A stretch of 52,722 nt of DNA from Fidelibacterota bacterium (GTDB lineage: Bacteria > Fidelibacterota > Marinisomatia > Marinisomatales > TCS55). The notes beneath the pieces were generated by a model. That model worked only from the letters and a program-made list of their open reading frames with translations. It made no database searches and was not told where the DNA came from. The stretch is from positions 1 through 52,722 of the forward strand of contig JACNLB010000079.1 of the NCBI GenBank assembly GCA_014381755.1, in the 5' to 3' direction. This document shows, in pieces, positions 1 to 52,722 of the stretch. Made by a program: the position numbers and the translations under genes. The first letter of the stretch is position 1, and every line of letters starts with the position of its first letter.

Positions 1-736
1 AATAAGATATATCAATTGAACTAGATGTGTAGTAAATCTCTTCAGAATTATTATTCCATAAAATAGTATTCAATATTGATAGACTGGAATTATCTTCAGA
101 ATAAATTCCGCTACCTGTTTGAGCGGTATTATTCGTGATAGTCACATTGTTTAGATTGAGCGTAGAATTATTACATCTAATTCCTCCTCCTTCGTAATCT
201 GATTCGTTATGTGCAATAAATACATTTTCCAAATTCAGATTAGTATTATCCCAACAATCAATACCACCTCCGGAACTGCTATAATTTTCTAATAAATAAA
301 CATTTTTCAAATGCGAATGTGAAGATTCAAATTCAATTCCTCCACCATAGTCAGCGAAATTACCTAAAATGATTAGATTTTCTAAACGGGGACTGGCAAC
401 ATAACAATAAATACCACCGCCAAACTCTCCATAACCGTTCGTAATCGTAAATCCGTTTAACACAGCAGTCGAATCTTCATCATATTCAAATGTTATCACT
501 GTCCCGCTATGATTTCCATCAATAATTGTTGTCTCCCTGTTTTCCCCTAAAACAACAATATTCTTACCATTGAAATTGATATTTTCTACGTATGTCCCCA
601 CTGCAACTAAAACAGTATCGCCATCATTCGCTCCATTTATTCCTCCTTGGATCGTACTAGAATCAGCTGGTACATAGATTACTGTAGCAAATGTGGTTGT
701 TGTAATGAATATGGATATTATGCAGACACGAATCAT
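1..736 (-). CDS. Exported parallel beta-helix repeat protein, N-terminal part (cut by window edge)
   Basis: The reading frame is open from an ATG at 736 to the window edge, giving about 245 residues with no stop. The first ~18 residues (MIRVCIISIFITTTTFAT) form a short signal peptide. They are followed by the start motif YVPADSSTIQGGINGANDGD and the segment GDTVLVAVGTYVENINF, typical of pectate-lyase-like right-handed beta-helix proteins. Repeats of about 22-26 residues follow, with recurring GGGI, LEN/LKN/LNN and N-rich turns. In this type of organism such proteins are usually large, secreted or surface-attached, with a C-terminal sorting domain; that end is outside the window. Substrate and enzyme activity cannot be told from this part. 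The preceding hairpin terminator (771-812) suggests it has its own promoter, which I could not place. Confidence 0.85.
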   Translation of the reverse strand, partial: MIRVCIISIFITTTTFATVIYVPADSSTIQGGINGANDGDTVLVAVGTYVENINFNGKNIVVLGENRETTIIDGNHSGTVITFEYDEDSTAVLNGFTITNGYGEFGGGIYCYVASPRLENLIILGNFADYGGGIEFESSHSHLKNVYLLENYSSSGGGIDCWDNTNLNLENVFIAHNESDYEGGGIRCNNSTLNLNNVTITNNTAQTGSGIYSEDNSSLSILNTILWNNNSEEIYYTSSSIDISY

Positions 737-770
737 TTATTCCTCACTGTGAAATGTAAACATAAAATAC

Positions 771-812
771 TTATAAAACAAAAAACGGGAATTGGACGGA
801 CCAACCCCCGTT
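771..812 (-). terminator. Rho-independent terminator after the DUF350 gene
   Basis: Read on the minus strand, AACGGG GGTTGG pairs with CCAATT CCCGTT around a TCCGT loop. This is a 12-bp stem (784-812) with two G-T pairs, followed directly by TTTTTTGTTTT. It ends the transcript carrying the DUF350 gene and separates it from the beta-helix gene. Confidence 0.85.
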
Positions 813-840
813 GAAGGATGTTTATTTTGTTCTCGTTATT

Positions 841-1074
841 TTAAATAACTTTATAAACGAGAACGCCCACCATAACGATGAGAGAAACAAAGATCAGGGC
901 TACACCCATATTTCCTTTTTTAATTTCTTCCCATTCATCAATATCGGTGGAGAGCCAATCGAAGACCTTAATTGCTAAACCGATGCCAAATGAAAAGCCG
1001 ATCGCTGCTGTGATGGACCAGCCAATGGCTCGTAAGTAGCTCAATAAGGTTGATTCAATTCCAAATGGATCCAT
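841..1074 (-). CDS. DUF350 (UPF0719/YjfL-type) small membrane protein
   Basis: This is a 77-residue protein with two hydrophobic segments, roughly residues 17-37 and 56-77. Between them is the polar stretch DWLSTDIDEWEEIKKGNMGVA, where the K-K-G-N-x-x-V-A pattern is characteristic of DUF350 proteins. Such proteins are integral inner-membrane proteins of unknown biochemical role. DUF350 proteins usually carry four helices as two repeats; this one has a single repeat and would presumably dimerise. The start is supported by AGGAGG five bases before the ATG. It is 9 bp after the unknown 155-residue gene and is followed by a clear terminator, so the two form the end of one transcript. Confidence 0.75.
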   Translation of the reverse strand: MDPFGIESTLLSYLRAIGWSITAAIGFSFGIGLAIKVFDWLSTDIDEWEEIKKGNMGVALIFVSLIVMVGVLVYKVI

Positions 1075-1083
1075 GGAGACCTC

Positions 1084-1551
1084 CTATAGTGTTACCATTG
1101 AATTTTTGATTAAACGCATAAACTCGGCAGAATCTATCTTTCCGTCTGCAAGTTGCACCACTTGTTCCGCCGTGGCGCTGGCGGAGATGACCATATCATC
1201 CCGTGTTACCGGAACGTCCACCGTTACATGGACCGTTTTCGGTTCGGCTGATTTTTTGATCACACCTTTCTTGACCATATAGCGTTGATGTTTCACTGCT
1301 TGTCCTACTGATACAAATGCGACGATGAGGGCCATCTCAAAATTGTTTCGATTACTTTTTACCGAAAGGTAAAATTTATCTTTTGATGCTTCTTCCTTGC
1401 CAAAATACATTTCACCTGCCTGTGTTTCAATCCGGTAAGATTTACACGTATTTGTAACGGTACGGTAAAAAGCATAATTGGCCCAGAGTCCTTCGATACC
1501 GAATATCAGAACGACTGCGAGTAAAAGTGAATTGGAGTGTTTCATCATCAT
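1084..1551 (-). CDS. Hypothetical protein with N-terminal membrane anchor, partner of the DUF350 gene
   Basis: I do not recognise this 155-residue protein. It starts MMM, so the exact start is uncertain by two codons. Residues ~9-28 are hydrophobic and resemble an uncleaved anchor or signal peptide. The middle (about 40-70) is polar and charged, with a short hydrophobic patch at FEMALIVAFVSVGQAV (~70-85). The last third contains KTVHVTVDVPVTRDDMV and ends SAEFMRLIKNSM. It lies 39 bp after hutI and 9 bp before the DUF350 gene, so it is probably co-transcribed with DUF350. The pairing suggests a shared membrane or periplasmic role, but nothing in the sequence says which. Confidence 0.65.
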   Translation of the reverse strand: MMMKHSNSLLLAVVLIFGIEGLWANYAFYRTVTNTCKSYRIETQAGEMYFGKEEASKDKFYLSVKSNRNNFEMALIVAFVSVGQAVKHQRYMVKKGVIKKSAEPKTVHVTVDVPVTRDDMVISASATAEQVVQLADGKIDSAEFMRLIKNSMVTL

Positions 1552-1580
1552 AATGTCATTTAGACAAGCGCAATTTTACA

Positions 1581-1731
1581 CGATCCAACCTCATGAGTCA
1601 ATTGCTTTTCCATTCTTAAAAATCATTTTAATGGGCAATTCTGAATTATGAAACGGAATATCTTCTAGCTTTTCTACGTCCCAGACGATGATGTCGGCCT
1701 TTCGGCCCGTGGTGAGCGATCCAACCTCATG
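1581..1731. repeat. 15-bp direct repeat spanning the 3' end of hutI
   Basis: CGATCCAACCTCATG occurs exactly at 1581-1595, across the hutI stop codon, and again at 1717-1731 inside hutI, where it encodes part of HEVGS. Two exact 15-mers within 150 bp are unlikely by chance. They may mark a past duplication or a recombination junction at the gene end. Confidence 0.6.
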
Positions 1732-2811
1732 TTCCAAATTCAAAGCTTTGACGGAAAAATATGTTGATGACGCAAATGCCTGTTCCACTGTCATACCCAT
1801 ATGTTTAATGGCGAGATGCATGATGAATGGCATGGATTGAATATGGCAGCTCCCGGGGTTAAAGTCTGTTGCCAGGGCAATATCGATGCCCATTTCCTTT
1901 AATGTTTGAGCCGGAGCATACGTGTCTTTATCGAGGAAAAATGTCGTTCCCGGCAGCAATGTGGCTGTTATATTTTTATCCGCCATTTTTTGCATTCCAA
2001 CCTCACTCACGGCCATGAGATGATCAGCTGAAATTGCACCTACGTCAGCCGCCAGTTCTGCTGCTCCGGAATCTTCAAATTCATCAGCGTGTAGTCGTGG
2101 AATTAAACCATGTTCTTTTGCAGTGTCCAAGATTCGCCGAGATTGTCCTACATTGAAATAACCATTTTCACAGAATACATCGCAAAATACGGCAATGCCC
2201 TGCTCTGCCACAGCCGGGATCATTTCATTACACAGTAAATCCACATAACTATCGTGATTATCAGCAAACTCCGGCGGAAAAGCATGAGCACCCAAAAATG
2301 TGGGAATCATGTCTATTTCATGGTGTTTATTTACTTCATGGATTACTTTAAGTGATTTCAATTCTGCTTCAGTATTTAAACCATATCCGGTTTTACATTC
2401 TATTGTAGTTGTCCCCATTTTTAGAAACTGATCCATGCGCTTGGATACAAGTTCAATCAATTCATCTTCCGAAGCATTGCGCACACCATTAATGCTGGAA
2501 TTAATACCACCTCCTTTTGCGGCTATTTCTTCATACGTTGCCCCGGCCTTTCTCATGGCTACTTCGTCAATTCTCAAATCTTTAAATACCGGATGAGTGT
2601 GGGGATCCACAAACCCGGGAGTTACGAGACATCCGCTACAATCAACAGACTCTCCGCTTACATTTTCCACAATGATTCCATCTTCGATACACAGAGAGGT
2701 ATTTGATGTTGTTTCAACTTCACCTGAATCAGGGTTGAATGTTGTTAATTGTCCAATATTCTCAAGTAGAAATGATTGATAATTTTTGATTGATGATTTT
2801 TGATTATTCAT
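1591..2811 (-). CDS. hutI: Imidazolonepropionase
   Basis: This enzyme catalyses the third step of histidine degradation, hydrolysing 4-imidazolone-5-propanoate to N-formimino-L-glutamate in the cytoplasm. The 406-residue protein has the amidohydrolase TIM-barrel signature: metal ligands H71 and H73 in VDPHTHP, HADEFEDSGAAELAA with a metal-site His and Glu, ISADHL, and the metal Asp in LATDFNPGSC. Length is normal. The first ~12 codons are made of the 14-bp repeat unit at 2778-2805, so residues 3-12 are probably not ancestral; the family core begins near FLLENIGQL. hutU is upstream on the same strand with a decayed gene between them. hutH and hutG/hutF are not in the window. Confidence 0.96.
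   Translation of the reverse strand: MNNQKSSIKNYQSFLLENIGQLTTFNPDSGEVETTSNTSLCIEDGIIVENVSGESVDCSGCLVTPGFVDPHTHPVFKDLRIDEVAMRKAGATYEEIAAKGGGINSSINGVRNASEDELIELVSKRMDQFLKMGTTTIECKTGYGLNTEAELKSLKVIHEVNKHHEIDMIPTFLGAHAFPPEFADNHDSYVDLLCNEMIPAVAEQGIAVFCDVFCENGYFNVGQSRRILDTAKEHGLIPRLHADEFEDSGAAELAADVGAISADHLMAVSEVGMQKMADKNITATLLPGTTFFLDKDTYAPAQTLKEMGIDIALATDFNPGSCHIQSMPFIMHLAIKHMGMTVEQAFASSTYFSVKALNLEHEVGSLTTGRKADIIVWDVEKLEDIPFHNSELPIKMIFKNGKAIDS
2778..2805 (-). repeat. Left arm: two tandem 14-bp units
   Basis: On the minus strand, AATCAAAAATCATC is followed by AATCAAAAATTATC, with a partial third unit after it. The arm lies inside the hutI coding sequence, where it encodes residues 3-12. It is the inverted counterpart of the right arm at 3106-3133. 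Confidence 0.8.
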
Positions 2812-3073
2812 TTTCCACTAGCAGTTTTTCGAGATGATATAAAGATTGCAACTAGTTCATCAGCTTCTTGTATGACGATACTTATTTTAGCGATAAAACT
2901 CTTTCTTGATTGAGCAACGCAGGTCGCATGATAATTTGAAGCAACTGACGTTGAAGATCTTAATAGTTGTCCTCTCACAAGACGTCCTAAATCAATTTTT
3001 GTAGTGAATTACATAATTTGACACAACGATGCGCAAATTGTTTGGTTCTCTTTTTTAGTTCTTCTTTGTCCAT
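2808..3073 (-). pseudogene. Decayed four-helix-bundle protein gene (S23/IVS family)
   Basis: From the ATG at 3073 the frame reads MDKEELKKRTKQFAHR, the usual start of the 23S-rRNA-intervening-sequence four-helix-bundle family. It then hits TAG after 28 codons. One base out of frame, at a run of five A (about 2995-3000), the family continues with GRLVRGQLLRSSTSVASNYH, an SFIAKISIVIQEAD segment and the C-terminal ELVAIFISSRKTA, ending at a TGA that overlaps the hutI ATG. Adding one A restores one frame. Even so, the product would be only ~88 residues against a usual ~115-125. The missing part is the helix between IQEADE and the second EADEL-like motif, which looks like a deletion between two similar short motifs. 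It is therefore broken twice. Confidence 0.8.
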
Positions 3074-3105
3074 ATTTCTTCTAAAAGATTACAATTACTA
3101 AGTTC

Positions 3106-3133
3106 AATCCAAAATCATCAATCTTAAATCATC
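3106..3133 (+). repeat. Right arm: two tandem 14-bp units
   Basis: On the plus strand, AATCCAAAATCATC is followed by AATCTTAAATCATC. It covers the hutU stop codon and the codons for its last residues, M-I. Reverse-complemented, it matches the left arm at 24 of 28 positions. Confidence 0.8.
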
Positions 3134-4770
3134 GGAATATCAACATTCCACTTCTTCGCATTTTCAATTGCACGATCATATCCTGCATCCACATGACGAA
3201 ACAAACCCATCCCAGGATCAGTGGTTAAAACACGTTTTACCCTTTCTTCAATTTCAGGAGTACCATCCACACAGATCACTTGGCCTGCATGAATAGCAAA
3301 CCCCATTCCGACGCCGCCGCCTTGATGGATAGAAACCCACGTTGCTCCACTGGCAGTATTTGCCAATGCATTGAGCAAGGGCCAGTCAGCCACTGCATCT
3401 GAACCATCTTTCATAGCTTCAGTCTCTCGATATGGGGATGCCACTGATCCCGTATCCAGATGATCTCTTCCAATGACGATAGGAGCAGATAATTCTCCGC
3501 TAGCCACCATGCGATTTAATTCAACACCAAATTTTGCTCGTTGAGTGTAATCCAACCAGCATATCCTCGATGGTAATCCCTGAAACTGAACTTTTTCTCG
3601 TGCCATTTTTATCCATCGTGTTTGCGTTTCATCATCAGGAAACATTTCTAATATTTTATCATCAGTCTTATAAATATCCTCCGGATCACCTGATAATGCC
3701 ACCCAGCGAAACGGTCCTCTGCCGTCACAAAATAATGGGCGGACATACTCCGGAACAAATCCCGGAAAATCGAATGCATTTTTTACGCCTGCTTTCTTGG
3801 CTTGTCCCCGGAGATTATTTCCATAATCAAATGTTATGGCTCCCATTTTCTGCAGGTCGAGCATTCCTTGACAATGTTCTGCCATAGAACGGAAACTTTC
3901 TTTTACATATTTACCCGGATCTGACTTACGTAAATCAAGCGCTTGCTGATACGACAATCCATTGGGAACATATCCGTCCAGTTCGTCGTGGGCGGATGTT
4001 TGATCGGTCACCATGTCTGGTATAATACCCATTTTGGCTATTTCCGGTACAATATCGGCCGCATTACCTAATAAACCGATTGAGAGCGGTTCACCCTTTG
4101 CGGCGGCGTTTCTGGCCAACGTAAGTGCGTCGTCCAGCGATTCTGTCCCAACATCCAAGTATTTCGTTTCCAATCGACGCTGAATGCGATGGGGATCAAT
4201 TTCAATACAAATTACAACTCCATTGTTCATGGTAACGGATAACGGTTGAGCGCCACCCATTCCTCCCAGCCCAGCAGTAAGAACGAATTTTCCAGTCAAG
4301 TCCGCATTAAAATGTTGTTTTCCAGCAGCAGCAAATGTCTCATACGTTCCCTGTAAAATGCCTTGAGTGCCAATATAAATCCAAGACCCGGCTGTCATTT
4401 GACCGTACATCATGAGGCCATTTTGATCCAATTCGTTGAAATGTTCCCAATTCGCCCATTCCGGAACGAGATTCGAATTTGCAATCAACACTCGGGGAGA
4501 TGTGGTATGAGTTCGGATCACACCCACCGGTTTTCCGGATTGCACCAAAAGCGTCTCATCCGGTTCGAGTCTTTTTAAAGTTTCGAGGATCGCATCAAAA
4601 CACTCCCAATTCCGTGCTGCTTTTCCTTTTCCACCATATACAATTAATTCATCTGGATTTTCTGCAACATCCGGATCCAAATTGTGCTGAATCATCCTAT
4701 AAGGCGCTTCAATCTGCCAATTTTTACACGTTAAATCACTCCCTTTTGGAGCATGAATTGTTCTGGACAT
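3124..4770 (-). CDS. hutU: Urocanate hydratase (urocanase)
   Basis: This enzyme is the second step of histidine degradation, converting urocanate plus water to 4-imidazolone-5-propanoate with tightly bound NAD+. The 548-residue protein matches the family length. It contains the glycine-rich NAD-binding segment [11 protein letters not shown] (about 165-175) and the family signature [10 protein letters not shown] at 396-405, with the active-site cysteine at C404. [16 protein letters not shown] lies near the C-terminus. The start ATG has AGGAG six bases upstream. The extreme C-terminus is encoded inside the right repeat arm. An inverted repeat (4788-4815) sits just upstream of the ribosome-binding site and may control expression. 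Confidence 0.97.
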
Positions 4771-4787
4771 TTTTTCTCCTGAAATAA

Positions 4788-4815
4788 GTTGTTAATTTAT
4801 GTTAATCTTAACAAC
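4788..4815. promoter_or_regulatory. Candidate operator between hutU and the HEAT-like gene
   Basis: GTTGTTAA (4788-4795) and TTAACAAC (4808-4815) form a perfect 8-bp inverted repeat with a 12-bp spacer. It lies in the 113-bp divergent intergenic region, 18 bp before the hutU start. There is no T-tract, so a protein-binding site or mRNA hairpin is likelier than a terminator. The regulator is unknown; the motif does not resemble a classical HutC site. Confidence 0.45.
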
Positions 4816-4841
4816 ACTCAAAGACGGTAAAAAATGGACAA

Positions 4842-4847
4842 TATAAT
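4842..4847 (+). promoter_or_regulatory. Possible -10 element for the plus-strand HEAT-like gene
   Basis: A perfect TATAAT lies 36 bp before the ATG at 4884. No good -35 hexamer is visible at the right distance, so this is only suggestive. Confidence 0.3.
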
Positions 4848-4883
4848 AAAAACATCAGATTAGGCATATTAATTAACGGGAAA

Positions 4884-5411
4884 ATGAAATTACATCCTAT
4901 ATTAGATTTACTTTCCCACGGTGATAAACGAATGGTTTTGGGTGTTGAGGAAACTGTTGCATTGGTTTTAAAAGATCCATCACTCTTCCCTATCCTTATT
5001 GACGGACTCACCATTGACAGCGAATTAATTGCCATGCGATCTGCAGATGCAATTGAAAAACTGACTAGTGATAATCCTGGATGGCTGCAACCTTATAAAA
5101 ATACATTAATGGAATTAATCAAAAATGCAAAACAGCAGGAAATCCGCTGGCATTTATGCCAGATAATTCCTCGATTATCACTTTCCCTGAAGGAACGGAT
5201 TGCTTTAACTGAAGAATTTAAAGTTTACTTAACAGATACAAGCCGAATCGTTGTCACGTTCGCCTTGCAGGCAATGGTTGATTTAGCTAATGAAGATGAA
5301 AAAATGAGATCAGAAGTTGTTCCAATTATAAAGAAAATGATGAAAGATGGATCTCCGGCTATTCAGAGTCGTGGTAAAAAACTTCTTAAACAATTAACAG
5401 ATTCAGTTTAA
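4884..5411 (+). CDS. HEAT/ARM-like helical repeat protein, function unknown
   Basis: This is the only gene on the plus strand. The 175-residue protein has no signal peptide or membrane segment. The pattern of paired amphipathic helices is that of HEAT repeats: DSELIAMRSADAIEKLTSDN, QQEIRWHLCQIIPRL, RIVVTFALQAMVDLA and SPAIQSRGKKLLKQL, each ending in a hydrophobic helix. Such proteins usually act as protein-binding scaffolds; no catalytic residues can be seen. The start has only a weak GGGAAA before it. It is divergent from hutU, and its stop codon overlaps that of the opposing DUF5916 gene. Confidence 0.75.
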   Translation: MKLHPILDLLSHGDKRMVLGVEETVALVLKDPSLFPILIDGLTIDSELIAMRSADAIEKLTSDNPGWLQPYKNTLMELIKNAKQQEIRWHLCQIIPRLSLSLKERIALTEEFKVYLTDTSRIVVTFALQAMVDLANEDEKMRSEVVPIIKKMMKDGSPAIQSRGKKLLKQLTDSV

Positions 5412-8044
5412 TAACCAATCCAATAAGACGCTTTTATCATGAAAATGTTTTCAGGTTTCATTTCAAGCAATCCATCATAATCGCGTTGTGGATCCAACCC
5501 GCCTAAAAATGGAACATAATCATCCCTGTTCTGTTGCCAAACAAAATAGATTGTCGATCCAGGACGAAATTCCCATCGCAGTACAGCATTTAAGCGCATC
5601 GATCTGAAATTAAAATCAGGGTTGTAAAATCCAGACCCAACCGCAGGGCCATTTCCATCAATATCCACAGAATAATAATTATCTTCAAATTCGATGGTTC
5701 CAGATTCCTCCCCATAATAATCAAAAGCGAACTCTCCAGGCGTTGTGAATTCCTTGAAAGCAACAAAATCATAAGAAAGGATAAATGGCTCCATAAAAAA
5801 CTGAATACTCAAATCAGGTGAAAATGTCCAATCGACTTCAAATTCAATACTCTGACGATTGACCAAATAATCACCAAACACATATCGTTGTCCATACGTG
5901 TCAACAGCTAATTCATCTTTTACTACCGTAATAAATTGATCCGTATCTTTTTCTTTGCCAACTGAAAACCCAATTTCAAATTCTAAACTCGAATTTGGAC
6001 GAAATTTTGAATCTACATACCACCATTGATCATATTCACCGCTTTTATCTTTTCTGTATCCTCCACCAAAACCGGGAATTATTTTCTTCCTGTTGTCCCC
6101 TTGAATATTAACACCAAACCGCCAGTCAGCAGGTCGGTAGGATGCAGGGCCACCTCGCATTAGAGTAAAATTCTTACCTCCAAAATTAGCACCGCCATCA
6201 ATGTTTAATGACCAAAGTGAATTAAATTGAAAATTGCTACCGAAAAATGAACCTACATTACCTTTTTCATTCCCAAAAGTATAATTATTAGCTAAACCAC
6301 TATAAAAATGCCAGCTACGGATATACTTCCCGGGAGTCTGTTCTGAATAAATAAGTATGGAGCGTAAAGATCTATAATCGGCAGATTGCATAAAACCGAG
6401 ATCATTTACTTCAAATCCAGGACTTGTCTGACCATAAGTGATAGAACCCATCCAATGCTTGCCGCTGTTTTTAGTGATGGAGAGTTCAAGAGTGTGTCCT
6501 GTTAATGATGTTGCAGAAGAATCAACCGATAAATAATTCTGATCTGGTCTTTGAAAATAACGCGCGGAAGATCTTTGAGCAGAAGTAATCATTTCTTTAG
6601 ATCCTGTAATTTTACTGAAAGAAATAACACCACTTGTTATCCAATCAGTATCACCAATTTTATGTTCAAAATCCAACCCTCCAACCATAGCATTATCAAG
6701 TAAAAATGTTTTAAAATAATCAGTTTTTAGATTTTGTTTACGATTACCTATAAATCCTCCGAAAATTGTTTTACCTCCATTTATATCTTTTTTAATTCGA
6801 GAAATAAATATATTTGCTTGGGGTTCAATCGGTTGTGAAAATTCTACATCATTTGAATCCTGATAGACTGCAAATTCTTCAACAGTGAGAGCATCTAATA
6901 TTCCAATCGACCACCCATTGCTCGTTTTACCACTCAATTTTCCAGCAGCTATAATGGTGGTTTTATCAGGATAATCACCAAATATTGCATTCGAATCAAC
7001 AATATTGCCACGAGGTTGACGCCCAATCCTTCTGGAATAAAATATTGATGGAGCTCCGGAAGTATGTGTTCGTGTATTACCATAGCGGAAAATATCCATC
7101 CCCTCCAAGAAAAATGGACGTCTTTCTTGAAAGAATGTCTCATAAGCAGATAAATTAATAACGGCTGGATCTACTTCTACTTGACCAAAATCTGGATTGA
7201 TAGTGCCGGTGAGGGTAAAGTTTGAACCTAATCCATATTTAAAATCCAATCCTATGTTTCCATTAGTTTCATTTTCTTTAAAATAAGGATTACTAACTTC
7301 TCCATTGGTCTGGACTAACTTCCCCGAAGAATATGGAAGTATTTCTAACCGTTTTGGTTTAGAAGCTATTTTAATTCCAGTAAGTACCCCGAATTCAGAA
7401 ACAAATCCTTGAGTATCACTTAAAATGGGCGCCCAAAATAATCGCTCATTATTTCTGGCTATTCTTCGAAAAAATTGAAGTCCCCAAATATGTTCTTTTT
7501 CTTTACCATTATATCGTAATTGACTTAATGGAATTCTAATTTCCGTTGACCATCCATCATTATCAATTTGAGATGCTGCGGACCAAACGGCATCCCAAGT
7601 AGCATCTTCGCTGTTATCATTATAGTATAATTGATCTACTAAAACACCTTTTGGATTAACTTGAAATCCAAACGCTGTTCGATGATCAAAATAACTGTCA
7701 ATAATAACTTCAAACCAATCAGAATAACCAATTTTATCCCTTCGAAATAATTGTGCAGCTATTTTTTCCGGCTCGGAATCAAATAATCGAGCTCCAATAT
7801 AAATATAGTTTTCATCATAATATATTCGAACTTCTGTTTTTTGTGTTGCCGACTCACCAGATAATGGCTCTAGCTGAATAAATCCTGTAGCTGGATCTAT
7901 TGATTTCCATAGTTTTTCATCGAGATGCCCATCAATTGTTATCTGTTCAATTAAAGGAAACGCTTTTAATGTTGGACGGTCAATATTATTCTGTGAAAAT
8001 AAACAGGAATATGATACTGCGATTACAGCAAAAATAATTTTCAT
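5408..8044 (-). CDS. DUF5916 outer-membrane protein with CBM9-like N-terminal domain
   Basis: I chose the ATG at 8044 rather than one seven codons upstream (8065). It gives a clean signal peptide, MKIIFAVIAVSYSCLFSQ, and has an AGGGA-type ribosome-binding site about nine bases before it. The mature protein (878 residues with the signal) starts with a CBM9-like domain: ITIDGHLDEKLW, then TEVRIYYDENYIYIGARLFD, up to about residue 220. The remainder is the DUF5916 domain, with alternating aromatic beta-strands that suggest a C-terminal outer-membrane barrel ending in aromatic Y. DUF5916 proteins are frequent in Bacteroidota-like bacteria and their substrate is unknown. It lies 62 bp after the GHL10-type gene, which suggests a joint envelope or carbohydrate role. 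Confidence 0.88.
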   Translation of the reverse strand: MKIIFAVIAVSYSCLFSQNNIDRPTLKAFPLIEQITIDGHLDEKLWKSIDPATGFIQLEPLSGESATQKTEVRIYYDENYIYIGARLFDSEPEKIAAQLFRRDKIGYSDWFEVIIDSYFDHRTAFGFQVNPKGVLVDQLYYNDNSEDATWDAVWSAASQIDNDGWSTEIRIPLSQLRYNGKEKEHIWGLQFFRRIARNNERLFWAPILSDTQGFVSEFGVLTGIKIASKPKRLEILPYSSGKLVQTNGEVSNPYFKENETNGNIGLDFKYGLGSNFTLTGTINPDFGQVEVDPAVINLSAYETFFQERRPFFLEGMDIFRYGNTRTHTSGAPSIFYSRRIGRQPRGNIVDSNAIFGDYPDKTTIIAAGKLSGKTSNGWSIGILDALTVEEFAVYQDSNDVEFSQPIEPQANIFISRIKKDINGGKTIFGGFIGNRKQNLKTDYFKTFLLDNAMVGGLDFEHKIGDTDWITSGVISFSKITGSKEMITSAQRSSARYFQRPDQNYLSVDSSATSLTGHTLELSITKNSGKHWMGSITYGQTSPGFEVNDLGFMQSADYRSLRSILIYSEQTPGKYIRSWHFYSGLANNYTFGNEKGNVGSFFGSNFQFNSLWSLNIDGGANFGGKNFTLMRGGPASYRPADWRFGVNIQGDNRKKIIPGFGGGYRKDKSGEYDQWWYVDSKFRPNSSLEFEIGFSVGKEKDTDQFITVVKDELAVDTYGQRYVFGDYLVNRQSIEFEVDWTFSPDLSIQFFMEPFILSYDFVAFKEFTTPGEFAFDYYGEESGTIEFEDNYYSVDIDGNGPAVGSGFYNPDFNFRSMRLNAVLRWEFRPGSTIYFVWQQNRDDYVPFLGGLDPQRDYDGLLEMKPENIFMIKASYWIGY

Positions 8045-8106
8045 AATATTTATTCCCTGATTCATTTTCTTTATGACATTATATATTTTAAAAGGTTGTC
8101 AGGGTT

Positions 8107-9237
8107 TCAATATTTTAATGAATTTTTCAGTTGATTGAAATATTGAGTTTGTTCAACTATTACATTATATGAAAAAATAGAAATTCCTCTGAAGCGTGTA
8201 ATTTCAGAATAATATATTTTATCCACTGCTTCTATAGGATTTTGATTATATAATGCGATACCCATCATAATTTTATCACGATATTTCCTGGGTAGATTTT
8301 CATAAATAATATCAATATTGTTCGCAAAATCACGAAGATTTGGTGTGTAATTCATGGGTATAGCCCAATCCAAATAACCTGCCGCTAACCACATATCCCA
8401 TTCCTGGAAATATCGATTCTTCGCCAAAAGTAAATTTGGTTTTACTGCAGCAGATAGAATACAAACCGGACGTACATCCAATAACATTTGTTTTGTTTCT
8501 TTTACAAGATGTGTAATAGCAGCTCTTCGATAATTATCCCATTCAACATTATCATCATTTTCAAAAACACGTTTTTTATCATTATACCTGTTTTGGACAT
8601 AAAATGTTTTTGCTTCAACATTATTTCCATATTCCGCATCTTGAAAACGAATGTAATCCAGATGCAAACCATCAATTTCATATAACGCAGTCAATTCCCT
8701 GAACACGGCCAATAAGTGCTTTTGAACTTCCGGATGATGGGGAGCTAAAAAATATCCTTCTCCATTGCTGCCCTTATTCTGATTGGGAAATAATGTTGAT
8801 TCATTGCCATTAGTATCAATCCATTCAGGATGTCCATTATATACATGATGCAATGCGCGAGGTATTTTATTTGATGACCAAATAAGATATACATTCACCC
8901 AGGCATGGACAGCTAACCCTCCTGCATGTGCTTTTTCAATGACATACGCCAACGGATCAAAATCTGGATTTTGTAAAAATTCAGTTCTGGGAACTATTTG
9001 TGTTCGGTAATAAGCATCACCCCTACCCCGAACCTGAATCAGGAGATTGTTAAATCCGTTCATTTGAGCAAAATCTACCATTTCATCAATGGATTGCTTA
9101 CTTGTCATTGTATTGCGTACAACCCAAAGACATCTATCATCAAACGCATTTAATCCTGCAAAAATTGGACGTGTGCAGAAAAAAAGAAGGGCAACCAAAA
9201 CGGTTGCCCTCAAGCGATATTGCAATTGATTAAACAA
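8107..9237 (-). CDS. GHL10/DUF187-type glycoside-hydrolase-like exported protein
   Basis: The domain begins near LWVVRNTMTSKQSIDEMVDF and shows the DUF187 TIM-barrel pattern: NNLLIQVRGRGDAYY, HAGGLAVHAWVNVYLIW, GLHLDYIRFQDAEYG and DWAIPMNYTPN. These proteins act on, or are predicted to act on, extracellular polysaccharide or peptidoglycan. The open frame of 376 residues begins at TTG 9237 without a visible ribosome-binding site, and the start is uncertain. Residues ~8-27 (LRATVLVALLFFCTRPIFAG) look like a signal peptide, but their codons are the same bases as the rplQ terminator hairpin and T-tract. Either expression depends on readthrough or the gene starts elsewhere. It lies 6 bp after rplQ. 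Confidence 0.85.
   Translation of the reverse strand: MFNQLQYRLRATVLVALLFFCTRPIFAGLNAFDDRCLWVVRNTMTSKQSIDEMVDFAQMNGFNNLLIQVRGRGDAYYRTQIVPRTEFLQNPDFDPLAYVIEKAHAGGLAVHAWVNVYLIWSSNKIPRALHHVYNGHPEWIDTNGNESTLFPNQNKGSNGEGYFLAPHHPEVQKHLLAVFRELTALYEIDGLHLDYIRFQDAEYGNNVEAKTFYVQNRYNDKKRVFENDDNVEWDNYRRAAITHLVKETKQMLLDVRPVCILSAAVKPNLLLAKNRYFQEWDMWLAAGYLDWAIPMNYTPNLRDFANNIDIIYENLPRKYRDKIMMGIALYNQNPIEAVDKIYYSEITRFRGISIFSYNVIVEQTQYFNQLKNSLKY
9178..9212 (-). terminator. Rho-independent terminator of the ribosomal supercluster
   Basis: On the minus strand, GGGCAACC pairs perfectly with GGTTGCCC (9189-9209) around a five-base loop, with one more A-T pair at the base, followed by TTCTTTTTTT. It lies about 32 bp after the rplQ stop codon and inside the open frame of the next gene. 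Confidence 0.9.
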
Positions 9238-9243
9238 AATTAA

Positions 9244-9639
9244 TTATTCAGCGTCTGCATTTTCTTTATCTGATACAGCTATTCCTTCGAAGTCAACAAA
9301 TTCAATTAATGATAATGAAGCTGTATCATCTTTACGAAATCCTAACTTTATTATCCGCGTGTATCCTCCGGGGCGATCAGCAAAAGCGGGACCGATTTCA
9401 TCAAATAAAGTTTGAGTTGCATCTTTATGCAATTTTCTCAACACCATGCGCCGGGAAGTAAGATCACCCTTTTTCGCTTTCGAAATGAGTGGTTCAATAT
9501 ATTCACGCAGTGCTTTTGCCCGAGAATCTGTCGTCTTGATGCGTTTATGCTTAATCAAGTTTTCAGCCAAATTCATGAGCATTGCCCGCCTATGTGACGG
9601 ATTGACACCCAATTTACGATGTTTATTATTTTTTGCCAT
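9244..9639 (-). CDS. rplQ: 50S ribosomal protein bL17
   Basis: The 131-residue protein carries the bL17 pattern from the start: HRKLGVNPSHRRAMLMNLAE, then HKRIKTTDSRAKALREYIEPLI and RPGGYTRIIKLGFRKDDTA. bL17 lies near the peptide exit tunnel. The C-terminus has a short acidic tail (SDKENADAE) beyond the core. It is the last gene of the ribosomal supercluster, two bases after rpoA, and is followed by the terminator. Confidence 0.98.
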   Translation of the reverse strand: MAKNNKHRKLGVNPSHRRAMLMNLAENLIKHKRIKTTDSRAKALREYIEPLISKAKKGDLTSRRMVLRKLHKDATQTLFDEIGPAFADRPGGYTRIIKLGFRKDDTASLSLIEFVDFEGIAVSDKENADAE

Positions 9640-9641
9640 GA

Positions 9642-10613
9642 TTACGCAGGATCTTTCAAATATGTATCTACATCCATTCCGAAGTGAAGCCCCATTTCAT
9701 CCAGTTTTTCAACAAGTTCCGTCAGTGATTTACGACCAAAGTTTTTGTATTTCAGCATTTCACTTTCTTCTTTTTTCACCATTTCAAAAATGAATTTGAT
9801 TCCGGCTGCCTGTAGACAATTATGACTTCGAACTGAAAGTTCCATTTCATCAATTGTCCGTTTCAGTAAATCTCTAATTTTCAGATCTTCCTCGCTGATA
9901 CCAGCAGAGACTTCTAATACTTCAGGATTTGCAATTGCTTCAACATATTTTAAATGATCAATCGTAACTGAAGCTGCGTGACTAATTGCATCTTTTGATG
10001 TAATTGAGCCATCCGTTTCCACAGACATTGTAAGTATTTCGATGGGGTCCTTTGCTCCGGGAACAGGACTTACATCATATGTTACTTTTGTTACAGGATT
10101 AAAAATACTGTCAATTGCTAATGTGCCAACTGGAGCATTGGGCAATTCATTTTCTTCAGAAGGAACATATCCTTTACCAATGCCGATTCGTAATTCAATA
10201 TCCATTTTAGTATCTTTGTTCAATTCGGTGATATAATGATTACCATTGAGGATTTCAAACTGATCACTGGCTTTTTGGATATCTTTAGCAGTGAATTTGC
10301 CTGGTCCTTTAACTGTTAAAGTAACTTTGTCAGGATCATTTTCCATCAATTTAAAACGGACACCCTTTAAGTTTTGAATGATATCAGCAACATCTTCTCG
10401 GACGCCTTTGATTGTTGAAAACTCATGCTGGACACCATCAATACGTATATTTGTAATTGCTGCCCCTGGGATACACGTTAATAAAACACGTCGTAATGAA
10501 TTACCCAACGTAATTCCATATCCTCTTTCAAGAGGCTGCAATTCAAATGTGCCTAGAGTGTCTGATTGATTATTTTCATCAATTTGAACTTTAATATTCA
10601 GTTTGTTAGTCAT
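9642..10613 (-). CDS. rpoA: DNA-directed RNA polymerase subunit alpha
   Basis: The 323-residue protein has the normal two-domain layout. The N-terminal dimerisation domain (to about 230) includes LERGYGITLGNSLRRVLL and GAAITNIRIDGVQHEFST, which nucleate assembly with beta and beta-prime. The C-terminal domain (about 245-310) has the helix-hairpin-helix stretch RSHNCLQAAGIKF and KNFGRKSLTELVEKL, which binds UP-element DNA and activators. It sits between rpsD and rplQ, as in most bacteria. Confidence 0.98.
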   Translation of the reverse strand: MTNKLNIKVQIDENNQSDTLGTFELQPLERGYGITLGNSLRRVLLTCIPGAAITNIRIDGVQHEFSTIKGVREDVADIIQNLKGVRFKLMENDPDKVTLTVKGPGKFTAKDIQKASDQFEILNGNHYITELNKDTKMDIELRIGIGKGYVPSEENELPNAPVGTLAIDSIFNPVTKVTYDVSPVPGAKDPIEILTMSVETDGSITSKDAISHAASVTIDHLKYVEAIANPEVLEVSAGISEEDLKIRDLLKRTIDEMELSVRSHNCLQAAGIKFIFEMVKKEESEMLKYKNFGRKSLTELVEKLDEMGLHFGMDVDTYLKDPA

Positions 10614-10635
10614 TTATATAATGCCCTTTTGTTAA

Positions 10636-11253
10636 TTATTTAGAGTATAATTCCACAACTAATTGCTCATTCACCAAAACTTGCATGTCTTCACGTTCAG
10701 GTATTGCAATTACGTTACCGGTCATTTTTGCTTTATCTAATTCTAGCCAAGGCAGATCAAGATCGCCTTTGATTCGTTTCATGGAATCAAGAATTGCATC
10801 CATTTTTTTACTTCTATCCCGAACTTGAATTACATCACCCGGTTTCACAGAAAAAGATGCTATATTTACTTTCCTGTTATTCACAAGAAAATGTCCATGG
10901 TTTACCATTTGTCTTGCAGCAGGACGTGTGGATGCAAATCCCATACGAAATACAACGTTGTCTAATCTTTTTTCAAGAAGCTGCATCAAATTTGTACCCG
11001 TTTCTCCAGTCATTTTATCCGCTTTTTCAAAATAATTCCTGAATTGTTTTTCCAAAATACCATATAAAACTTTTATCTTCTGTTTTTCCCTTAACTGTAC
11101 TCCATAGTTAGACGGTCTGCGACGTCTAGCTTGACCATGTTGGCCAGGTCCATAAGGTTTTCGATTTAAAATCCGATCATATTTTGGATTACCAAAAATA
11201 TTTTCGCCAAATTTGCGAACTAGTTTTCCTTTAGGTGTTTTTAATTTTGCCAT
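10636..11253 (-). CDS. rpsD: 30S ribosomal protein uS4
   Basis: The ATG at 11253 is chosen because AGGAGG lies eight bases before it and the protein then starts MAKLKTPKGKLVRKFG. The frame is open 15 codons further upstream but that part overlaps rpsK. The 205-residue protein contains the S4 RNA-binding fold (RLDNVVFRMGFASTRPAARQ, VNHGHFLVNNRKVNI). uS4 is a primary 16S-binding protein. The four-cysteine zinc motif found in some uS4 proteins is absent from its N-terminus. Confidence 0.98.
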   Translation of the reverse strand: MAKLKTPKGKLVRKFGENIFGNPKYDRILNRKPYGPGQHGQARRRRPSNYGVQLREKQKIKVLYGILEKQFRNYFEKADKMTGETGTNLMQLLEKRLDNVVFRMGFASTRPAARQMVNHGHFLVNNRKVNIASFSVKPGDVIQVRDRSKKMDAILDSMKRIKGDLDLPWLELDKAKMTGNVIAIPEREDMQVLVNEQLVVELYSK

Positions 11254-11267
11254 AATATTATCTCCTC

Positions 11268-11663
11268 CTAAACACGTCTCTTTTTCGGAGGACGACATCC
11301 GTTATGAGGCAAGGGTGTTACGTCCTTAATTGAAAGAACTTCCAAACCGGCTACACCTAATGCACGAATAGCTGATTCACGACCGGATCCGGGACCTTTA
11401 ACACGCACATCAACTCGCATTAAACCTTTGGCTTTTGCTTCCAAAGCAACCTTATCTGCAGCCATAGTTGCAGCATAAGCTGTACTTTTTCGCGATCCTT
11501 TAAAACCAGATGTTCCGGCTGTTGACCATGCAACCACATTACCATAAATATCAGTTATAGTGATATGTGTATTATTAAACGTTGCTTTTATATGAGCAAC
11601 ACCATGGGGTTCAATGGATTTCTTTTTAGATTTTTTCTTTCCTGATGCTTTTTGTTTAGCCAA
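11268..11663 (-). CDS. rpsK: 30S ribosomal protein uS11
   Basis: The 131-residue protein shows the uS11 hallmarks: [46 protein letters not shown] and the basic end [11 protein letters not shown]. The N-terminal 15 residues are a lysine/serine-rich tail. It lies on the platform of the small subunit near the E site. It is 14 bp after rpsM, in the alpha-operon order. Confidence 0.98.
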
Positions 11664-11677
11664 TTTATTATCCTTCC

Positions 11678-12055
11678 TTATTCGGCACCTTTACCCAACC
11701 CGATTGTACGTTTCTTACCTTTTCGAGTACGGGCATTTGTTTTAGTACGTTGTCCATTTACTGGTAATCCTCTACGATGTCTTACACCTCTATACGATCC
11801 AACATCTTTCAGGCGTTTTATATTCATTGCCATTTCAGATCGTGCTTCACCTTCAACTTTTATATCTAATTTTGTGATAGCATCACGAATAGCAATCACC
11901 TGTTTTTCTTTTAAATCTTTTACACGAATATTCTCATCAACTTTCGCTTTTGCACAAATAGCTTGGGCTTTTGTCAAGCCAATCCCATAAATATAACATA
12001 GGGAATAAGCGACTTTTTTATCTCGAGGAATATCAATTCCGGCAATACGAGCCAA
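11678..12055 (-). CDS. rpsM: 30S ribosomal protein uS13
   Basis: The 125-residue protein starts [15 protein letters not shown] and has the helix-two-turn-helix segment [17 protein letters not shown]. The C-terminal tail, [20 protein letters not shown], reaches the P-site tRNA. It is the first gene of the alpha segment, nine bases after rpmJ. Confidence 0.98.
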
Positions 12056-12064
12056 ACCTAACTC

Positions 12065-12178
12065 CTAACCTTGTCTCTGTTTATGTTTTGGGTTTTCGCA
12101 AATCACTAACACCACACCTTTGCGACGAATGATCTTGCATTTTGAACACATTTTTTTAACTGATGGACGTACTTTCAT
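12065..12178 (-). CDS. rpmJ: 50S ribosomal protein bL36, zinc-binding form
   Basis: This short gene encodes 37 residues beginning [20 protein letters not shown] and ending KHKQRQG. It keeps the zinc ligands C11, C14, C27 and H32, so it is the C+ form. It lies 6 bp after infA and 9 bp before rpsM, the usual position. Confidence 0.97.
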
Positions 12179-12184
12179 AATTTT

Positions 12185-12412
12185 TTATTTTTGACGGTAA
12201 ATAATTCTTCCTCTATTTAAATCATATGGTGAAACTTCTAATGTCACCATATCTCCCGGTAAAATCTTTATAAAATGCATACGCATTTTTCCGCTGACAT
12301 GAGCCAAAACAATATGTTTTTGCTCGCCAATTTCAATTTCAACTCTAAATGTTGCATTAGGTAATGTTTCCTTAATAATACCATCAATTGTTATGGGTTG
12401 TTCCTTGGCCAT
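12185..12412 (-). CDS. infA: Translation initiation factor IF-1
   Basis: The 75-residue single OB-fold protein has the IF-1 pattern: EGI-like start ([18 protein letters not shown]), [20 protein letters not shown] and the end [15 protein letters not shown]-1 occupies the A site during initiation. Its start codon overlaps the map stop, indicating translational coupling. Confidence 0.97.
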
Positions 12413-13164
12413 TATGCATTTCCCATAGTTAGTATTTTAGGACCTTCAGATAAAATAGCAATGGTATGTTCAAAATGAGCAGATGATTTACCATCTTTTG
12501 TTTTGATAGTCCAGCCATCTTTATCTGTAAAAATCTCTTTTTCACCCAAGTTGATCATAGGTTCAATTGCCAGACACATTCCTTCCTTTAATTGATATCC
12601 TTGTTTCGGTATACCATAATTGGGTACTTGTGGGTCTTCATGAAGGGATGTTCCAATTCCGTGGCCTACCAATTCACGGACAACTGAAAATCCTTCTGCT
12701 TCAACAAATGTTTGGATAGCATGACCGATATCAGACACATAATTTCCCGGTTTAGCTTCCTCAATCCCTATCATCAAAGATTCTTTTGTAATATCCATCA
12801 ATTTCTTTTTATCTGTACTGATTTCACCTACTGCAAATGTTCGTGCTGAATCTCCATAATAACCTTTTTTCTCGGCACCACAATCAATTCCTACAATTTG
12901 ACCATCTTGTAATGTCCTTTTTGCAGGAATTCCATGGACAACTTCTTCATCAATTGAGATACAAAGCGTAGCCGGAAAACCCATATAACCTTTAAAAGCC
13001 GGGCGTGCTCCTTTTGATCGAATAAAATCTTCAGCCAAAGAGTCTAATTCTAACAAAACTGCTCCTGGCTTAATATGATTCGTTAACATATCTAACGTAT
13101 CTGCAACAATTTGGCAGCTTTCTGCAATTAAATCTATTTCCCTCTCGTTTCGAACGCGAACCAT
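12412..13164 (-). CDS. map: Methionine aminopeptidase, type I
   Basis: It removes the initiator methionine from new proteins. The 250-residue protein has all five metal ligands: D94, D105, H168, E201 and E232, in the contexts [39 protein letters not shown] and FEHT. H78 in VVHGIP is the usual substrate-site histidine. There is no N-terminal extension, as in the short type Ia form. It follows secY directly with a one-base overlap; adk, often between them, is absent. Confidence 0.98.
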
Positions 13165-14501
13165 TACATGCGCCTCCGACCTCGTATCTTCCCTTTAGTT
13201 AAAAAACCATCGTAATGGCGCATCAACAAATGAGATTCGACTTGCTGCAAAGTATCTAATGCAACACCTACAATAATTAACAAACTTGTTCCGCCAAAAA
13301 ATGATGCTAAATCATAACCAACATCCATTGCATTCATCAAGATGTAGGGGAAAATGGCAATAAATGCCAGGAAGAATGAACCCGGTAAAGTTACTCGAGT
13401 CAATATATTGTCTATATAATCAGCCGTCTTTTTCCCTGGTCTGATTCCAGGAATAAATCCACCGTGCTGTTTCATTTGTGTAGACACTTGAACAGGATCA
13501 AAAGCTATCGCTGTATAAAAATAAGTGAAGAACACAATCAACGTTCCAAAGACTCCCCAATAAAATGGATGATCAAATGAAAACCAGCGCATTACTCCTT
13601 GCATAAATTCACTATCAGTAAAAAACATGGCTATTGTGCTGGGTAAAAACATAATCGACTGGGCAAAAATTATGGGCATAACTCCTGCAGTATTTACACG
13701 TAAAGGGATATGTGTTGATTGACCTCCATATACTTTACGCCCCACAACACGTTTGGCATATTGCACGGGTATTTTTCGAGTACCTTGTGTTAAAAATACC
13801 ACAAATGAGATAATAACAAACATGATAGCTAATAGGATCAATTCTGAAAGAAGACTACGCACCCCTTCGTTTATTAACGCTATTTCACTAATGATTACAG
13901 TAGGGAGTCGGGACATAATACCAATCATAATAATCAAAGAAATCCCGTTTCCAATTCCTCTTTCTGTTATACGCTCTCCAAGCCACATCAAAAGCATTGT
14001 ACCGGTTATAATTGTAGTAATAGCTACAAATTTAAATCCAATACCGGGATGGGTAACTACAGCGATCGTACCCGCACCAGAATTTGCTGTCATGGATTCA
14101 AGAAAAACTGTTACACTATACGCTTGAAATGTTGCGATTAGCACTGTTCCATAGCGTGTTATCTGGGTAATTTTTTTCCGTCCTGCTTCCCCTTCTTTCT
14201 GCAACCGCTGAAAATAGGGTACGACGGTTCCCATAAGTTGAATCATAATGGAAGCTGATATATAAGGCATTATTCCCAAAGCAAATAACGTTGCCTTTTG
14301 GAAAGCACCACCGGCAAACATGTCAAATAATCCAAATAGCGTATTTTGCATTGACTCAAATGCAGCATGTAAAGCATCGCCATTGACACCCGGAATTGGA
14401 ACATGAGCTCCAAGACGAACAACCACTAAAACTCCGAACGTGAAAAGAATTCTCGCACGGAGTTCAGGTATACTAAATACGTTTCTGATTTTATCAATCA
14501 T
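13164..14501 (-). CDS. secY: Protein translocase subunit SecY
   Basis: SecY is the channel of the inner-membrane Sec translocon. The 445-residue protein has ten predicted membrane helices. It carries the family blocks HVPIPGVN, ALGIMPYISASIMIQL, EGEAGRKKITQITRYGT and the plug and pore regions. The later segments GGFIPGIRPGK and IGVALDTLQQVESHLLMRHYDGF are the cytosolic loops that contact SecA and the ribosome. Its start overlaps the rplO stop by four bases (ATGA). Confidence 0.98.
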   Translation of the reverse strand: MIDKIRNVFSIPELRARILFTFGVLVVVRLGAHVPIPGVNGDALHAAFESMQNTLFGLFDMFAGGAFQKATLFALGIMPYISASIMIQLMGTVVPYFQRLQKEGEAGRKKITQITRYGTVLIATFQAYSVTVFLESMTANSGAGTIAVVTHPGIGFKFVAITTIITGTMLLMWLGERITERGIGNGISLIIMIGIMSRLPTVIISEIALINEGVRSLLSELILLAIMFVIISFVVFLTQGTRKIPVQYAKRVVGRKVYGGQSTHIPLRVNTAGVMPIIFAQSIMFLPSTIAMFFTDSEFMQGVMRWFSFDHPFYWGVFGTLIVFFTYFYTAIAFDPVQVSTQMKQHGGFIPGIRPGKKTADYIDNILTRVTLPGSFFLAFIAIFPYILMNAMDVGYDLASFFGGTSLLIIVGVALDTLQQVESHLLMRHYDGFLTKGKIRGRRRM

Positions 14502-14938
14502 TGAAGTATTACCGATCCACCTACTTTTTCAATTTTATCTTTTGCAGTAATACTAATGGCACTTGCTGTAATATTCACTTTCCGTGAAATATCACCATTC
14601 GCTAATATCTTTATGGGTTGTAATGCTGATCGTACCAATCCATTCTCTTCTAACGTTTGTCCATCTATATCGACTGCGTCCAGTTTTTCTAGTGCGGCTA
14701 AATTCACAACTTGAAATGATTTTTTAAACATTTTATTCGAAAAACCACGCTTAGGTACGCGACGCTGCAATTGCATTTGTCCACCTTCAAACCAGGATAA
14801 TGATTTGCTTCCACTTCGAGAATGATAGCCTTTTTCGCCACGTCCACCTGTTCGACCTAATCCCGTCCCCGGACCTCTACCTCGACGTTTAGTATCCTTA
14901 ACAGAACCTTTTGTCGGTTTTAATTCACCAAGTTTCAT
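14498..14938 (-). CDS. rplO: 50S ribosomal protein uL15
   Basis: I chose the ATG at 14938, which overlaps the rpmD stop by one base and has AAGGAAG upstream; a GTG one codon earlier falls on that site. The 146-residue protein has the glycine-rich N-terminus GRGPGTGLGRTGGRGEKGYH, the block FEGGQMQLQRRVPKRGF and the globular C-terminal domain. uL15 organises 23S rRNA late in assembly. Confidence 0.97.
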   Translation of the reverse strand: MKLGELKPTKGSVKDTKRRGRGPGTGLGRTGGRGEKGYHSRSGSKSLSWFEGGQMQLQRRVPKRGFSNKMFKKSFQVVNLAALEKLDAVDIDGQTLEENGLVRSALQPIKILANGDISRKVNITASAISITAKDKIEKVGGSVILQ

Positions 14939-15132
14939 CACACTTCCTTTACATTCACCAAAAAGTTTACCGTATTGATCATTCCGCGTATTACATCTGA
15001 ATCACTATGTTCAACAGTTTGATTAATCTTTTTTAGTCCCAAAGCATCCAACGTTGCTTTTTGATTTGGACGTCTTCCAATTCGGCTGCGAACTTGAGTA
15101 ATTCGAAGTGTTTTTGTTTTTGCTTTAGCCAT
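14938..15132 (-). CDS. rpmD: 50S ribosomal protein uL30
   Basis: The 64-residue protein is of the short bacterial type, with [20 protein letters not shown] and [20 protein letters not shown]. It lies between rpsE (4 bp away) and rplO in standard spc-operon order. Confidence 0.96.
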
Positions 15133-15136
15133 AATT

Positions 15137-15640
15137 TTAACTAAATACTTCTTTAATAGTTATACCACGTTTATTTGCAATTGTAACAGCATCTTGTAAA
15201 TTTTCCAGAGCATTTACAGTTGCCCTGACCACATTTAAAATATTATTAGATCCATATCGTTTGGATAAAATATTATTCACACCTACTTGCTCCATAATGG
15301 CGCGAACAGCCGAACCGGCAATAATACCTGTACCAGGTGAAGCTGGTTTTAACATAACTCTACTTGCTCCATGCTTTCCTGTAATTTTGTGTGGAATAGT
15401 ATTATTAATAATAGGTGCTTTAAATATATTTCTTTTCGCATTGTCTTTTGCTTTGGAGATACTTCCCATTACTTCATTCGCTTTACCTAGCCCAATACCA
15501 ACATGTCCTTTTCCGTCACCAACGACAACAAGTGCTGAAAAACGAAATCGTTTTCCGCGGGAAGTCACCTTCGCTACACGATTGATACGTATTACTTCTT
15601 CTTCTTTAAGATCTAATTCTGCTGGATTTATGATCGCCAA
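15137..15640 (-). CDS. rpsE: 30S ribosomal protein uS5
   Basis: The 167-residue protein has the double-stranded-RNA-binding block [20 protein letters not shown] and [18 protein letters not shown], followed by [19 protein letters not shown]. uS5 contributes to the mRNA entry site and decoding accuracy. The start codon is TTG, supported by a GGAG six bases upstream and by the family N-terminus. Confidence 0.98.
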
Positions 15641-15652
15641 TGAAAACTCCTT

Positions 15653-16024
15653 TTAAAAAACCAATCCACCTTCACGAGCGCCGTCAGCTAATGCTTTTAC
15701 GCGTCCGTGATAAGGGAAACCGTTTCTATCAAAAATTACTTTTTCTATCTTTTTTGCTTTCGCCCTGGCAGCGAGTTCAACGCCGACCATTTTACCTTGC
15801 TCAACTTTACTCCCTGCGTTCTTCAATTTTGTCTGCAAGTTTTTGTCCATTGAAGAAGCAGATGCAAGAGTAATACCCTGAGAATCATCTACAATCTGGG
15901 CAGAAATATTTTTCAGACTTCGAGTGACCACCAGTCGGTACCGATCCGATTGTAATCGGTTAAATTGTTTACTTCGATTACGACGACGTGCAAAACGAAT
16001 ATTTTTAGCTTTAATACGACTCAT
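15653..16024 (-). CDS. rplR: 50S ribosomal protein uL18
   Basis: The 123-residue protein binds 5S rRNA. It shows [40 protein letters not shown] and the end [17 protein letters not shown], all typical of uL18. It is flanked by rplF and rpsE in spc order. Confidence 0.98.
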
Positions 16025-16027
16025 TTA

Positions 16028-16570
16028 TTAAGCACCTGTTGCTATAGTTTTACCTTGTTTAGACCGAACATATTCATCTTTATATCGAATACCTTTTCCT
16101 TTATAGGGTTCCGGTTTTCTGAATGATCGAATTTTAGCAGCAACTTCACCAACAAGCTGTTTGTCTATTCCAGAAATATTAATGTCTGCTCGGTTTGCTT
16201 TAATTTCAATACCTTCCGGTGGTTCAAAATAAATATCGTGAGAAAATCCTAATTGTAACTTTAATCTGTTTCCCTGCATGTTGGCTTGAAAACCAATACC
16301 TCTGATTTCTAAATCTTTCGAAAAGCCTTCTAAAACACCTTGGATTGCATTTGCTATTAATACACGCGTCGTTCCATGTATTGATCGATCGAATTTTAAA
16401 TCAGACATTCTTTGTATATTTAGTTGATTATCAATTTGTTCAACTTTAATAACAGAATTAATATTAACCTTCAGTTCACCTTTTGGACCATTTACCAAAA
16501 CAGCATCGGGTTGAATCTCAACTTTGATACCATCAGGGATGACTACGGGTTCTTTTCCTATTCTCGACAT
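16028..16570 (-). CDS. rplF: 50S ribosomal protein uL6
   Basis: The start at 16570 gives MSRIGKEPVVIPDGIKVEI, the family N-terminus. A longer open frame of 24 codons would run into the end of rpsH and is not supported. The 180-residue protein has two similar uL6 domains and the conserved end FRKPEPYKGKGIRY. It sits near the sarcin-ricin loop. Confidence 0.97.
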   Translation of the reverse strand: MSRIGKEPVVIPDGIKVEIQPDAVLVNGPKGELKVNINSVIKVEQIDNQLNIQRMSDLKFDRSIHGTTRVLIANAIQGVLEGFSKDLEIRGIGFQANMQGNRLKLQLGFSHDIYFEPPEGIEIKANRADINISGIDKQLVGEVAAKIRSFRKPEPYKGKGIRYKDEYVRSKQGKTIATGA

Positions 16571-16574
16571 TTTC

Positions 16575-16973
16575 TTACCAAACGTTGCAAAGTACTTCAC
16601 CACCCACACCAAATTTCTTGGCCATTTTATTTGAAATGACACCTTTTGATGTAGACATGATTGAAATTCCTAATCCATCGAGTACTCGAGGCAATTCTTT
16701 TTTTCCTTTATATACTCGTAAACCGGGTTTGCTTACTCTTACTATTCCTGATATAACTGATTTACCATGATAATCATACTTCAGAAAGACTCGAATATGC
16801 TTCCTGTCTTTATCTTCGATTAGGACAAAATCTTCGATATATTTTTCTTCCTTTAAAATAAATACAATTCGTTTCTTTTCGTTAGAGGATGGAATATCAA
16901 CCCATCTTTTATTGACCCTTAAGCCATTCCGAATTCGCGTCAGCAAATCAGCAATTGGATCTGTCATACTCAT
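16575..16973 (-). CDS. rpsH: 30S ribosomal protein uS8
   Basis: The 132-residue protein begins MSMTDPIADLLTRIRNGLRV and ends with the block SKGVISNKMAKKFGVGGEVL. uS8 binds the central domain of 16S rRNA and in Escherichia coli also represses the spc operon by binding its mRNA; I cannot see such a site here. It lies 16 bp after rpsN. Confidence 0.98.
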   Translation of the reverse strand: MSMTDPIADLLTRIRNGLRVNKRWVDIPSSNEKKRIVFILKEEKYIEDFVLIEDKDRKHIRVFLKYDYHGKSVISGIVRVSKPGLRVYKGKKELPRVLDGLGISIMSTSKGVISNKMAKKFGVGGEVLCNVW

Positions 16974-16989
16974 TTAATTTATGTTCTCC

Positions 16990-17175
16990 TTACCAACTTG
17001 CTTTTGTAATACCCGGGATTTCACCTTTTAAGGCCATTTCTCGAAAACAAATACGACATAATCCGAATTTGCGTAAATAGCCATCGGGGCGTCCGCAATT
17101 AAAACAACGGTTATATGCCCGACTGGAAAATTTCGGTTTTCTTTTTGATTTAACAATTAGTGATTTTTTTGCCAT
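16990..17175 (-). CDS. rpsN: 30S ribosomal protein uS14, zinc-binding type (short form)
   Basis: The 61-residue protein has two CxxC pairs, [20 protein letters not shown], which bind one zinc ion. This identifies the short C+ form (uS14-Z) rather than the ~100-residue zinc-free form. It ends [11 protein letters not shown] as expected. Its ATG touches the rplE stop. Confidence 0.98.
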
Positions 17176-17939
17176 TAGGCAGCCTCAACTACTTCTTCTT
17201 GTTTTACAGGTTTTTCCCTTAAAGGAAAACCAAATTCTTTTAACAACCAATACGATTCATCATCTGAATTAGCAGTCGTTCCAAGTGTAATATCCATTCC
17301 TCGGATAGAATCGATTTTATCATAATCGATTTCAGTAAAAACTATCTGTTCTTTTATCCCAAAAGAATAATTTCCTTTTCTATCAAATGATTTAAAAGAT
17401 AATCCTCTGAAATCACGCGTACGTGGTAACGCAATCGAAATAAGTCTTTCAAGAAATTCGTACATGCGATTTCCACGAAGCATCACCTTGCATCCCACAG
17501 GAAACCCCTTGCGAATTTTGAAATTAGAAATATCCTTTTTCGAACGTGTTATGACAGCTTTTTGACCCGTGATTGACGTCAATTCTTCAACAGCTCTTTC
17601 TAAAGCTTTCGGATTCAATTTTGCGTCACCAATTCCCATATTAACCGAAATAGAAGAGACATAAGGAACTTCCATAACATTCTTGTAACCAAAACGCTTC
17701 ATCAATGCAGGGGTGATATCTTGCCTATACTTCATCTTCAAGCTAGGTATATACGTGTCATTTTTAGACTTTTTACTTTTCTTTGGCGCACTTTTTTTAC
17801 TTGCAGATTCTTTTACAGTTGTTTTTTTAGGTGCACTCTTTTTTGCTGTCGATTTTTTTGCAGCAGTTTTTTTAGCAGTGCTCTTTTTTACAACTGGTTT
17901 TTTCTTATCTGGCTTTTCGCTTGTTTCTTTTTTTGCCAT
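17175..17939 (-). CDS. rplE: 50S ribosomal protein uL5 with a lysine-rich N-terminal extension
   Basis: The 5S-rRNA-binding uL5 core starts near residue 64 with [20 protein letters not shown] and is complete ([41 protein letters not shown]). Ahead of it are about 60 extra residues made of repeats such as KKSTAKK, KKSAPKK and KKSKKSK; 24 of the first 60 residues are lysine. This resembles histone-H1-type tails. Usual uL5 proteins are ~180 residues; this one is 254. The ATG at 17939 follows the rplX stop closely. An internal ATG at codon 69 lacks a visible ribosome-binding site, so the long form is likelier. Confidence 0.95.
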
Positions 17940-17943
17940 AATT

Positions 17944-18249
17944 CTATTCTAATTCTTCACCTGTTTTTGATGCAATTCTTACTTTTCGTCCATTTTCTAA
18001 CTTCTTATAGCCCACCCGCGTTGTATTTCCTTTATGCACTGGAAGCATATTTGAAATATGAAGAGGAGCTTCTTTTTCTACAAATCCGCCCGTAGGATTT
18101 TCCTGAGTTGGCCTGGTAGCACGTTTAACCAAATTAATACCTTCGACGATCACTTTTTGTGAATCCGGATAGATATGTAAAACTTTACCTTCTGATCCTT
18201 TGTGATTACCGGTAATCACGCGTACCGTCATGCCTTTTTTAATATGCAT
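17944..18249 (-). CDS. rplX: 50S ribosomal protein uL24
   Basis: The 101-residue protein has the KOW motif near its start ([19 protein letters not shown]) and the uL24 segment [20 protein letters not shown]. It is an early assembly initiator on 23S rRNA. It overlaps rplN by one base and precedes rplE. Confidence 0.98.
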
Positions 18250-18617
18250 TATAATACCTCCGGAGCCATGGAAATAATTTTCATATATCCACCATCTCGC
18301 AGTTCTCTGGCAACCGGACCAAAAATACGTGTTCCACGCGGTTCGCCTGCACTCGTCAACAATACAGCTGCATTGTCATCAAAGCGGATATATGATCCGT
18401 CAACACGGCGAATCTCCTTCTTTGTTCGAACCACAACTGCTCGTGATACATCACCTTTTTTAACCATTCCGTTTGGAATAGCATTTTTAACAGTTATAAC
18501 AATAATATCCCCCACGGTGGCATATCGTCGTTTTGAACCGCCAATAATCTTGAAACACAAAATTTCCTTTGCCCCAGTATTATCTGCAACTTTTAGTCTT
18601 GTTTCTTGCTGAATCAC
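18249..18617 (-). CDS. rplN: 50S ribosomal protein uL14
   Basis: The 122-residue protein begins [18 protein letters not shown] and contains [18 protein letters not shown] and [17 protein letters not shown]. It contacts the small subunit at an intersubunit bridge. The start codon is GTG, set by the strongly conserved N-terminus. It lies 5 bp after rpsQ. Confidence 0.98.
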
Positions 18618-18622
18618 TCTCT

Positions 18623-18883
18623 TTATCCAATCTTTACCGATTCACGAATAATTTCACTCACTTGCCAACGTTTATTCTTACTGATTGGACTTGTGGAAGT
18701 AATTCGTACAATATCACCAACTTTAGGTTCAACACTGGCTACATGCGCCATGTGCTTTTTTGACGTATTAATTATTTTTTTATACACTTTATGCTTAACG
18801 CGTCTTGTGACTTTTACAACTGCGGTTTTATCCATTTTTGTGCTTACCACTTCGCCTGTCAATGATTGTCTTTTACGTTCCAT
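18623..18883 (-). CDS. rpsQ: 30S ribosomal protein uS17
   Basis: The 86-residue OB-fold protein has [40 protein letters not shown] and [14 protein letters not shown]. Its ATG overlaps the rpmC stop by one base. Confidence 0.98.
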
Positions 18884-19101
18884 TAATTCTTCGAACCTTT
18901 CTCTTCTCTTACACCTGATTTATATTCATGAATCACCGTTTTTATCTGTGCAATTTCTTTTTTCAAATGTCTAATCTGTAACGGATTTTCCAGTTGCTGT
19001 AGAGATTTTTGAAAACGAATATTTTGCAGTGCTTCCATATTTTCATCAAGTTTAACATCCAATTCTGATTGGGACATTTCATTTAATTCTGAACGTTTCA
19101 T
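18883..19101 (-). CDS. rpmC: 50S ribosomal protein uL29
   Basis: The 72-residue helical protein has the family pattern ELNEMSQSELDVKLDENMEA followed by LRNIRFQKS-like residues (LQNIRFQKSLQQLENPLQI) and RHLKKEIAQIKTVIHE. It sits at the tunnel exit. It is coupled to rplP by a one-base overlap. Confidence 0.97.
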   Translation of the reverse strand: MKRSELNEMSQSELDVKLDENMEALQNIRFQKSLQQLENPLQIRHLKKEIAQIKTVIHEYKSGVREEKGSKN

Positions 19102-19514
19102 TAAATGTTTCTCCGTTCCACAATTTTTGTCTTAATTGGTAATTTGTGGGAAGCGTTTATAAAAGCCAATTCTGCCATTTCACGATCGACACCTTCTACT
19201 TCAAAAATGACTCGACCCGGCTTTACAACAGCTACCCAGTATTCAGGTGTTCCTTTACCTTTACCCATTCTTGTTTCAGCTGGTTTTTTGGTAATAGGTT
19301 TATCCGGAAAAATTCTAATCCACATTTTACCTGTTTTGCGAACCACTCTGGAAATTGTAACACGAGCCGCTTCAATCTGCCGGGCTGTAACCCAACCGGG
19401 CTCTACAGCTTTTAATCCATAACTGCCAAACGACACTTGATTGCCACGAGTCGCCAAACCACGGCGGTTACCGCGATGGTGACGACGAAATTTTACTTTT
19501 CTGGGGTCTAACAT
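19101..19514 (-). CDS. rplP: 50S ribosomal protein uL16
   Basis: The 137-residue protein begins [19 protein letters not shown] and contains [16 protein letters not shown] and [20 protein letters not shown]. uL16 is a late assembly protein that positions tRNA in the A site. It lies 18 bp after rpsC. Confidence 0.98.
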
Positions 19515-19532
19515 AATATCATATAAACCGAT

Positions 19533-20147
19533 TTATCCGTTACAAATCCAAACTTTTACCCCGATGATACCATACGTCGTTTGGGCTTCAGTTAATGCAT
19601 AATCTATATCTGCTCGTAATGTATGCAGCGGAACACGTCCTTCATGGAATTTTTCACTTCGAGCAATTTCTGTGCCACCTAATCGACCTGCAACATTGAT
19701 ACGAATACCTAATGCGCCCATACGCATTGTCGATTGAATTGCTTTATTCACGACTCGTCGATACGAAATCTTTTTTACTAATTGATGGGCGATATTGGAA
19801 CCGACTAATGCAGCATCTAATTCGGGACGTTTTACTTCAGAAATATTTATTTGTACATCTTTTTCTGTTAACTGATTTATTTCTTTCTTTAATCGACCTA
19901 CTTCTTCACCACCTTTACCTATCACAATTCCAGGTCGTGCTGTATGAATTGTAACCGTCACTACTTTTGATGTTCGACTAATGTCTACTCGTGAGATCCC
20001 GGCATTCGGCAATCTATGCTTGATATATTTACGAATCCTTACATCTTCTTCTAATTCATGAGAAAATGTTTTTTCAGCAAACCAATTAGAACTCCAATTC
20101 TTTTTAACTGCTAAACGAAAACCGACCGGATGTGTCTTTTGACCCAA
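19533..20147 (-). CDS. rpsC: 30S ribosomal protein uS3
   Basis: The 204-residue protein starts MGQKTHPVGFRLAVKKNW. It has a KH RNA-binding domain with the GxxG loop in IVIGKGGEEVGRLKKEI and the C-terminal domain EGRVPLHTLRADIDYA. It ends soon after this domain, near the short end of the family range. The start is TTG, with GGAG five bases upstream. Confidence 0.98.
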   Translation of the reverse strand: MGQKTHPVGFRLAVKKNWSSNWFAEKTFSHELEEDVRIRKYIKHRLPNAGISRVDISRTSKVVTVTIHTARPGIVIGKGGEEVGRLKKEINQLTEKDVQINISEVKRPELDAALVGSNIAHQLVKKISYRRVVNKAIQSTMRMGALGIRINVAGRLGGTEIARSEKFHEGRVPLHTLRADIDYALTEAQTTYGIIGVKVWICNG

Positions 20148-20156
20148 AATATCTCC

Positions 20157-20498
20157 TTAGGCGTCACTCACAACAACTGTGACATGACTTGTTGGTTTAT
20201 TTAAACGTGAAATACGACCCATGGATGCAGCCCGAAATCGCTTTAGTGATGGGCCACCATTAACAAAAGCTTCGGATACGATTAATCCATCCGGATCAAT
20301 ATTTGTATCTTCCGCTTTTTGAAGCAGATTACTCACGGCAGATCGAAGTGTTTTTTCAATAACTTCAGATCCTTTTTTCGGAGAAAAATGCAAGTAATTT
20401 AAAGCATCTCCTACTTTCTTACCGCGAACCTCATCCATAACAATGCGAATCTTTCGTGGAGATTGTCTTACGTATCTGCTGCTGGCTTTAGCGTCCAT
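20157..20498 (-). CDS. rplV: 50S ribosomal protein uL22
   Basis: The 113-residue protein has ASSRYVRQSPRKIRIVMDEV at its start and the long hairpin region RFRAASMGRISRLNKPTSHV that lines the exit tunnel and forms part of the macrolide site. It lies 2 bp after rpsS. Confidence 0.97.
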   Translation of the reverse strand: MDAKASSRYVRQSPRKIRIVMDEVRGKKVGDALNYLHFSPKKGSEVIEKTLRSAVSNLLQKAEDTNIDPDGLIVSEAFVNGGPSLKRFRAASMGRISRLNKPTSHVTVVVSDA

Positions 20499-20500
20499 GG

Positions 20501-20767
20501 CTATTTACGGTCTCCAGAGTGCATTCTAAAAATTCGAGTTGGTGCAAATTCACCTAATTTATGCCCAACCATATTTTCTGATATAAATACAGGAATAAAC
20601 TTGTTACCATTGTGTACAGCAAACGTATGGCCCACAAAATCGGGAGTGATCATAGAACGACGTGACCATGTTTTGATCACTTTCTTCTTTCCACCATCAT
20701 TCATAGCCTGAACTTTTTTCATGAGTTTTTCATCAACGTAGGGGCCTTTTTTTAATGATCTTGCCAT
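20501..20767 (-). CDS. rpsS: 30S ribosomal protein uS19
   Basis: The 88-residue protein begins [20 protein letters not shown] and carries [20 protein letters not shown] and [17 protein letters not shown]. It binds uS13 in the head of the small subunit. It directly follows rplB. Confidence 0.98.
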
Positions 20768-20768
20768 C

Positions 20769-21593
20769 CTACTTTCTCCTCTTCACAATATAATCATTCG
20801 ATTTTTTATTCTTTTTCCTGGTTTTATATCCCTTAGTTGGTTTACCCCAAGGAGTCGTAGGATGACGACCACCAGAAGATTTTCCTTCACCACCACCCAT
20901 TGGATGATCCACAGGATTCATTGCCACACCTCGGACAGTAGGTCTGCGACCTAACCAGCGAGATCGTCCGGCTTTACCCGAAACAATCTGTTCATGAGAT
21001 TTATTCCCTACTTCACCCAATGTTGCTAAACATTCACTACGAATTAAGCGATCTTCTCCTGAAGGCAATTTCAAGGTAGTGAATCCACCTTCATGGGCCA
21101 TTACCTGGGCAGATGCGCCGGCACTGCGAACCATTTGTCCGCCATTACCCGGATATAATTCTACATTATGCACAAACATACCTGTGGGTATTTTAATTAA
21201 GGGTAAAGCATTTCCAATCTTCAATGGTGCATTTTCGCCAGAGAGAACCGTGTCACCGACCTTGATGCCAAAAGGTGAAAGAATGTAACGTTTTTCACCA
21301 TCACCATAATGCAATAAAGCAATATTTGCTGATCGATTGGGATCATATTCAATTGCAAATACTTTTGCAGGAATATCATGTTTGCTTCGTTTAAAATCTA
21401 TTATGCGATAGCGCTGTTTATGACCGCCTCCGCGATGGCGTGTAGTTATACGACCTTTATTGTTACGTCCACCCGTTTTACGCTTGGCTTCTGTTAGATT
21501 TTTTTCAGGAGTATTTTTCGTTATTTCCGAAAAGTCAGATCGCGTTGCAAAACGATTACCCGGAGTTGTTGATTTAAGTTTGCGGATACCCAT
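20769..21593 (-). CDS. rplB: 50S ribosomal protein uL2
   Basis: The 274-residue protein is needed for subunit association and peptidyl transfer. It has the RNA-binding blocks [18 protein letters not shown] and [20 protein letters not shown]. The family signature [20 protein letters not shown] contains the histidine placed near the peptidyl-transferase centre. The length is normal. Confidence 0.98.
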
Positions 21594-21910
21594 TACCCAA
21601 CCTCTCCTCTTATAAGATCAATCGTCGATCCTTCTTTTAAAGAAATAATAGCTTTTTTCCAATTGGATCGATTTCCATTTGTCCGAATGGTTCTTCCACC
21701 ACTTCGAACGGTCATTTGTTTTGCTTTACCCAATCTATTCATTGTCGCTACTTTTGCAACTTTTACATCAAATCTTTTTTCAACAGCATTTTTAATCTCA
21801 ATCTTATTCGCAGAACCATCTACTTGAAAAGCATATTTTCTTTGAGTTTCTTCTAATTGACTCATTTTTTCAGTAAATAATGGTTTTATTATTATTTCTC
21901 GTACTGACAT
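21593..21910 (-). CDS. rplW: 50S ribosomal protein uL23
   Basis: The 105-residue protein has the uL23 pattern [40 protein letters not shown] and [10 protein letters not shown]. It is the docking site for trigger factor and SRP at the tunnel exit. One-base overlaps join it to rplD and rplB. Confidence 0.97.
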
Positions 21911-22542
21911 TATTTTACCATCAATTGTTCAGTTAAAGCTTCAATACCGCTTTTTTCTATTAGGATTACATCGCAATCAATGAGATCGTATGCACTTGCA
22001 TGAGCAGCTTTCAAAATTGCAACATTGGGTAAGTTTCGACCGGCCAAAAAAACATCATTTTTATTTTCACCCAATAAAATTGCGATTTTCTTATCTGCGA
22101 TTTTTAAATCATTTAATACTTTAACAAATTCTTTCGTTTTTGGCGATGAAACATTTAATTCGTCAACAATAATAACTTCATCATTTTTTGCCTTACTGGA
22201 AAGCACAGAACGACGAGCCAAACTCTTCATCTTTTTTGGGAGGTTATATGAATAAGCATGAGGTTCGGGGCCAAAGACAGTACCGCCACCTTTCCACAAT
22301 GGAGAACGTGTAGATCCTGCACGAGCAACACCACGGCCTTTTTGCTTAAAAGGCTTACGGCCGCCACCTCGAACTTTGCTTCGATTTTTAGCAGAGTGCG
22401 TTCCTTGTCGACTGTTGGTTAATTCAGACTGTACAGCGCGAAAAATAACATCTTTATTTGGTTCAATACCAAATACAGTTTCATTAAGCTTCACTTTAGA
22501 AGCTTTACTGCCATCTTGTTTAAAAACTTGCAATTCCATCAT
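21910..22542 (-). CDS. rplD: 50S ribosomal protein uL4
   Basis: The 210-residue protein has the extended loop with RQGTHSAKNRSKVRGGGRKP and GSTRSPLWKGGGTVFGPEP, which reaches into the exit tunnel, followed by the globular C-terminal domain. In Escherichia coli uL4 also represses the S10 operon; no leader site is recognisable here. The start is one of two adjacent ATGs next to the rplC stop. Confidence 0.97.
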   Translation of the reverse strand: MMELQVFKQDGSKASKVKLNETVFGIEPNKDVIFRAVQSELTNSRQGTHSAKNRSKVRGGGRKPFKQKGRGVARAGSTRSPLWKGGGTVFGPEPHAYSYNLPKKMKSLARRSVLSSKAKNDEVIIVDELNVSSPKTKEFVKVLNDLKIADKKIAILLGENKNDVFLAGRNLPNVAILKAAHASAYDLIDCDVILIEKSGIEALTEQLMVK

Positions 22543-23159
22543 TATTTCTTAATCAGTATAAAACTATTTTGAACGCCAGGTACCGCACCTTTAATAAGTA
22601 GTTGATTTTTCCCACTGTCAACGCGTACAATTTCAAGATTTCTTACTGTCACTTTTTCTACGCCCATATGTCCTGCCATGCGCATGCCTTTATAAACTCT
22701 TGAAGGATCAGAACCCTGCCCAATTGAACCAGGCGCACGATCATATTCACGCTGTCCATGTGTTTTTGGTCCACCTGAAAAGCCATGGCGTTTCATCACA
22801 CCTGCAAATCCTTTTCCTTTTGATGTACCGGTAACATTAACAATATCACCTTCTTTAAAAATTGATGCACCAAATTCTTGACCTACTTTATACTCAAATC
22901 CTTGTATAGGTTCGAATTCAGATAAAATTCGCTTCGGTGTCGTTTTCGCTTTATCAAACGTACCTTTCATTGGTTTATTGGTATGTTTTTCTTTTCGCTC
23001 ACCAAAACCTAATTGAACAGATGTATAACCGTCCCTATCTTCGGTTTTTACTTGAGTTACAACACATGGACCCGCATCAACAACCGTTACGGGAACCATC
23101 GTTCCGTGATCGCCGAAAACTTGTGTCATACCAATTTTTTTACCAATTAATCCGCGCAT
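22542..23159 (-). CDS. rplC: 50S ribosomal protein uL3
   Basis: The 205-residue protein starts MRGLIGKKIGMTQVFGDHGT. It has the loop GKGFAGVMKRHGFSGGPKTH and PGSIGQGSDPSRVYKGMRMA, with the Gln that is methylated in other bacteria. It reaches the peptidyl-transferase centre. It follows rpsJ by 2 bp. Confidence 0.98.
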   Translation of the reverse strand: MRGLIGKKIGMTQVFGDHGTMVPVTVVDAGPCVVTQVKTEDRDGYTSVQLGFGERKEKHTNKPMKGTFDKAKTTPKRILSEFEPIQGFEYKVGQEFGASIFKEGDIVNVTGTSKGKGFAGVMKRHGFSGGPKTHGQREYDRAPGSIGQGSDPSRVYKGMRMAGHMGVEKVTVRNLEIVRVDSGKNQLLIKGAVPGVQNSFILIKK

Positions 23160-23161
23160 AA

Positions 23162-23470
23162 TTAAACCTTGATTTGAATATCAACACCGGCCGGTAAATC
23201 TAACTTCATCAATGCCTCTACTGTTTTAGGTGTGGAATTCAAAATATCTACAACTCTCTTATGTATTTTAGTCTGAAACTGTTCTCTTGATTTCTTATCA
23301 ACGAACGGTGATCGCAGGACAGTATAAACAGTCCGTTTTGTTGGCATTGGAATCGGTCCTGAAATCACAGCACCAGTTGATTTTGCTGTTTTCACAATTT
23401 TTTCAGTCGACTTATCCAACAGATGATGATCGTATGCTTTAAGACTTATGCGTATGGTTTGACTTGCCAC
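23162..23470 (-). CDS. rpsJ: 30S ribosomal protein uS10 (NusE)
   Basis: The 102-residue protein has [40 protein letters not shown] and [17 protein letters not shown]. Besides its ribosomal role it pairs with NusB and binds boxA RNA in antitermination, which matters because two boxA-like motifs lie upstream in this supercluster. The start is GTG, only 5 bp after tuf copy 1, so it is probably translated by coupling. Confidence 0.98.
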
Positions 23471-23475
23471 TATAT

Positions 23476-24666
23476 CTACTCAACAATCTCCGTTACGACG
23501 CCGGCACCCACAGTCCGTCCGCCTTCACGAATAGCAAAACGCAGTTCCTTATCCATAGCAATTGATGTAATTAAGACCACATCCACTTCTATATTATCAC
23601 CCGGCATTACCATCTCTGTACCTTCAGGTAATGTCACGACTCCCGTTACATCTGTGGTCCTGAAGTAAAACTGAGGACGATATCCATTAAAAAACGGTGT
23701 ATGTCGTCCACCTTCTTCCTTCTTTAATACATATACATTCGCCTTGAACTTGGTGTGAGGTGTAATGGACCCCGGTATTGCTAGCACCATACCGCGTTTC
23801 AATTCTTCTTTATCAACTCCACGAAGTAATAAACCGGCATTATCGCCTGCCTGACCTTCATCCAGAAGCTTTCTAAACATCTCCACTCCTGTAACGACTG
23901 TCTTTTTATGCTCACCCATACCAATCATTTCTACTTCATCACCTACTTTGATTATTCCACGCTCGATTCGGCCCGTTCCAACTGTTCCGCGACCCGTAAT
24001 TGAAAAGACATCTTCCACAGGCATTAAAAAGGGCTTATCTACATCTCGCTCCGGTTCAGGGATAAAACTGTCACAGGCTTCCATTAACTCTACTATACAG
24101 GCATTGGCCACTTCATCACCGGGATTATTCAGTGCATTTAAGGCACTTCCCTTTATAATCGGTGTATCATCACCCGGAAACTCATACTCATTGAGCAAAT
24201 CTCTTAATTCCATCTCTACCAATTCCAGCAGCTCCGGATCATCCACCTGATCCGTCTTATTCATAAATACCAATACACTGGGCACATTTACCTGACGAGC
24301 CAGAAGAACATGTTCTCTGGTCTGAGGCATGGGACCATCCGCTGCACTAACAACCAAAATGGCGCCATCCATCTGGGCCGCTCCGGTTATCATGTTTTTA
24401 ATATAATCTGCGTGACCGGGACAATCTACGTGCGCATAGTGACGGTTCTCTGTCTCATACTCTACATGGGCTGTCTGAATTGTGATTCCGCGTTCACGCT
24501 CCTCCGGGGCATTATCGATACTGTCAAATGATCGTATCTCGGCCATTCCACGAGCTGACTGAACCAGCGTTACCGCTGCTGTCAACGTCGTCTTACCATG
24601 ATCCACGTGACCTATCGTCCCGATATTCACGTGAGGTTTTGTTCTCTCGAATTTTTGCTTAGACAT
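23476..24666 (-). CDS. tuf: Elongation factor Tu, copy 1 (str operon)
   Basis: EF-Tu brings aminoacyl-tRNA to the ribosome with GTP. The 396-residue protein has the P-loop GHVDHGKT (19-26), the switch [10 protein letters not shown], the guanine motif NKTD and the two C-terminal beta-barrel domains. It is identical in protein sequence to copy 2 at 38891-40081. The DNA matches throughout my line-by-line comparison, from just past the stop (23474) to four bases before the start (24670). Its codons use more G and C than the neighbouring genes. It lies between fusA and rpsJ, the classic str position. Confidence 0.98.
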
Positions 24667-24683
24667 CTTTTACTCCACTACTT

Positions 24684-26774
24684 TTATGATGCTTTACCGT
24701 GTACTTTTTCTACAATTTCTGTTTCCACACTTGCCGGAACCTGCTTGAATTCAACAAACTCCATATGGAAAACAGCTCTTCCCTGCGTAAGGGATCTTAA
24801 ATCTGTAACATAACCAAACATTTTGCTTAAAGGAACATGCGCATTAATCACTTGAGCTTCATTTCGTTGATCCATTCCTTGCACATTTCCTCGACGTGAA
24901 TTTATATCACCCATCACGTCACCTAAATATTTTTCAGGTACTATCACTTCGACTTTCATGATTGGTTCCATTATAACCGGCTTGGCTTTTCTGCACGCTT
25001 CTTGGATAGCCATAGACCCGGCAATTTTAAATGCCATTTCTGAAGAATCAACATCATGATACGACCCATCAATTAGTTCGACTCGAACATCTTCGATAGG
25101 ATAACCGGCAACCACACCATTTTTAATGGCTTCCTCCATTCCCTTACTCACTGATGAAATGTATTCACGAGGGATAGATCCACCCACAATTTTATCTTCG
25201 AAATGATATCCTTTACCTGATTCATTGGGCTCTGCATTAATAACCACATGCCCATATTGACCACGACCACCAGATTGACGTATAAATTTAGTCTCAACAT
25301 TTTCTACACGTTTAGTAATAGCTTCAGTGTAGGCGACTTGTGGAGTACCAACATGAGCTTGCACATTGAATTCTCTTAATAATCTATCTACCAAAATTTC
25401 CAAATGCAGTTCGCCCATTCCAGCAATAATAGTTTGTCCAGTATCTTGATTGATAGAAACTTGGAAGGTAGGATCTTCTTCCCCAAGTTTAACTAAAGCT
25501 TTGGATAAATTTTCTTGATCAGCTTTAGATACTGGTTCAACCGAGACTTCAACAACAGGTTCTGGGAAGTCCATTGATTCCAATATAATCGCTTTCTTTT
25601 CTTCGCAGAGTGTATTTCCTGTTTGAGTATTCTTTAATCCAACTGCTGCCACAATTTCACCGGCAGATACTTTATCTAATTCTTCACGTTTATTAGCGTG
25701 CATCAACAGAATACGACTGATTCTCTCGCGCTTACCTGTATTTGGATTGTATATATATGATCCTTTATCAAGTGAACCAGAATAGACACGCATATAAGTT
25801 AATTTACCCACATAAGGGTCTGTCATAATTTTAAATGCTAAAGCACTAAAGGGCGAATCAGCATCTACATCACGAGTTAATTCAATATCTGAATCATAAG
25901 GATCTAATCCTTTAACAGAACCTATATCTCTTGGAGAGGGCATAAAATCAATCACTGCATCCAGCAACCTTTGAACACCTTTATTTTTAAAAGCAGAACC
26001 ACATAATGTTGGAATGAATGTATTATCAATACATCCTTTTCGTACTGCAGCTTTTATTTCATCAACAGTGATTTCTTCTTCCTCAAGATATTTTTCCATC
26101 AAATGTTCATCGTACGTAGCTGTCTCTTCTATTAAATGATGACGCCATTTTTTTGCTTCTTCAACTAAATCATGAGGTATTTCTGAATATTCAAATCGAG
26201 CTCCCAAAGTAGATTCATTATATAAAATCGCTTTCATCGAGAGTAAATCAACAATTCCCGTAAACATTTCTCCGCTTCCAATGGGAATAACAATTGGTAA
26301 TGGATTTGCACCAAGACGATCTTTCATCATGGTTAGTACATTATAATAGTCTCCACCCACACGGTCCATTTTATTTACGAAAGCAATTCGTGGAACATTG
26401 TATTTATCTGCTTGACGCCAGACTGTTTCACTTTGGGGTTCCACACCTCCGACTGCACAAAAAACGGCCACCGATCCGTCTAAAACACGGAGTGACCGCT
26501 CAACCTCAACTGTAAAGTCGACGTGACCTGGAGTATCGATAATATTAACACGATGATCGTTCCAGATGGCAGTTGTAGCAGCAGATGTAATTGTAATTCC
26601 GCGCTCTTTTTCTTGCTCCATCCAATCCATAGTAGCACCACCATCGTGGACTTCACCAATCCGATGTGTTCGTCCAGTATAGAAAAGAATTCGTTCGGTC
26701 AAAGTTGTTTTACCAGCATCAATATGAGCCATGATACCAATGTTGCGTACTCTATCTAATGGGATGTGTTTCAT
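24684..26774 (-). CDS. fusA: Elongation factor G
   Basis: EF-G drives translocation with GTP. The 696-residue protein has the P-loop AHIDAGKT near residue 17, the [11 protein letters not shown] switch I, DTPGHVDF and NKMDRVGG. The remaining domains include [14 protein letters not shown] (III) and the tip region of domain IV near [13 protein letters not shown]. It is full length and sits between rpsG and tuf. Confidence 0.98.
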
Positions 26775-26784
26775 GATTTATATC

Positions 26785-27249
26785 TTAACGAAAATGTGCG
26801 AATGCTTTATTTGCTTCAGCCATACGGTGAGTATCATCTTTTTTCTTAATAGCCCCGCCTTCTTCATTCGCCGCTGCTATCAATTCCAATGCTAACCTAT
26901 CTGCCATTGGTTTTCCTTTACGTCCATTAGCAGCATTGATTAACCAGTGCGAAGCCAAATAGAATCTGCGATGAGTTGGTACTTCGATTGGAACTTGATA
27001 AGTCGCACCACCAATCCTTCTAGATTTTACCTCTACTGTAGGTGACGTTTTTTCGATTGCTTTCTCAAAAATTTTAACACCATCCGTTTTTGTCTTGGTT
27101 TTAATAGAACTCATCGCTGAATAAAATATCTGTTCTGCTACACCCTTTTTACCTTTTTTCATTAGGTAATTAATGAATTTTGCAATTGCAAGATCATTAT
27201 ATACTGGATCAGGTAAAATAACTCTTTTTTCTGGTCGTCTACGTCTCAT
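26785..27249 (-). CDS. rpsG: 30S ribosomal protein uS7
   Basis: The 154-residue protein begins MRRRRPEKRVILPDPVYNDL and has GGATYQVPIEVPTHRRFYLA and the end HRMAEANKAFAHFR. It initiates assembly of the 16S 3' domain and lies at the E site. It is 6 bp after rpsL. Confidence 0.98.
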   Translation of the reverse strand: MRRRRPEKRVILPDPVYNDLAIAKFINYLMKKGKKGVAEQIFYSAMSSIKTKTKTDGVKIFEKAIEKTSPTVEVKSRRIGGATYQVPIEVPTHRRFYLASHWLINAANGRKGKPMADRLALELIAAANEEGGAIKKKDDTHRMAEANKAFAHFR

Positions 27250-27255
27250 TCGTTT

Positions 27256-27627
27256 TTACTTTGGTTTTTTGGTTCCATATCGTGATCGACTTGTTTTCCT
27301 ATCAGAAACACCTGCAGTATCCAAAGAGCCACGGACAATATGATATCGTACGCCGGGTAAATCCTTTACGCGACCACCTTCAATGAGCACAATTGAGTGC
27401 TCCTGAAGATTATGCCCTTCTCCCGGGATATATGCATTTACTTCACGACCATTTGTTAATCGTACACGTGCTACTTTCCGCAATGCAGAATTAGGTTTTT
27501 TAGGCGTAGTTGTATATACACGTGTACATACACCCCGTTTTTGGGGGTTACCCATCAGTGCAGGTGTAGAGGTCTTTTTTACAGCACTCTTGCGCCCTTT
27601 TCTTATTAATTGATTTATCGTCGGCAT
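27256..27627 (-). CDS. rpsL: 30S ribosomal protein uS12
   Basis: The 123-residue protein has the decoding-site loops [20 protein letters not shown] and [20 protein letters not shown]. Lysines K43 and K88, the residues usually changed in streptomycin-resistant mutants, are wild type. It is the first gene after the 88-bp rpoC-rpsL gap, which carries a good promoter. Confidence 0.98.
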
Positions 27628-27647
27628 ATCATTTCCGAATTAGCTTA

Positions 27648-27679
27648 CAAAATTACCATTTTATTTGAATTTTAGTCAA
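27648..27679 (-). promoter_or_regulatory. Promoter of Bacteroidota type before rpsL
   Basis: On the minus strand, TTG (27677-27679, in TTGACT) is followed after 21 bases by TAATTTTG (27648-27655). This matches the -33 TTG / -7 TAnnTTTG pattern of Bacteroidota sigma-A promoters. It would start transcription shortly before the rpsL ATG at 27627. The same TTG-N21-TAATTTTG arrangement occurs before the tRNA cluster. Confidence 0.65.
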
Positions 27680-27715
27680 TTGCTTTTTAGTTATTTTCAT
27701 AAGATTGCTTTTGAG

Positions 27716-30700
27716 TTAACTAACTGCTTTAGACACGGGTTCTTCAGCGATCATAGATTCAGGGTCTTCCACTAGAATATTTTCAAGTCCTGGAGTACCT
27801 GTACCTGCTGGAATTAAACGACCGACTGCAATGTTTTCTTTCAATCCCTGCAGATAATCAGTTTTGCATTCCACAGCAGCATTCGTTAGTACTCGGGTTG
27901 TTTCTTGGAATGAAGCAGCAGAAATAAAGCTTTCCGTGTTCAATGACGCCTGCGTAATACCCATGAGCAATGGTTTGAAAGTTGGAGGTTTTGGCTTACG
28001 AGACTTTGCAGGAGTCTTTCCATCTTCCTTAAGAGCTTTATTAATTTCTCGTAATTCCTTCTTATCTACGAGAGAATCTTCTTCCAGATCTGAATCTCCC
28101 GGTTTCGCAATAACAGCCATATTCATCAGGATTCGATTCGTTTCAAAGAAATTACTTTTATTTACGCGATCACCTTGCATATACTTACTATCACCCGGAT
28201 CTATTACGGTTATTTTCAACATCATCTGCCGAACAATGACTTCAATATGCTTGTCATTGATTTTTACACCTTGCAAACGATACACTTCTTGAATTTCATT
28301 CACAAGATATTCACGGACTTTTCCCGATCCAAGAATGTTCAAAATATCAGTAGGTGAAATTGACCCTTCACACAATGCTGTTCCAGCTATGATTTCATCG
28401 CCTTCATGTACAATAATGTGTTTACCATAAGGAATGGAATATTTATGTACACCTTCATCTTCACCAATCACATGAATTTTGCGTATACCACGTTTAACAT
28501 CTCCAAACTGGACTCGACCATCAATTTCACTAACGACAGATGGATTTGATGGCTTTCGAGCTTCAAACAATTCAGCAACTCTCGGTAATCCACCTGTGAT
28601 ATCTCGTGTTTTACCAATTTCCTTCGGTATTTTTACAAGTGTTTGACCCTGCTGCACTTTTTGACCATCACGGACTACAAGCGTTGCTTTTACAGGTAGT
28701 ATAGTTCCGCCGGAAAGAATTTTATCATTTTTATCCATAATTTCTATATGGGGACTTAATTGACGATCTTTCGCTTCCACGATAACCATCTGTTTTTTTC
28801 CACCTTCTACAGCTTCAATCTTATAAGTTTCACCTTCAATGAAATCCTTCAATTGTATCTTTCCAGTTTGTCTGGCAAGGATCAGATCTGTATATGGATC
28901 CCATTGAAATAAAACATGTCCACCTTTTACTTTTTCTCCATCAGTAACTGTAACATCAGAACCATAAGGAACATTATAATCGTTCAATTCTTTGCCTTTA
29001 CTGTCGACAACTGTAATCTTGGCATTCCGCACCATACAGCGACTCACTTTACTACCATCTTCATCTTTCGTTGTTGCAATTTCAAGTGTATCTGAAAACT
29101 TGATAGTTCCTGCAAACTTTGTTGTCATTTCTGATTGTTCAATAATTCGTGTTGCCGTACCACCAATATGGAATGTACGCAAAGTTAACTGTGTACCAGG
29201 TTCGCCGATACTCTGTGCAGCTTGGATACCCACTGCTGTTCCTCTATTTACCAGGTTATGGGTAGACAAATTCCAACCATAACACTTTGCACACACACCG
29301 CGCATTGCTTCACACGTCAATACTGAACGAATGCGAATATTGTCAATATTATTATTATCAATAATATCAGCTTCAACTTCGCTGATTAATTGACCGGATT
29401 TAATTATGACTTTTCCATCGACTATCAAATCATCAAGAATTGTTCGGCCTAATACACGGTCAGCAAGAGGTTCAATAATTTCTTCACCTTCTTTAAGATC
29501 AGCAACAATAAGACCATTGATTGTACCGCAATCTTTATCATAGATCACGACATCCTGTGCAACATCAACCAAACGACGAGTAAGATAACCCGCATCAGCT
29601 GTTTTCAACGCTGTGTCAGCCAACCCTTTACGAGCACCGTGAGTAGAAATAAAATACTCCAACACGGATAATCCTTCTTTAAAGTTGGATGTAATGGGAG
29701 ATTCAATAATTTCACCCTTACTACCCGTCATAGATTTTTTTGGTTTAGCCATTAGGCCACGCATTCCGGCAAGCTGTTTTATCTGATCTTGACTTCCTCG
29801 CGCACCTGAATCTGCCATCATATAAACCGGGTTAAAACCTTGATCGTCTTTCTTTAAATTATCCATCATAGATGTGGCTACTTGATTTGTCGCATGCGTC
29901 CAAATATCGATAACTTTATTATAGCGCTCACCTTCAGTTAGAATATGACGATCGAATTTCCCTTGAATGGAAGCAACTTCTTTTTCAGCCGCTTCAATTA
30001 TATTATCTTTTTTATCTGAAATTAAAACATCACTAATCGAGATGGAGCTACCGCTTTTCGTAGCAACACCAAAGCCCAGATCTTTCAATTTATCTAAAAA
30101 TTCAACTGTAGCATAATTTCCAGAAACCAGATAAGCATCGTTAACGATTTCCTGTAGAGACTTTTTATCAATAATACCATTAAAATATTCCAATTCTTCG
30201 GGCATAATTGCATTAAAGATTACTCGACCGACTGTTGTTTCTTTATGCCATTCCCCTTTATGTCGAACATTGATAATCGCATTCATATCAACTGCTTTAT
30301 TTTCGTATGCCATTATTACTTCATCAAATGAGCCAAAACTTTTACCATCGCCTTTAGCTCCCTTACGAGGTCGTGTTAAATAATGACAACCAAGAACCAT
30401 ATCCTGTGAAGGGATTGCAATTGGTTTACCGTTCGCTGGATGCAAAATGTTATGGCTGGATAACATTAACACGCGAGCTTCCACCTGAGATTGAATGGAT
30501 AACGGGACATGAACCGCCATTTGATCACCATCAAAGTCAGCATTGAAAGCTGCACAAACTAATGGATGAATTTTAATCGCTTTACCTTCAACCAATACGG
30601 GTTGAAAAGCTTGGATTCCCAAGCGATGCAGTGTGGGTGCACGATTCAATAAAATAGGATGATCCAATACCACGTATTCTAGTACTTTAAAAACAATAGG

Positions 30701-31960
30701 GTCACTATTTTCAATCATGAGTTTGGCACCACGAGGAGTTGTGGCAAAACCGCGCTTAATCAATTCATTGATCATATGCGGTTTAAATAATTCCAAAGCC
30801 ATCGGTTTAGGTAATCCACATTCATTTAATTTCAATTCTGGTCCAACAACAATAACTGAACGACCGGAATAATCAACACGTTTACCTAAAAGATTTTGAC
30901 GGAAACGACCTGTCTTGCCTCGAAGCATATCAGATATTGATTTCAGCGGTCGGCGCGTACCTGACCTAATTGCCGTTTTTCTGCGATTATTATCAAAAAT
31001 TGCATCAACGGATTCCTGAAGCATACGTTTCTCATTACGTAAAATGACATCAGGTGCTTTGATTTCCATTAATTGCGTTAATCGATTATTACGTATAATA
31101 ATTCTTCGGTAGAGATCATTTAAATCACTCGCAGCAAAACGACCACCATCAAGAGGAACAAGGGGTCTGAGCTCTGGCGGCATAACTGGTAAAACAGAAA
31201 TGACCATCCATTCAGGATTGTTAACTTTTTTCTTTTCAGGTGTAGGTAAAAATGCTTTGGCAACCTTCAGCCTTTTTAAAGCATCTTCCCTTTTTTGCTT
31301 TGATTTTGATGTATTAATGATTTCAATAAGATTATTTTTTAATTCGACCATATTCAATCGTGATAGCATTTCACGAAGAGCTTCTCCGCCCATGGATGCA
31401 TAGAAGAAATCATCATTGTCCCTTTCTTCCTCTGTAGCTGCATAAAATCCATATTTCGTTTCAAGTTCGTAATATTCATCTTCGTCAATCAGTTCCATTT
31501 TTTCCCGGCCACTCGCACCCGGTTCAATAATGACAAAAATTTCGTAATATATAATTCGCTCAAGGTTTTTAGTACTTAATCCAAGCAAATAACTCAATTT
31601 GCTGGGAATAGATCGCAAATACCAGATATGCACGACTGGAACAGCTAAAGTAATATGACCCATTCGTTCACGACGAACGCGTTTACGTGTTACTTCAACG
31701 CCACAACGATCGCAAATAATTCCACGATAACGAATACCTTTATATTTACCACAATGGCATTCATAATCTTTAACCGGTCCAAATATCTTTTCACAGAAAA
31801 GACCATCTTTTTCAGGTTTATACGAACGATAGTTGATTGTTTCTGGTTTTAGCACTTCACCATAAGACCTCGTCAATATCATTTCTGGCGATGCCAAACT
31901 AATAGTGATTGAGCTATAGTCTTTTGATGTATCTATTTTTGTGGACTGAATGAACGTCAA
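27716..31960 (-). CDS. rpoC: DNA-directed RNA polymerase subunit beta-prime
   Basis: The 1414-residue protein carries the N-terminal zinc site C68, C70, C83 and C86 (YECHCGKYKG, IICDRCGVEV) and the active-site motif NADFDGDQMAVH near residue 473. A second zinc site is formed by a Cys in DKDCG plus TCEAMRGVCAKCYG. The trigger-loop region and the C-terminal block ISAASFQETTRVLTNAAVE are present. The start codon is TTG, with GGGAGG eight bases upstream and the expected N-terminus. It follows rpoB by 21 bp. Confidence 0.98.
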   Translation of the reverse strand: MTFIQSTKIDTSKDYSSITISLASPEMILTRSYGEVLKPETINYRSYKPEKDGLFCEKIFGPVKDYECHCGKYKGIRYRGIICDRCGVEVTRKRVRRERMGHITLAVPVVHIWYLRSIPSKLSYLLGLSTKNLERIIYYEIFVIIEPGASGREKMELIDEDEYYELETKYGFYAATEEERDNDDFFYASMGGEALREMLSRLNMVELKNNLIEIINTSKSKQKREDALKRLKVAKAFLPTPEKKKVNNPEWMVISVLPVMPPELRPLVPLDGGRFAASDLNDLYRRIIIRNNRLTQLMEIKAPDVILRNEKRMLQESVDAIFDNNRRKTAIRSGTRRPLKSISDMLRGKTGRFRQNLLGKRVDYSGRSVIVVGPELKLNECGLPKPMALELFKPHMINELIKRGFATTPRGAKLMIENSDPIVFKVLEYVVLDHPILLNRAPTLHRLGIQAFQPVLVEGKAIKIHPLVCAAFNADFDGDQMAVHVPLSIQSQVEARVLMLSSHNILHPANGKPIAIPSQDMVLGCHYLTRPRKGAKGDGKSFGSFDEVIMAYENKAVDMNAIINVRHKGEWHKETTVGRVIFNAIMPEELEYFNGIIDKKSLQEIVNDAYLVSGNYATVEFLDKLKDLGFGVATKSGSSISISDVLISDKKDNIIEAAEKEVASIQGKFDRHILTEGERYNKVIDIWTHATNQVATSMMDNLKKDDQGFNPVYMMADSGARGSQDQIKQLAGMRGLMAKPKKSMTGSKGEIIESPITSNFKEGLSVLEYFISTHGARKGLADTALKTADAGYLTRRLVDVAQDVVIYDKDCGTINGLIVADLKEGEEIIEPLADRVLGRTILDDLIVDGKVIIKSGQLISEVEADIIDNNNIDNIRIRSVLTCEAMRGVCAKCYGWNLSTHNLVNRGTAVGIQAAQSIGEPGTQLTLRTFHIGGTATRIIEQSEMTTKFAGTIKFSDTLEIATTKDEDGSKVSRCMVRNAKITVVDSKGKELNDYNVPYGSDVTVTDGEKVKGGHVLFQWDPYTDLILARQTGKIQLKDFIEGETYKIEAVEGGKKQMVIVEAKDRQLSPHIEIMDKNDKILSGGTILPVKATLVVRDGQKVQQGQTLVKIPKEIGKTRDITGGLPRVAELFEARKPSNPSVVSEIDGRVQFGDVKRGIRKIHVIGEDEGVHKYSIPYGKHIIVHEGDEIIAGTALCEGSISPTDILNILGSGKVREYLVNEIQEVYRLQGVKINDKHIEVIVRQMMLKITVIDPGDSKYMQGDRVNKSNFFETNRILMNMAVIAKPGDSDLEEDSLVDKKELREINKALKEDGKTPAKSRKPKPPTFKPLLMGITQASLNTESFISAASFQETTRVLTNAAVECKTDYLQGLKENIAVGRLIPAGTGTPGLENILVEDPESMIAEEPVSKAVS

Positions 31961-31981
31961 ACCGTCATCCTCCCTTTATTT

Positions 31982-34900
31982 TTATTCAAGTTCAATATCT
32001 AAACCAAGGCCTTGCAGCTCTTTGATCAGCACGCTAAATGATTCCGGGGAACCAAATGACGGTAGATCCTCTCCACGAACAATTGCATTGTATACTTTTG
32101 ATCTTCCTTCAACATCGTCAGATTTTACAGTTAAAATTTCACGAAGAGTACTGGCTGCACCATATGCTTCCAATGCCCAACATTCCATTTCACCAAATCT
32201 CTGTCCGCCAAATTGCGCTTTACCACCCAAAGGCTGTTGAGTTATTAACGAATAAGGACCTGTTGAACGGGCATGCATTTTGTCTTCTACCATATGACTC
32301 AATTTCATCATATAGATCATGCCAATAGTAACAGGATTATCAAATTTTTCACCAGTACGACCATCCACAAGAGTTGTTTTACCTGTTATAGGTAAGTTAG
32401 CTTTTTTCAATTCAGCTTCAACTTCTTCTGGCTTTGCTCCGTCAAATGCGGGAGTTTCATATTTGCAACCCAACACATGTCCTGCCCATCCCAGCATCGT
32501 TTCATATAACTGTCCCAAGTTCATACGTGAAGGCACACCTAATGGATTCAATACAATATCTATTGGAGTACCATCTTCCATGAAAGGCATATCTTCTTCA
32601 GGTACGACTGTAGCAACAACACCTTTATTTCCATGACGACCTGCCATTTTATCGCCAACCTGTATCTTACGCTTGTTAGCTACATATACTTTAGCTAGCT
32701 GTAATATCCCTGGTTGTAATTCATCTCCAACACGAAGTTTAAAAACTTCACGCTCTAAATAATCTTCGATGGCTTGCCATTCTTTTCGGTACGAACGCCA
32801 GACTGTTTTGATCTTTTTCCAAGTGTCTTTATCTTCAATCCAAGGAGCATCATGAGCGAAACGTTCCAAATCGTAACTTTTAATACGTTTAATAGTTAGT
32901 TTCGTAGATTTCTTAATCAGTGTTTTACCAGTTGATCTATCGCGAATTCCACTGGAAATTTGCCCTTTTAGAAGCACAAGAAGTTTTTCATCACGCTCTT
33001 TTTTAAGGGACTGTTTCTTCGCTATGGTTTCTCTCTGAAAGAATATGATTGATTCCTTTAATTCCCTTTTAGAAATTTTCTTTTTCTTCTCAAAGAGTTT
33101 TGTGTTGATTACGACACCTTTGATACCAGGATCAGCAGTTTTTGAAGCATCTTTTACTTCACCTGCTTTCTCTCCAAAAATGGCCCGGAGAAGTTTTTCT
33201 TCCGGCGTCGGATCTGTTTCACCTTTTGGCGTTACTTTACCAATCAGGATATCACCTTGTCGAACTTTTGCCCCGATTCGAATAATTCCACGTTCATCTA
33301 ATTGACGAGTTGCATCTTCACTCACGTTTGGAATTTCAGCGGTTAGCTCCTCTTCTCCACGTTTTGTATCGCGGACTTCTAAATCGATTTCATTTATATG
33401 CACACTGCTGAAAACATCACTTTTTACCAATCGTTCGCTAATAACAATCGCATCTTCAAAGTTATATCCACGCCACGGCATGAAAGCAACCATCACATTA
33501 CGACCGAGCGCAAGTTCCCCCTCATTGCTCGATGCTCCGTCAGCTATTACATCACCTGCTTTTATTTTATTCTTTACACTTACAAGCGGACGCTGGTTTT
33601 GTGATGAATTCTGATTTGTTCTCTGATATTTCTTTAAAGAAATCTCTATAATATTCGTATGCTCAGTTAATGTTAATTCATCAGGTACTTCACTTGAACG
33701 AATTAAGATTTTCTCTGCATCAACATAATCAATTACACCATCAACTGGAGATACAATCGCCGTCCGTGAATCTGTAGCAACTTTTGTTTCCAATCCTGTA
33801 CCAACAATAGGAGTTTCAGGCATCATGAGCGGTACAGATTGACGCTGCATATTTGATCCCATCAAAGCTCTATTGGCATCATCATGCTCTAGAAAAGGAA
33901 TTAATGCAGCTGCTACACTTAAAATTTGGTTTGGTGAAACATCCATGTAATCAACTTCAATTGGAGGTAAAACCGGAAAGTCACCGCGAATTCGAGCTCG
34001 AACTACATCGTCCATCAAACGTCCCTTTTTATCCATTTTCACACTGGATTGGGCGATCATGACTCTGTCTTCATCATCTGCTGACAGGTATTTAACCTTT
34101 TTTGAACCGTATGAATTCTTTCCTTTCTTTTCCAAAAGTCGATATGGTGCTTCAATAAATCCATGATCATTTACAACAGCAAATAACGCCAAGGATGAAA
34201 TCAAACCAATATTTGGACCTTCAGGAGTTTCAATAGGACACAAACGACCGTAATGCGTATAGTGAACATCACGAACTTCAAATCCTGCTCTCTCTCTGGT
34301 TAGACCACCGGGCCCAAGTGCAGAAATACGTCGTTTATGAGTTATCTCTGCTAAGGGATTCGTCTGATCACCAAATTGAGATAATTGGCTCGTACCAAAA
34401 AATGTATTGATCACCGTGGTGACAACACGTGAATTAATCAAATCCTGGGGAGTGATGGATTCTTGTTCACGCAGATTCATACGTTCATAAATTGTACGCA
34501 GCATTCGACTCAAAGCAACACTGAATTGATTTGTAAGCTGTTCACCAATCGTTTTAACACGGCGATTACCTAAATGATCTATGTCATCCGGACCACGATC
34601 ACCTTTACGCATAATTATAAGGAATTTTAAAACCTGTATAATGTCATCCATGGTTAGAACTGTGTCTTCTACAGGAACATCAAGATCAAACTGCTGATTC
34701 AAGCGATATCGTCCAACCTGGCCTAAGTCATACTTTTTAGGACTGAAGAACATACGCTCAATAAATTTCTGTGCAGTTTCCAGGTTTGGCGGATCACCGG
34801 AACGGAGCAATTGATATACAACACTCAACGCTTCTTCAGTATTGTGAGTCGGATCCTTTCCCATTGTATTTAAAAGAAGCATCGAAGAGAAACTCTTATT

Positions 34901-35758
34901 CCCATCCACAACTTCAATAGATTTAATACCTGCTTCTTTTAATGTATCAACTACTTCTTGATTGACTTCTGTCCCACCTTCATAAAAGATTTCACCCGTT
35001 AATTCATCAACAATATCCTGCACGAGTGTATGACCAAACGAGTCTTCAATATTTTTGTCTGATAAGCCAAATGAAATGACAGATCCAAATGCTTCAAAGA
35101 TATCGCGGTTTGTTGAATAGCCCAATGCACGCAGCAACATCGTGACAGGAAATTTCCTGCGACGATCTATAATTGCAAATAAGCAATCATTAATATCCGT
35201 TGTGAAATCTACCCATGAACCTCGAAAAGGAATTATCCGAGCTTGAAATAGCTTTGTGCCGTTGGGATGGATATTTTCATCGAAAAACACTCCCGGCGAA
35301 CGCTGTAATTGGGAAACAATCACACGCTCAGCACCATTAATTACAAAGGTGCCTTTTTCAGTCATATATGGAATGTTACCAAAATACACTTCCTGCTCGA
35401 TACTTTGAGCAAATTTATTTTTATCTTCCTCATCTGTAATATGCAGTACAAGACGCACTTTTAATGGGATAGAATATGTGACACCTCTATCAATGCACTC
35501 TTCAGGAGTATACTTTGGTAAACCCAGAAAATAATTACTGTATTCAAGTACATAATTACGATGAGAATCTTCCAACGGAAATACATTTTGAAAAACACCT
35601 TCTAAACCGATATGATTTCTTTCATCTTCAGCCTCTTCTTCCTGCAAAAATTCCTGAAACGAATCTTTTTGCAGTGAAAGTAAATCCGGCATCTCTACAA
35701 ATGACTTGATTTGCGAAAAAGAAATACGATTAGACGTACGTTTAGTCGTGGCTCCCAA
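31982..35758 (-). CDS. rpoB: DNA-directed RNA polymerase subunit beta
   Basis: The 1258-residue protein has the rifampicin-pocket region ([39 protein letters not shown]) in wild-type form. It also has the catalytic-centre blocks [20 protein letters not shown] and [14 protein letters not shown], and the C-terminal [20 protein letters not shown]-like block (here EMECW). The start codon is TTG, strongly supported by AAGGAGG five bases upstream. It lies 55 bp after rplL with no terminator or attenuator that I can recognise. Confidence 0.98.
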   Translation of the reverse strand: [1258 protein letters not shown]

Positions 35759-35813
35759 TTAAGCCTCCTTTGTTAAAATTGAAGAATGGATAGATATAAT
35801 GACGTTTGTTGAA

Positions 35814-36197
35814 TTATTTCAATTCGACAGTTGCACCAGCTTCTTCAAGCTTGGCTTTCAACTCGTCAGCTTCAGCTTGAGCAACGCCTTCTTTGATAGC
35901 TTTCGGTGCTGAATCAACCAATTCTTTGGCTTCTTTCAATCCCAAGTCTGTCACAGCGCGAACAACTTTGATTACGCTTATTTTTGATTGACCTACTTCA
36001 GTAACGACAACGTCGAATGCATCTTTTTCTTCAGCGGCACCAGCTTCACCTGCTGCAGGCGCAGCGGCGGCAACAGCTACCGGAGCGGCAGCGGTAACAC
36101 CAAATTTTTCTTCAATATCAGAAATTAATTCTGATATTTCAATCATGTTTGCAGTTTCAAGATAACTCATCACATCAGCTCTTTTTACTTCAGCCAT
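35814..36197 (-). CDS. rplL: 50S ribosomal protein bL12 (L7/L12)
   Basis: The ATG at 36197 has AAGGAG eight bases upstream and is preferred over a GTG three codons earlier that overlaps this site. The 127-residue protein has the N-terminal dimerisation helices, an alanine/glycine-rich hinge (about 36-57) and the C-terminal factor-binding domain [20 protein letters not shown] and [14 protein letters not shown]. It forms the ribosomal stalk with uL10. Confidence 0.98.
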
Positions 36198-36218
36198 TTT
36201 TTTCACTCCTTATTGATA

Positions 36219-36734
36219 TTAAGATTTCTGTTCTTTTAAATTATTTAACACATTAGCCACATTTGTTAATGGCGCATTCAGTGTATTTACTAGTTTATTC
36301 ATAGTACTTTGCAACATAGCAGCCAGTATAGCTAACGACTCTTCCTTGCTGGGAATATCAGCCAAACGCTTGAATTCTGACCCGTCTAGCAAATTACCAT
36401 CAAATAAAATTCCTTTAACTTCTGGTTTATCATGTTCTTTTGAAAAAGTTTTAATCACTTTCGCAGGACTTGTTGGTTCATCGTATGAAATAGCAATTGC
36501 TGTTGGACCCGTTAATAATTCATCCAAACCTTCAATTTTATTGCCTTCTGCAGCTATTTTTATCAATGTATTTTTAGCAACTGAATATTCAACATTCGCC
36601 TGAAAGAATCGACTTCGTAAATCAGTGATACTTTCTACATCTAACCCAAGATAATCTGTAAAATAAACTGCTTTAGCACGATTCAGCTTATCTTTTAATT
36701 CTGCTACTGCTTCAATATTTTTAGTATTAGGCAT
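36219..36734 (-). CDS. rplJ: 50S ribosomal protein uL10
   Basis: The 171-residue stalk base protein shows LKDKLNRAKAVYFTDYLGLD, YSVAKNTLIKIAAEG and the C-terminal helices that carry bL12 dimers. It lies only 8 bp after rplA, so there is no room for the autoregulatory leader seen before rplJ in other bacteria. Confidence 0.97.
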   Translation of the reverse strand: MPNTKNIEAVAELKDKLNRAKAVYFTDYLGLDVESITDLRSRFFQANVEYSVAKNTLIKIAAEGNKIEGLDELLTGPTAIAISYDEPTSPAKVIKTFSKEHDKPEVKGILFDGNLLDGSEFKRLADIPSKEESLAILAAMLQSTMNKLVNTLNAPLTNVANVLNNLKEQKS

Positions 36735-36742
36735 TCGTATTT

Positions 36743-37432
36743 CTACCTTATCTTTGTTAAATCTACTTTAATTCCAGGTCCCATTGTCGTGGACAAAGTC
36801 AACTTTTTAAAATATGTTCCTTTTACGGATGCAGGTCTTGCTTTAATCACTGTTTCATATATAGCACGGACATTTTCCAATAGTTGATTCATATTAAAGG
36901 AAGTCTTACCGCAAATAGTATGAATGATTCCATTTTTATCTACACGCAATTCTACCTTACCTGCTTTAATCTCTTTTACTGCTTTGCTCACATCCATTGT
37001 GACTGTACCACTCTTCGGATTTGGCATAAGCCCTTTGGGACCTAAAATTTTCCCTAGCTTACCCAAATCAGCCATAATGTCTGGGGTTGCAATTATTTTA
37101 TCTATGTCTGCCCAGCCATCTTTGATTTTTTTCAAAAAATCATCATTGCCGACATAATCTGCCCCAGCATCTTGTGCTTCTTTTTCTTTTGGACCACGAG
37201 TCAGCACAAGAACCTTTACTTCCTTACCAGTGCCATTCGGCAGACTCGTAGTAACACGAATATTTTCTTCAGCATGACGAGGGTCAACGCCCAAATTAAT
37301 TGCCATATCTATCGTCTCGTCAAAGTTGGCAAATTTTAATTCATCCAGAAATTTAATTGCATCTTCTAATGAATATTCTTTTGTGTTATCAAAATGTTCT
37401 TCTGCTGATTTTCTTTGTTTTGATTTTTTCAT
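36743..37432 (-). CDS. rplA: 50S ribosomal protein uL1
   Basis: The 229-residue protein carries [40 protein letters not shown] and the C-terminal strand [16 protein letters not shown]. It forms the L1 stalk that releases tRNA. In many bacteria uL1 represses rplK-rplA translation; I could not identify the RNA target. It follows rplK by 2 bp. Confidence 0.98.
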
Positions 37433-37434
37433 TA

Positions 37435-37857
37435 TTACTGTACCTCCAAACCCATACTTCTGGCAGTACCTCTAATCATCTCCATTGCTTGTTCAATCGT
37501 GTTTGCATTCAAATCTTCCATTTTAATTTCTGCAATTTCTTTCAAATCATTATCAGATACTTTTCCTACTTTTTCTCTATTCGGCTCCGGTGACCCTTTA
37601 TCAATTTTTGCAGCTTTTTTTAGCAGAATTGCCGCTGGAGGCGTTTTGGTAATAAACTTAAAACTGCGGTCAGCAAAAACGGTTATAACTACAGGTATTA
37701 TCATACCTTGCTGATCTTGAGTTGCGGCATTAAATGCTTTACAGAACTCCATAATATTTACCCCGTGCTGACCTAAAGCCGGTCCAACGGGCGGTGCAGG
37801 ATTTGCCTGTCCTGCAGGAATTTGTAATTTGATAAAACCTATTTCTTTTTTTGCCAT
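37435..37857 (-). CDS. rplK: 50S ribosomal protein uL11
   Basis: The 140-residue protein has the proline-rich start [20 protein letters not shown] and [13 protein letters not shown], then the RNA-binding domain [14 protein letters not shown]. It belongs to the GTPase-associated centre. It lies 12 bp after nusG. Confidence 0.98.
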
Positions 37858-37869
37858 TATTGACAGGTC

Positions 37870-38397
37870 CTATTTTTCAAGTTCTACTTGTAAATAATTC
37901 AATTCAACCGGGGTTGGGCGACCAAAAATACTGACAGATACTTTCAATTTTTGTTTCTCTTCATTCACTTCTTGCACATAACCGCTAAATTCTAAAAAGG
38001 GTCCATCCGTCACTTTAACATGATCGCCAACACGATAAAGAGTTTTGATTACTTCTCTTGCTTCTCCGCTTTCAACAACACCAATAATTCGATTAATTTC
38101 ATCTGTCTTAACTGGTTGAGGTTCACCTTGCGGTCCAACAAAACTCATTACACCGGTTATATTTTCAACCAGATAACGCGTCTCTTTATTCATATCCATA
38201 TTGACTAACAAATACCCCGGGAAAAAAACCCTATTACGAATTTTCTTTTTGCCATCTTTCATTTCTATAATATTTTCAGATGGTACTAGTATATCTGTTA
38301 TCAAGTCTTTCATTCCTACATCTTCAATTTCATAAAGGATATTATCTCGAATTTTCTTTTCCTTACCGGAAATGACTCTTAATGTATACCATTCCAT
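37870..38397 (-). CDS. nusG: Transcription termination/antitermination factor NusG
   Basis: The 175-residue protein has the NGN domain ([43 protein letters not shown]) and the C-terminal KOW domain ([20 protein letters not shown]). NusG binds RNA polymerase, and its KOW domain binds Rho or uS10. It could act at the boxA-like sites upstream in the same operon. It sits 2 bp after secE. Confidence 0.98.
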
Positions 38398-38399
38398 AA

Positions 38400-38582
38400 T
38401 TAGAGCAGCACATTCATGATTCGTGACAGGATTATATCAATGAAAAACAAAAAAACACCAATTAATAACGACACAGAAATCACAACATAAGTTGATCCTT
38501 TTAATTCTTCCCATGTCGGCCAGGATACTTTTCCCATTTCAAACTGAACGTCATTGAAAAACTGATGTATTTTTTTTATCAT
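38400..38582 (-). CDS. secE: Protein translocase subunit SecE
   Basis: The 60-residue protein has the conserved amphipathic helix [19 protein letters not shown] followed by a single membrane helix (about 33-53). It clamps SecY in the translocon. It is preceded by a boxA-like motif and tRNA-Trp. Confidence 0.96.
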
Positions 38583-38588
38583 ATTTCT

Positions 38589-38602
38589 TTTTTAAAGAGC
38601 GT
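38589..38602 (-). promoter_or_regulatory. boxA-like antitermination motif between tRNA-Trp and secE
   Basis: The minus strand reads ACGCTCTTTAAAAA, 12 bases after the end of tRNA-Trp. It matches the rrn boxA core (YGCTCTTTAACA) at all but one position. The same 14 bases recur after tRNA-Thr(TGT). boxA RNA is bound by NusB with uS10/NusE. Confidence 0.55.
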
Positions 38603-38614
38603 TTACTATTTCTG

Positions 38615-38687
38615 CAGGAGTGGAAGGACTTGAACCCTCAACCCCCGGTTTTGGAGACCGGTGCTCTACCAATTGAGCTACACTCCT
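38615..38687 (-). tRNA. tRNA-Trp (anticodon CCA)
   Basis: The 73-nt cloverleaf has acceptor stem AGGAGTG/CACTCCT, anticodon stem CCGGT/ACCGG with loop CTCCAAA, a five-base variable loop and T-loop TTCAAGT. The discriminator is G, as usual for tRNA-Trp. The 3' CCA is not encoded. Confidence 0.97.
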
Positions 38688-38722
38688 ATGTGTAATTAAA
38701 ATATTCACCCCAATCGGTCCGG

Positions 38723-38887
38723 TTACTTCGTTTCTTTAAAAATCACGTGTTTTCGTACCATAGGATCGTATTTTTTATATTCAACACGATCAGGATGAAG
38801 ACGCCTGCTTTTTGTAATCGTATAACGATAACCTGTACCAGCTGTACTTTCTATTTGGATGATATCTCTTTTGCTGTTACCAGCCAT
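38723..38887 (-). CDS. rpmG: 50S ribosomal protein bL33, zinc-free form
   Basis: This short gene encodes 54 residues beginning [20 protein letters not shown] and ending [11 protein letters not shown]. The strand pattern [20 protein letters not shown] is that of bL33. There is no cysteine, so it is the C- form. It lies 3 bp after tuf copy 2 and before tRNA-Trp, an order seen in several phyla. Confidence 0.95.
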
Positions 38888-38890
38888 AAT

Positions 38891-40081
38891 CTACTCAACA
38901 ATCTCCGTTACGACGCCGGCACCCACAGTCCGTCCGCCTTCACGAATAGCAAAACGCAGTTCCTTATCCATAGCAATTGATGTAATTAAGACCACATCCA
39001 CTTCTATATTATCACCCGGCATTACCATCTCTGTACCTTCAGGTAATGTCACGACTCCCGTTACATCTGTGGTCCTGAAGTAAAACTGAGGACGATATCC
39101 ATTAAAAAACGGTGTATGTCGTCCACCTTCTTCCTTCTTTAATACATATACATTCGCCTTGAACTTGGTGTGAGGTGTAATGGACCCCGGTATTGCTAGC
39201 ACCATACCGCGTTTCAATTCTTCTTTATCAACTCCACGAAGTAATAAACCGGCATTATCGCCTGCCTGACCTTCATCCAGAAGCTTTCTAAACATCTCCA
39301 CTCCTGTAACGACTGTCTTTTTATGCTCACCCATACCAATCATTTCTACTTCATCACCTACTTTGATTATTCCACGCTCGATTCGGCCCGTTCCAACTGT
39401 TCCGCGACCCGTAATTGAAAAGACATCTTCCACAGGCATTAAAAAGGGCTTATCTACATCTCGCTCCGGTTCAGGGATAAAACTGTCACAGGCTTCCATT
39501 AACTCTACTATACAGGCATTGGCCACTTCATCACCGGGATTATTCAGTGCATTTAAGGCACTTCCCTTTATAATCGGTGTATCATCACCCGGAAACTCAT
39601 ACTCATTGAGCAAATCTCTTAATTCCATCTCTACCAATTCCAGCAGCTCCGGATCATCCACCTGATCCGTCTTATTCATAAATACCAATACACTGGGCAC
39701 ATTTACCTGACGAGCCAGAAGAACATGTTCTCTGGTCTGAGGCATGGGACCATCCGCTGCACTAACAACCAAAATGGCGCCATCCATCTGGGCCGCTCCG
39801 GTTATCATGTTTTTAATATAATCTGCGTGACCGGGACAATCTACGTGCGCATAGTGACGGTTCTCTGTCTCATACTCTACATGGGCTGTCTGAATTGTGA
39901 TTCCGCGTTCACGCTCCTCCGGGGCATTATCGATACTGTCAAATGATCGTATCTCGGCCATTCCACGAGCTGACTGAACCAGCGTTACCGCTGCTGTCAA
40001 CGTCGTCTTACCATGATCCACGTGACCTATCGTCCCGATATTCACGTGAGGTTTTGTTCTCTCGAATTTTTGCTTAGACAT
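38891..40081 (-). CDS. tuf: Elongation factor Tu, copy 2 (tRNA-tuf-secE operon)
   Basis: The 396-residue protein is identical to copy 1. DNA identity seems to run from 38889 to 40085, just beyond both ends of the gene, and stops sharply there; the upstream ribosome-binding regions differ (here GGAG before the ATG). This pattern is what gene conversion between two tuf copies leaves. The place after tRNA-Thr(GGT) corresponds to tufB of Escherichia coli. A reader comparing short fragments cannot tell the two copies apart, so assemblies should be checked. Confidence 0.98.
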
Positions 40082-40125
40082 CTTTCGATCTCCTCATTTA
40101 TTTGTTCAATCTCTGCTTTACATTG

Positions 40126-40198
<73 letters not shown>

Positions 40199-40245
40199 AA
40201 TTCTTTAGCCCACGCCTGCTAAGTGCATCAGCATCTGCCTACTTG

Positions 40246-40318
40246 AGCGGGCGACGAGATTCGAACTCGCGACCCTCAGCTTGGAAGGCTGATGCTCTAC
40301 CAGCTGAGCTACACCCGC
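40246..40318 (-). tRNA. tRNA-Gly (anticodon TCC)
   Basis: The 73-nt cloverleaf has acceptor GCGGGTG/CGCCCGC with one G-T pair, and anticodon stem TCAGC/GCTGA with loop CTTCCAA. The 3' CCA is not encoded. Confidence 0.96.
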
Positions 40319-40325
40319 ATTTTCG

Positions 40326-40408
40326 TGGGGAGAGAAGGATTCGAACCTCCGTAGGCGTACGCCGGCAGATTTACAGTCTGCTGCCATTGACCGCTCGGCC
40401 ATCTCCCC
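40326..40408 (-). tRNA. tRNA-Tyr (anticodon GTA)
   Basis: The 83-nt class II tRNA has a long variable arm, acceptor GGGGAGA/TCTCCCC, anticodon stem GCAGA/TCTGC with loop CTGTAAA, and discriminator A. The 3' CCA is not encoded. Confidence 0.97.
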
Positions 40409-40422
40409 AACAGACTTTTTCA

Positions 40423-40436
40423 TTTTTAAAGAGCGT
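40423..40436 (-). promoter_or_regulatory. boxA-like antitermination motif between tRNA-Thr(TGT) and tRNA-Tyr
   Basis: The minus strand reads ACGCTCTTTAAAAA immediately after tRNA-Thr(TGT), the same 14 bases as at 38589-38602. It resembles the boxA of rRNA leaders and is placed early in the long tRNA-tuf-secE-nusG-rpl-rpo transcript. Confidence 0.55.
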
Positions 40437-40437
40437 G

Positions 40438-40510
40438 AGCCACCGAAGGGACTCGAACCCCCGACCGACTGATTACAAATCAGTTGCTCTACCAGCTGAG
40501 CTACGGTGGC
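40438..40510 (-). tRNA. tRNA-Thr (anticodon TGT)
   Basis: The 73-nt cloverleaf has acceptor GCCACCG/CGGTGGC and anticodon stem ACTGA/TCAGT with loop TTTGTAA. It is the first gene of the cluster Thr-Tyr-Gly-Thr-tuf, the same order as thrU-tyrU-glyT-thrT-tufB in Escherichia coli. The 3' CCA is not encoded. Confidence 0.97.
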
Positions 40511-40614
40511 ATGCCGGGTATTCCTATTTTTTTGAATCATCCGATTCAGACAAACCTGACCGTCGAGAAATCAATAAATAATGATTGGTCGAATATCAGG
40601 AAATGTAAAGCCTT

Positions 40615-40646
40615 CAAAATTAGATATAAAATTAAATATCTTGCAA
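40615..40646 (-). promoter_or_regulatory. Promoter of Bacteroidota type before the tRNA-tuf operon
   Basis: On the minus strand, TTG (40644-40646, in TTGCAA) is followed after exactly 21 bases by TAATTTTG (40615-40622). Element sequence and spacing equal those of the rpsL promoter. The leader to the first tRNA would be about 100 nt and includes a small hairpin, TGAATC/GATTCA (40533-40548). The spacer contains a palindrome, AGATAT-N8-ATATCT (40622-40641). Confidence 0.65.
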
Positions 40647-40681
40647 GAGTGTTTTGTAAGAATAAATAAAATAATTTATAT

Positions 40682-40712
40682 ATTAGAAAAGTGTTACAAT
40701 GGATAACACTTT
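40682..40712 (-). terminator. Weak hairpin across the cysS stop codon, possible terminator
   Basis: AAAGTGTTA and TAACACTTT form a perfect 9-bp stem with a 7-base loop (40688-40712). On the minus strand it is followed by a short T-rich stretch. The stem is AT-rich and includes the cysS stop codon, so termination would be inefficient. Confidence 0.4.
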
Positions 40713-42070
40713 GTTCCATCATGTAAGTCTTCTACTATCCACCCTTTTTCTTTAATTTCTTCTCTCAAATCATCAGATAATTGCCAATTCTTTTCTTTTC
40801 TAGCAGTTTCTCTTTTTTCAACTAATTGAGCAATTATTTCTGGAATGTCATCTTGTTTTTTCAAAATTGATAGAATTTCATCTGCTTTATTCAGGAAGAA
40901 TAAACCCATAGCGGCTTCTTTTTTTGACAATTGAACATTATCAATTTTACGATTAAGATCTCTTACATAATTAAACAGAACGCCCAAAGCTTTTGGTGTA
41001 TTTAGATCATCAGCCAAAATTTCAATGAATAGATCATATTCATCTGGCAATGATTTTCCAGAATCTGCTATTTCAGTTAATTTTTGATACAATTCATTAA
41101 TTCTATGTACGGACTTCTTTGCTTCATCGAGTTTATTATTTGAAAAAGCGAGCTTGGATCTATAATGGCTACTGATTAATGCAAATCGCAAACTTTCAGC
41201 AGAATGTCCATCAGCTAACAATTCTGGTATTGTTTTAATATTACCCAGTGATTTGCTCATCTTTTCATCTGTCATAATTAAGTGCTCACTATGCATCCAA
41301 ATATTAACAAATTCAGAATCCAATGCAGCGCAAGATTGAGCTATTTCATTTTCATGGTGGGGAAATATGTTATCAACTCCCCCACAGTGAATATCTAAAT
41401 GGTTTCCTAAATACTTTGTAGACATTGCTGAACATTCCATATGCCACCCAGGCCTGCCTTTACCCCAAGGTGAATTCCATGATACGTCACCATCTTCTTC
41501 TTTCCATGCTTTCCATAAAGCAAAATCCTGTGGATGATCTTTTGTATATTCATCAGCAGCAACTCTGTCAGTTTGCTTTAACCCTTTCAAATTTAAATGT
41601 GCTAGCTTTCCATAATCTTTATATGATTCTATCGAGAAAAATACGGATCCATCATCTGTTGAATACGCATTTCCCTTTTTAATAAGAGCCGAGATCATAG
41701 AAATCATTTCTTGAATATGATCCGTTGCTACAGGTAATTCATCTGCGGGTAAAATTTTTAATGTCGCGACATCCTCCATGAATTCAGCTGTATATTTTGA
41801 CGTAATTTCAGCCAATGTTTTATTTTCATTATTTGCCTTATTTATTGTCTTATCATCAACATCAGTAATGTTCATTACATGCTTTACTCTATAACCCACT
41901 GCTAGTAAAACCCGCTTTAAGATATCCTCGAAAAGAAATGTTCGGAAATTTCCAATGTGGGATCTACTGTAAACAGTTGGTCCGCATGTATATATGGACA
42001 CTTCACCTGATTTAATAGGTTTAAAAATTTCCTTCTGTCTTGAAAGTGTATTATAAAATTTAATGTTCAT
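40694..42070 (-). CDS. cysS: Cysteine--tRNA ligase
   Basis: This class I synthetase charges tRNA-Cys. The 458-residue protein has the zinc ligand C29 in YTCGPTVYS, the HIGN signature at 38-41 and GRPGWHMECSAMS. It also has the zinc/substrate block HCGGVDNIFPHHENEIAQS and KMSKS in DEKMSKSLGNI. Length is normal. It is the last gene of the right-hand gene string and overlaps ddl by four bases. Confidence 0.98.
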   Translation of the reverse strand: MNIKFYNTLSRQKEIFKPIKSGEVSIYTCGPTVYSRSHIGNFRTFLFEDILKRVLLAVGYRVKHVMNITDVDDKTINKANNENKTLAEITSKYTAEFMEDVATLKILPADELPVATDHIQEMISMISALIKKGNAYSTDDGSVFFSIESYKDYGKLAHLNLKGLKQTDRVAADEYTKDHPQDFALWKAWKEEDGDVSWNSPWGKGRPGWHMECSAMSTKYLGNHLDIHCGGVDNIFPHHENEIAQSCAALDSEFVNIWMHSEHLIMTDEKMSKSLGNIKTIPELLADGHSAESLRFALISSHYRSKLAFSNNKLDEAKKSVHRINELYQKLTEIADSGKSLPDEYDLFIEILADDLNTPKALGVLFNYVRDLNRKIDNVQLSKKEAAMGLFFLNKADEILSILKKQDDIPEIIAQLVEKRETARKEKNWQLSDDLREEIKEKGWIVEDLHDGTKCYPL

Positions 42071-42972
42071 TCATTTCCTAATGCCTGTTGGATGATTGAA
42101 TTTACTAATTGCTCAAAAGAAACTCCATTTGCCGCAGCAGCTTTCGGGACTAAACTGGTGTCCGTCATACCCGGCAGAGTGTTCACTTCCAAAAACCAGT
42201 GCTGATTATTTTTATCCAAGCGGAAATCTACTCTGGCATAATGACGACATTTCAATAATGAATATATTTCCAATGCAGTTTGTTGAATCATATTTGTCAA
42301 ATTTTCATCTAGTTCAGCGGGACAAATATAATCAGTCATCCCTTTTGTGTACTTACATTCATAATCATACAATTCATGTGAAGGTTTAATTTCTATAATA
42401 GGTAGCACTTCATTTTCAACAATTGATACTGTTATTTCTTTGCCATCGATGAATTGTTCAATGAGTATTTCATCGTCGTATTCGAATGCTGTTTCAACTG
42501 CAGAATCAAATATACTTTCTTCATCTACAATAGTAAGTCCAATTGTGCTGCCTTCACTATTTGGTTTTATAACACATGGTAATTCATGCTCATTTTTATT
42601 AACAGATTTCCCTTTTCTAATTCTTCTCCATTTAGGAGTAGAAATTCCAACATCTTCAGCTAATAATTTACTGATATGTTTATCCATGCATATAGCAGAT
42701 GATAATGCATCTGATCCGGTATATCGAATCCCCAAACTTTCAAGCATACCCTGAATACGTCCATTTTCACCAATACCACCATGGAGTGCAATAAGGACTA
42801 GATCTACACGATTGAGTGTATCTAAATGACTTATAATATCATCTTCAAATTCTACTGAAATAGTATCATATCCAAGTGTTTCACAGGCAGTGAACATTGC
42901 TTTTCCGGAATTTAATGAAACGTCCCTTTCGGATGATGGACCACCCATTAATACTGCAATTTTAGTATTCAT
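42067..42972 (-). CDS. ddl: D-alanine--D-alanine ligase
   Basis: It joins two D-alanines for the peptidoglycan stem peptide, using ATP. The 301-residue ATP-grasp protein has VLMGGPSSERDVSLNSGKAM at the start, HGGIGENGRIQGMLE and GIRYTGSDALSSAICMDKHI. The serine loop NSEGSTIGLTIV and the metal-binding end WFLEVNTLPGMTDTSLVPKA are also present. It overlaps the HAD gene and cysS by four bases each, indicating translational coupling. Confidence 0.97.
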   Translation of the reverse strand: MNTKIAVLMGGPSSERDVSLNSGKAMFTACETLGYDTISVEFEDDIISHLDTLNRVDLVLIALHGGIGENGRIQGMLESLGIRYTGSDALSSAICMDKHISKLLAEDVGISTPKWRRIRKGKSVNKNEHELPCVIKPNSEGSTIGLTIVDEESIFDSAVETAFEYDDEILIEQFIDGKEITVSIVENEVLPIIEIKPSHELYDYECKYTKGMTDYICPAELDENLTNMIQQTALEIYSLLKCRHYARVDFRLDKNNQHWFLEVNTLPGMTDTSLVPKAAAANGVSFEQLVNSIIQQALGNE

Positions 42973-43511
42973 GATGTAATCAACTCTGCCCCCACCAATA
43001 GATTTTCCACAACAAATTTTGGTGTAAGTTTTTCATTCAATTTTTGTAGTGTTTCCGGTCCTTTTCCCGTTAGAACAAGCATTGTATCCATATTTAATTT
43101 AGCGCCGGCTTCCATATCAGAACCAGCATCACCCACCAATAACGAATTTTTCATTTCGATACCATGATCAAATGCTGCTTTATCAAACATTCCTGTGCCC
43201 GGCTTACGATCTTCCGATGCATCATCAGGATGGTCAGGACAAAAATATATATCTGTTAATTTTAAATTCTTTTCAGCAAAAGACGCACGGATATAATCAT
43301 GAATCTCATTCAATTTTCTTTCATCTATCAAACCACGTCCAATTCCTGATTGATTACTTACAATACAGAATCGCTTACAGCATTTAGACATTTTCTTCAA
43401 TGCATCCATTGTAAAAGGGAAAAACGAAAAATCCTTTAAATCACTAATATATCCAGGATCCGGATTTAAAGTACCGTCTCGATCGAGAAATATGGTATCA
43501 TATGTTTTCAT
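42969..43511 (-). CDS. HAD-IIIA phosphatase, D-glycero-D-manno-heptose-1,7-bisphosphate phosphatase-like
   Basis: The 180-residue protein has the HAD nucleophile and acid D10 and D12 in FLDRDGTLNPD, motif II SNQSGIGRG (52-60), DRKPGTGMF and the metal motif VGDAGSDMEAGAKL. GmhB removes the C7 phosphate in ADP-heptose synthesis for LPS. GmhB and HisB-N normally bind zinc with C-x-H and C-x-C. Here C91 and H94 are kept, but the C-x-C just before RKP is replaced by S99 and D101, so the zinc site is probably incomplete. The substrate is therefore less sure; a related sugar bisphosphate is possible. It overlaps both neighbours by four bases. Confidence 0.8.
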   Translation of the reverse strand: MKTYDTIFLDRDGTLNPDPGYISDLKDFSFFPFTMDALKKMSKCCKRFCIVSNQSGIGRGLIDERKLNEIHDYIRASFAEKNLKLTDIYFCPDHPDDASEDRKPGTGMFDKAAFDHGIEMKNSLLVGDAGSDMEAGAKLNMDTMLVLTGKGPETLQKLNEKLTPKFVVENLLVGAELITS

Positions 43512-44491
43512 GGTGTTATTTCTTCTGCTTTTACATCTTTAAAATGAATTGAACTGCGCAGGAAATACACAAAGCCAGTCAAAACGAGAGGAATAAATCC
43601 AACTGCATGAATCAAGACAGCGAACGCTTGAGATTCCGTTAATCCGGAATTGAAAATATTCACCAAAACATACACTGTAGCTGCATGATACGTTCCTACA
43701 TATCCCGGAGCCGAAGGAACTGAAATGGCTAATGTTGTTGCAATGAGAACTATACCGGCTGCGACCCACGATATTTCGATTCCTGTTGCAATAACAACCA
43801 GCACTGTGCATATGTAATATAAAATCCACAATACCAATGTTAGAATGACTAGTTGAAAAGAGTGTTTTGTTTTTCTAATTGACACTAAACCATCGATAAC
43901 ATTTTGAATGATACTCAATAATTTTTTACCGGATGATTTTTCAAATATCTTCCAGTGAACGACTCTTTCATGAAAATTCGAATGACTTTTACCCAACCAA
44001 ATAATAAATAGAAATCCACCAAATGTAATTAAAGTAAGTCCGATTAAAATACTTCCACTAAAATCCATTAACGGAGAAAAGAAAGCAAAAAATATCATTA
44101 CAACTGCCAAACCCATTAAATCAAGTAAGCGCTCCAATATGATGGTTCCAAATGCTGAAGATGCTGTAATAGTATTGCTTTTCGAAATTGCATAGGCGCG
44201 TAATATCTCACCCAGCCTTAACGGTAGGACACCATTCCCGAAATAACCAATCATAGTAGATCTAAATAGTGGTTTAAAGGAAATCGATTGAATTGGAATA
44301 AGCATTAATTGCCAACGATATGCACGTAGAGCAACACTGGCGACCATAATAATCATTGATAAAAATACATATGACATATGAGTATTGGATAAATTGTCTA
44401 TCAGCTCATTGAAATTCATTTCACGAAATGCATACCAAAGACCCGCAGCGCTTATGGCAATTCCAAATATTAATTTTATACTTTTATTCAC
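43508..44491 (-). CDS. YbhN/lysylphosphatidylglycerol-synthase-type flippase-like membrane protein
   Basis: The 327-residue protein is largely hydrophobic, with about eight predicted membrane helices. It shows the UPF0104 pattern: LRAYRWQLMLIPI, GYFGNGVLPLRLGEILRAYA, LERLLDLMGLAVVMI and AISVPSAPGYVGTYHAA. It lacks the soluble transferase domain of MprF, so it is the membrane part only. Such proteins are thought to move lipids or lipid-linked substrates; the substrate here is unknown. The start codon is GTG and overlaps the lolA-like gene by eight bases. Confidence 0.85.
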   Translation of the reverse strand: MNKSIKLIFGIAISAAGLWYAFREMNFNELIDNLSNTHMSYVFLSMIIMVASVALRAYRWQLMLIPIQSISFKPLFRSTMIGYFGNGVLPLRLGEILRAYAISKSNTITASSAFGTIILERLLDLMGLAVVMIFFAFFSPLMDFSGSILIGLTLITFGGFLFIIWLGKSHSNFHERVVHWKIFEKSSGKKLLSIIQNVIDGLVSIRKTKHSFQLVILTLVLWILYYICTVLVVIATGIEISWVAAGIVLIATTLAISVPSAPGYVGTYHAATVYVLVNIFNSGLTESQAFAVLIHAVGFIPLVLTGFVYFLRSSIHFKDVKAEEITP

Positions 44492-45071
44492 GTAAATCGA
44501 TCACTTCTTCAGCATCATTTCCAAATTCAGAAAAGGAGTAATTTCCCCTTAATATTTGCCAACTTTGTATCTGTACTTCCATCCAATTGTCCTTATCAAA
44601 ATCAACAACTACATTGTCAAAATGCCAGTTTTCATTATTCACGGATATATTGCCTTTCATTTCAAAATCTTTCATTTCAAATGAAAACGTAATTAATCCA
44701 TTTTCGTTCCGTTTATTCGAAATTGATATTCCTGATAAATCTCCAGAAATAATTGAAAAAATATCTTGATCTTCAGGCAAACGTTCATCTATGATCAGTT
44801 GTTTTGAATTCTTATTGAACGTTTTAATTCTATTTTCTGAAATAAAAATATTTTGTTGATTGGATTCGATTAAATATTCTGTTGAATCGATAAAGGAAAC
44901 GGATACGATTGAATTATATGTTTGACCATACTGAAACTGGTTTAATTCAACATCAATCTTTTTCCATCTTAAGAAATTTAATCCTGTTTTTAATGAATCA
45001 AGATTAGATGGTGTACTTCCTAATAAAATTGAAAATAATACTAACCCGAAAAAGGGCAAACGGAGCCGCAT
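44484..45071 (-). CDS. LolA-like outer-membrane lipoprotein carrier protein
   Basis: The 195-residue protein has a signal peptide (about 1-19, LPFFGLVLFSILLGSTPSN) and no membrane segment after it. Beta-strand-rich segments such as FQYGQTYNSIVSVSFIDSTE and LIESNQQNIFISENRIKTFN, then FDKDNWMEVQIQSW, suggest the half-barrel of LolA-type periplasmic carriers. Sequence motifs are weak. The position directly after ftsK is the usual place of lolA in related phyla and supports the call. Confidence 0.65.
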   Translation of the reverse strand: MRLRLPFFGLVLFSILLGSTPSNLDSLKTGLNFLRWKKIDVELNQFQYGQTYNSIVSVSFIDSTEYLIESNQQNIFISENRIKTFNKNSKQLIIDERLPEDQDIFSIISGDLSGISISNKRNENGLITFSFEMKDFEMKGNISVNNENWHFDNVVVDFDKDNWMEVQIQSWQILRGNYSFSEFGNDAEEVIDLRE

Positions 45072-45075
45072 GACT

Positions 45076-47541
45076 TTAATCTTCTAAATGGAGTAAATAG
45101 GTTTCATCTACGAGTACTTCACGAGCTTTACTTCCGGTAAATGGCCCAACAACGGCAATCTGCTCCATTTGATCGATAAGGCGCGCTGCTCGTGAATAGC
45201 CTACCTTTAAGCGGCGTTGAATAAGGGAAATAGATCCTTGTTGATGCGTGACGACTAACCGAATAGCTTCATGCAATAATTCATCCTGATCACCATCTCC
45301 ACCGCCGTCTGCTGAAACTCCATCGACTAATTGCCCTTCTCGAATACTTGGCAAAATCAATTCTGCTGCTTTTGGCTGCTCTTGAATATGTGTCATTAAA
45401 GATTCAATCTCTTCCAATGATAAAAACGCATTGTGTAATCGGACAGGATCTGATGATCCTGAACCCAGATAAAGCATATCACCCCTACCGATTAATTTTT
45501 CAGCTCCGGGCATATCGATAATTGTGCGGGAATCAATCTTGCTCGCAACCTGGAATGCTATTCTAGATGGAAAATTGGCTTTAATCAAACCGGTGATTAC
45601 ATCAACTGAAGGACGTTGAGTTGCAATCACTAAATGGATTCCCACAGCTCGTGCCAATTGAGCCAAGCGTGCGATGGGCGCTTCCACTTCACGGGCGTTT
45701 AGCATCATCAAATCGGCTAATTCATCTACAATAACAACTATATAAGGCATGATCGGATCACCGCTATCCTGCATCTTTTTATTGTATTCATCGATGTTGC
45801 GCACCACCTTATCAGCGAGTACATCATAACGACGACCCATTTCTCTTTCCACTGACCTTAAAGCATATGCAGCATTTTCAACATTTGTAATAATGGGTTC
45901 ATCTATGTCTTCCATGGATAATAAATGATAATCAGCTAATGAACGATAAAGAGACATTTCTACTTTTTTGGGATCAATAATAACAAATTTCAATTCGTCA
46001 GGAGTAGAACTGTATAATAAGCTGCAAATAATTGAATTCAGACAAACAGACTTACCGGAGCCCGTTGTTCCTGCAATCAATAAATGGGGCATTTTCGCTA
46101 AATCAAGTGTAGCAATTTCTCCGGTTGTATTTTTACCGATTGCTAAAATCAATTTCGAAACGGAACTAGCAAATTTTTCTGAATTGATTACCGATTTGAA
46201 ATAAACTGTAGCCGGATTGCGGTTTGGAATTTCAATCCCCACTGAAGATTTCCCCGGAATCGGTGCAATGACACGAACTCGGCTTGCCTCCATAACCCTT
46301 GCCAAGTCATCGGATAAAGCAACAAATTTATTAACACGCACACCTTCTGCCGGCTCTACTTCAAATAATGTAATCACAGGTCCGGGACTTACATTAACCA
46401 CTTTCCCTTCCACGCCAAATGTTAATAATGATTGAGTAAGAAAATTAGCTCGATCCACAAGTTCATCACGGCTCATACTGTCTGATATATTTACAGGAGT
46501 TGCTAACAAATCTGATAAAGGCAGTTGATATTCACGTTTCGGTAACTGTCTTTCTGTTACGTCATCCAGATTTACTTCATCTTCTTCAACCATCTCACCC
46601 ACTTCAATATTTTTATCTACAGGTGGTTGAACTGATTCCGTTTGTTCATCCGCCATTTCAGCTTGGGAATCATCTTCAGACTGCTCTGTTTCTAATAATT
46701 CTTCCGTTGATTCGTCTTCAATTTCATCTACTGTCTGTTCTTCCTTCTCTTCATTTGGACCATGTGTTGGAGGCTTTGATTCAGTTACAGAAGATGGTGT
46801 TTCATCTTTTTGCTCCACAACTTCTTCTTTCGGTTCATTATTATCAGCATCCGCTAATTCATCTTCTTCTTCCCGTTGAGCGTCAATTTTATTCAATAAA
46901 TCCTGTGTATGCATTCGCTTTGCTTCTTCAGTCGCTTCAATTTCTTTTTTGAGTTTTTGATCATCACGTTTCTTCTTAAATGTAATGCCCAATTTTTCCA
47001 ACGGTTCGTACAAACTGAATTCAAAATATCCTCTGACCAACACCAACCATAAAGCGATTAACAAAATCGCAGTTCCAATCATCCCCAAAAAGCTATAGAG
47101 AAAATTAGCGAGATTTCCACCCACGAGTCCGCTTGAAGTAAAATCAAGACCGGAACGATCATGCATACCTATTTCAATAAGACCGATTGTCACAGATAAA
47201 AGAACGCTGGCACCCACTACATAACCGGCAATTCGATTGAATGGTTTTAATTCTTTCTGACTAAAACACAGCCAGCCCCAGATCAATCCCAAGATTGGAA
47301 ATAAAAATGTGGGGTAGCCAAACAGAAATTTGATAAAGAAATATGACAGGTAAACACCAATAATTCCTAAGGGGTTTTCAACGTTGACATTTGGTGAAAT
47401 TCCCGGGTCTTCATTGGGGTTGTAACCTATGAGGCTGATTATCACCAACAATGATATTGCTATGGTAAGAATACCAAGTATTTCTAGGCGGCGGTCTTTC
47501 AAAACAGCTGGGAATGTTCCGTTTTCACGGTTCTGAACCAT
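45076..47541 (-). CDS. ftsK: DNA translocase FtsK/SpoIIIE
   Basis: FtsK couples chromosome-dimer resolution to division. The 821-residue protein has four to five N-terminal membrane helices (about 19-170) and a strongly acidic linker (about 200-330). The motor domain carries Walker A GTTGSGKS at 491-498 and Walker B IVVIVDELADLMM. The C-terminal winged-helix gamma domain (LHEAIRLVVTHQQGSISLIQ, YSRAARLIDQME) reads polar DNA motifs. The chosen ATG lies 43 bases inside the upstream epimerase gene with no clear ribosome-binding site. A TTG 14 codons later is an alternative that would remove most of the overlap. Confidence 0.96.
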   Translation of the reverse strand: MVQNRENGTFPAVLKDRRLEILGILTIAISLLVIISLIGYNPNEDPGISPNVNVENPLGIIGVYLSYFFIKFLFGYPTFLFPILGLIWGWLCFSQKELKPFNRIAGYVVGASVLLSVTIGLIEIGMHDRSGLDFTSSGLVGGNLANFLYSFLGMIGTAILLIALWLVLVRGYFEFSLYEPLEKLGITFKKKRDDQKLKKEIEATEEAKRMHTQDLLNKIDAQREEEDELADADNNEPKEEVVEQKDETPSSVTESKPPTHGPNEEKEEQTVDEIEDESTEELLETEQSEDDSQAEMADEQTESVQPPVDKNIEVGEMVEEDEVNLDDVTERQLPKREYQLPLSDLLATPVNISDSMSRDELVDRANFLTQSLLTFGVEGKVVNVSPGPVITLFEVEPAEGVRVNKFVALSDDLARVMEASRVRVIAPIPGKSSVGIEIPNRNPATVYFKSVINSEKFASSVSKLILAIGKNTTGEIATLDLAKMPHLLIAGTTGSGKSVCLNSIICSLLYSSTPDELKFVIIDPKKVEMSLYRSLADYHLLSMEDIDEPIITNVENAAYALRSVEREMGRRYDVLADKVVRNIDEYNKKMQDSGDPIMPYIVVIVDELADLMMLNAREVEAPIARLAQLARAVGIHLVIATQRPSVDVITGLIKANFPSRIAFQVASKIDSRTIIDMPGAEKLIGRGDMLYLGSGSSDPVRLHNAFLSLEEIESLMTHIQEQPKAAELILPSIREGQLVDGVSADGGGDGDQDELLHEAIRLVVTHQQGSISLIQRRLKVGYSRAARLIDQMEQIAVVGPFTGSKAREVLVDETYLLHLED

Positions 47542-48470
47542 TCAACAAATTGAACAATGCCATCATAAAAATGGGTTGATGGAGTGTAATCAAGGCGTGA
47601 TTCTGCACGAGAAATATCGGCGTATGTGCGCAGCACATCGCCGGAAGGGAGATCGTACTCGTGGAGCACGGGAGCCTTTCCCGTAACGTCACTGATTGTG
47701 GAAACCAGATCAGCCAATTTTACAGGTTCAGAGTTTCCGAGGTTGTATATCATGAAATCATCGTTTGACTTCAACGCCGCAAGTATACCACTAATGATGT
47801 CATCAATGTAAGTATAATCTCGCGCTGTGGACCCATCGCCGAAAAACGGTAATGGAGTATCATTTAGCAAGTGGCGAACAAATTTATGGATTGCCATTTC
47901 CGGGCGCTGACGAGGTCCGTAAACGGTAAAAAATCGCAAACAAATCGTAGGTATTTCATAAAGGTGGGAATAGGTAAAACATAGCTCCTCACCCATTTTT
48001 TTTGTTGTTCCATAAGGAGAAATTTGACGATCAACCATATCCAATTCAGAAAAAGGAATCTTATCATTATTACCATACACGGACGATGAAGAGGCGAAAA
48101 TGAAATGCTGAATTTCCTTGTCCTTCATTTCTTCCAAAAGTACTTGTGTCCCATTGATATTTACATCTGTATAATGTACCGGATCATCCAAAGATGGCCT
48201 GACTCCAGCCATGGCCGCTAAATGAATCACTGAATCAAATGAATACGTTGTAAAAATTTCTCTCATGAACGCTTTATCTCTTATATCACCCTTATGGAAT
48301 GAATATCGTTTATAATCTAAATGAGATTTTTGATTCAATAACTTAATTTCGGGATGATAAAAATCATTTAGATTATCCACACAAACGACTTGTTTGCGCT
48401 GGCTCAACAATTTATCTATAAGGTGCGAGCCAATAAAACCACAACCGCCTGTGACTAAAACCGCGTTCAT
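47499..48470 (-). CDS. NAD-dependent sugar-nucleotide epimerase/dehydratase
   Basis: This is a 323-residue extended short-chain dehydrogenase. It has the Rossmann loop TGGCGFIGSHL (7-17), the HLAAMAGVRPSL segment, S128-S130 and the catalytic Y153xxxK157 in SPYGTTKK. The C-terminal part has RFFTVYGPRQRPEMAIHKFV and GDGSTARDYTYIDD. The AGVRPS motif resembles UDP-glucuronate 4-epimerases, so a role in cell-surface polysaccharide precursors is likely. It overlaps gcvT by four bases and ftsK by 43. Confidence 0.88.
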   Translation of the reverse strand: MNAVLVTGGCGFIGSHLIDKLLSQRKQVVCVDNLNDFYHPEIKLLNQKSHLDYKRYSFHKGDIRDKAFMREIFTTYSFDSVIHLAAMAGVRPSLDDPVHYTDVNINGTQVLLEEMKDKEIQHFIFASSSSVYGNNDKIPFSELDMVDRQISPYGTTKKMGEELCFTYSHLYEIPTICLRFFTVYGPRQRPEMAIHKFVRHLLNDTPLPFFGDGSTARDYTYIDDIISGILAALKSNDDFMIYNLGNSEPVKLADLVSTISDVTGKAPVLHEYDLPSGDVLRTYADISRAESRLDYTPSTHFYDGIVQFVEWFRTVKTEHSQLF

Positions 48471-49543
48471 GATTGTGCTGTTCCATTTATATAAAATGGT
48501 GGTTTTATTATAAGTGCTTTTTTCATTTTTCCCCTGATATCAATATCCAGTTCCATCCCGGATTTATGTTTGCCAAATTGGACATAACCAAGTCCGATTC
48601 CCTTTTGTAAGGAGGGTGATTGTGTCCCGCTGGTGACAATACCAACTTCATTTCCTTCGGCGAAAATTTTATATCCCTTCCGTGGCACAGCTCTGTCCAC
48701 CATTTCAAATGCAATTAAAAATTTTGTTCTATTTTCTTTTGCTGAAATTAAAGATTCTTTTCCTATAAAATTTTCTTTATTCATTCTAGTTATCCAGCCA
48801 AGTCCCGCTTCAATGGGATTGATTTTTTCATCAATATCATTCCCATATAAACAAAATTTCATTTCCATACGAAGTGTATCACGGCATGCCAAACCGCAGG
48901 GTGTAATATTGCCAATATTCATTATGGAATCCCAGATTTGTCCAATGATATTGTTATCAGCATAAATTTCAAAACCCAATTCACCGGTGTAACCTGTGCG
49001 GGCGATGGTGGCATTTACGCCGCCAACATTGCCTTCTACAAATGTATAAAATGGAATTTCTGATACTTCTTTTTCAACAACATTCTGCAAAATGCTTCCG
49101 GAGTCCGGACCCTGTAAGGCAATGAGCCCAGTTTCGGCGCTCACATCAAGGATGTTCACATCATCTGGTTTATGTACATTCAACCAGTTAAAGTCCTTTT
49201 CCAGATTGGATGCATTAACCACCAGCATATATTTATCAGCATATTTGTAAATCAAAATATCATCGATAATTCCACCATTTTCATAACACATTGCCGAATA
49301 CTGGGCATCGCCCGCAGACATGGTTTTAACATCATTGATTGTCATATAATTCAAAAATGTTTCGGCACCCGCCCCACTTACAATGAATTCCCCCATGTGG
49401 CTCACATCAAAAATTCCGCATAATTTACGCACAGCCAAATGCTCTGTAACAATTCCCGTATATTGAATCGGCATCTGGAAACCGGCAAAATCAACCATGC
49501 GGGCATTTAAATCGATATGTCTTTGGTATAGTGCTGTTTTCAA
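48467..49543 (-). CDS. gcvT: Aminomethyltransferase (glycine cleavage system T protein)
   Basis: The T protein transfers the methylene group from lipoyl-bound aminomethyl to tetrahydrofolate. The 358-residue protein has the GcvT pattern: FAGFQMPIQYTGIVTEHLAV, GIFDVSHMGEFIVSG, DDILIYKYADKYMLVVNAS, ARTGYTGELGFEIY and NPIEAGLGWITRMNKENFIG. The start is a TTG with only a weak ribosome-binding site, placed by the family N-terminus (LYQRHIDLNARMVDF). The other glycine-cleavage genes are not in the window. Confidence 0.97.
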   Translation of the reverse strand: MKTALYQRHIDLNARMVDFAGFQMPIQYTGIVTEHLAVRKLCGIFDVSHMGEFIVSGAGAETFLNYMTINDVKTMSAGDAQYSAMCYENGGIIDDILIYKYADKYMLVVNASNLEKDFNWLNVHKPDDVNILDVSAETGLIALQGPDSGSILQNVVEKEVSEIPFYTFVEGNVGGVNATIARTGYTGELGFEIYADNNIIGQIWDSIMNIGNITPCGLACRDTLRMEMKFCLYGNDIDEKINPIEAGLGWITRMNKENFIGKESLISAKENRTKFLIAFEMVDRAVPRKGYKIFAEGNEVGIVTSGTQSPSLQKGIGLGYVQFGKHKSGMELDIDIRGKMKKALIIKPPFYINGTAQS

Positions 49544-49545
49544 TC

Positions 49546-50745
49546 TTAATCGCTGTTTTCAAAATATATCTTCAATTTCTGCATCCCCTCATTTATCTCA
49601 TCCACATTGATCCCTGAATAAGCAAAGCGAATATAAAATTCAGTTTCCCCTTCTTGAGGTCGCCCAAAATGATCCCGCGTACAAAATGAAACTCCGGACC
49701 TGTGTAAAGCGCCCACTTGCAATTCAGCCACAGATGTTATTCCTTTATGTGCCATTATCTTGGTTACATTGGGAAATAAATAAAATGTACACTCGGGAGT
49801 TACAATGTTAACACCGTCAATATCATTTAATCCTGAAACGGCTGCATCTCTTCTACTGCGCAATTCACTCAATATTGTCTGTGCTCCTGATTGATCACCA
49901 TTGATCGCTTCAACCATTGCGTATTGATGAAAATGGTTCGTGCATGATTCAGCATTGACATTCAATTTATTAATAACCTTGATTACATTTTCCGGACCGA
50001 TAGAAGCACCGATACGCCAGCCGGTCATAGCAAATTTCTTGGAGAATGTATAGAGTATAACCGTCCGTTCCTGCATTCCGGGAATATTCACAATCGATTG
50101 CGGTTTCGTATCATACAGCATTTCGTAATACGCATCATCGCTCAATACCCACAAATCATGTTCAATGGCTAATTGAGCCAAAGCTTCCATTTCTTCTCTT
50201 GATGATTCTGCGGAAATAGGATTGTTGTAATTATTGTAAATCAGGGCTGTGGTTTTATCGGTAATGGATGATTTCAATTTCTCAATATCAATTGCAAATC
50301 CTGTATTCGTTTGATCGTAACTGTACGGCATTGCAATACCACCATGATATTCGATCTGGCTTTCGTAAATGGGATAACCGGGATTCGGATACAATACTTC
50401 ATCTCCGGGATTCATAACCGCTTGAATGAATTTGCCGATGGTTGGTTTTCCCCCCGGTTGAATGGAAACATTATCCGGATTGTAACTCACACCTCGTTTA
50501 CTTCCCACATCATCCGCCAATGCTTCTCTTAATGGAAAAATTCCTTCCGAGGGGCAATATCCATTTTTTCCATCCACAATATATTTATTTGCAGCTTCAA
50601 TTATGTTTTGAGGCGTGGACATATTCATATCACCCAAATGAAATGGGTAAATTTTATTTCCTTTTGCAGCCCATTCCCGAGCTTGAGCAGAAACAGCAAA
50701 CGCCGTTTCTGTACCTAGATTGTCAATGCGTGTGGCGATTTTCAT
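49546..50745 (-). CDS. PLP-dependent class I/II aminotransferase
   Basis: This is a 399-residue fold-type I enzyme. It has the PLP lysine K236 in TFSKKFAMTGWRIG, N175 in NNYNNPIS, D204 and Y206 in SDDAYYEML, and a substrate-carboxylate Arg in IRFAYSG. It is closest in pattern to the aspartate/aromatic/alanine aminotransferase group; the exact amino acid cannot be read from sequence alone. NNPIS replaces the common NNPTG. The ATG is 33 bp after ruvA, and gcvT follows by 2 bp. Confidence 0.9.
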   Translation of the reverse strand: MKIATRIDNLGTETAFAVSAQAREWAAKGNKIYPFHLGDMNMSTPQNIIEAANKYIVDGKNGYCPSEGIFPLREALADDVGSKRGVSYNPDNVSIQPGGKPTIGKFIQAVMNPGDEVLYPNPGYPIYESQIEYHGGIAMPYSYDQTNTGFAIDIEKLKSSITDKTTALIYNNYNNPISAESSREEMEALAQLAIEHDLWVLSDDAYYEMLYDTKPQSIVNIPGMQERTVILYTFSKKFAMTGWRIGASIGPENVIKVINKLNVNAESCTNHFHQYAMVEAINGDQSGAQTILSELRSRRDAAVSGLNDIDGVNIVTPECTFYLFPNVTKIMAHKGITSVAELQVGALHRSGVSFCTRDHFGRPQEGETEFYIRFAYSGINVDEINEGMQKLKIYFENSD

Positions 50746-50778
50746 AGTTAGAATTCAAAGTTAATATTGATTGAGTGA

Positions 50779-51369
50779 TTAAAGCTTTGTTAACGCTTTT
50801 TTAATAATAGCTTCTATAGTACCGTTTAATTCCCCGGTCGCTTCCAATTCACGAATGGCTTGATTTGCATGCCCTCTTTTATATCCCAATGCCATGAGTC
50901 CGATAACGGCATCTTTAGCTAATCCATCTTCTGCAGCATCCATAAAATCCATATTATCATCATCTTCATCCACATATTTTTCTTTCAATTCAACAATCAT
51001 GCGCTTGGCTGTTTTGGGGCCAATGCCGGGAATTACAGTCAATGATTTAACATCACCAGAAATGATGTTCTTTTTAAATTCTTGTGGATTCGATCCGGAT
51101 AGGATATTCATAGCCGATCGCGGACCGATGCCGCTGATGGTATTCAGCATGGTAAACATATTTCGTTCTTCACTACTACCAAAACCATATAATTCCAATA
51201 AATCTTCCCGGACATTCAGATAAGTCAGCAGTTCAGTCTCTATTCCTTTTTCCGGTAAAGCATTATATGTAGAAGCCGTTATGGATATTTTTAAACGAAT
51301 ACCGTTCATATCCAGAATTACCTGTGATGGATCTTTATGAAAAAGCGGTCCTTTTATTGAATCAATCAT
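50779..51369 (-). CDS. ruvA: Holliday junction branch migration protein RuvA
   Basis: The 196-residue protein has the OB domain I (1-64), the two helix-hairpin-helix motifs SGIGPRSAMNILSG and IPGIGPKTAKRMIVELKEKY, an acidic linker, and domain III (GLMALGYKRGHANQAIREL) that contacts RuvB. ruvB is not in the window. It overlaps ruvC by one base. Confidence 0.97.
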   Translation of the reverse strand: MIDSIKGPLFHKDPSQVILDMNGIRLKISITASTYNALPEKGIETELLTYLNVREDLLELYGFGSSEERNMFTMLNTISGIGPRSAMNILSGSNPQEFKKNIISGDVKSLTVIPGIGPKTAKRMIVELKEKYVDEDDDNMDFMDAAEDGLAKDAVIGLMALGYKRGHANQAIRELEATGELNGTIEAIIKKALTKL

Positions 51370-51845
51370 TAGACAAATCGATGTTGATTAATATAACACA
51401 AGCCTACCGCCAACGCATCTGAAGAGTCTAATGGCGTCGGCGTTTCTTTTAACTTCAAAATATTTTTTACCATAAACTGAACTTGTTCTTTTGTTGCATT
51501 GCCGTTTCCAACCACAGATTGTTTTACTTTTTTGGGTGCGAATTCTGCACACGTAATCTCATTCCGTGCAGCAGCTAAAATGATGACGCCCCGAGCCTGA
51601 CCAAGCATAAGAGCAGATTTAAAATTTTTGTGATAAAACGTATCTTCTACTGCCACGACATTCGGTTTGAATTCCTTCAATAATTTCATGGATTCTTCAT
51701 GGAGATAAAGTAAACGTTCGGATAGTGACTTATTTTTTGGTGGCTTTATTACGCCATATCCATGTGCTTTGGCATTTCGTTTACTGTAGTCCAGAATACC
51801 AAATCCGGTTACATTTATTCCGGGATCAAAACCAATAACACGCAT
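51369..51845 (-). CDS. ruvC: Crossover junction endodeoxyribonuclease RuvC
   Basis: RuvC cuts Holliday junctions. The 158-residue RNase-H-fold protein has all four acidic catalytic residues: D7 (GFDPGINVTGFG), E67 (AVEDTFY), D140 and D143 (LDSSDALAVGLC). KKVKQSVVGNGNATKEQVQF is the DNA-binding block. It lies between yebC and ruvA with one-base overlaps. Confidence 0.97.
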   Translation of the reverse strand: MRVIGFDPGINVTGFGILDYSKRNAKAHGYGVIKPPKNKSLSERLLYLHEESMKLLKEFKPNVVAVEDTFYHKNFKSALMLGQARGVIILAAARNEITCAEFAPKKVKQSVVGNGNATKEQVQFMVKNILKLKETPTPLDSSDALAVGLCYINQHRFV

Positions 51846-52570
51846 TAGTCTTCCGAGTCGAAATTTGTATACACAGCTTTAATATCATCATGATCTTCCA
51901 GCGCTTCCAATAACGTAATAACCGATTGCTCTTTATCGCTTTCAATATTTTGCATATTTTTAGGTACCATGTCAATATTGGCAGATTCCACTTCGTAACC
52001 CTGCTCTTCTAATGCATCTCGAACGGACATAATTTGAGATGGATCAGTTGAAACAATGTATACATCACCATCCGCTTCAAAGTCTTCAGCGCCGGATTCC
52101 AATGCAGCTTCAAAAACCGTGTCTTCATCATGACCATCTGCTTGTAACGTAATTTGTCCCTTCTTGTCAAACATCCATGATACAGAACCATTTTCACCAA
52201 GGTTTCCGCCGTATTTTGTAATCAAATGGCGAATTTCCGCTACCGTCCGTTTTTTATTATCCGTAAGACATTCCATCATAATGGCAACTCCGGCTGGACC
52301 ATAACCTTCGTAAGATGTTTCTTCATAACTGACGCCCGGGAGTTCGCCCGTACCTTTTTTAATAGCACGAGTAATATTGTCTGATGGCATATTTGCAGAT
52401 TTTGCATTGGAGACAGCTTGACGCAATCTTGGATTACTATCTATTTCACCTCCACCATCTCTGGCTGCAATTGTTATTTCTTTAATAATAGTGGTAAATA
52501 TCTTTCCGCGCTTGGCATCGGTGGCGGCTTTTTTGCGTTTGATGGTCGCCCACTTACTATGACCGGACAT
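51845..52570 (-). CDS. YebC/PmpR family protein (TACO1 family)
   Basis: The 241-residue protein begins MSGHSKWATIKRKKAATDAK and carries KIFTTIIKEITIAARDGGG, NMPSDNITRAIKKGTGE and YEGYGPAGVAIMMECLTDNK, the family signature. Members were described as DNA-binding regulators and more recently as ribosome-associated factors helping translation through proline stretches. The yebC-ruvC-ruvA order is widespread. It is the first gene of the right-hand gene string, with 152 bp upstream. Confidence 0.96.
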   Translation of the reverse strand: MSGHSKWATIKRKKAATDAKRGKIFTTIIKEITIAARDGGGEIDSNPRLRQAVSNAKSANMPSDNITRAIKKGTGELPGVSYEETSYEGYGPAGVAIMMECLTDNKKRTVAEIRHLITKYGGNLGENGSVSWMFDKKGQITLQADGHDEDTVFEAALESGAEDFEADGDVYIVSTDPSQIMSVRDALEEQGYEVESANIDMVPKNMQNIESDKEQSVITLLEALEDHDDIKAVYTNFDSED

Positions 52571-52663
52571 ATTTCCCCTGAATTTTAGTTAAAATTGAAT
52601 TGAAAAATTACGTCGTTTCAAGTTATAAATGGAATGAGGATTCGGTTTAAAATAAAAATACTG

Positions 52664-52719
52664 TTAACCACCCCTACCCCTCCTTGAAAACACTGATAAA
52701 TCAGTGAAGAAGGGGTTAA
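52664..52719. repeat. Long imperfect palindrome upstream of yebC
   Basis: Nested inverted repeats are centred near 52698: CACTGAT/ATCAGTG (52691-52706), CCCCTCCTT/AAGAAGGGG with one mismatch (52677-52685 and 52707-52715), and outer TTAACC/GGTTAA (52664-52669 and 52714-52719). There is no T-tract. It may be a REP-like or MITE-like hairpin or a regulatory site; the window ends just after it. Confidence 0.55.
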
Positions 52720-52722
52720 TAT

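Follow-up and report, generated by a model that had tools for sequence, protein, structure and literature searches.

In the pyrBI attenuator of E. coli, an open reading frame extends as far as the terminator or across it, and termination can be suppressed by translation of this frame. The frdABCD and ampC genes of the same organism provide a second arrangement, in which the terminator of the upstream operon serves as the attenuator of a downstream envelope gene. That terminator is not known to be part of the signal-peptide codons of the downstream gene, unlike the hairpin at the junction of rplQ and a GHL10 gene that is the subject of this analysis. DigH (YddW) of E. coli is itself a GHL10 protein and cleaves the glycan strands of peptidoglycan.

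The performance of terminators close to, or within, translated DNA has also been described in E. coli. According to the excerpted part of PMC4824070, a terminator comes close to its maximal efficiency once it lies more than ~30 nt past a stop codon, and translation costs only ~10% of the efficiency of one set 30 bp into an open reading frame that is being translated.

The rplQ-GHL10 junction

The window analysed here is a stretch of 52,722 nucleotides from a Fidelibacterota bacterium, in which rplQ, with its stop codon at 9246-9244, is the final gene of a cluster of ribosomal-protein genes and rpoA. On the minus strand this stop codon is followed by the TTG at 9237, a stem-loop and a T-tract (Table 1). 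Two tuf (EF-Tu) genes, at 23476-24666 and 38891-40081 on the same strand and identical across all 1191 nt, flank part of the rpl/rpo cluster.

Table 1. Features at the rplQ-GHL10 junction of the window
Feature	Position	Strand	Basis
rplQ (ribosomal protein L17)	9244..9639	(-)	Open reading frame; Pfam Ribosomal_L17, E 1.3e-33
GHL10 glycosyl-hydrolase-like protein	8107..9237	(-)	Open reading frame; TTG start 9237-9235, 376 aa
Predicted signal peptide MFNQLQYRLR-ATVLVALLFFCTRPIFA	9157..9237	(-)	Sequence; cleavage after A27 is a by-eye guess
Terminator-like stem-loop GAGGGCAACCG-TTT-TGGTTGCCCTT	9211-9187	(-)	Sequence, folding energy, covariation
T-tract CTTTTTTTCT	9177..9186	(-)	Directly 3' of the stem-loop

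The gene behind rplQ encodes a member of the GHL10 family (PF02638), matched over residues 45-331 with an E-value of 2.8e-34 and 119.1 bits against a gathering cut-off of 27.9. As the match at residue 45 begins at profile position 20, the domain needs a start well 5' of the first internal ATG. A profile search found one solved relative, Cwp19 (5oq2, E 1.5e-23), and no other, and a search of viral contigs found no GHL10 relatives.

The preliminary description had pointed to a perfect hairpin with a T-tract 3' of rplQ, and the core arms GGGCAACC and GGTTGCCC (9209-9202 with 9196-9189) do pair fully, within GHL10 codons. The folding energy is -17.2 kcal/mol, the mean over 103 loci of the lineage being -15.9 kcal/mol. 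Hairpin and T-tract together occupy codons 9-20 of the GHL10 protein, whose frame from the TTG translates as MFNQLQYRLRATVLVALLFFCTRPIFAG; stem, loop and T-tract encode residues 10-20, RATVLVALLFF, which form the core of the predicted signal peptide, and the T-tract with the end of the stem reads as Leu-Leu-Phe-Phe. An Rfam scan of the window returned tRNAs only, by which a known RNA family was rejected as the identity of the hairpin. By its sequence, the hairpin has the traits of an intrinsic terminator: a stable G+C-rich stem, an adjacent T-tract and compensatory changes among relatives.

Among the 71 loci with a single in-frame start upstream of the hairpin, that start lies 11-42 nt ahead of the stem (median 25), close behind the rplQ stop, and is TTG in 42, ATG in 16 and GTG in 13. 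The rplQ genes, by a heuristic choice of start, begin with ATG in 95 and GTG in 8 of 103 loci. Under the same kind of heuristic, a Shine-Dalgarno match of at least 4 nt precedes 24 of 100 GHL10 starts and 34 of 77 rplQ starts. The TTG of the window has no match of this length; those of rpsK, rpsM, rpsE, rpsC and rpoC have matches of 5-6 nt. These apparent TTG starts behind good Shine-Dalgarno sequences lie at 11663 (rpsK), 12055 (rpsM), 15640 (rpsE), 20147 (rpsC) and 31960 (rpoC), all on the minus strand. The idea that a weak TTG evolved against non-stop translation of terminated mRNAs is unsupported: loci without the hairpin use weak starts too, so that weak starts cannot be credited to the hairpin.

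Occurrence and history in the phylum

The named relatives belong to Candidatus Neomarinimicrobiota/Marinimicrobia, a phylum for which Fidelibacterota is given as the valid name in the excerpted part of PMC11652737. The GHL10 protein was matched in 79 of 101 close genomes, and in all 77 order-level loci whose stretch includes rplQ (78 parsed) its gene lies directly behind rplQ on the same strand. Beyond these first 78, 40 class- and phylum-level loci were fetched among the matches listed, hand-chosen for spread over families, and the gene order was unchanged in them, L218 not being cleanly parsed; a further 25 rplQ loci were obtained from 30 genomes. The distance from the rplQ stop to the stem is 21-63 nt (median 41). 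In L109 and L117, rplQ is near GHL10 across gaps of 422 and 301 nt.

After L062 (contig ending before rplQ) and L218 (rplQ end not parsed) were dropped, a strict hairpin with T-tract between the rplQ stop and the GHL10 domain was found in 103 of 116 parsed loci. At least four T in the 10 nt adjoining the stem were required, and loops of up to 9 were allowed, a limit which misses the stems visible by eye in L188 and L189. These two, with their long loops, are among the 13 loci outside the 103; in L040 and L211 the T-tract is drawn into a longer stem, L209 has a stem without T, the T-tract of L194 is weak, and in seven (L070, L073, L074, L077 and L222-L224) the stem is absent. The T-tract is thus imperfect in some loci, being missing in L209, weak in L194 and poor in L064.

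A chance origin of the hairpin was rejected by shuffles, by control stretches and by the covariation described below. Four of the 116 loci were left out for an N in the stretch. Of the remaining 112 rplQ-to-GHL10 stretches, that of the window included, 101 have the hairpin and T-tract; after dinucleotide shuffling of these stretches, 58 of 1120 do. In control stretches of equal length they occurred once in 112 inside rplQ and once in 111 inside the GHL10 domain. Nor is the hairpin a general trait of GHL10 signal peptides, as a hairpin with T precedes the domain in only one of 41 relatives from other phyla whose stretch lacks rplQ.

Either element can also be found alone. In two genomes of family f13 (L227 and L228), no GHL10 hit lies behind rplQ and the search of close genomes with the GHL10 protein gave no match, while a GGGCA..TGCCC stem with T-tract stands in intergenic DNA, where it would be a plain untranslated terminator. 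Conversely, GHL10 persists in 11 of 132 scored loci although the stem is missing, which means that the element is not indispensable; those inspected retain a hydrophobic N-terminus, and six hairpin-less genomes of genus g23 still encode a hydrophobic stretch at that place. Judged by these loci, each function survives where the other has been lost. Four genomes of f15 (L229-L232) have neither GHL10 nor hairpin behind rplQ. In this small-genome family rplQ is followed by a convergent open reading frame and then by one that resembles a sulfotransferase, a name guessed from the sequence.

On a tree of 137 rows (LG+G4, no bootstrap, several long branches, an outgroup that is not one clade), in which L188, L189, L040 and L211 were scored as having the hairpin and L209 and L194 were unscored, the hairpin label changes three times and the deep branches carry it. 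Most simply, the hairpin would be ancestral, with three losses. In L110, from another lineage, the GHL10 ATG comes immediately after a terminator, an arrangement which is a possible earlier state. A small Lys/Ala-rich open reading frame stands between rplQ and GHL10 in this locus.

Selection on RNA pairing and on the reading frame

Pairing was assessed in an alignment (A2) of 75 order-level hairpins, 73 of them distinct, from which L033 (containing N) and L073 (no real hairpin) were left out. In the ten-pair stem 95.9% of cells across the 75 hairpins are paired, against at most 66.2% for slid partners. Changes on both sides of a pair number 96 cells, against 29.4 in shuffles, and occur in eight of the ten pairs; shared ancestry is not removed from these counts, and the same sequences supplied the structure. 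The T-tract is conserved along with the stem. A different stem sequence occupies the same place in L016, L037 and L039, and also in loci of f30 and f31.

Synonymous sites are nearly frozen in the hairpin and free outside it. Among pairs drawn from 77 loci (those lacking the hairpin included) that share a residue, the fraction with an identical codon is 0.84, 0.83, 0.96, 0.97, 0.78, 0.78 and 1.00 at the R, A, V, A, L, L and F of the hairpin and T-tract, and 0.18-0.34 at conserved columns of the domain (R, L, V, V, R, A). Codons of the loop and those flanking the motif are intermediate, at 0.26 to 0.73. The aligned Phe of the T-tract, present in 64 of the 77 rows, is always encoded by TTT. Third codon positions face third positions across the stem in 105 of 108 hairpins, owing to shared descent; in this register, silent changes can compensate each other.

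The protein read from the same letters is constrained as well. Across the hairpin, the GHL10 frame contains a stop in none of 103 loci, while the other two frames do in 47 and 14. With a mean hydropathy of 1.75 (0.52 and 0.09 for the others), it is the most hydrophobic frame in 98 of 103; the sequence 5' of the hairpin carries net positive charge in 96 of 100 loci in this frame and in 45 and 32 in the others. Some changes alter both partners of the stem together with the protein: AGG..CTT becomes AAG..TTT, replacing Arg and Leu by Lys and Phe jointly, in 16 of the 75 hairpins, and Ala-Ala becomes Val-Thr jointly in six.

It had been proposed in the preliminary description that one stretch appears to serve as both terminator and coding DNA; loss of the hydrophobic frame in relatives had been named as a refutation, and a comparison for compensatory changes preserving both constraints had been suggested. 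This reading is supported in part: the pairing of a terminator-like element and the frame it overlaps are both conserved, the hydrophobic frame is kept in relatives, as seen in its absence of stops and its hydropathy, and compensatory changes occur in the covariation and the paired Arg-Leu/Lys-Phe and Ala-Ala/Val-Thr swaps. The further idea of the preliminary description, that readthrough could tie the supply of an envelope enzyme to ribosomal transcription, belongs to the mechanism proposed below. These comparisons establish the overlap, its spread over the phylum and selection on RNA pairing, and by the same evidence the reading frame and its chemistry are under selection. Export of the GHL10 protein is presumed from its N-terminus.

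Proposed mechanism, rival explanations and known systems

The element is probably a leaky intrinsic terminator at the end of an operon, co-evolved with the signal-peptide codons of GHL10 and metering the expression of that gene. Hairpin and T-tract would form the terminator with which the ribosomal-protein cluster ends, behind rpoA and rplQ. Most RNA polymerases would stop at the T-tract, leaving rplQ mRNAs that end within GHL10 codons, and a minority would read through. Since the start codon lies upstream of the hairpin, any GHL10 mRNA must have read through it, so that only readthrough transcripts could encode the exported enzyme. GHL10 expression would thus stay a small and more or less constant share of ribosomal-operon transcription. 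Termination, partial readthrough, a dosage effect and any regulation are what we infer from this arrangement. Taken with the E. coli data on distance and translation (PMC4824070, in part), the 21-63 nt between stop codon and stem make a working terminator with a small leak the simplest reading.

The scarcity of such stems in the lineage argues against the terminator reading. In 400 kb of a genome of the same genus there are nine strong stems with T-tracts, and the one between rplQ and GHL10 alone falls within the first 120 nt of a same-strand open reading frame, as does one of two in the window. A relaxed scan of 353 gene ends in this genome (G001:C1 1-400000; L251-L270) found a hairpin with T within ~80 nt of 16 of them; the control counts were eight when these stretches were read on the reverse strand and one inside genes. 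Of 21 genomes, 20 have Rho and 18 have a tmRNA scoring over the cut-off. Termination in this lineage may be mostly Rho-dependent, and the scarcity of intrinsic-terminator-like stems together with Rho leaves a general use of such hairpins here unproven.

The main rival to a leaky terminator is translation-coupled antitermination of the pyrBI kind. Ribosomes reinitiating at the TTG after rplQ would prevent the hairpin from folding, and GHL10 would follow reinitiation or ribosome supply rather than a fixed leak. The spacing of the upstream start, at a median of 25 nt (11-42) before the stem and close behind the rplQ stop, is such that a translating ribosome would disrupt the stem; this arrangement is kept across the phylum, and a conserved frame, whose translation is inferred, spans the terminator-like hairpin as in pyrBI. 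On the other side stand the missing Shine-Dalgarno match of at least 4 nt at the window TTG and the E. coli result, in the available part of PMC4824070, that translation beginning 30 bp before a terminator cut termination by only ~10%. On balance we consider this coupling unlikely. The bolder form of the proposal, to which we give a similarly low probability, is a phylum-old attenuator within a signal peptide, in which the ribosome leaving the L17 gene may or may not reinitiate and carry the polymerase through, and ribosome availability itself would thereby meter a cell-wall hydrolase. If true, this would be a sensor consisting solely of a terminator that doubles as signal-peptide codons.

Terminator stems often double as protection of mRNA 3' ends, and the stem might chiefly protect or define the end of the rplQ mRNA, as a processing site or a barrier to exonucleases, and exert no meaningful control over GHL10. 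The hairpins behind rplQ in L227 and L228, where GHL10 is missing, fit such a role. A mere barrier would need no T-tract, however, and the T-tract is conserved with the stem; moreover, rplQ is kept without the hairpin in the 11 of 132 scored loci and the four f15 genomes. This explanation appears improbable, more so than coupling to translation. Least credible of all, and rejected on the counts of frame, charge and start codons, is an artefact in which the true start of the protein lies 3' of the hairpin, the overlap being due to an over-extended open frame. An in-frame ATG, GTG or TTG does occur between hairpin and domain in 52 of 103 loci, but none is present in the other 51, and a start ahead of the hairpin exists in 102 of 103; a conserved downstream start, which the preliminary description had named as a refutation, is thus not present. 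Furthermore, only the GHL10 register is open, hydrophobic and positively charged, and the six hairpin-less genomes of genus g23 encode the hydrophobic stretch all the same.

The locus is a natural case in which one stretch of DNA answers to two constraints, RNA pairing with a U-tract and the chemistry of an export signal, and can be traced over a phylum with losses of either. Because Phe and Leu are encoded by the U-tract (UUU, CUU) and third positions lie opposite third positions in a stem of this register, terminators and signal peptides fit each other unusually well, which suggests looking for such fusions elsewhere. If readthrough were confirmed, leaky termination would couple a cell-wall enzyme directly, and at a fixed dosage, to ribosomal-protein transcription. 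The cultured member of the phylum obtains peptidoglycan from other bacteria, as stated in the excerpted part of PMC11652737.

Intragenic terminators and attenuators are a known kind of element, and the signal-peptide version appears to be new. The literature searched, in which few subscription papers were covered, held no report of a terminator in signal-peptide codons; absence from print is not established by this. The pyrBI frame encodes a leader peptide, whereas the frame here follows a ribosomal-protein gene, encodes the functional enzyme itself and has no known effector. The rpfB-ksgA RNA switch of Mycobacterium tuberculosis is similar in that a premature-termination element ties a cell-wall-degrading enzyme to ribosome-related expression; it differs, on the part of PMC6009663 available, in lying in a 5' untranslated region, in being confined to some mycobacteria and in being riboswitch-like. 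Similar in geometry are tR2 placed in an open reading frame (PMC4824070) and the 3' ends internal to E. coli reading frames (PMC7815308), where, as far as the excerpted texts go, a hairpin and U-tract likewise fall no more than 100 nt into a frame that is translated and termination would leave an mRNA without a stop codon. In the same excerpts those cases are engineered or belong to a single species, whereas the element behind rplQ would be a natural, terminator-like one that has co-evolved with a signal peptide throughout a phylum.
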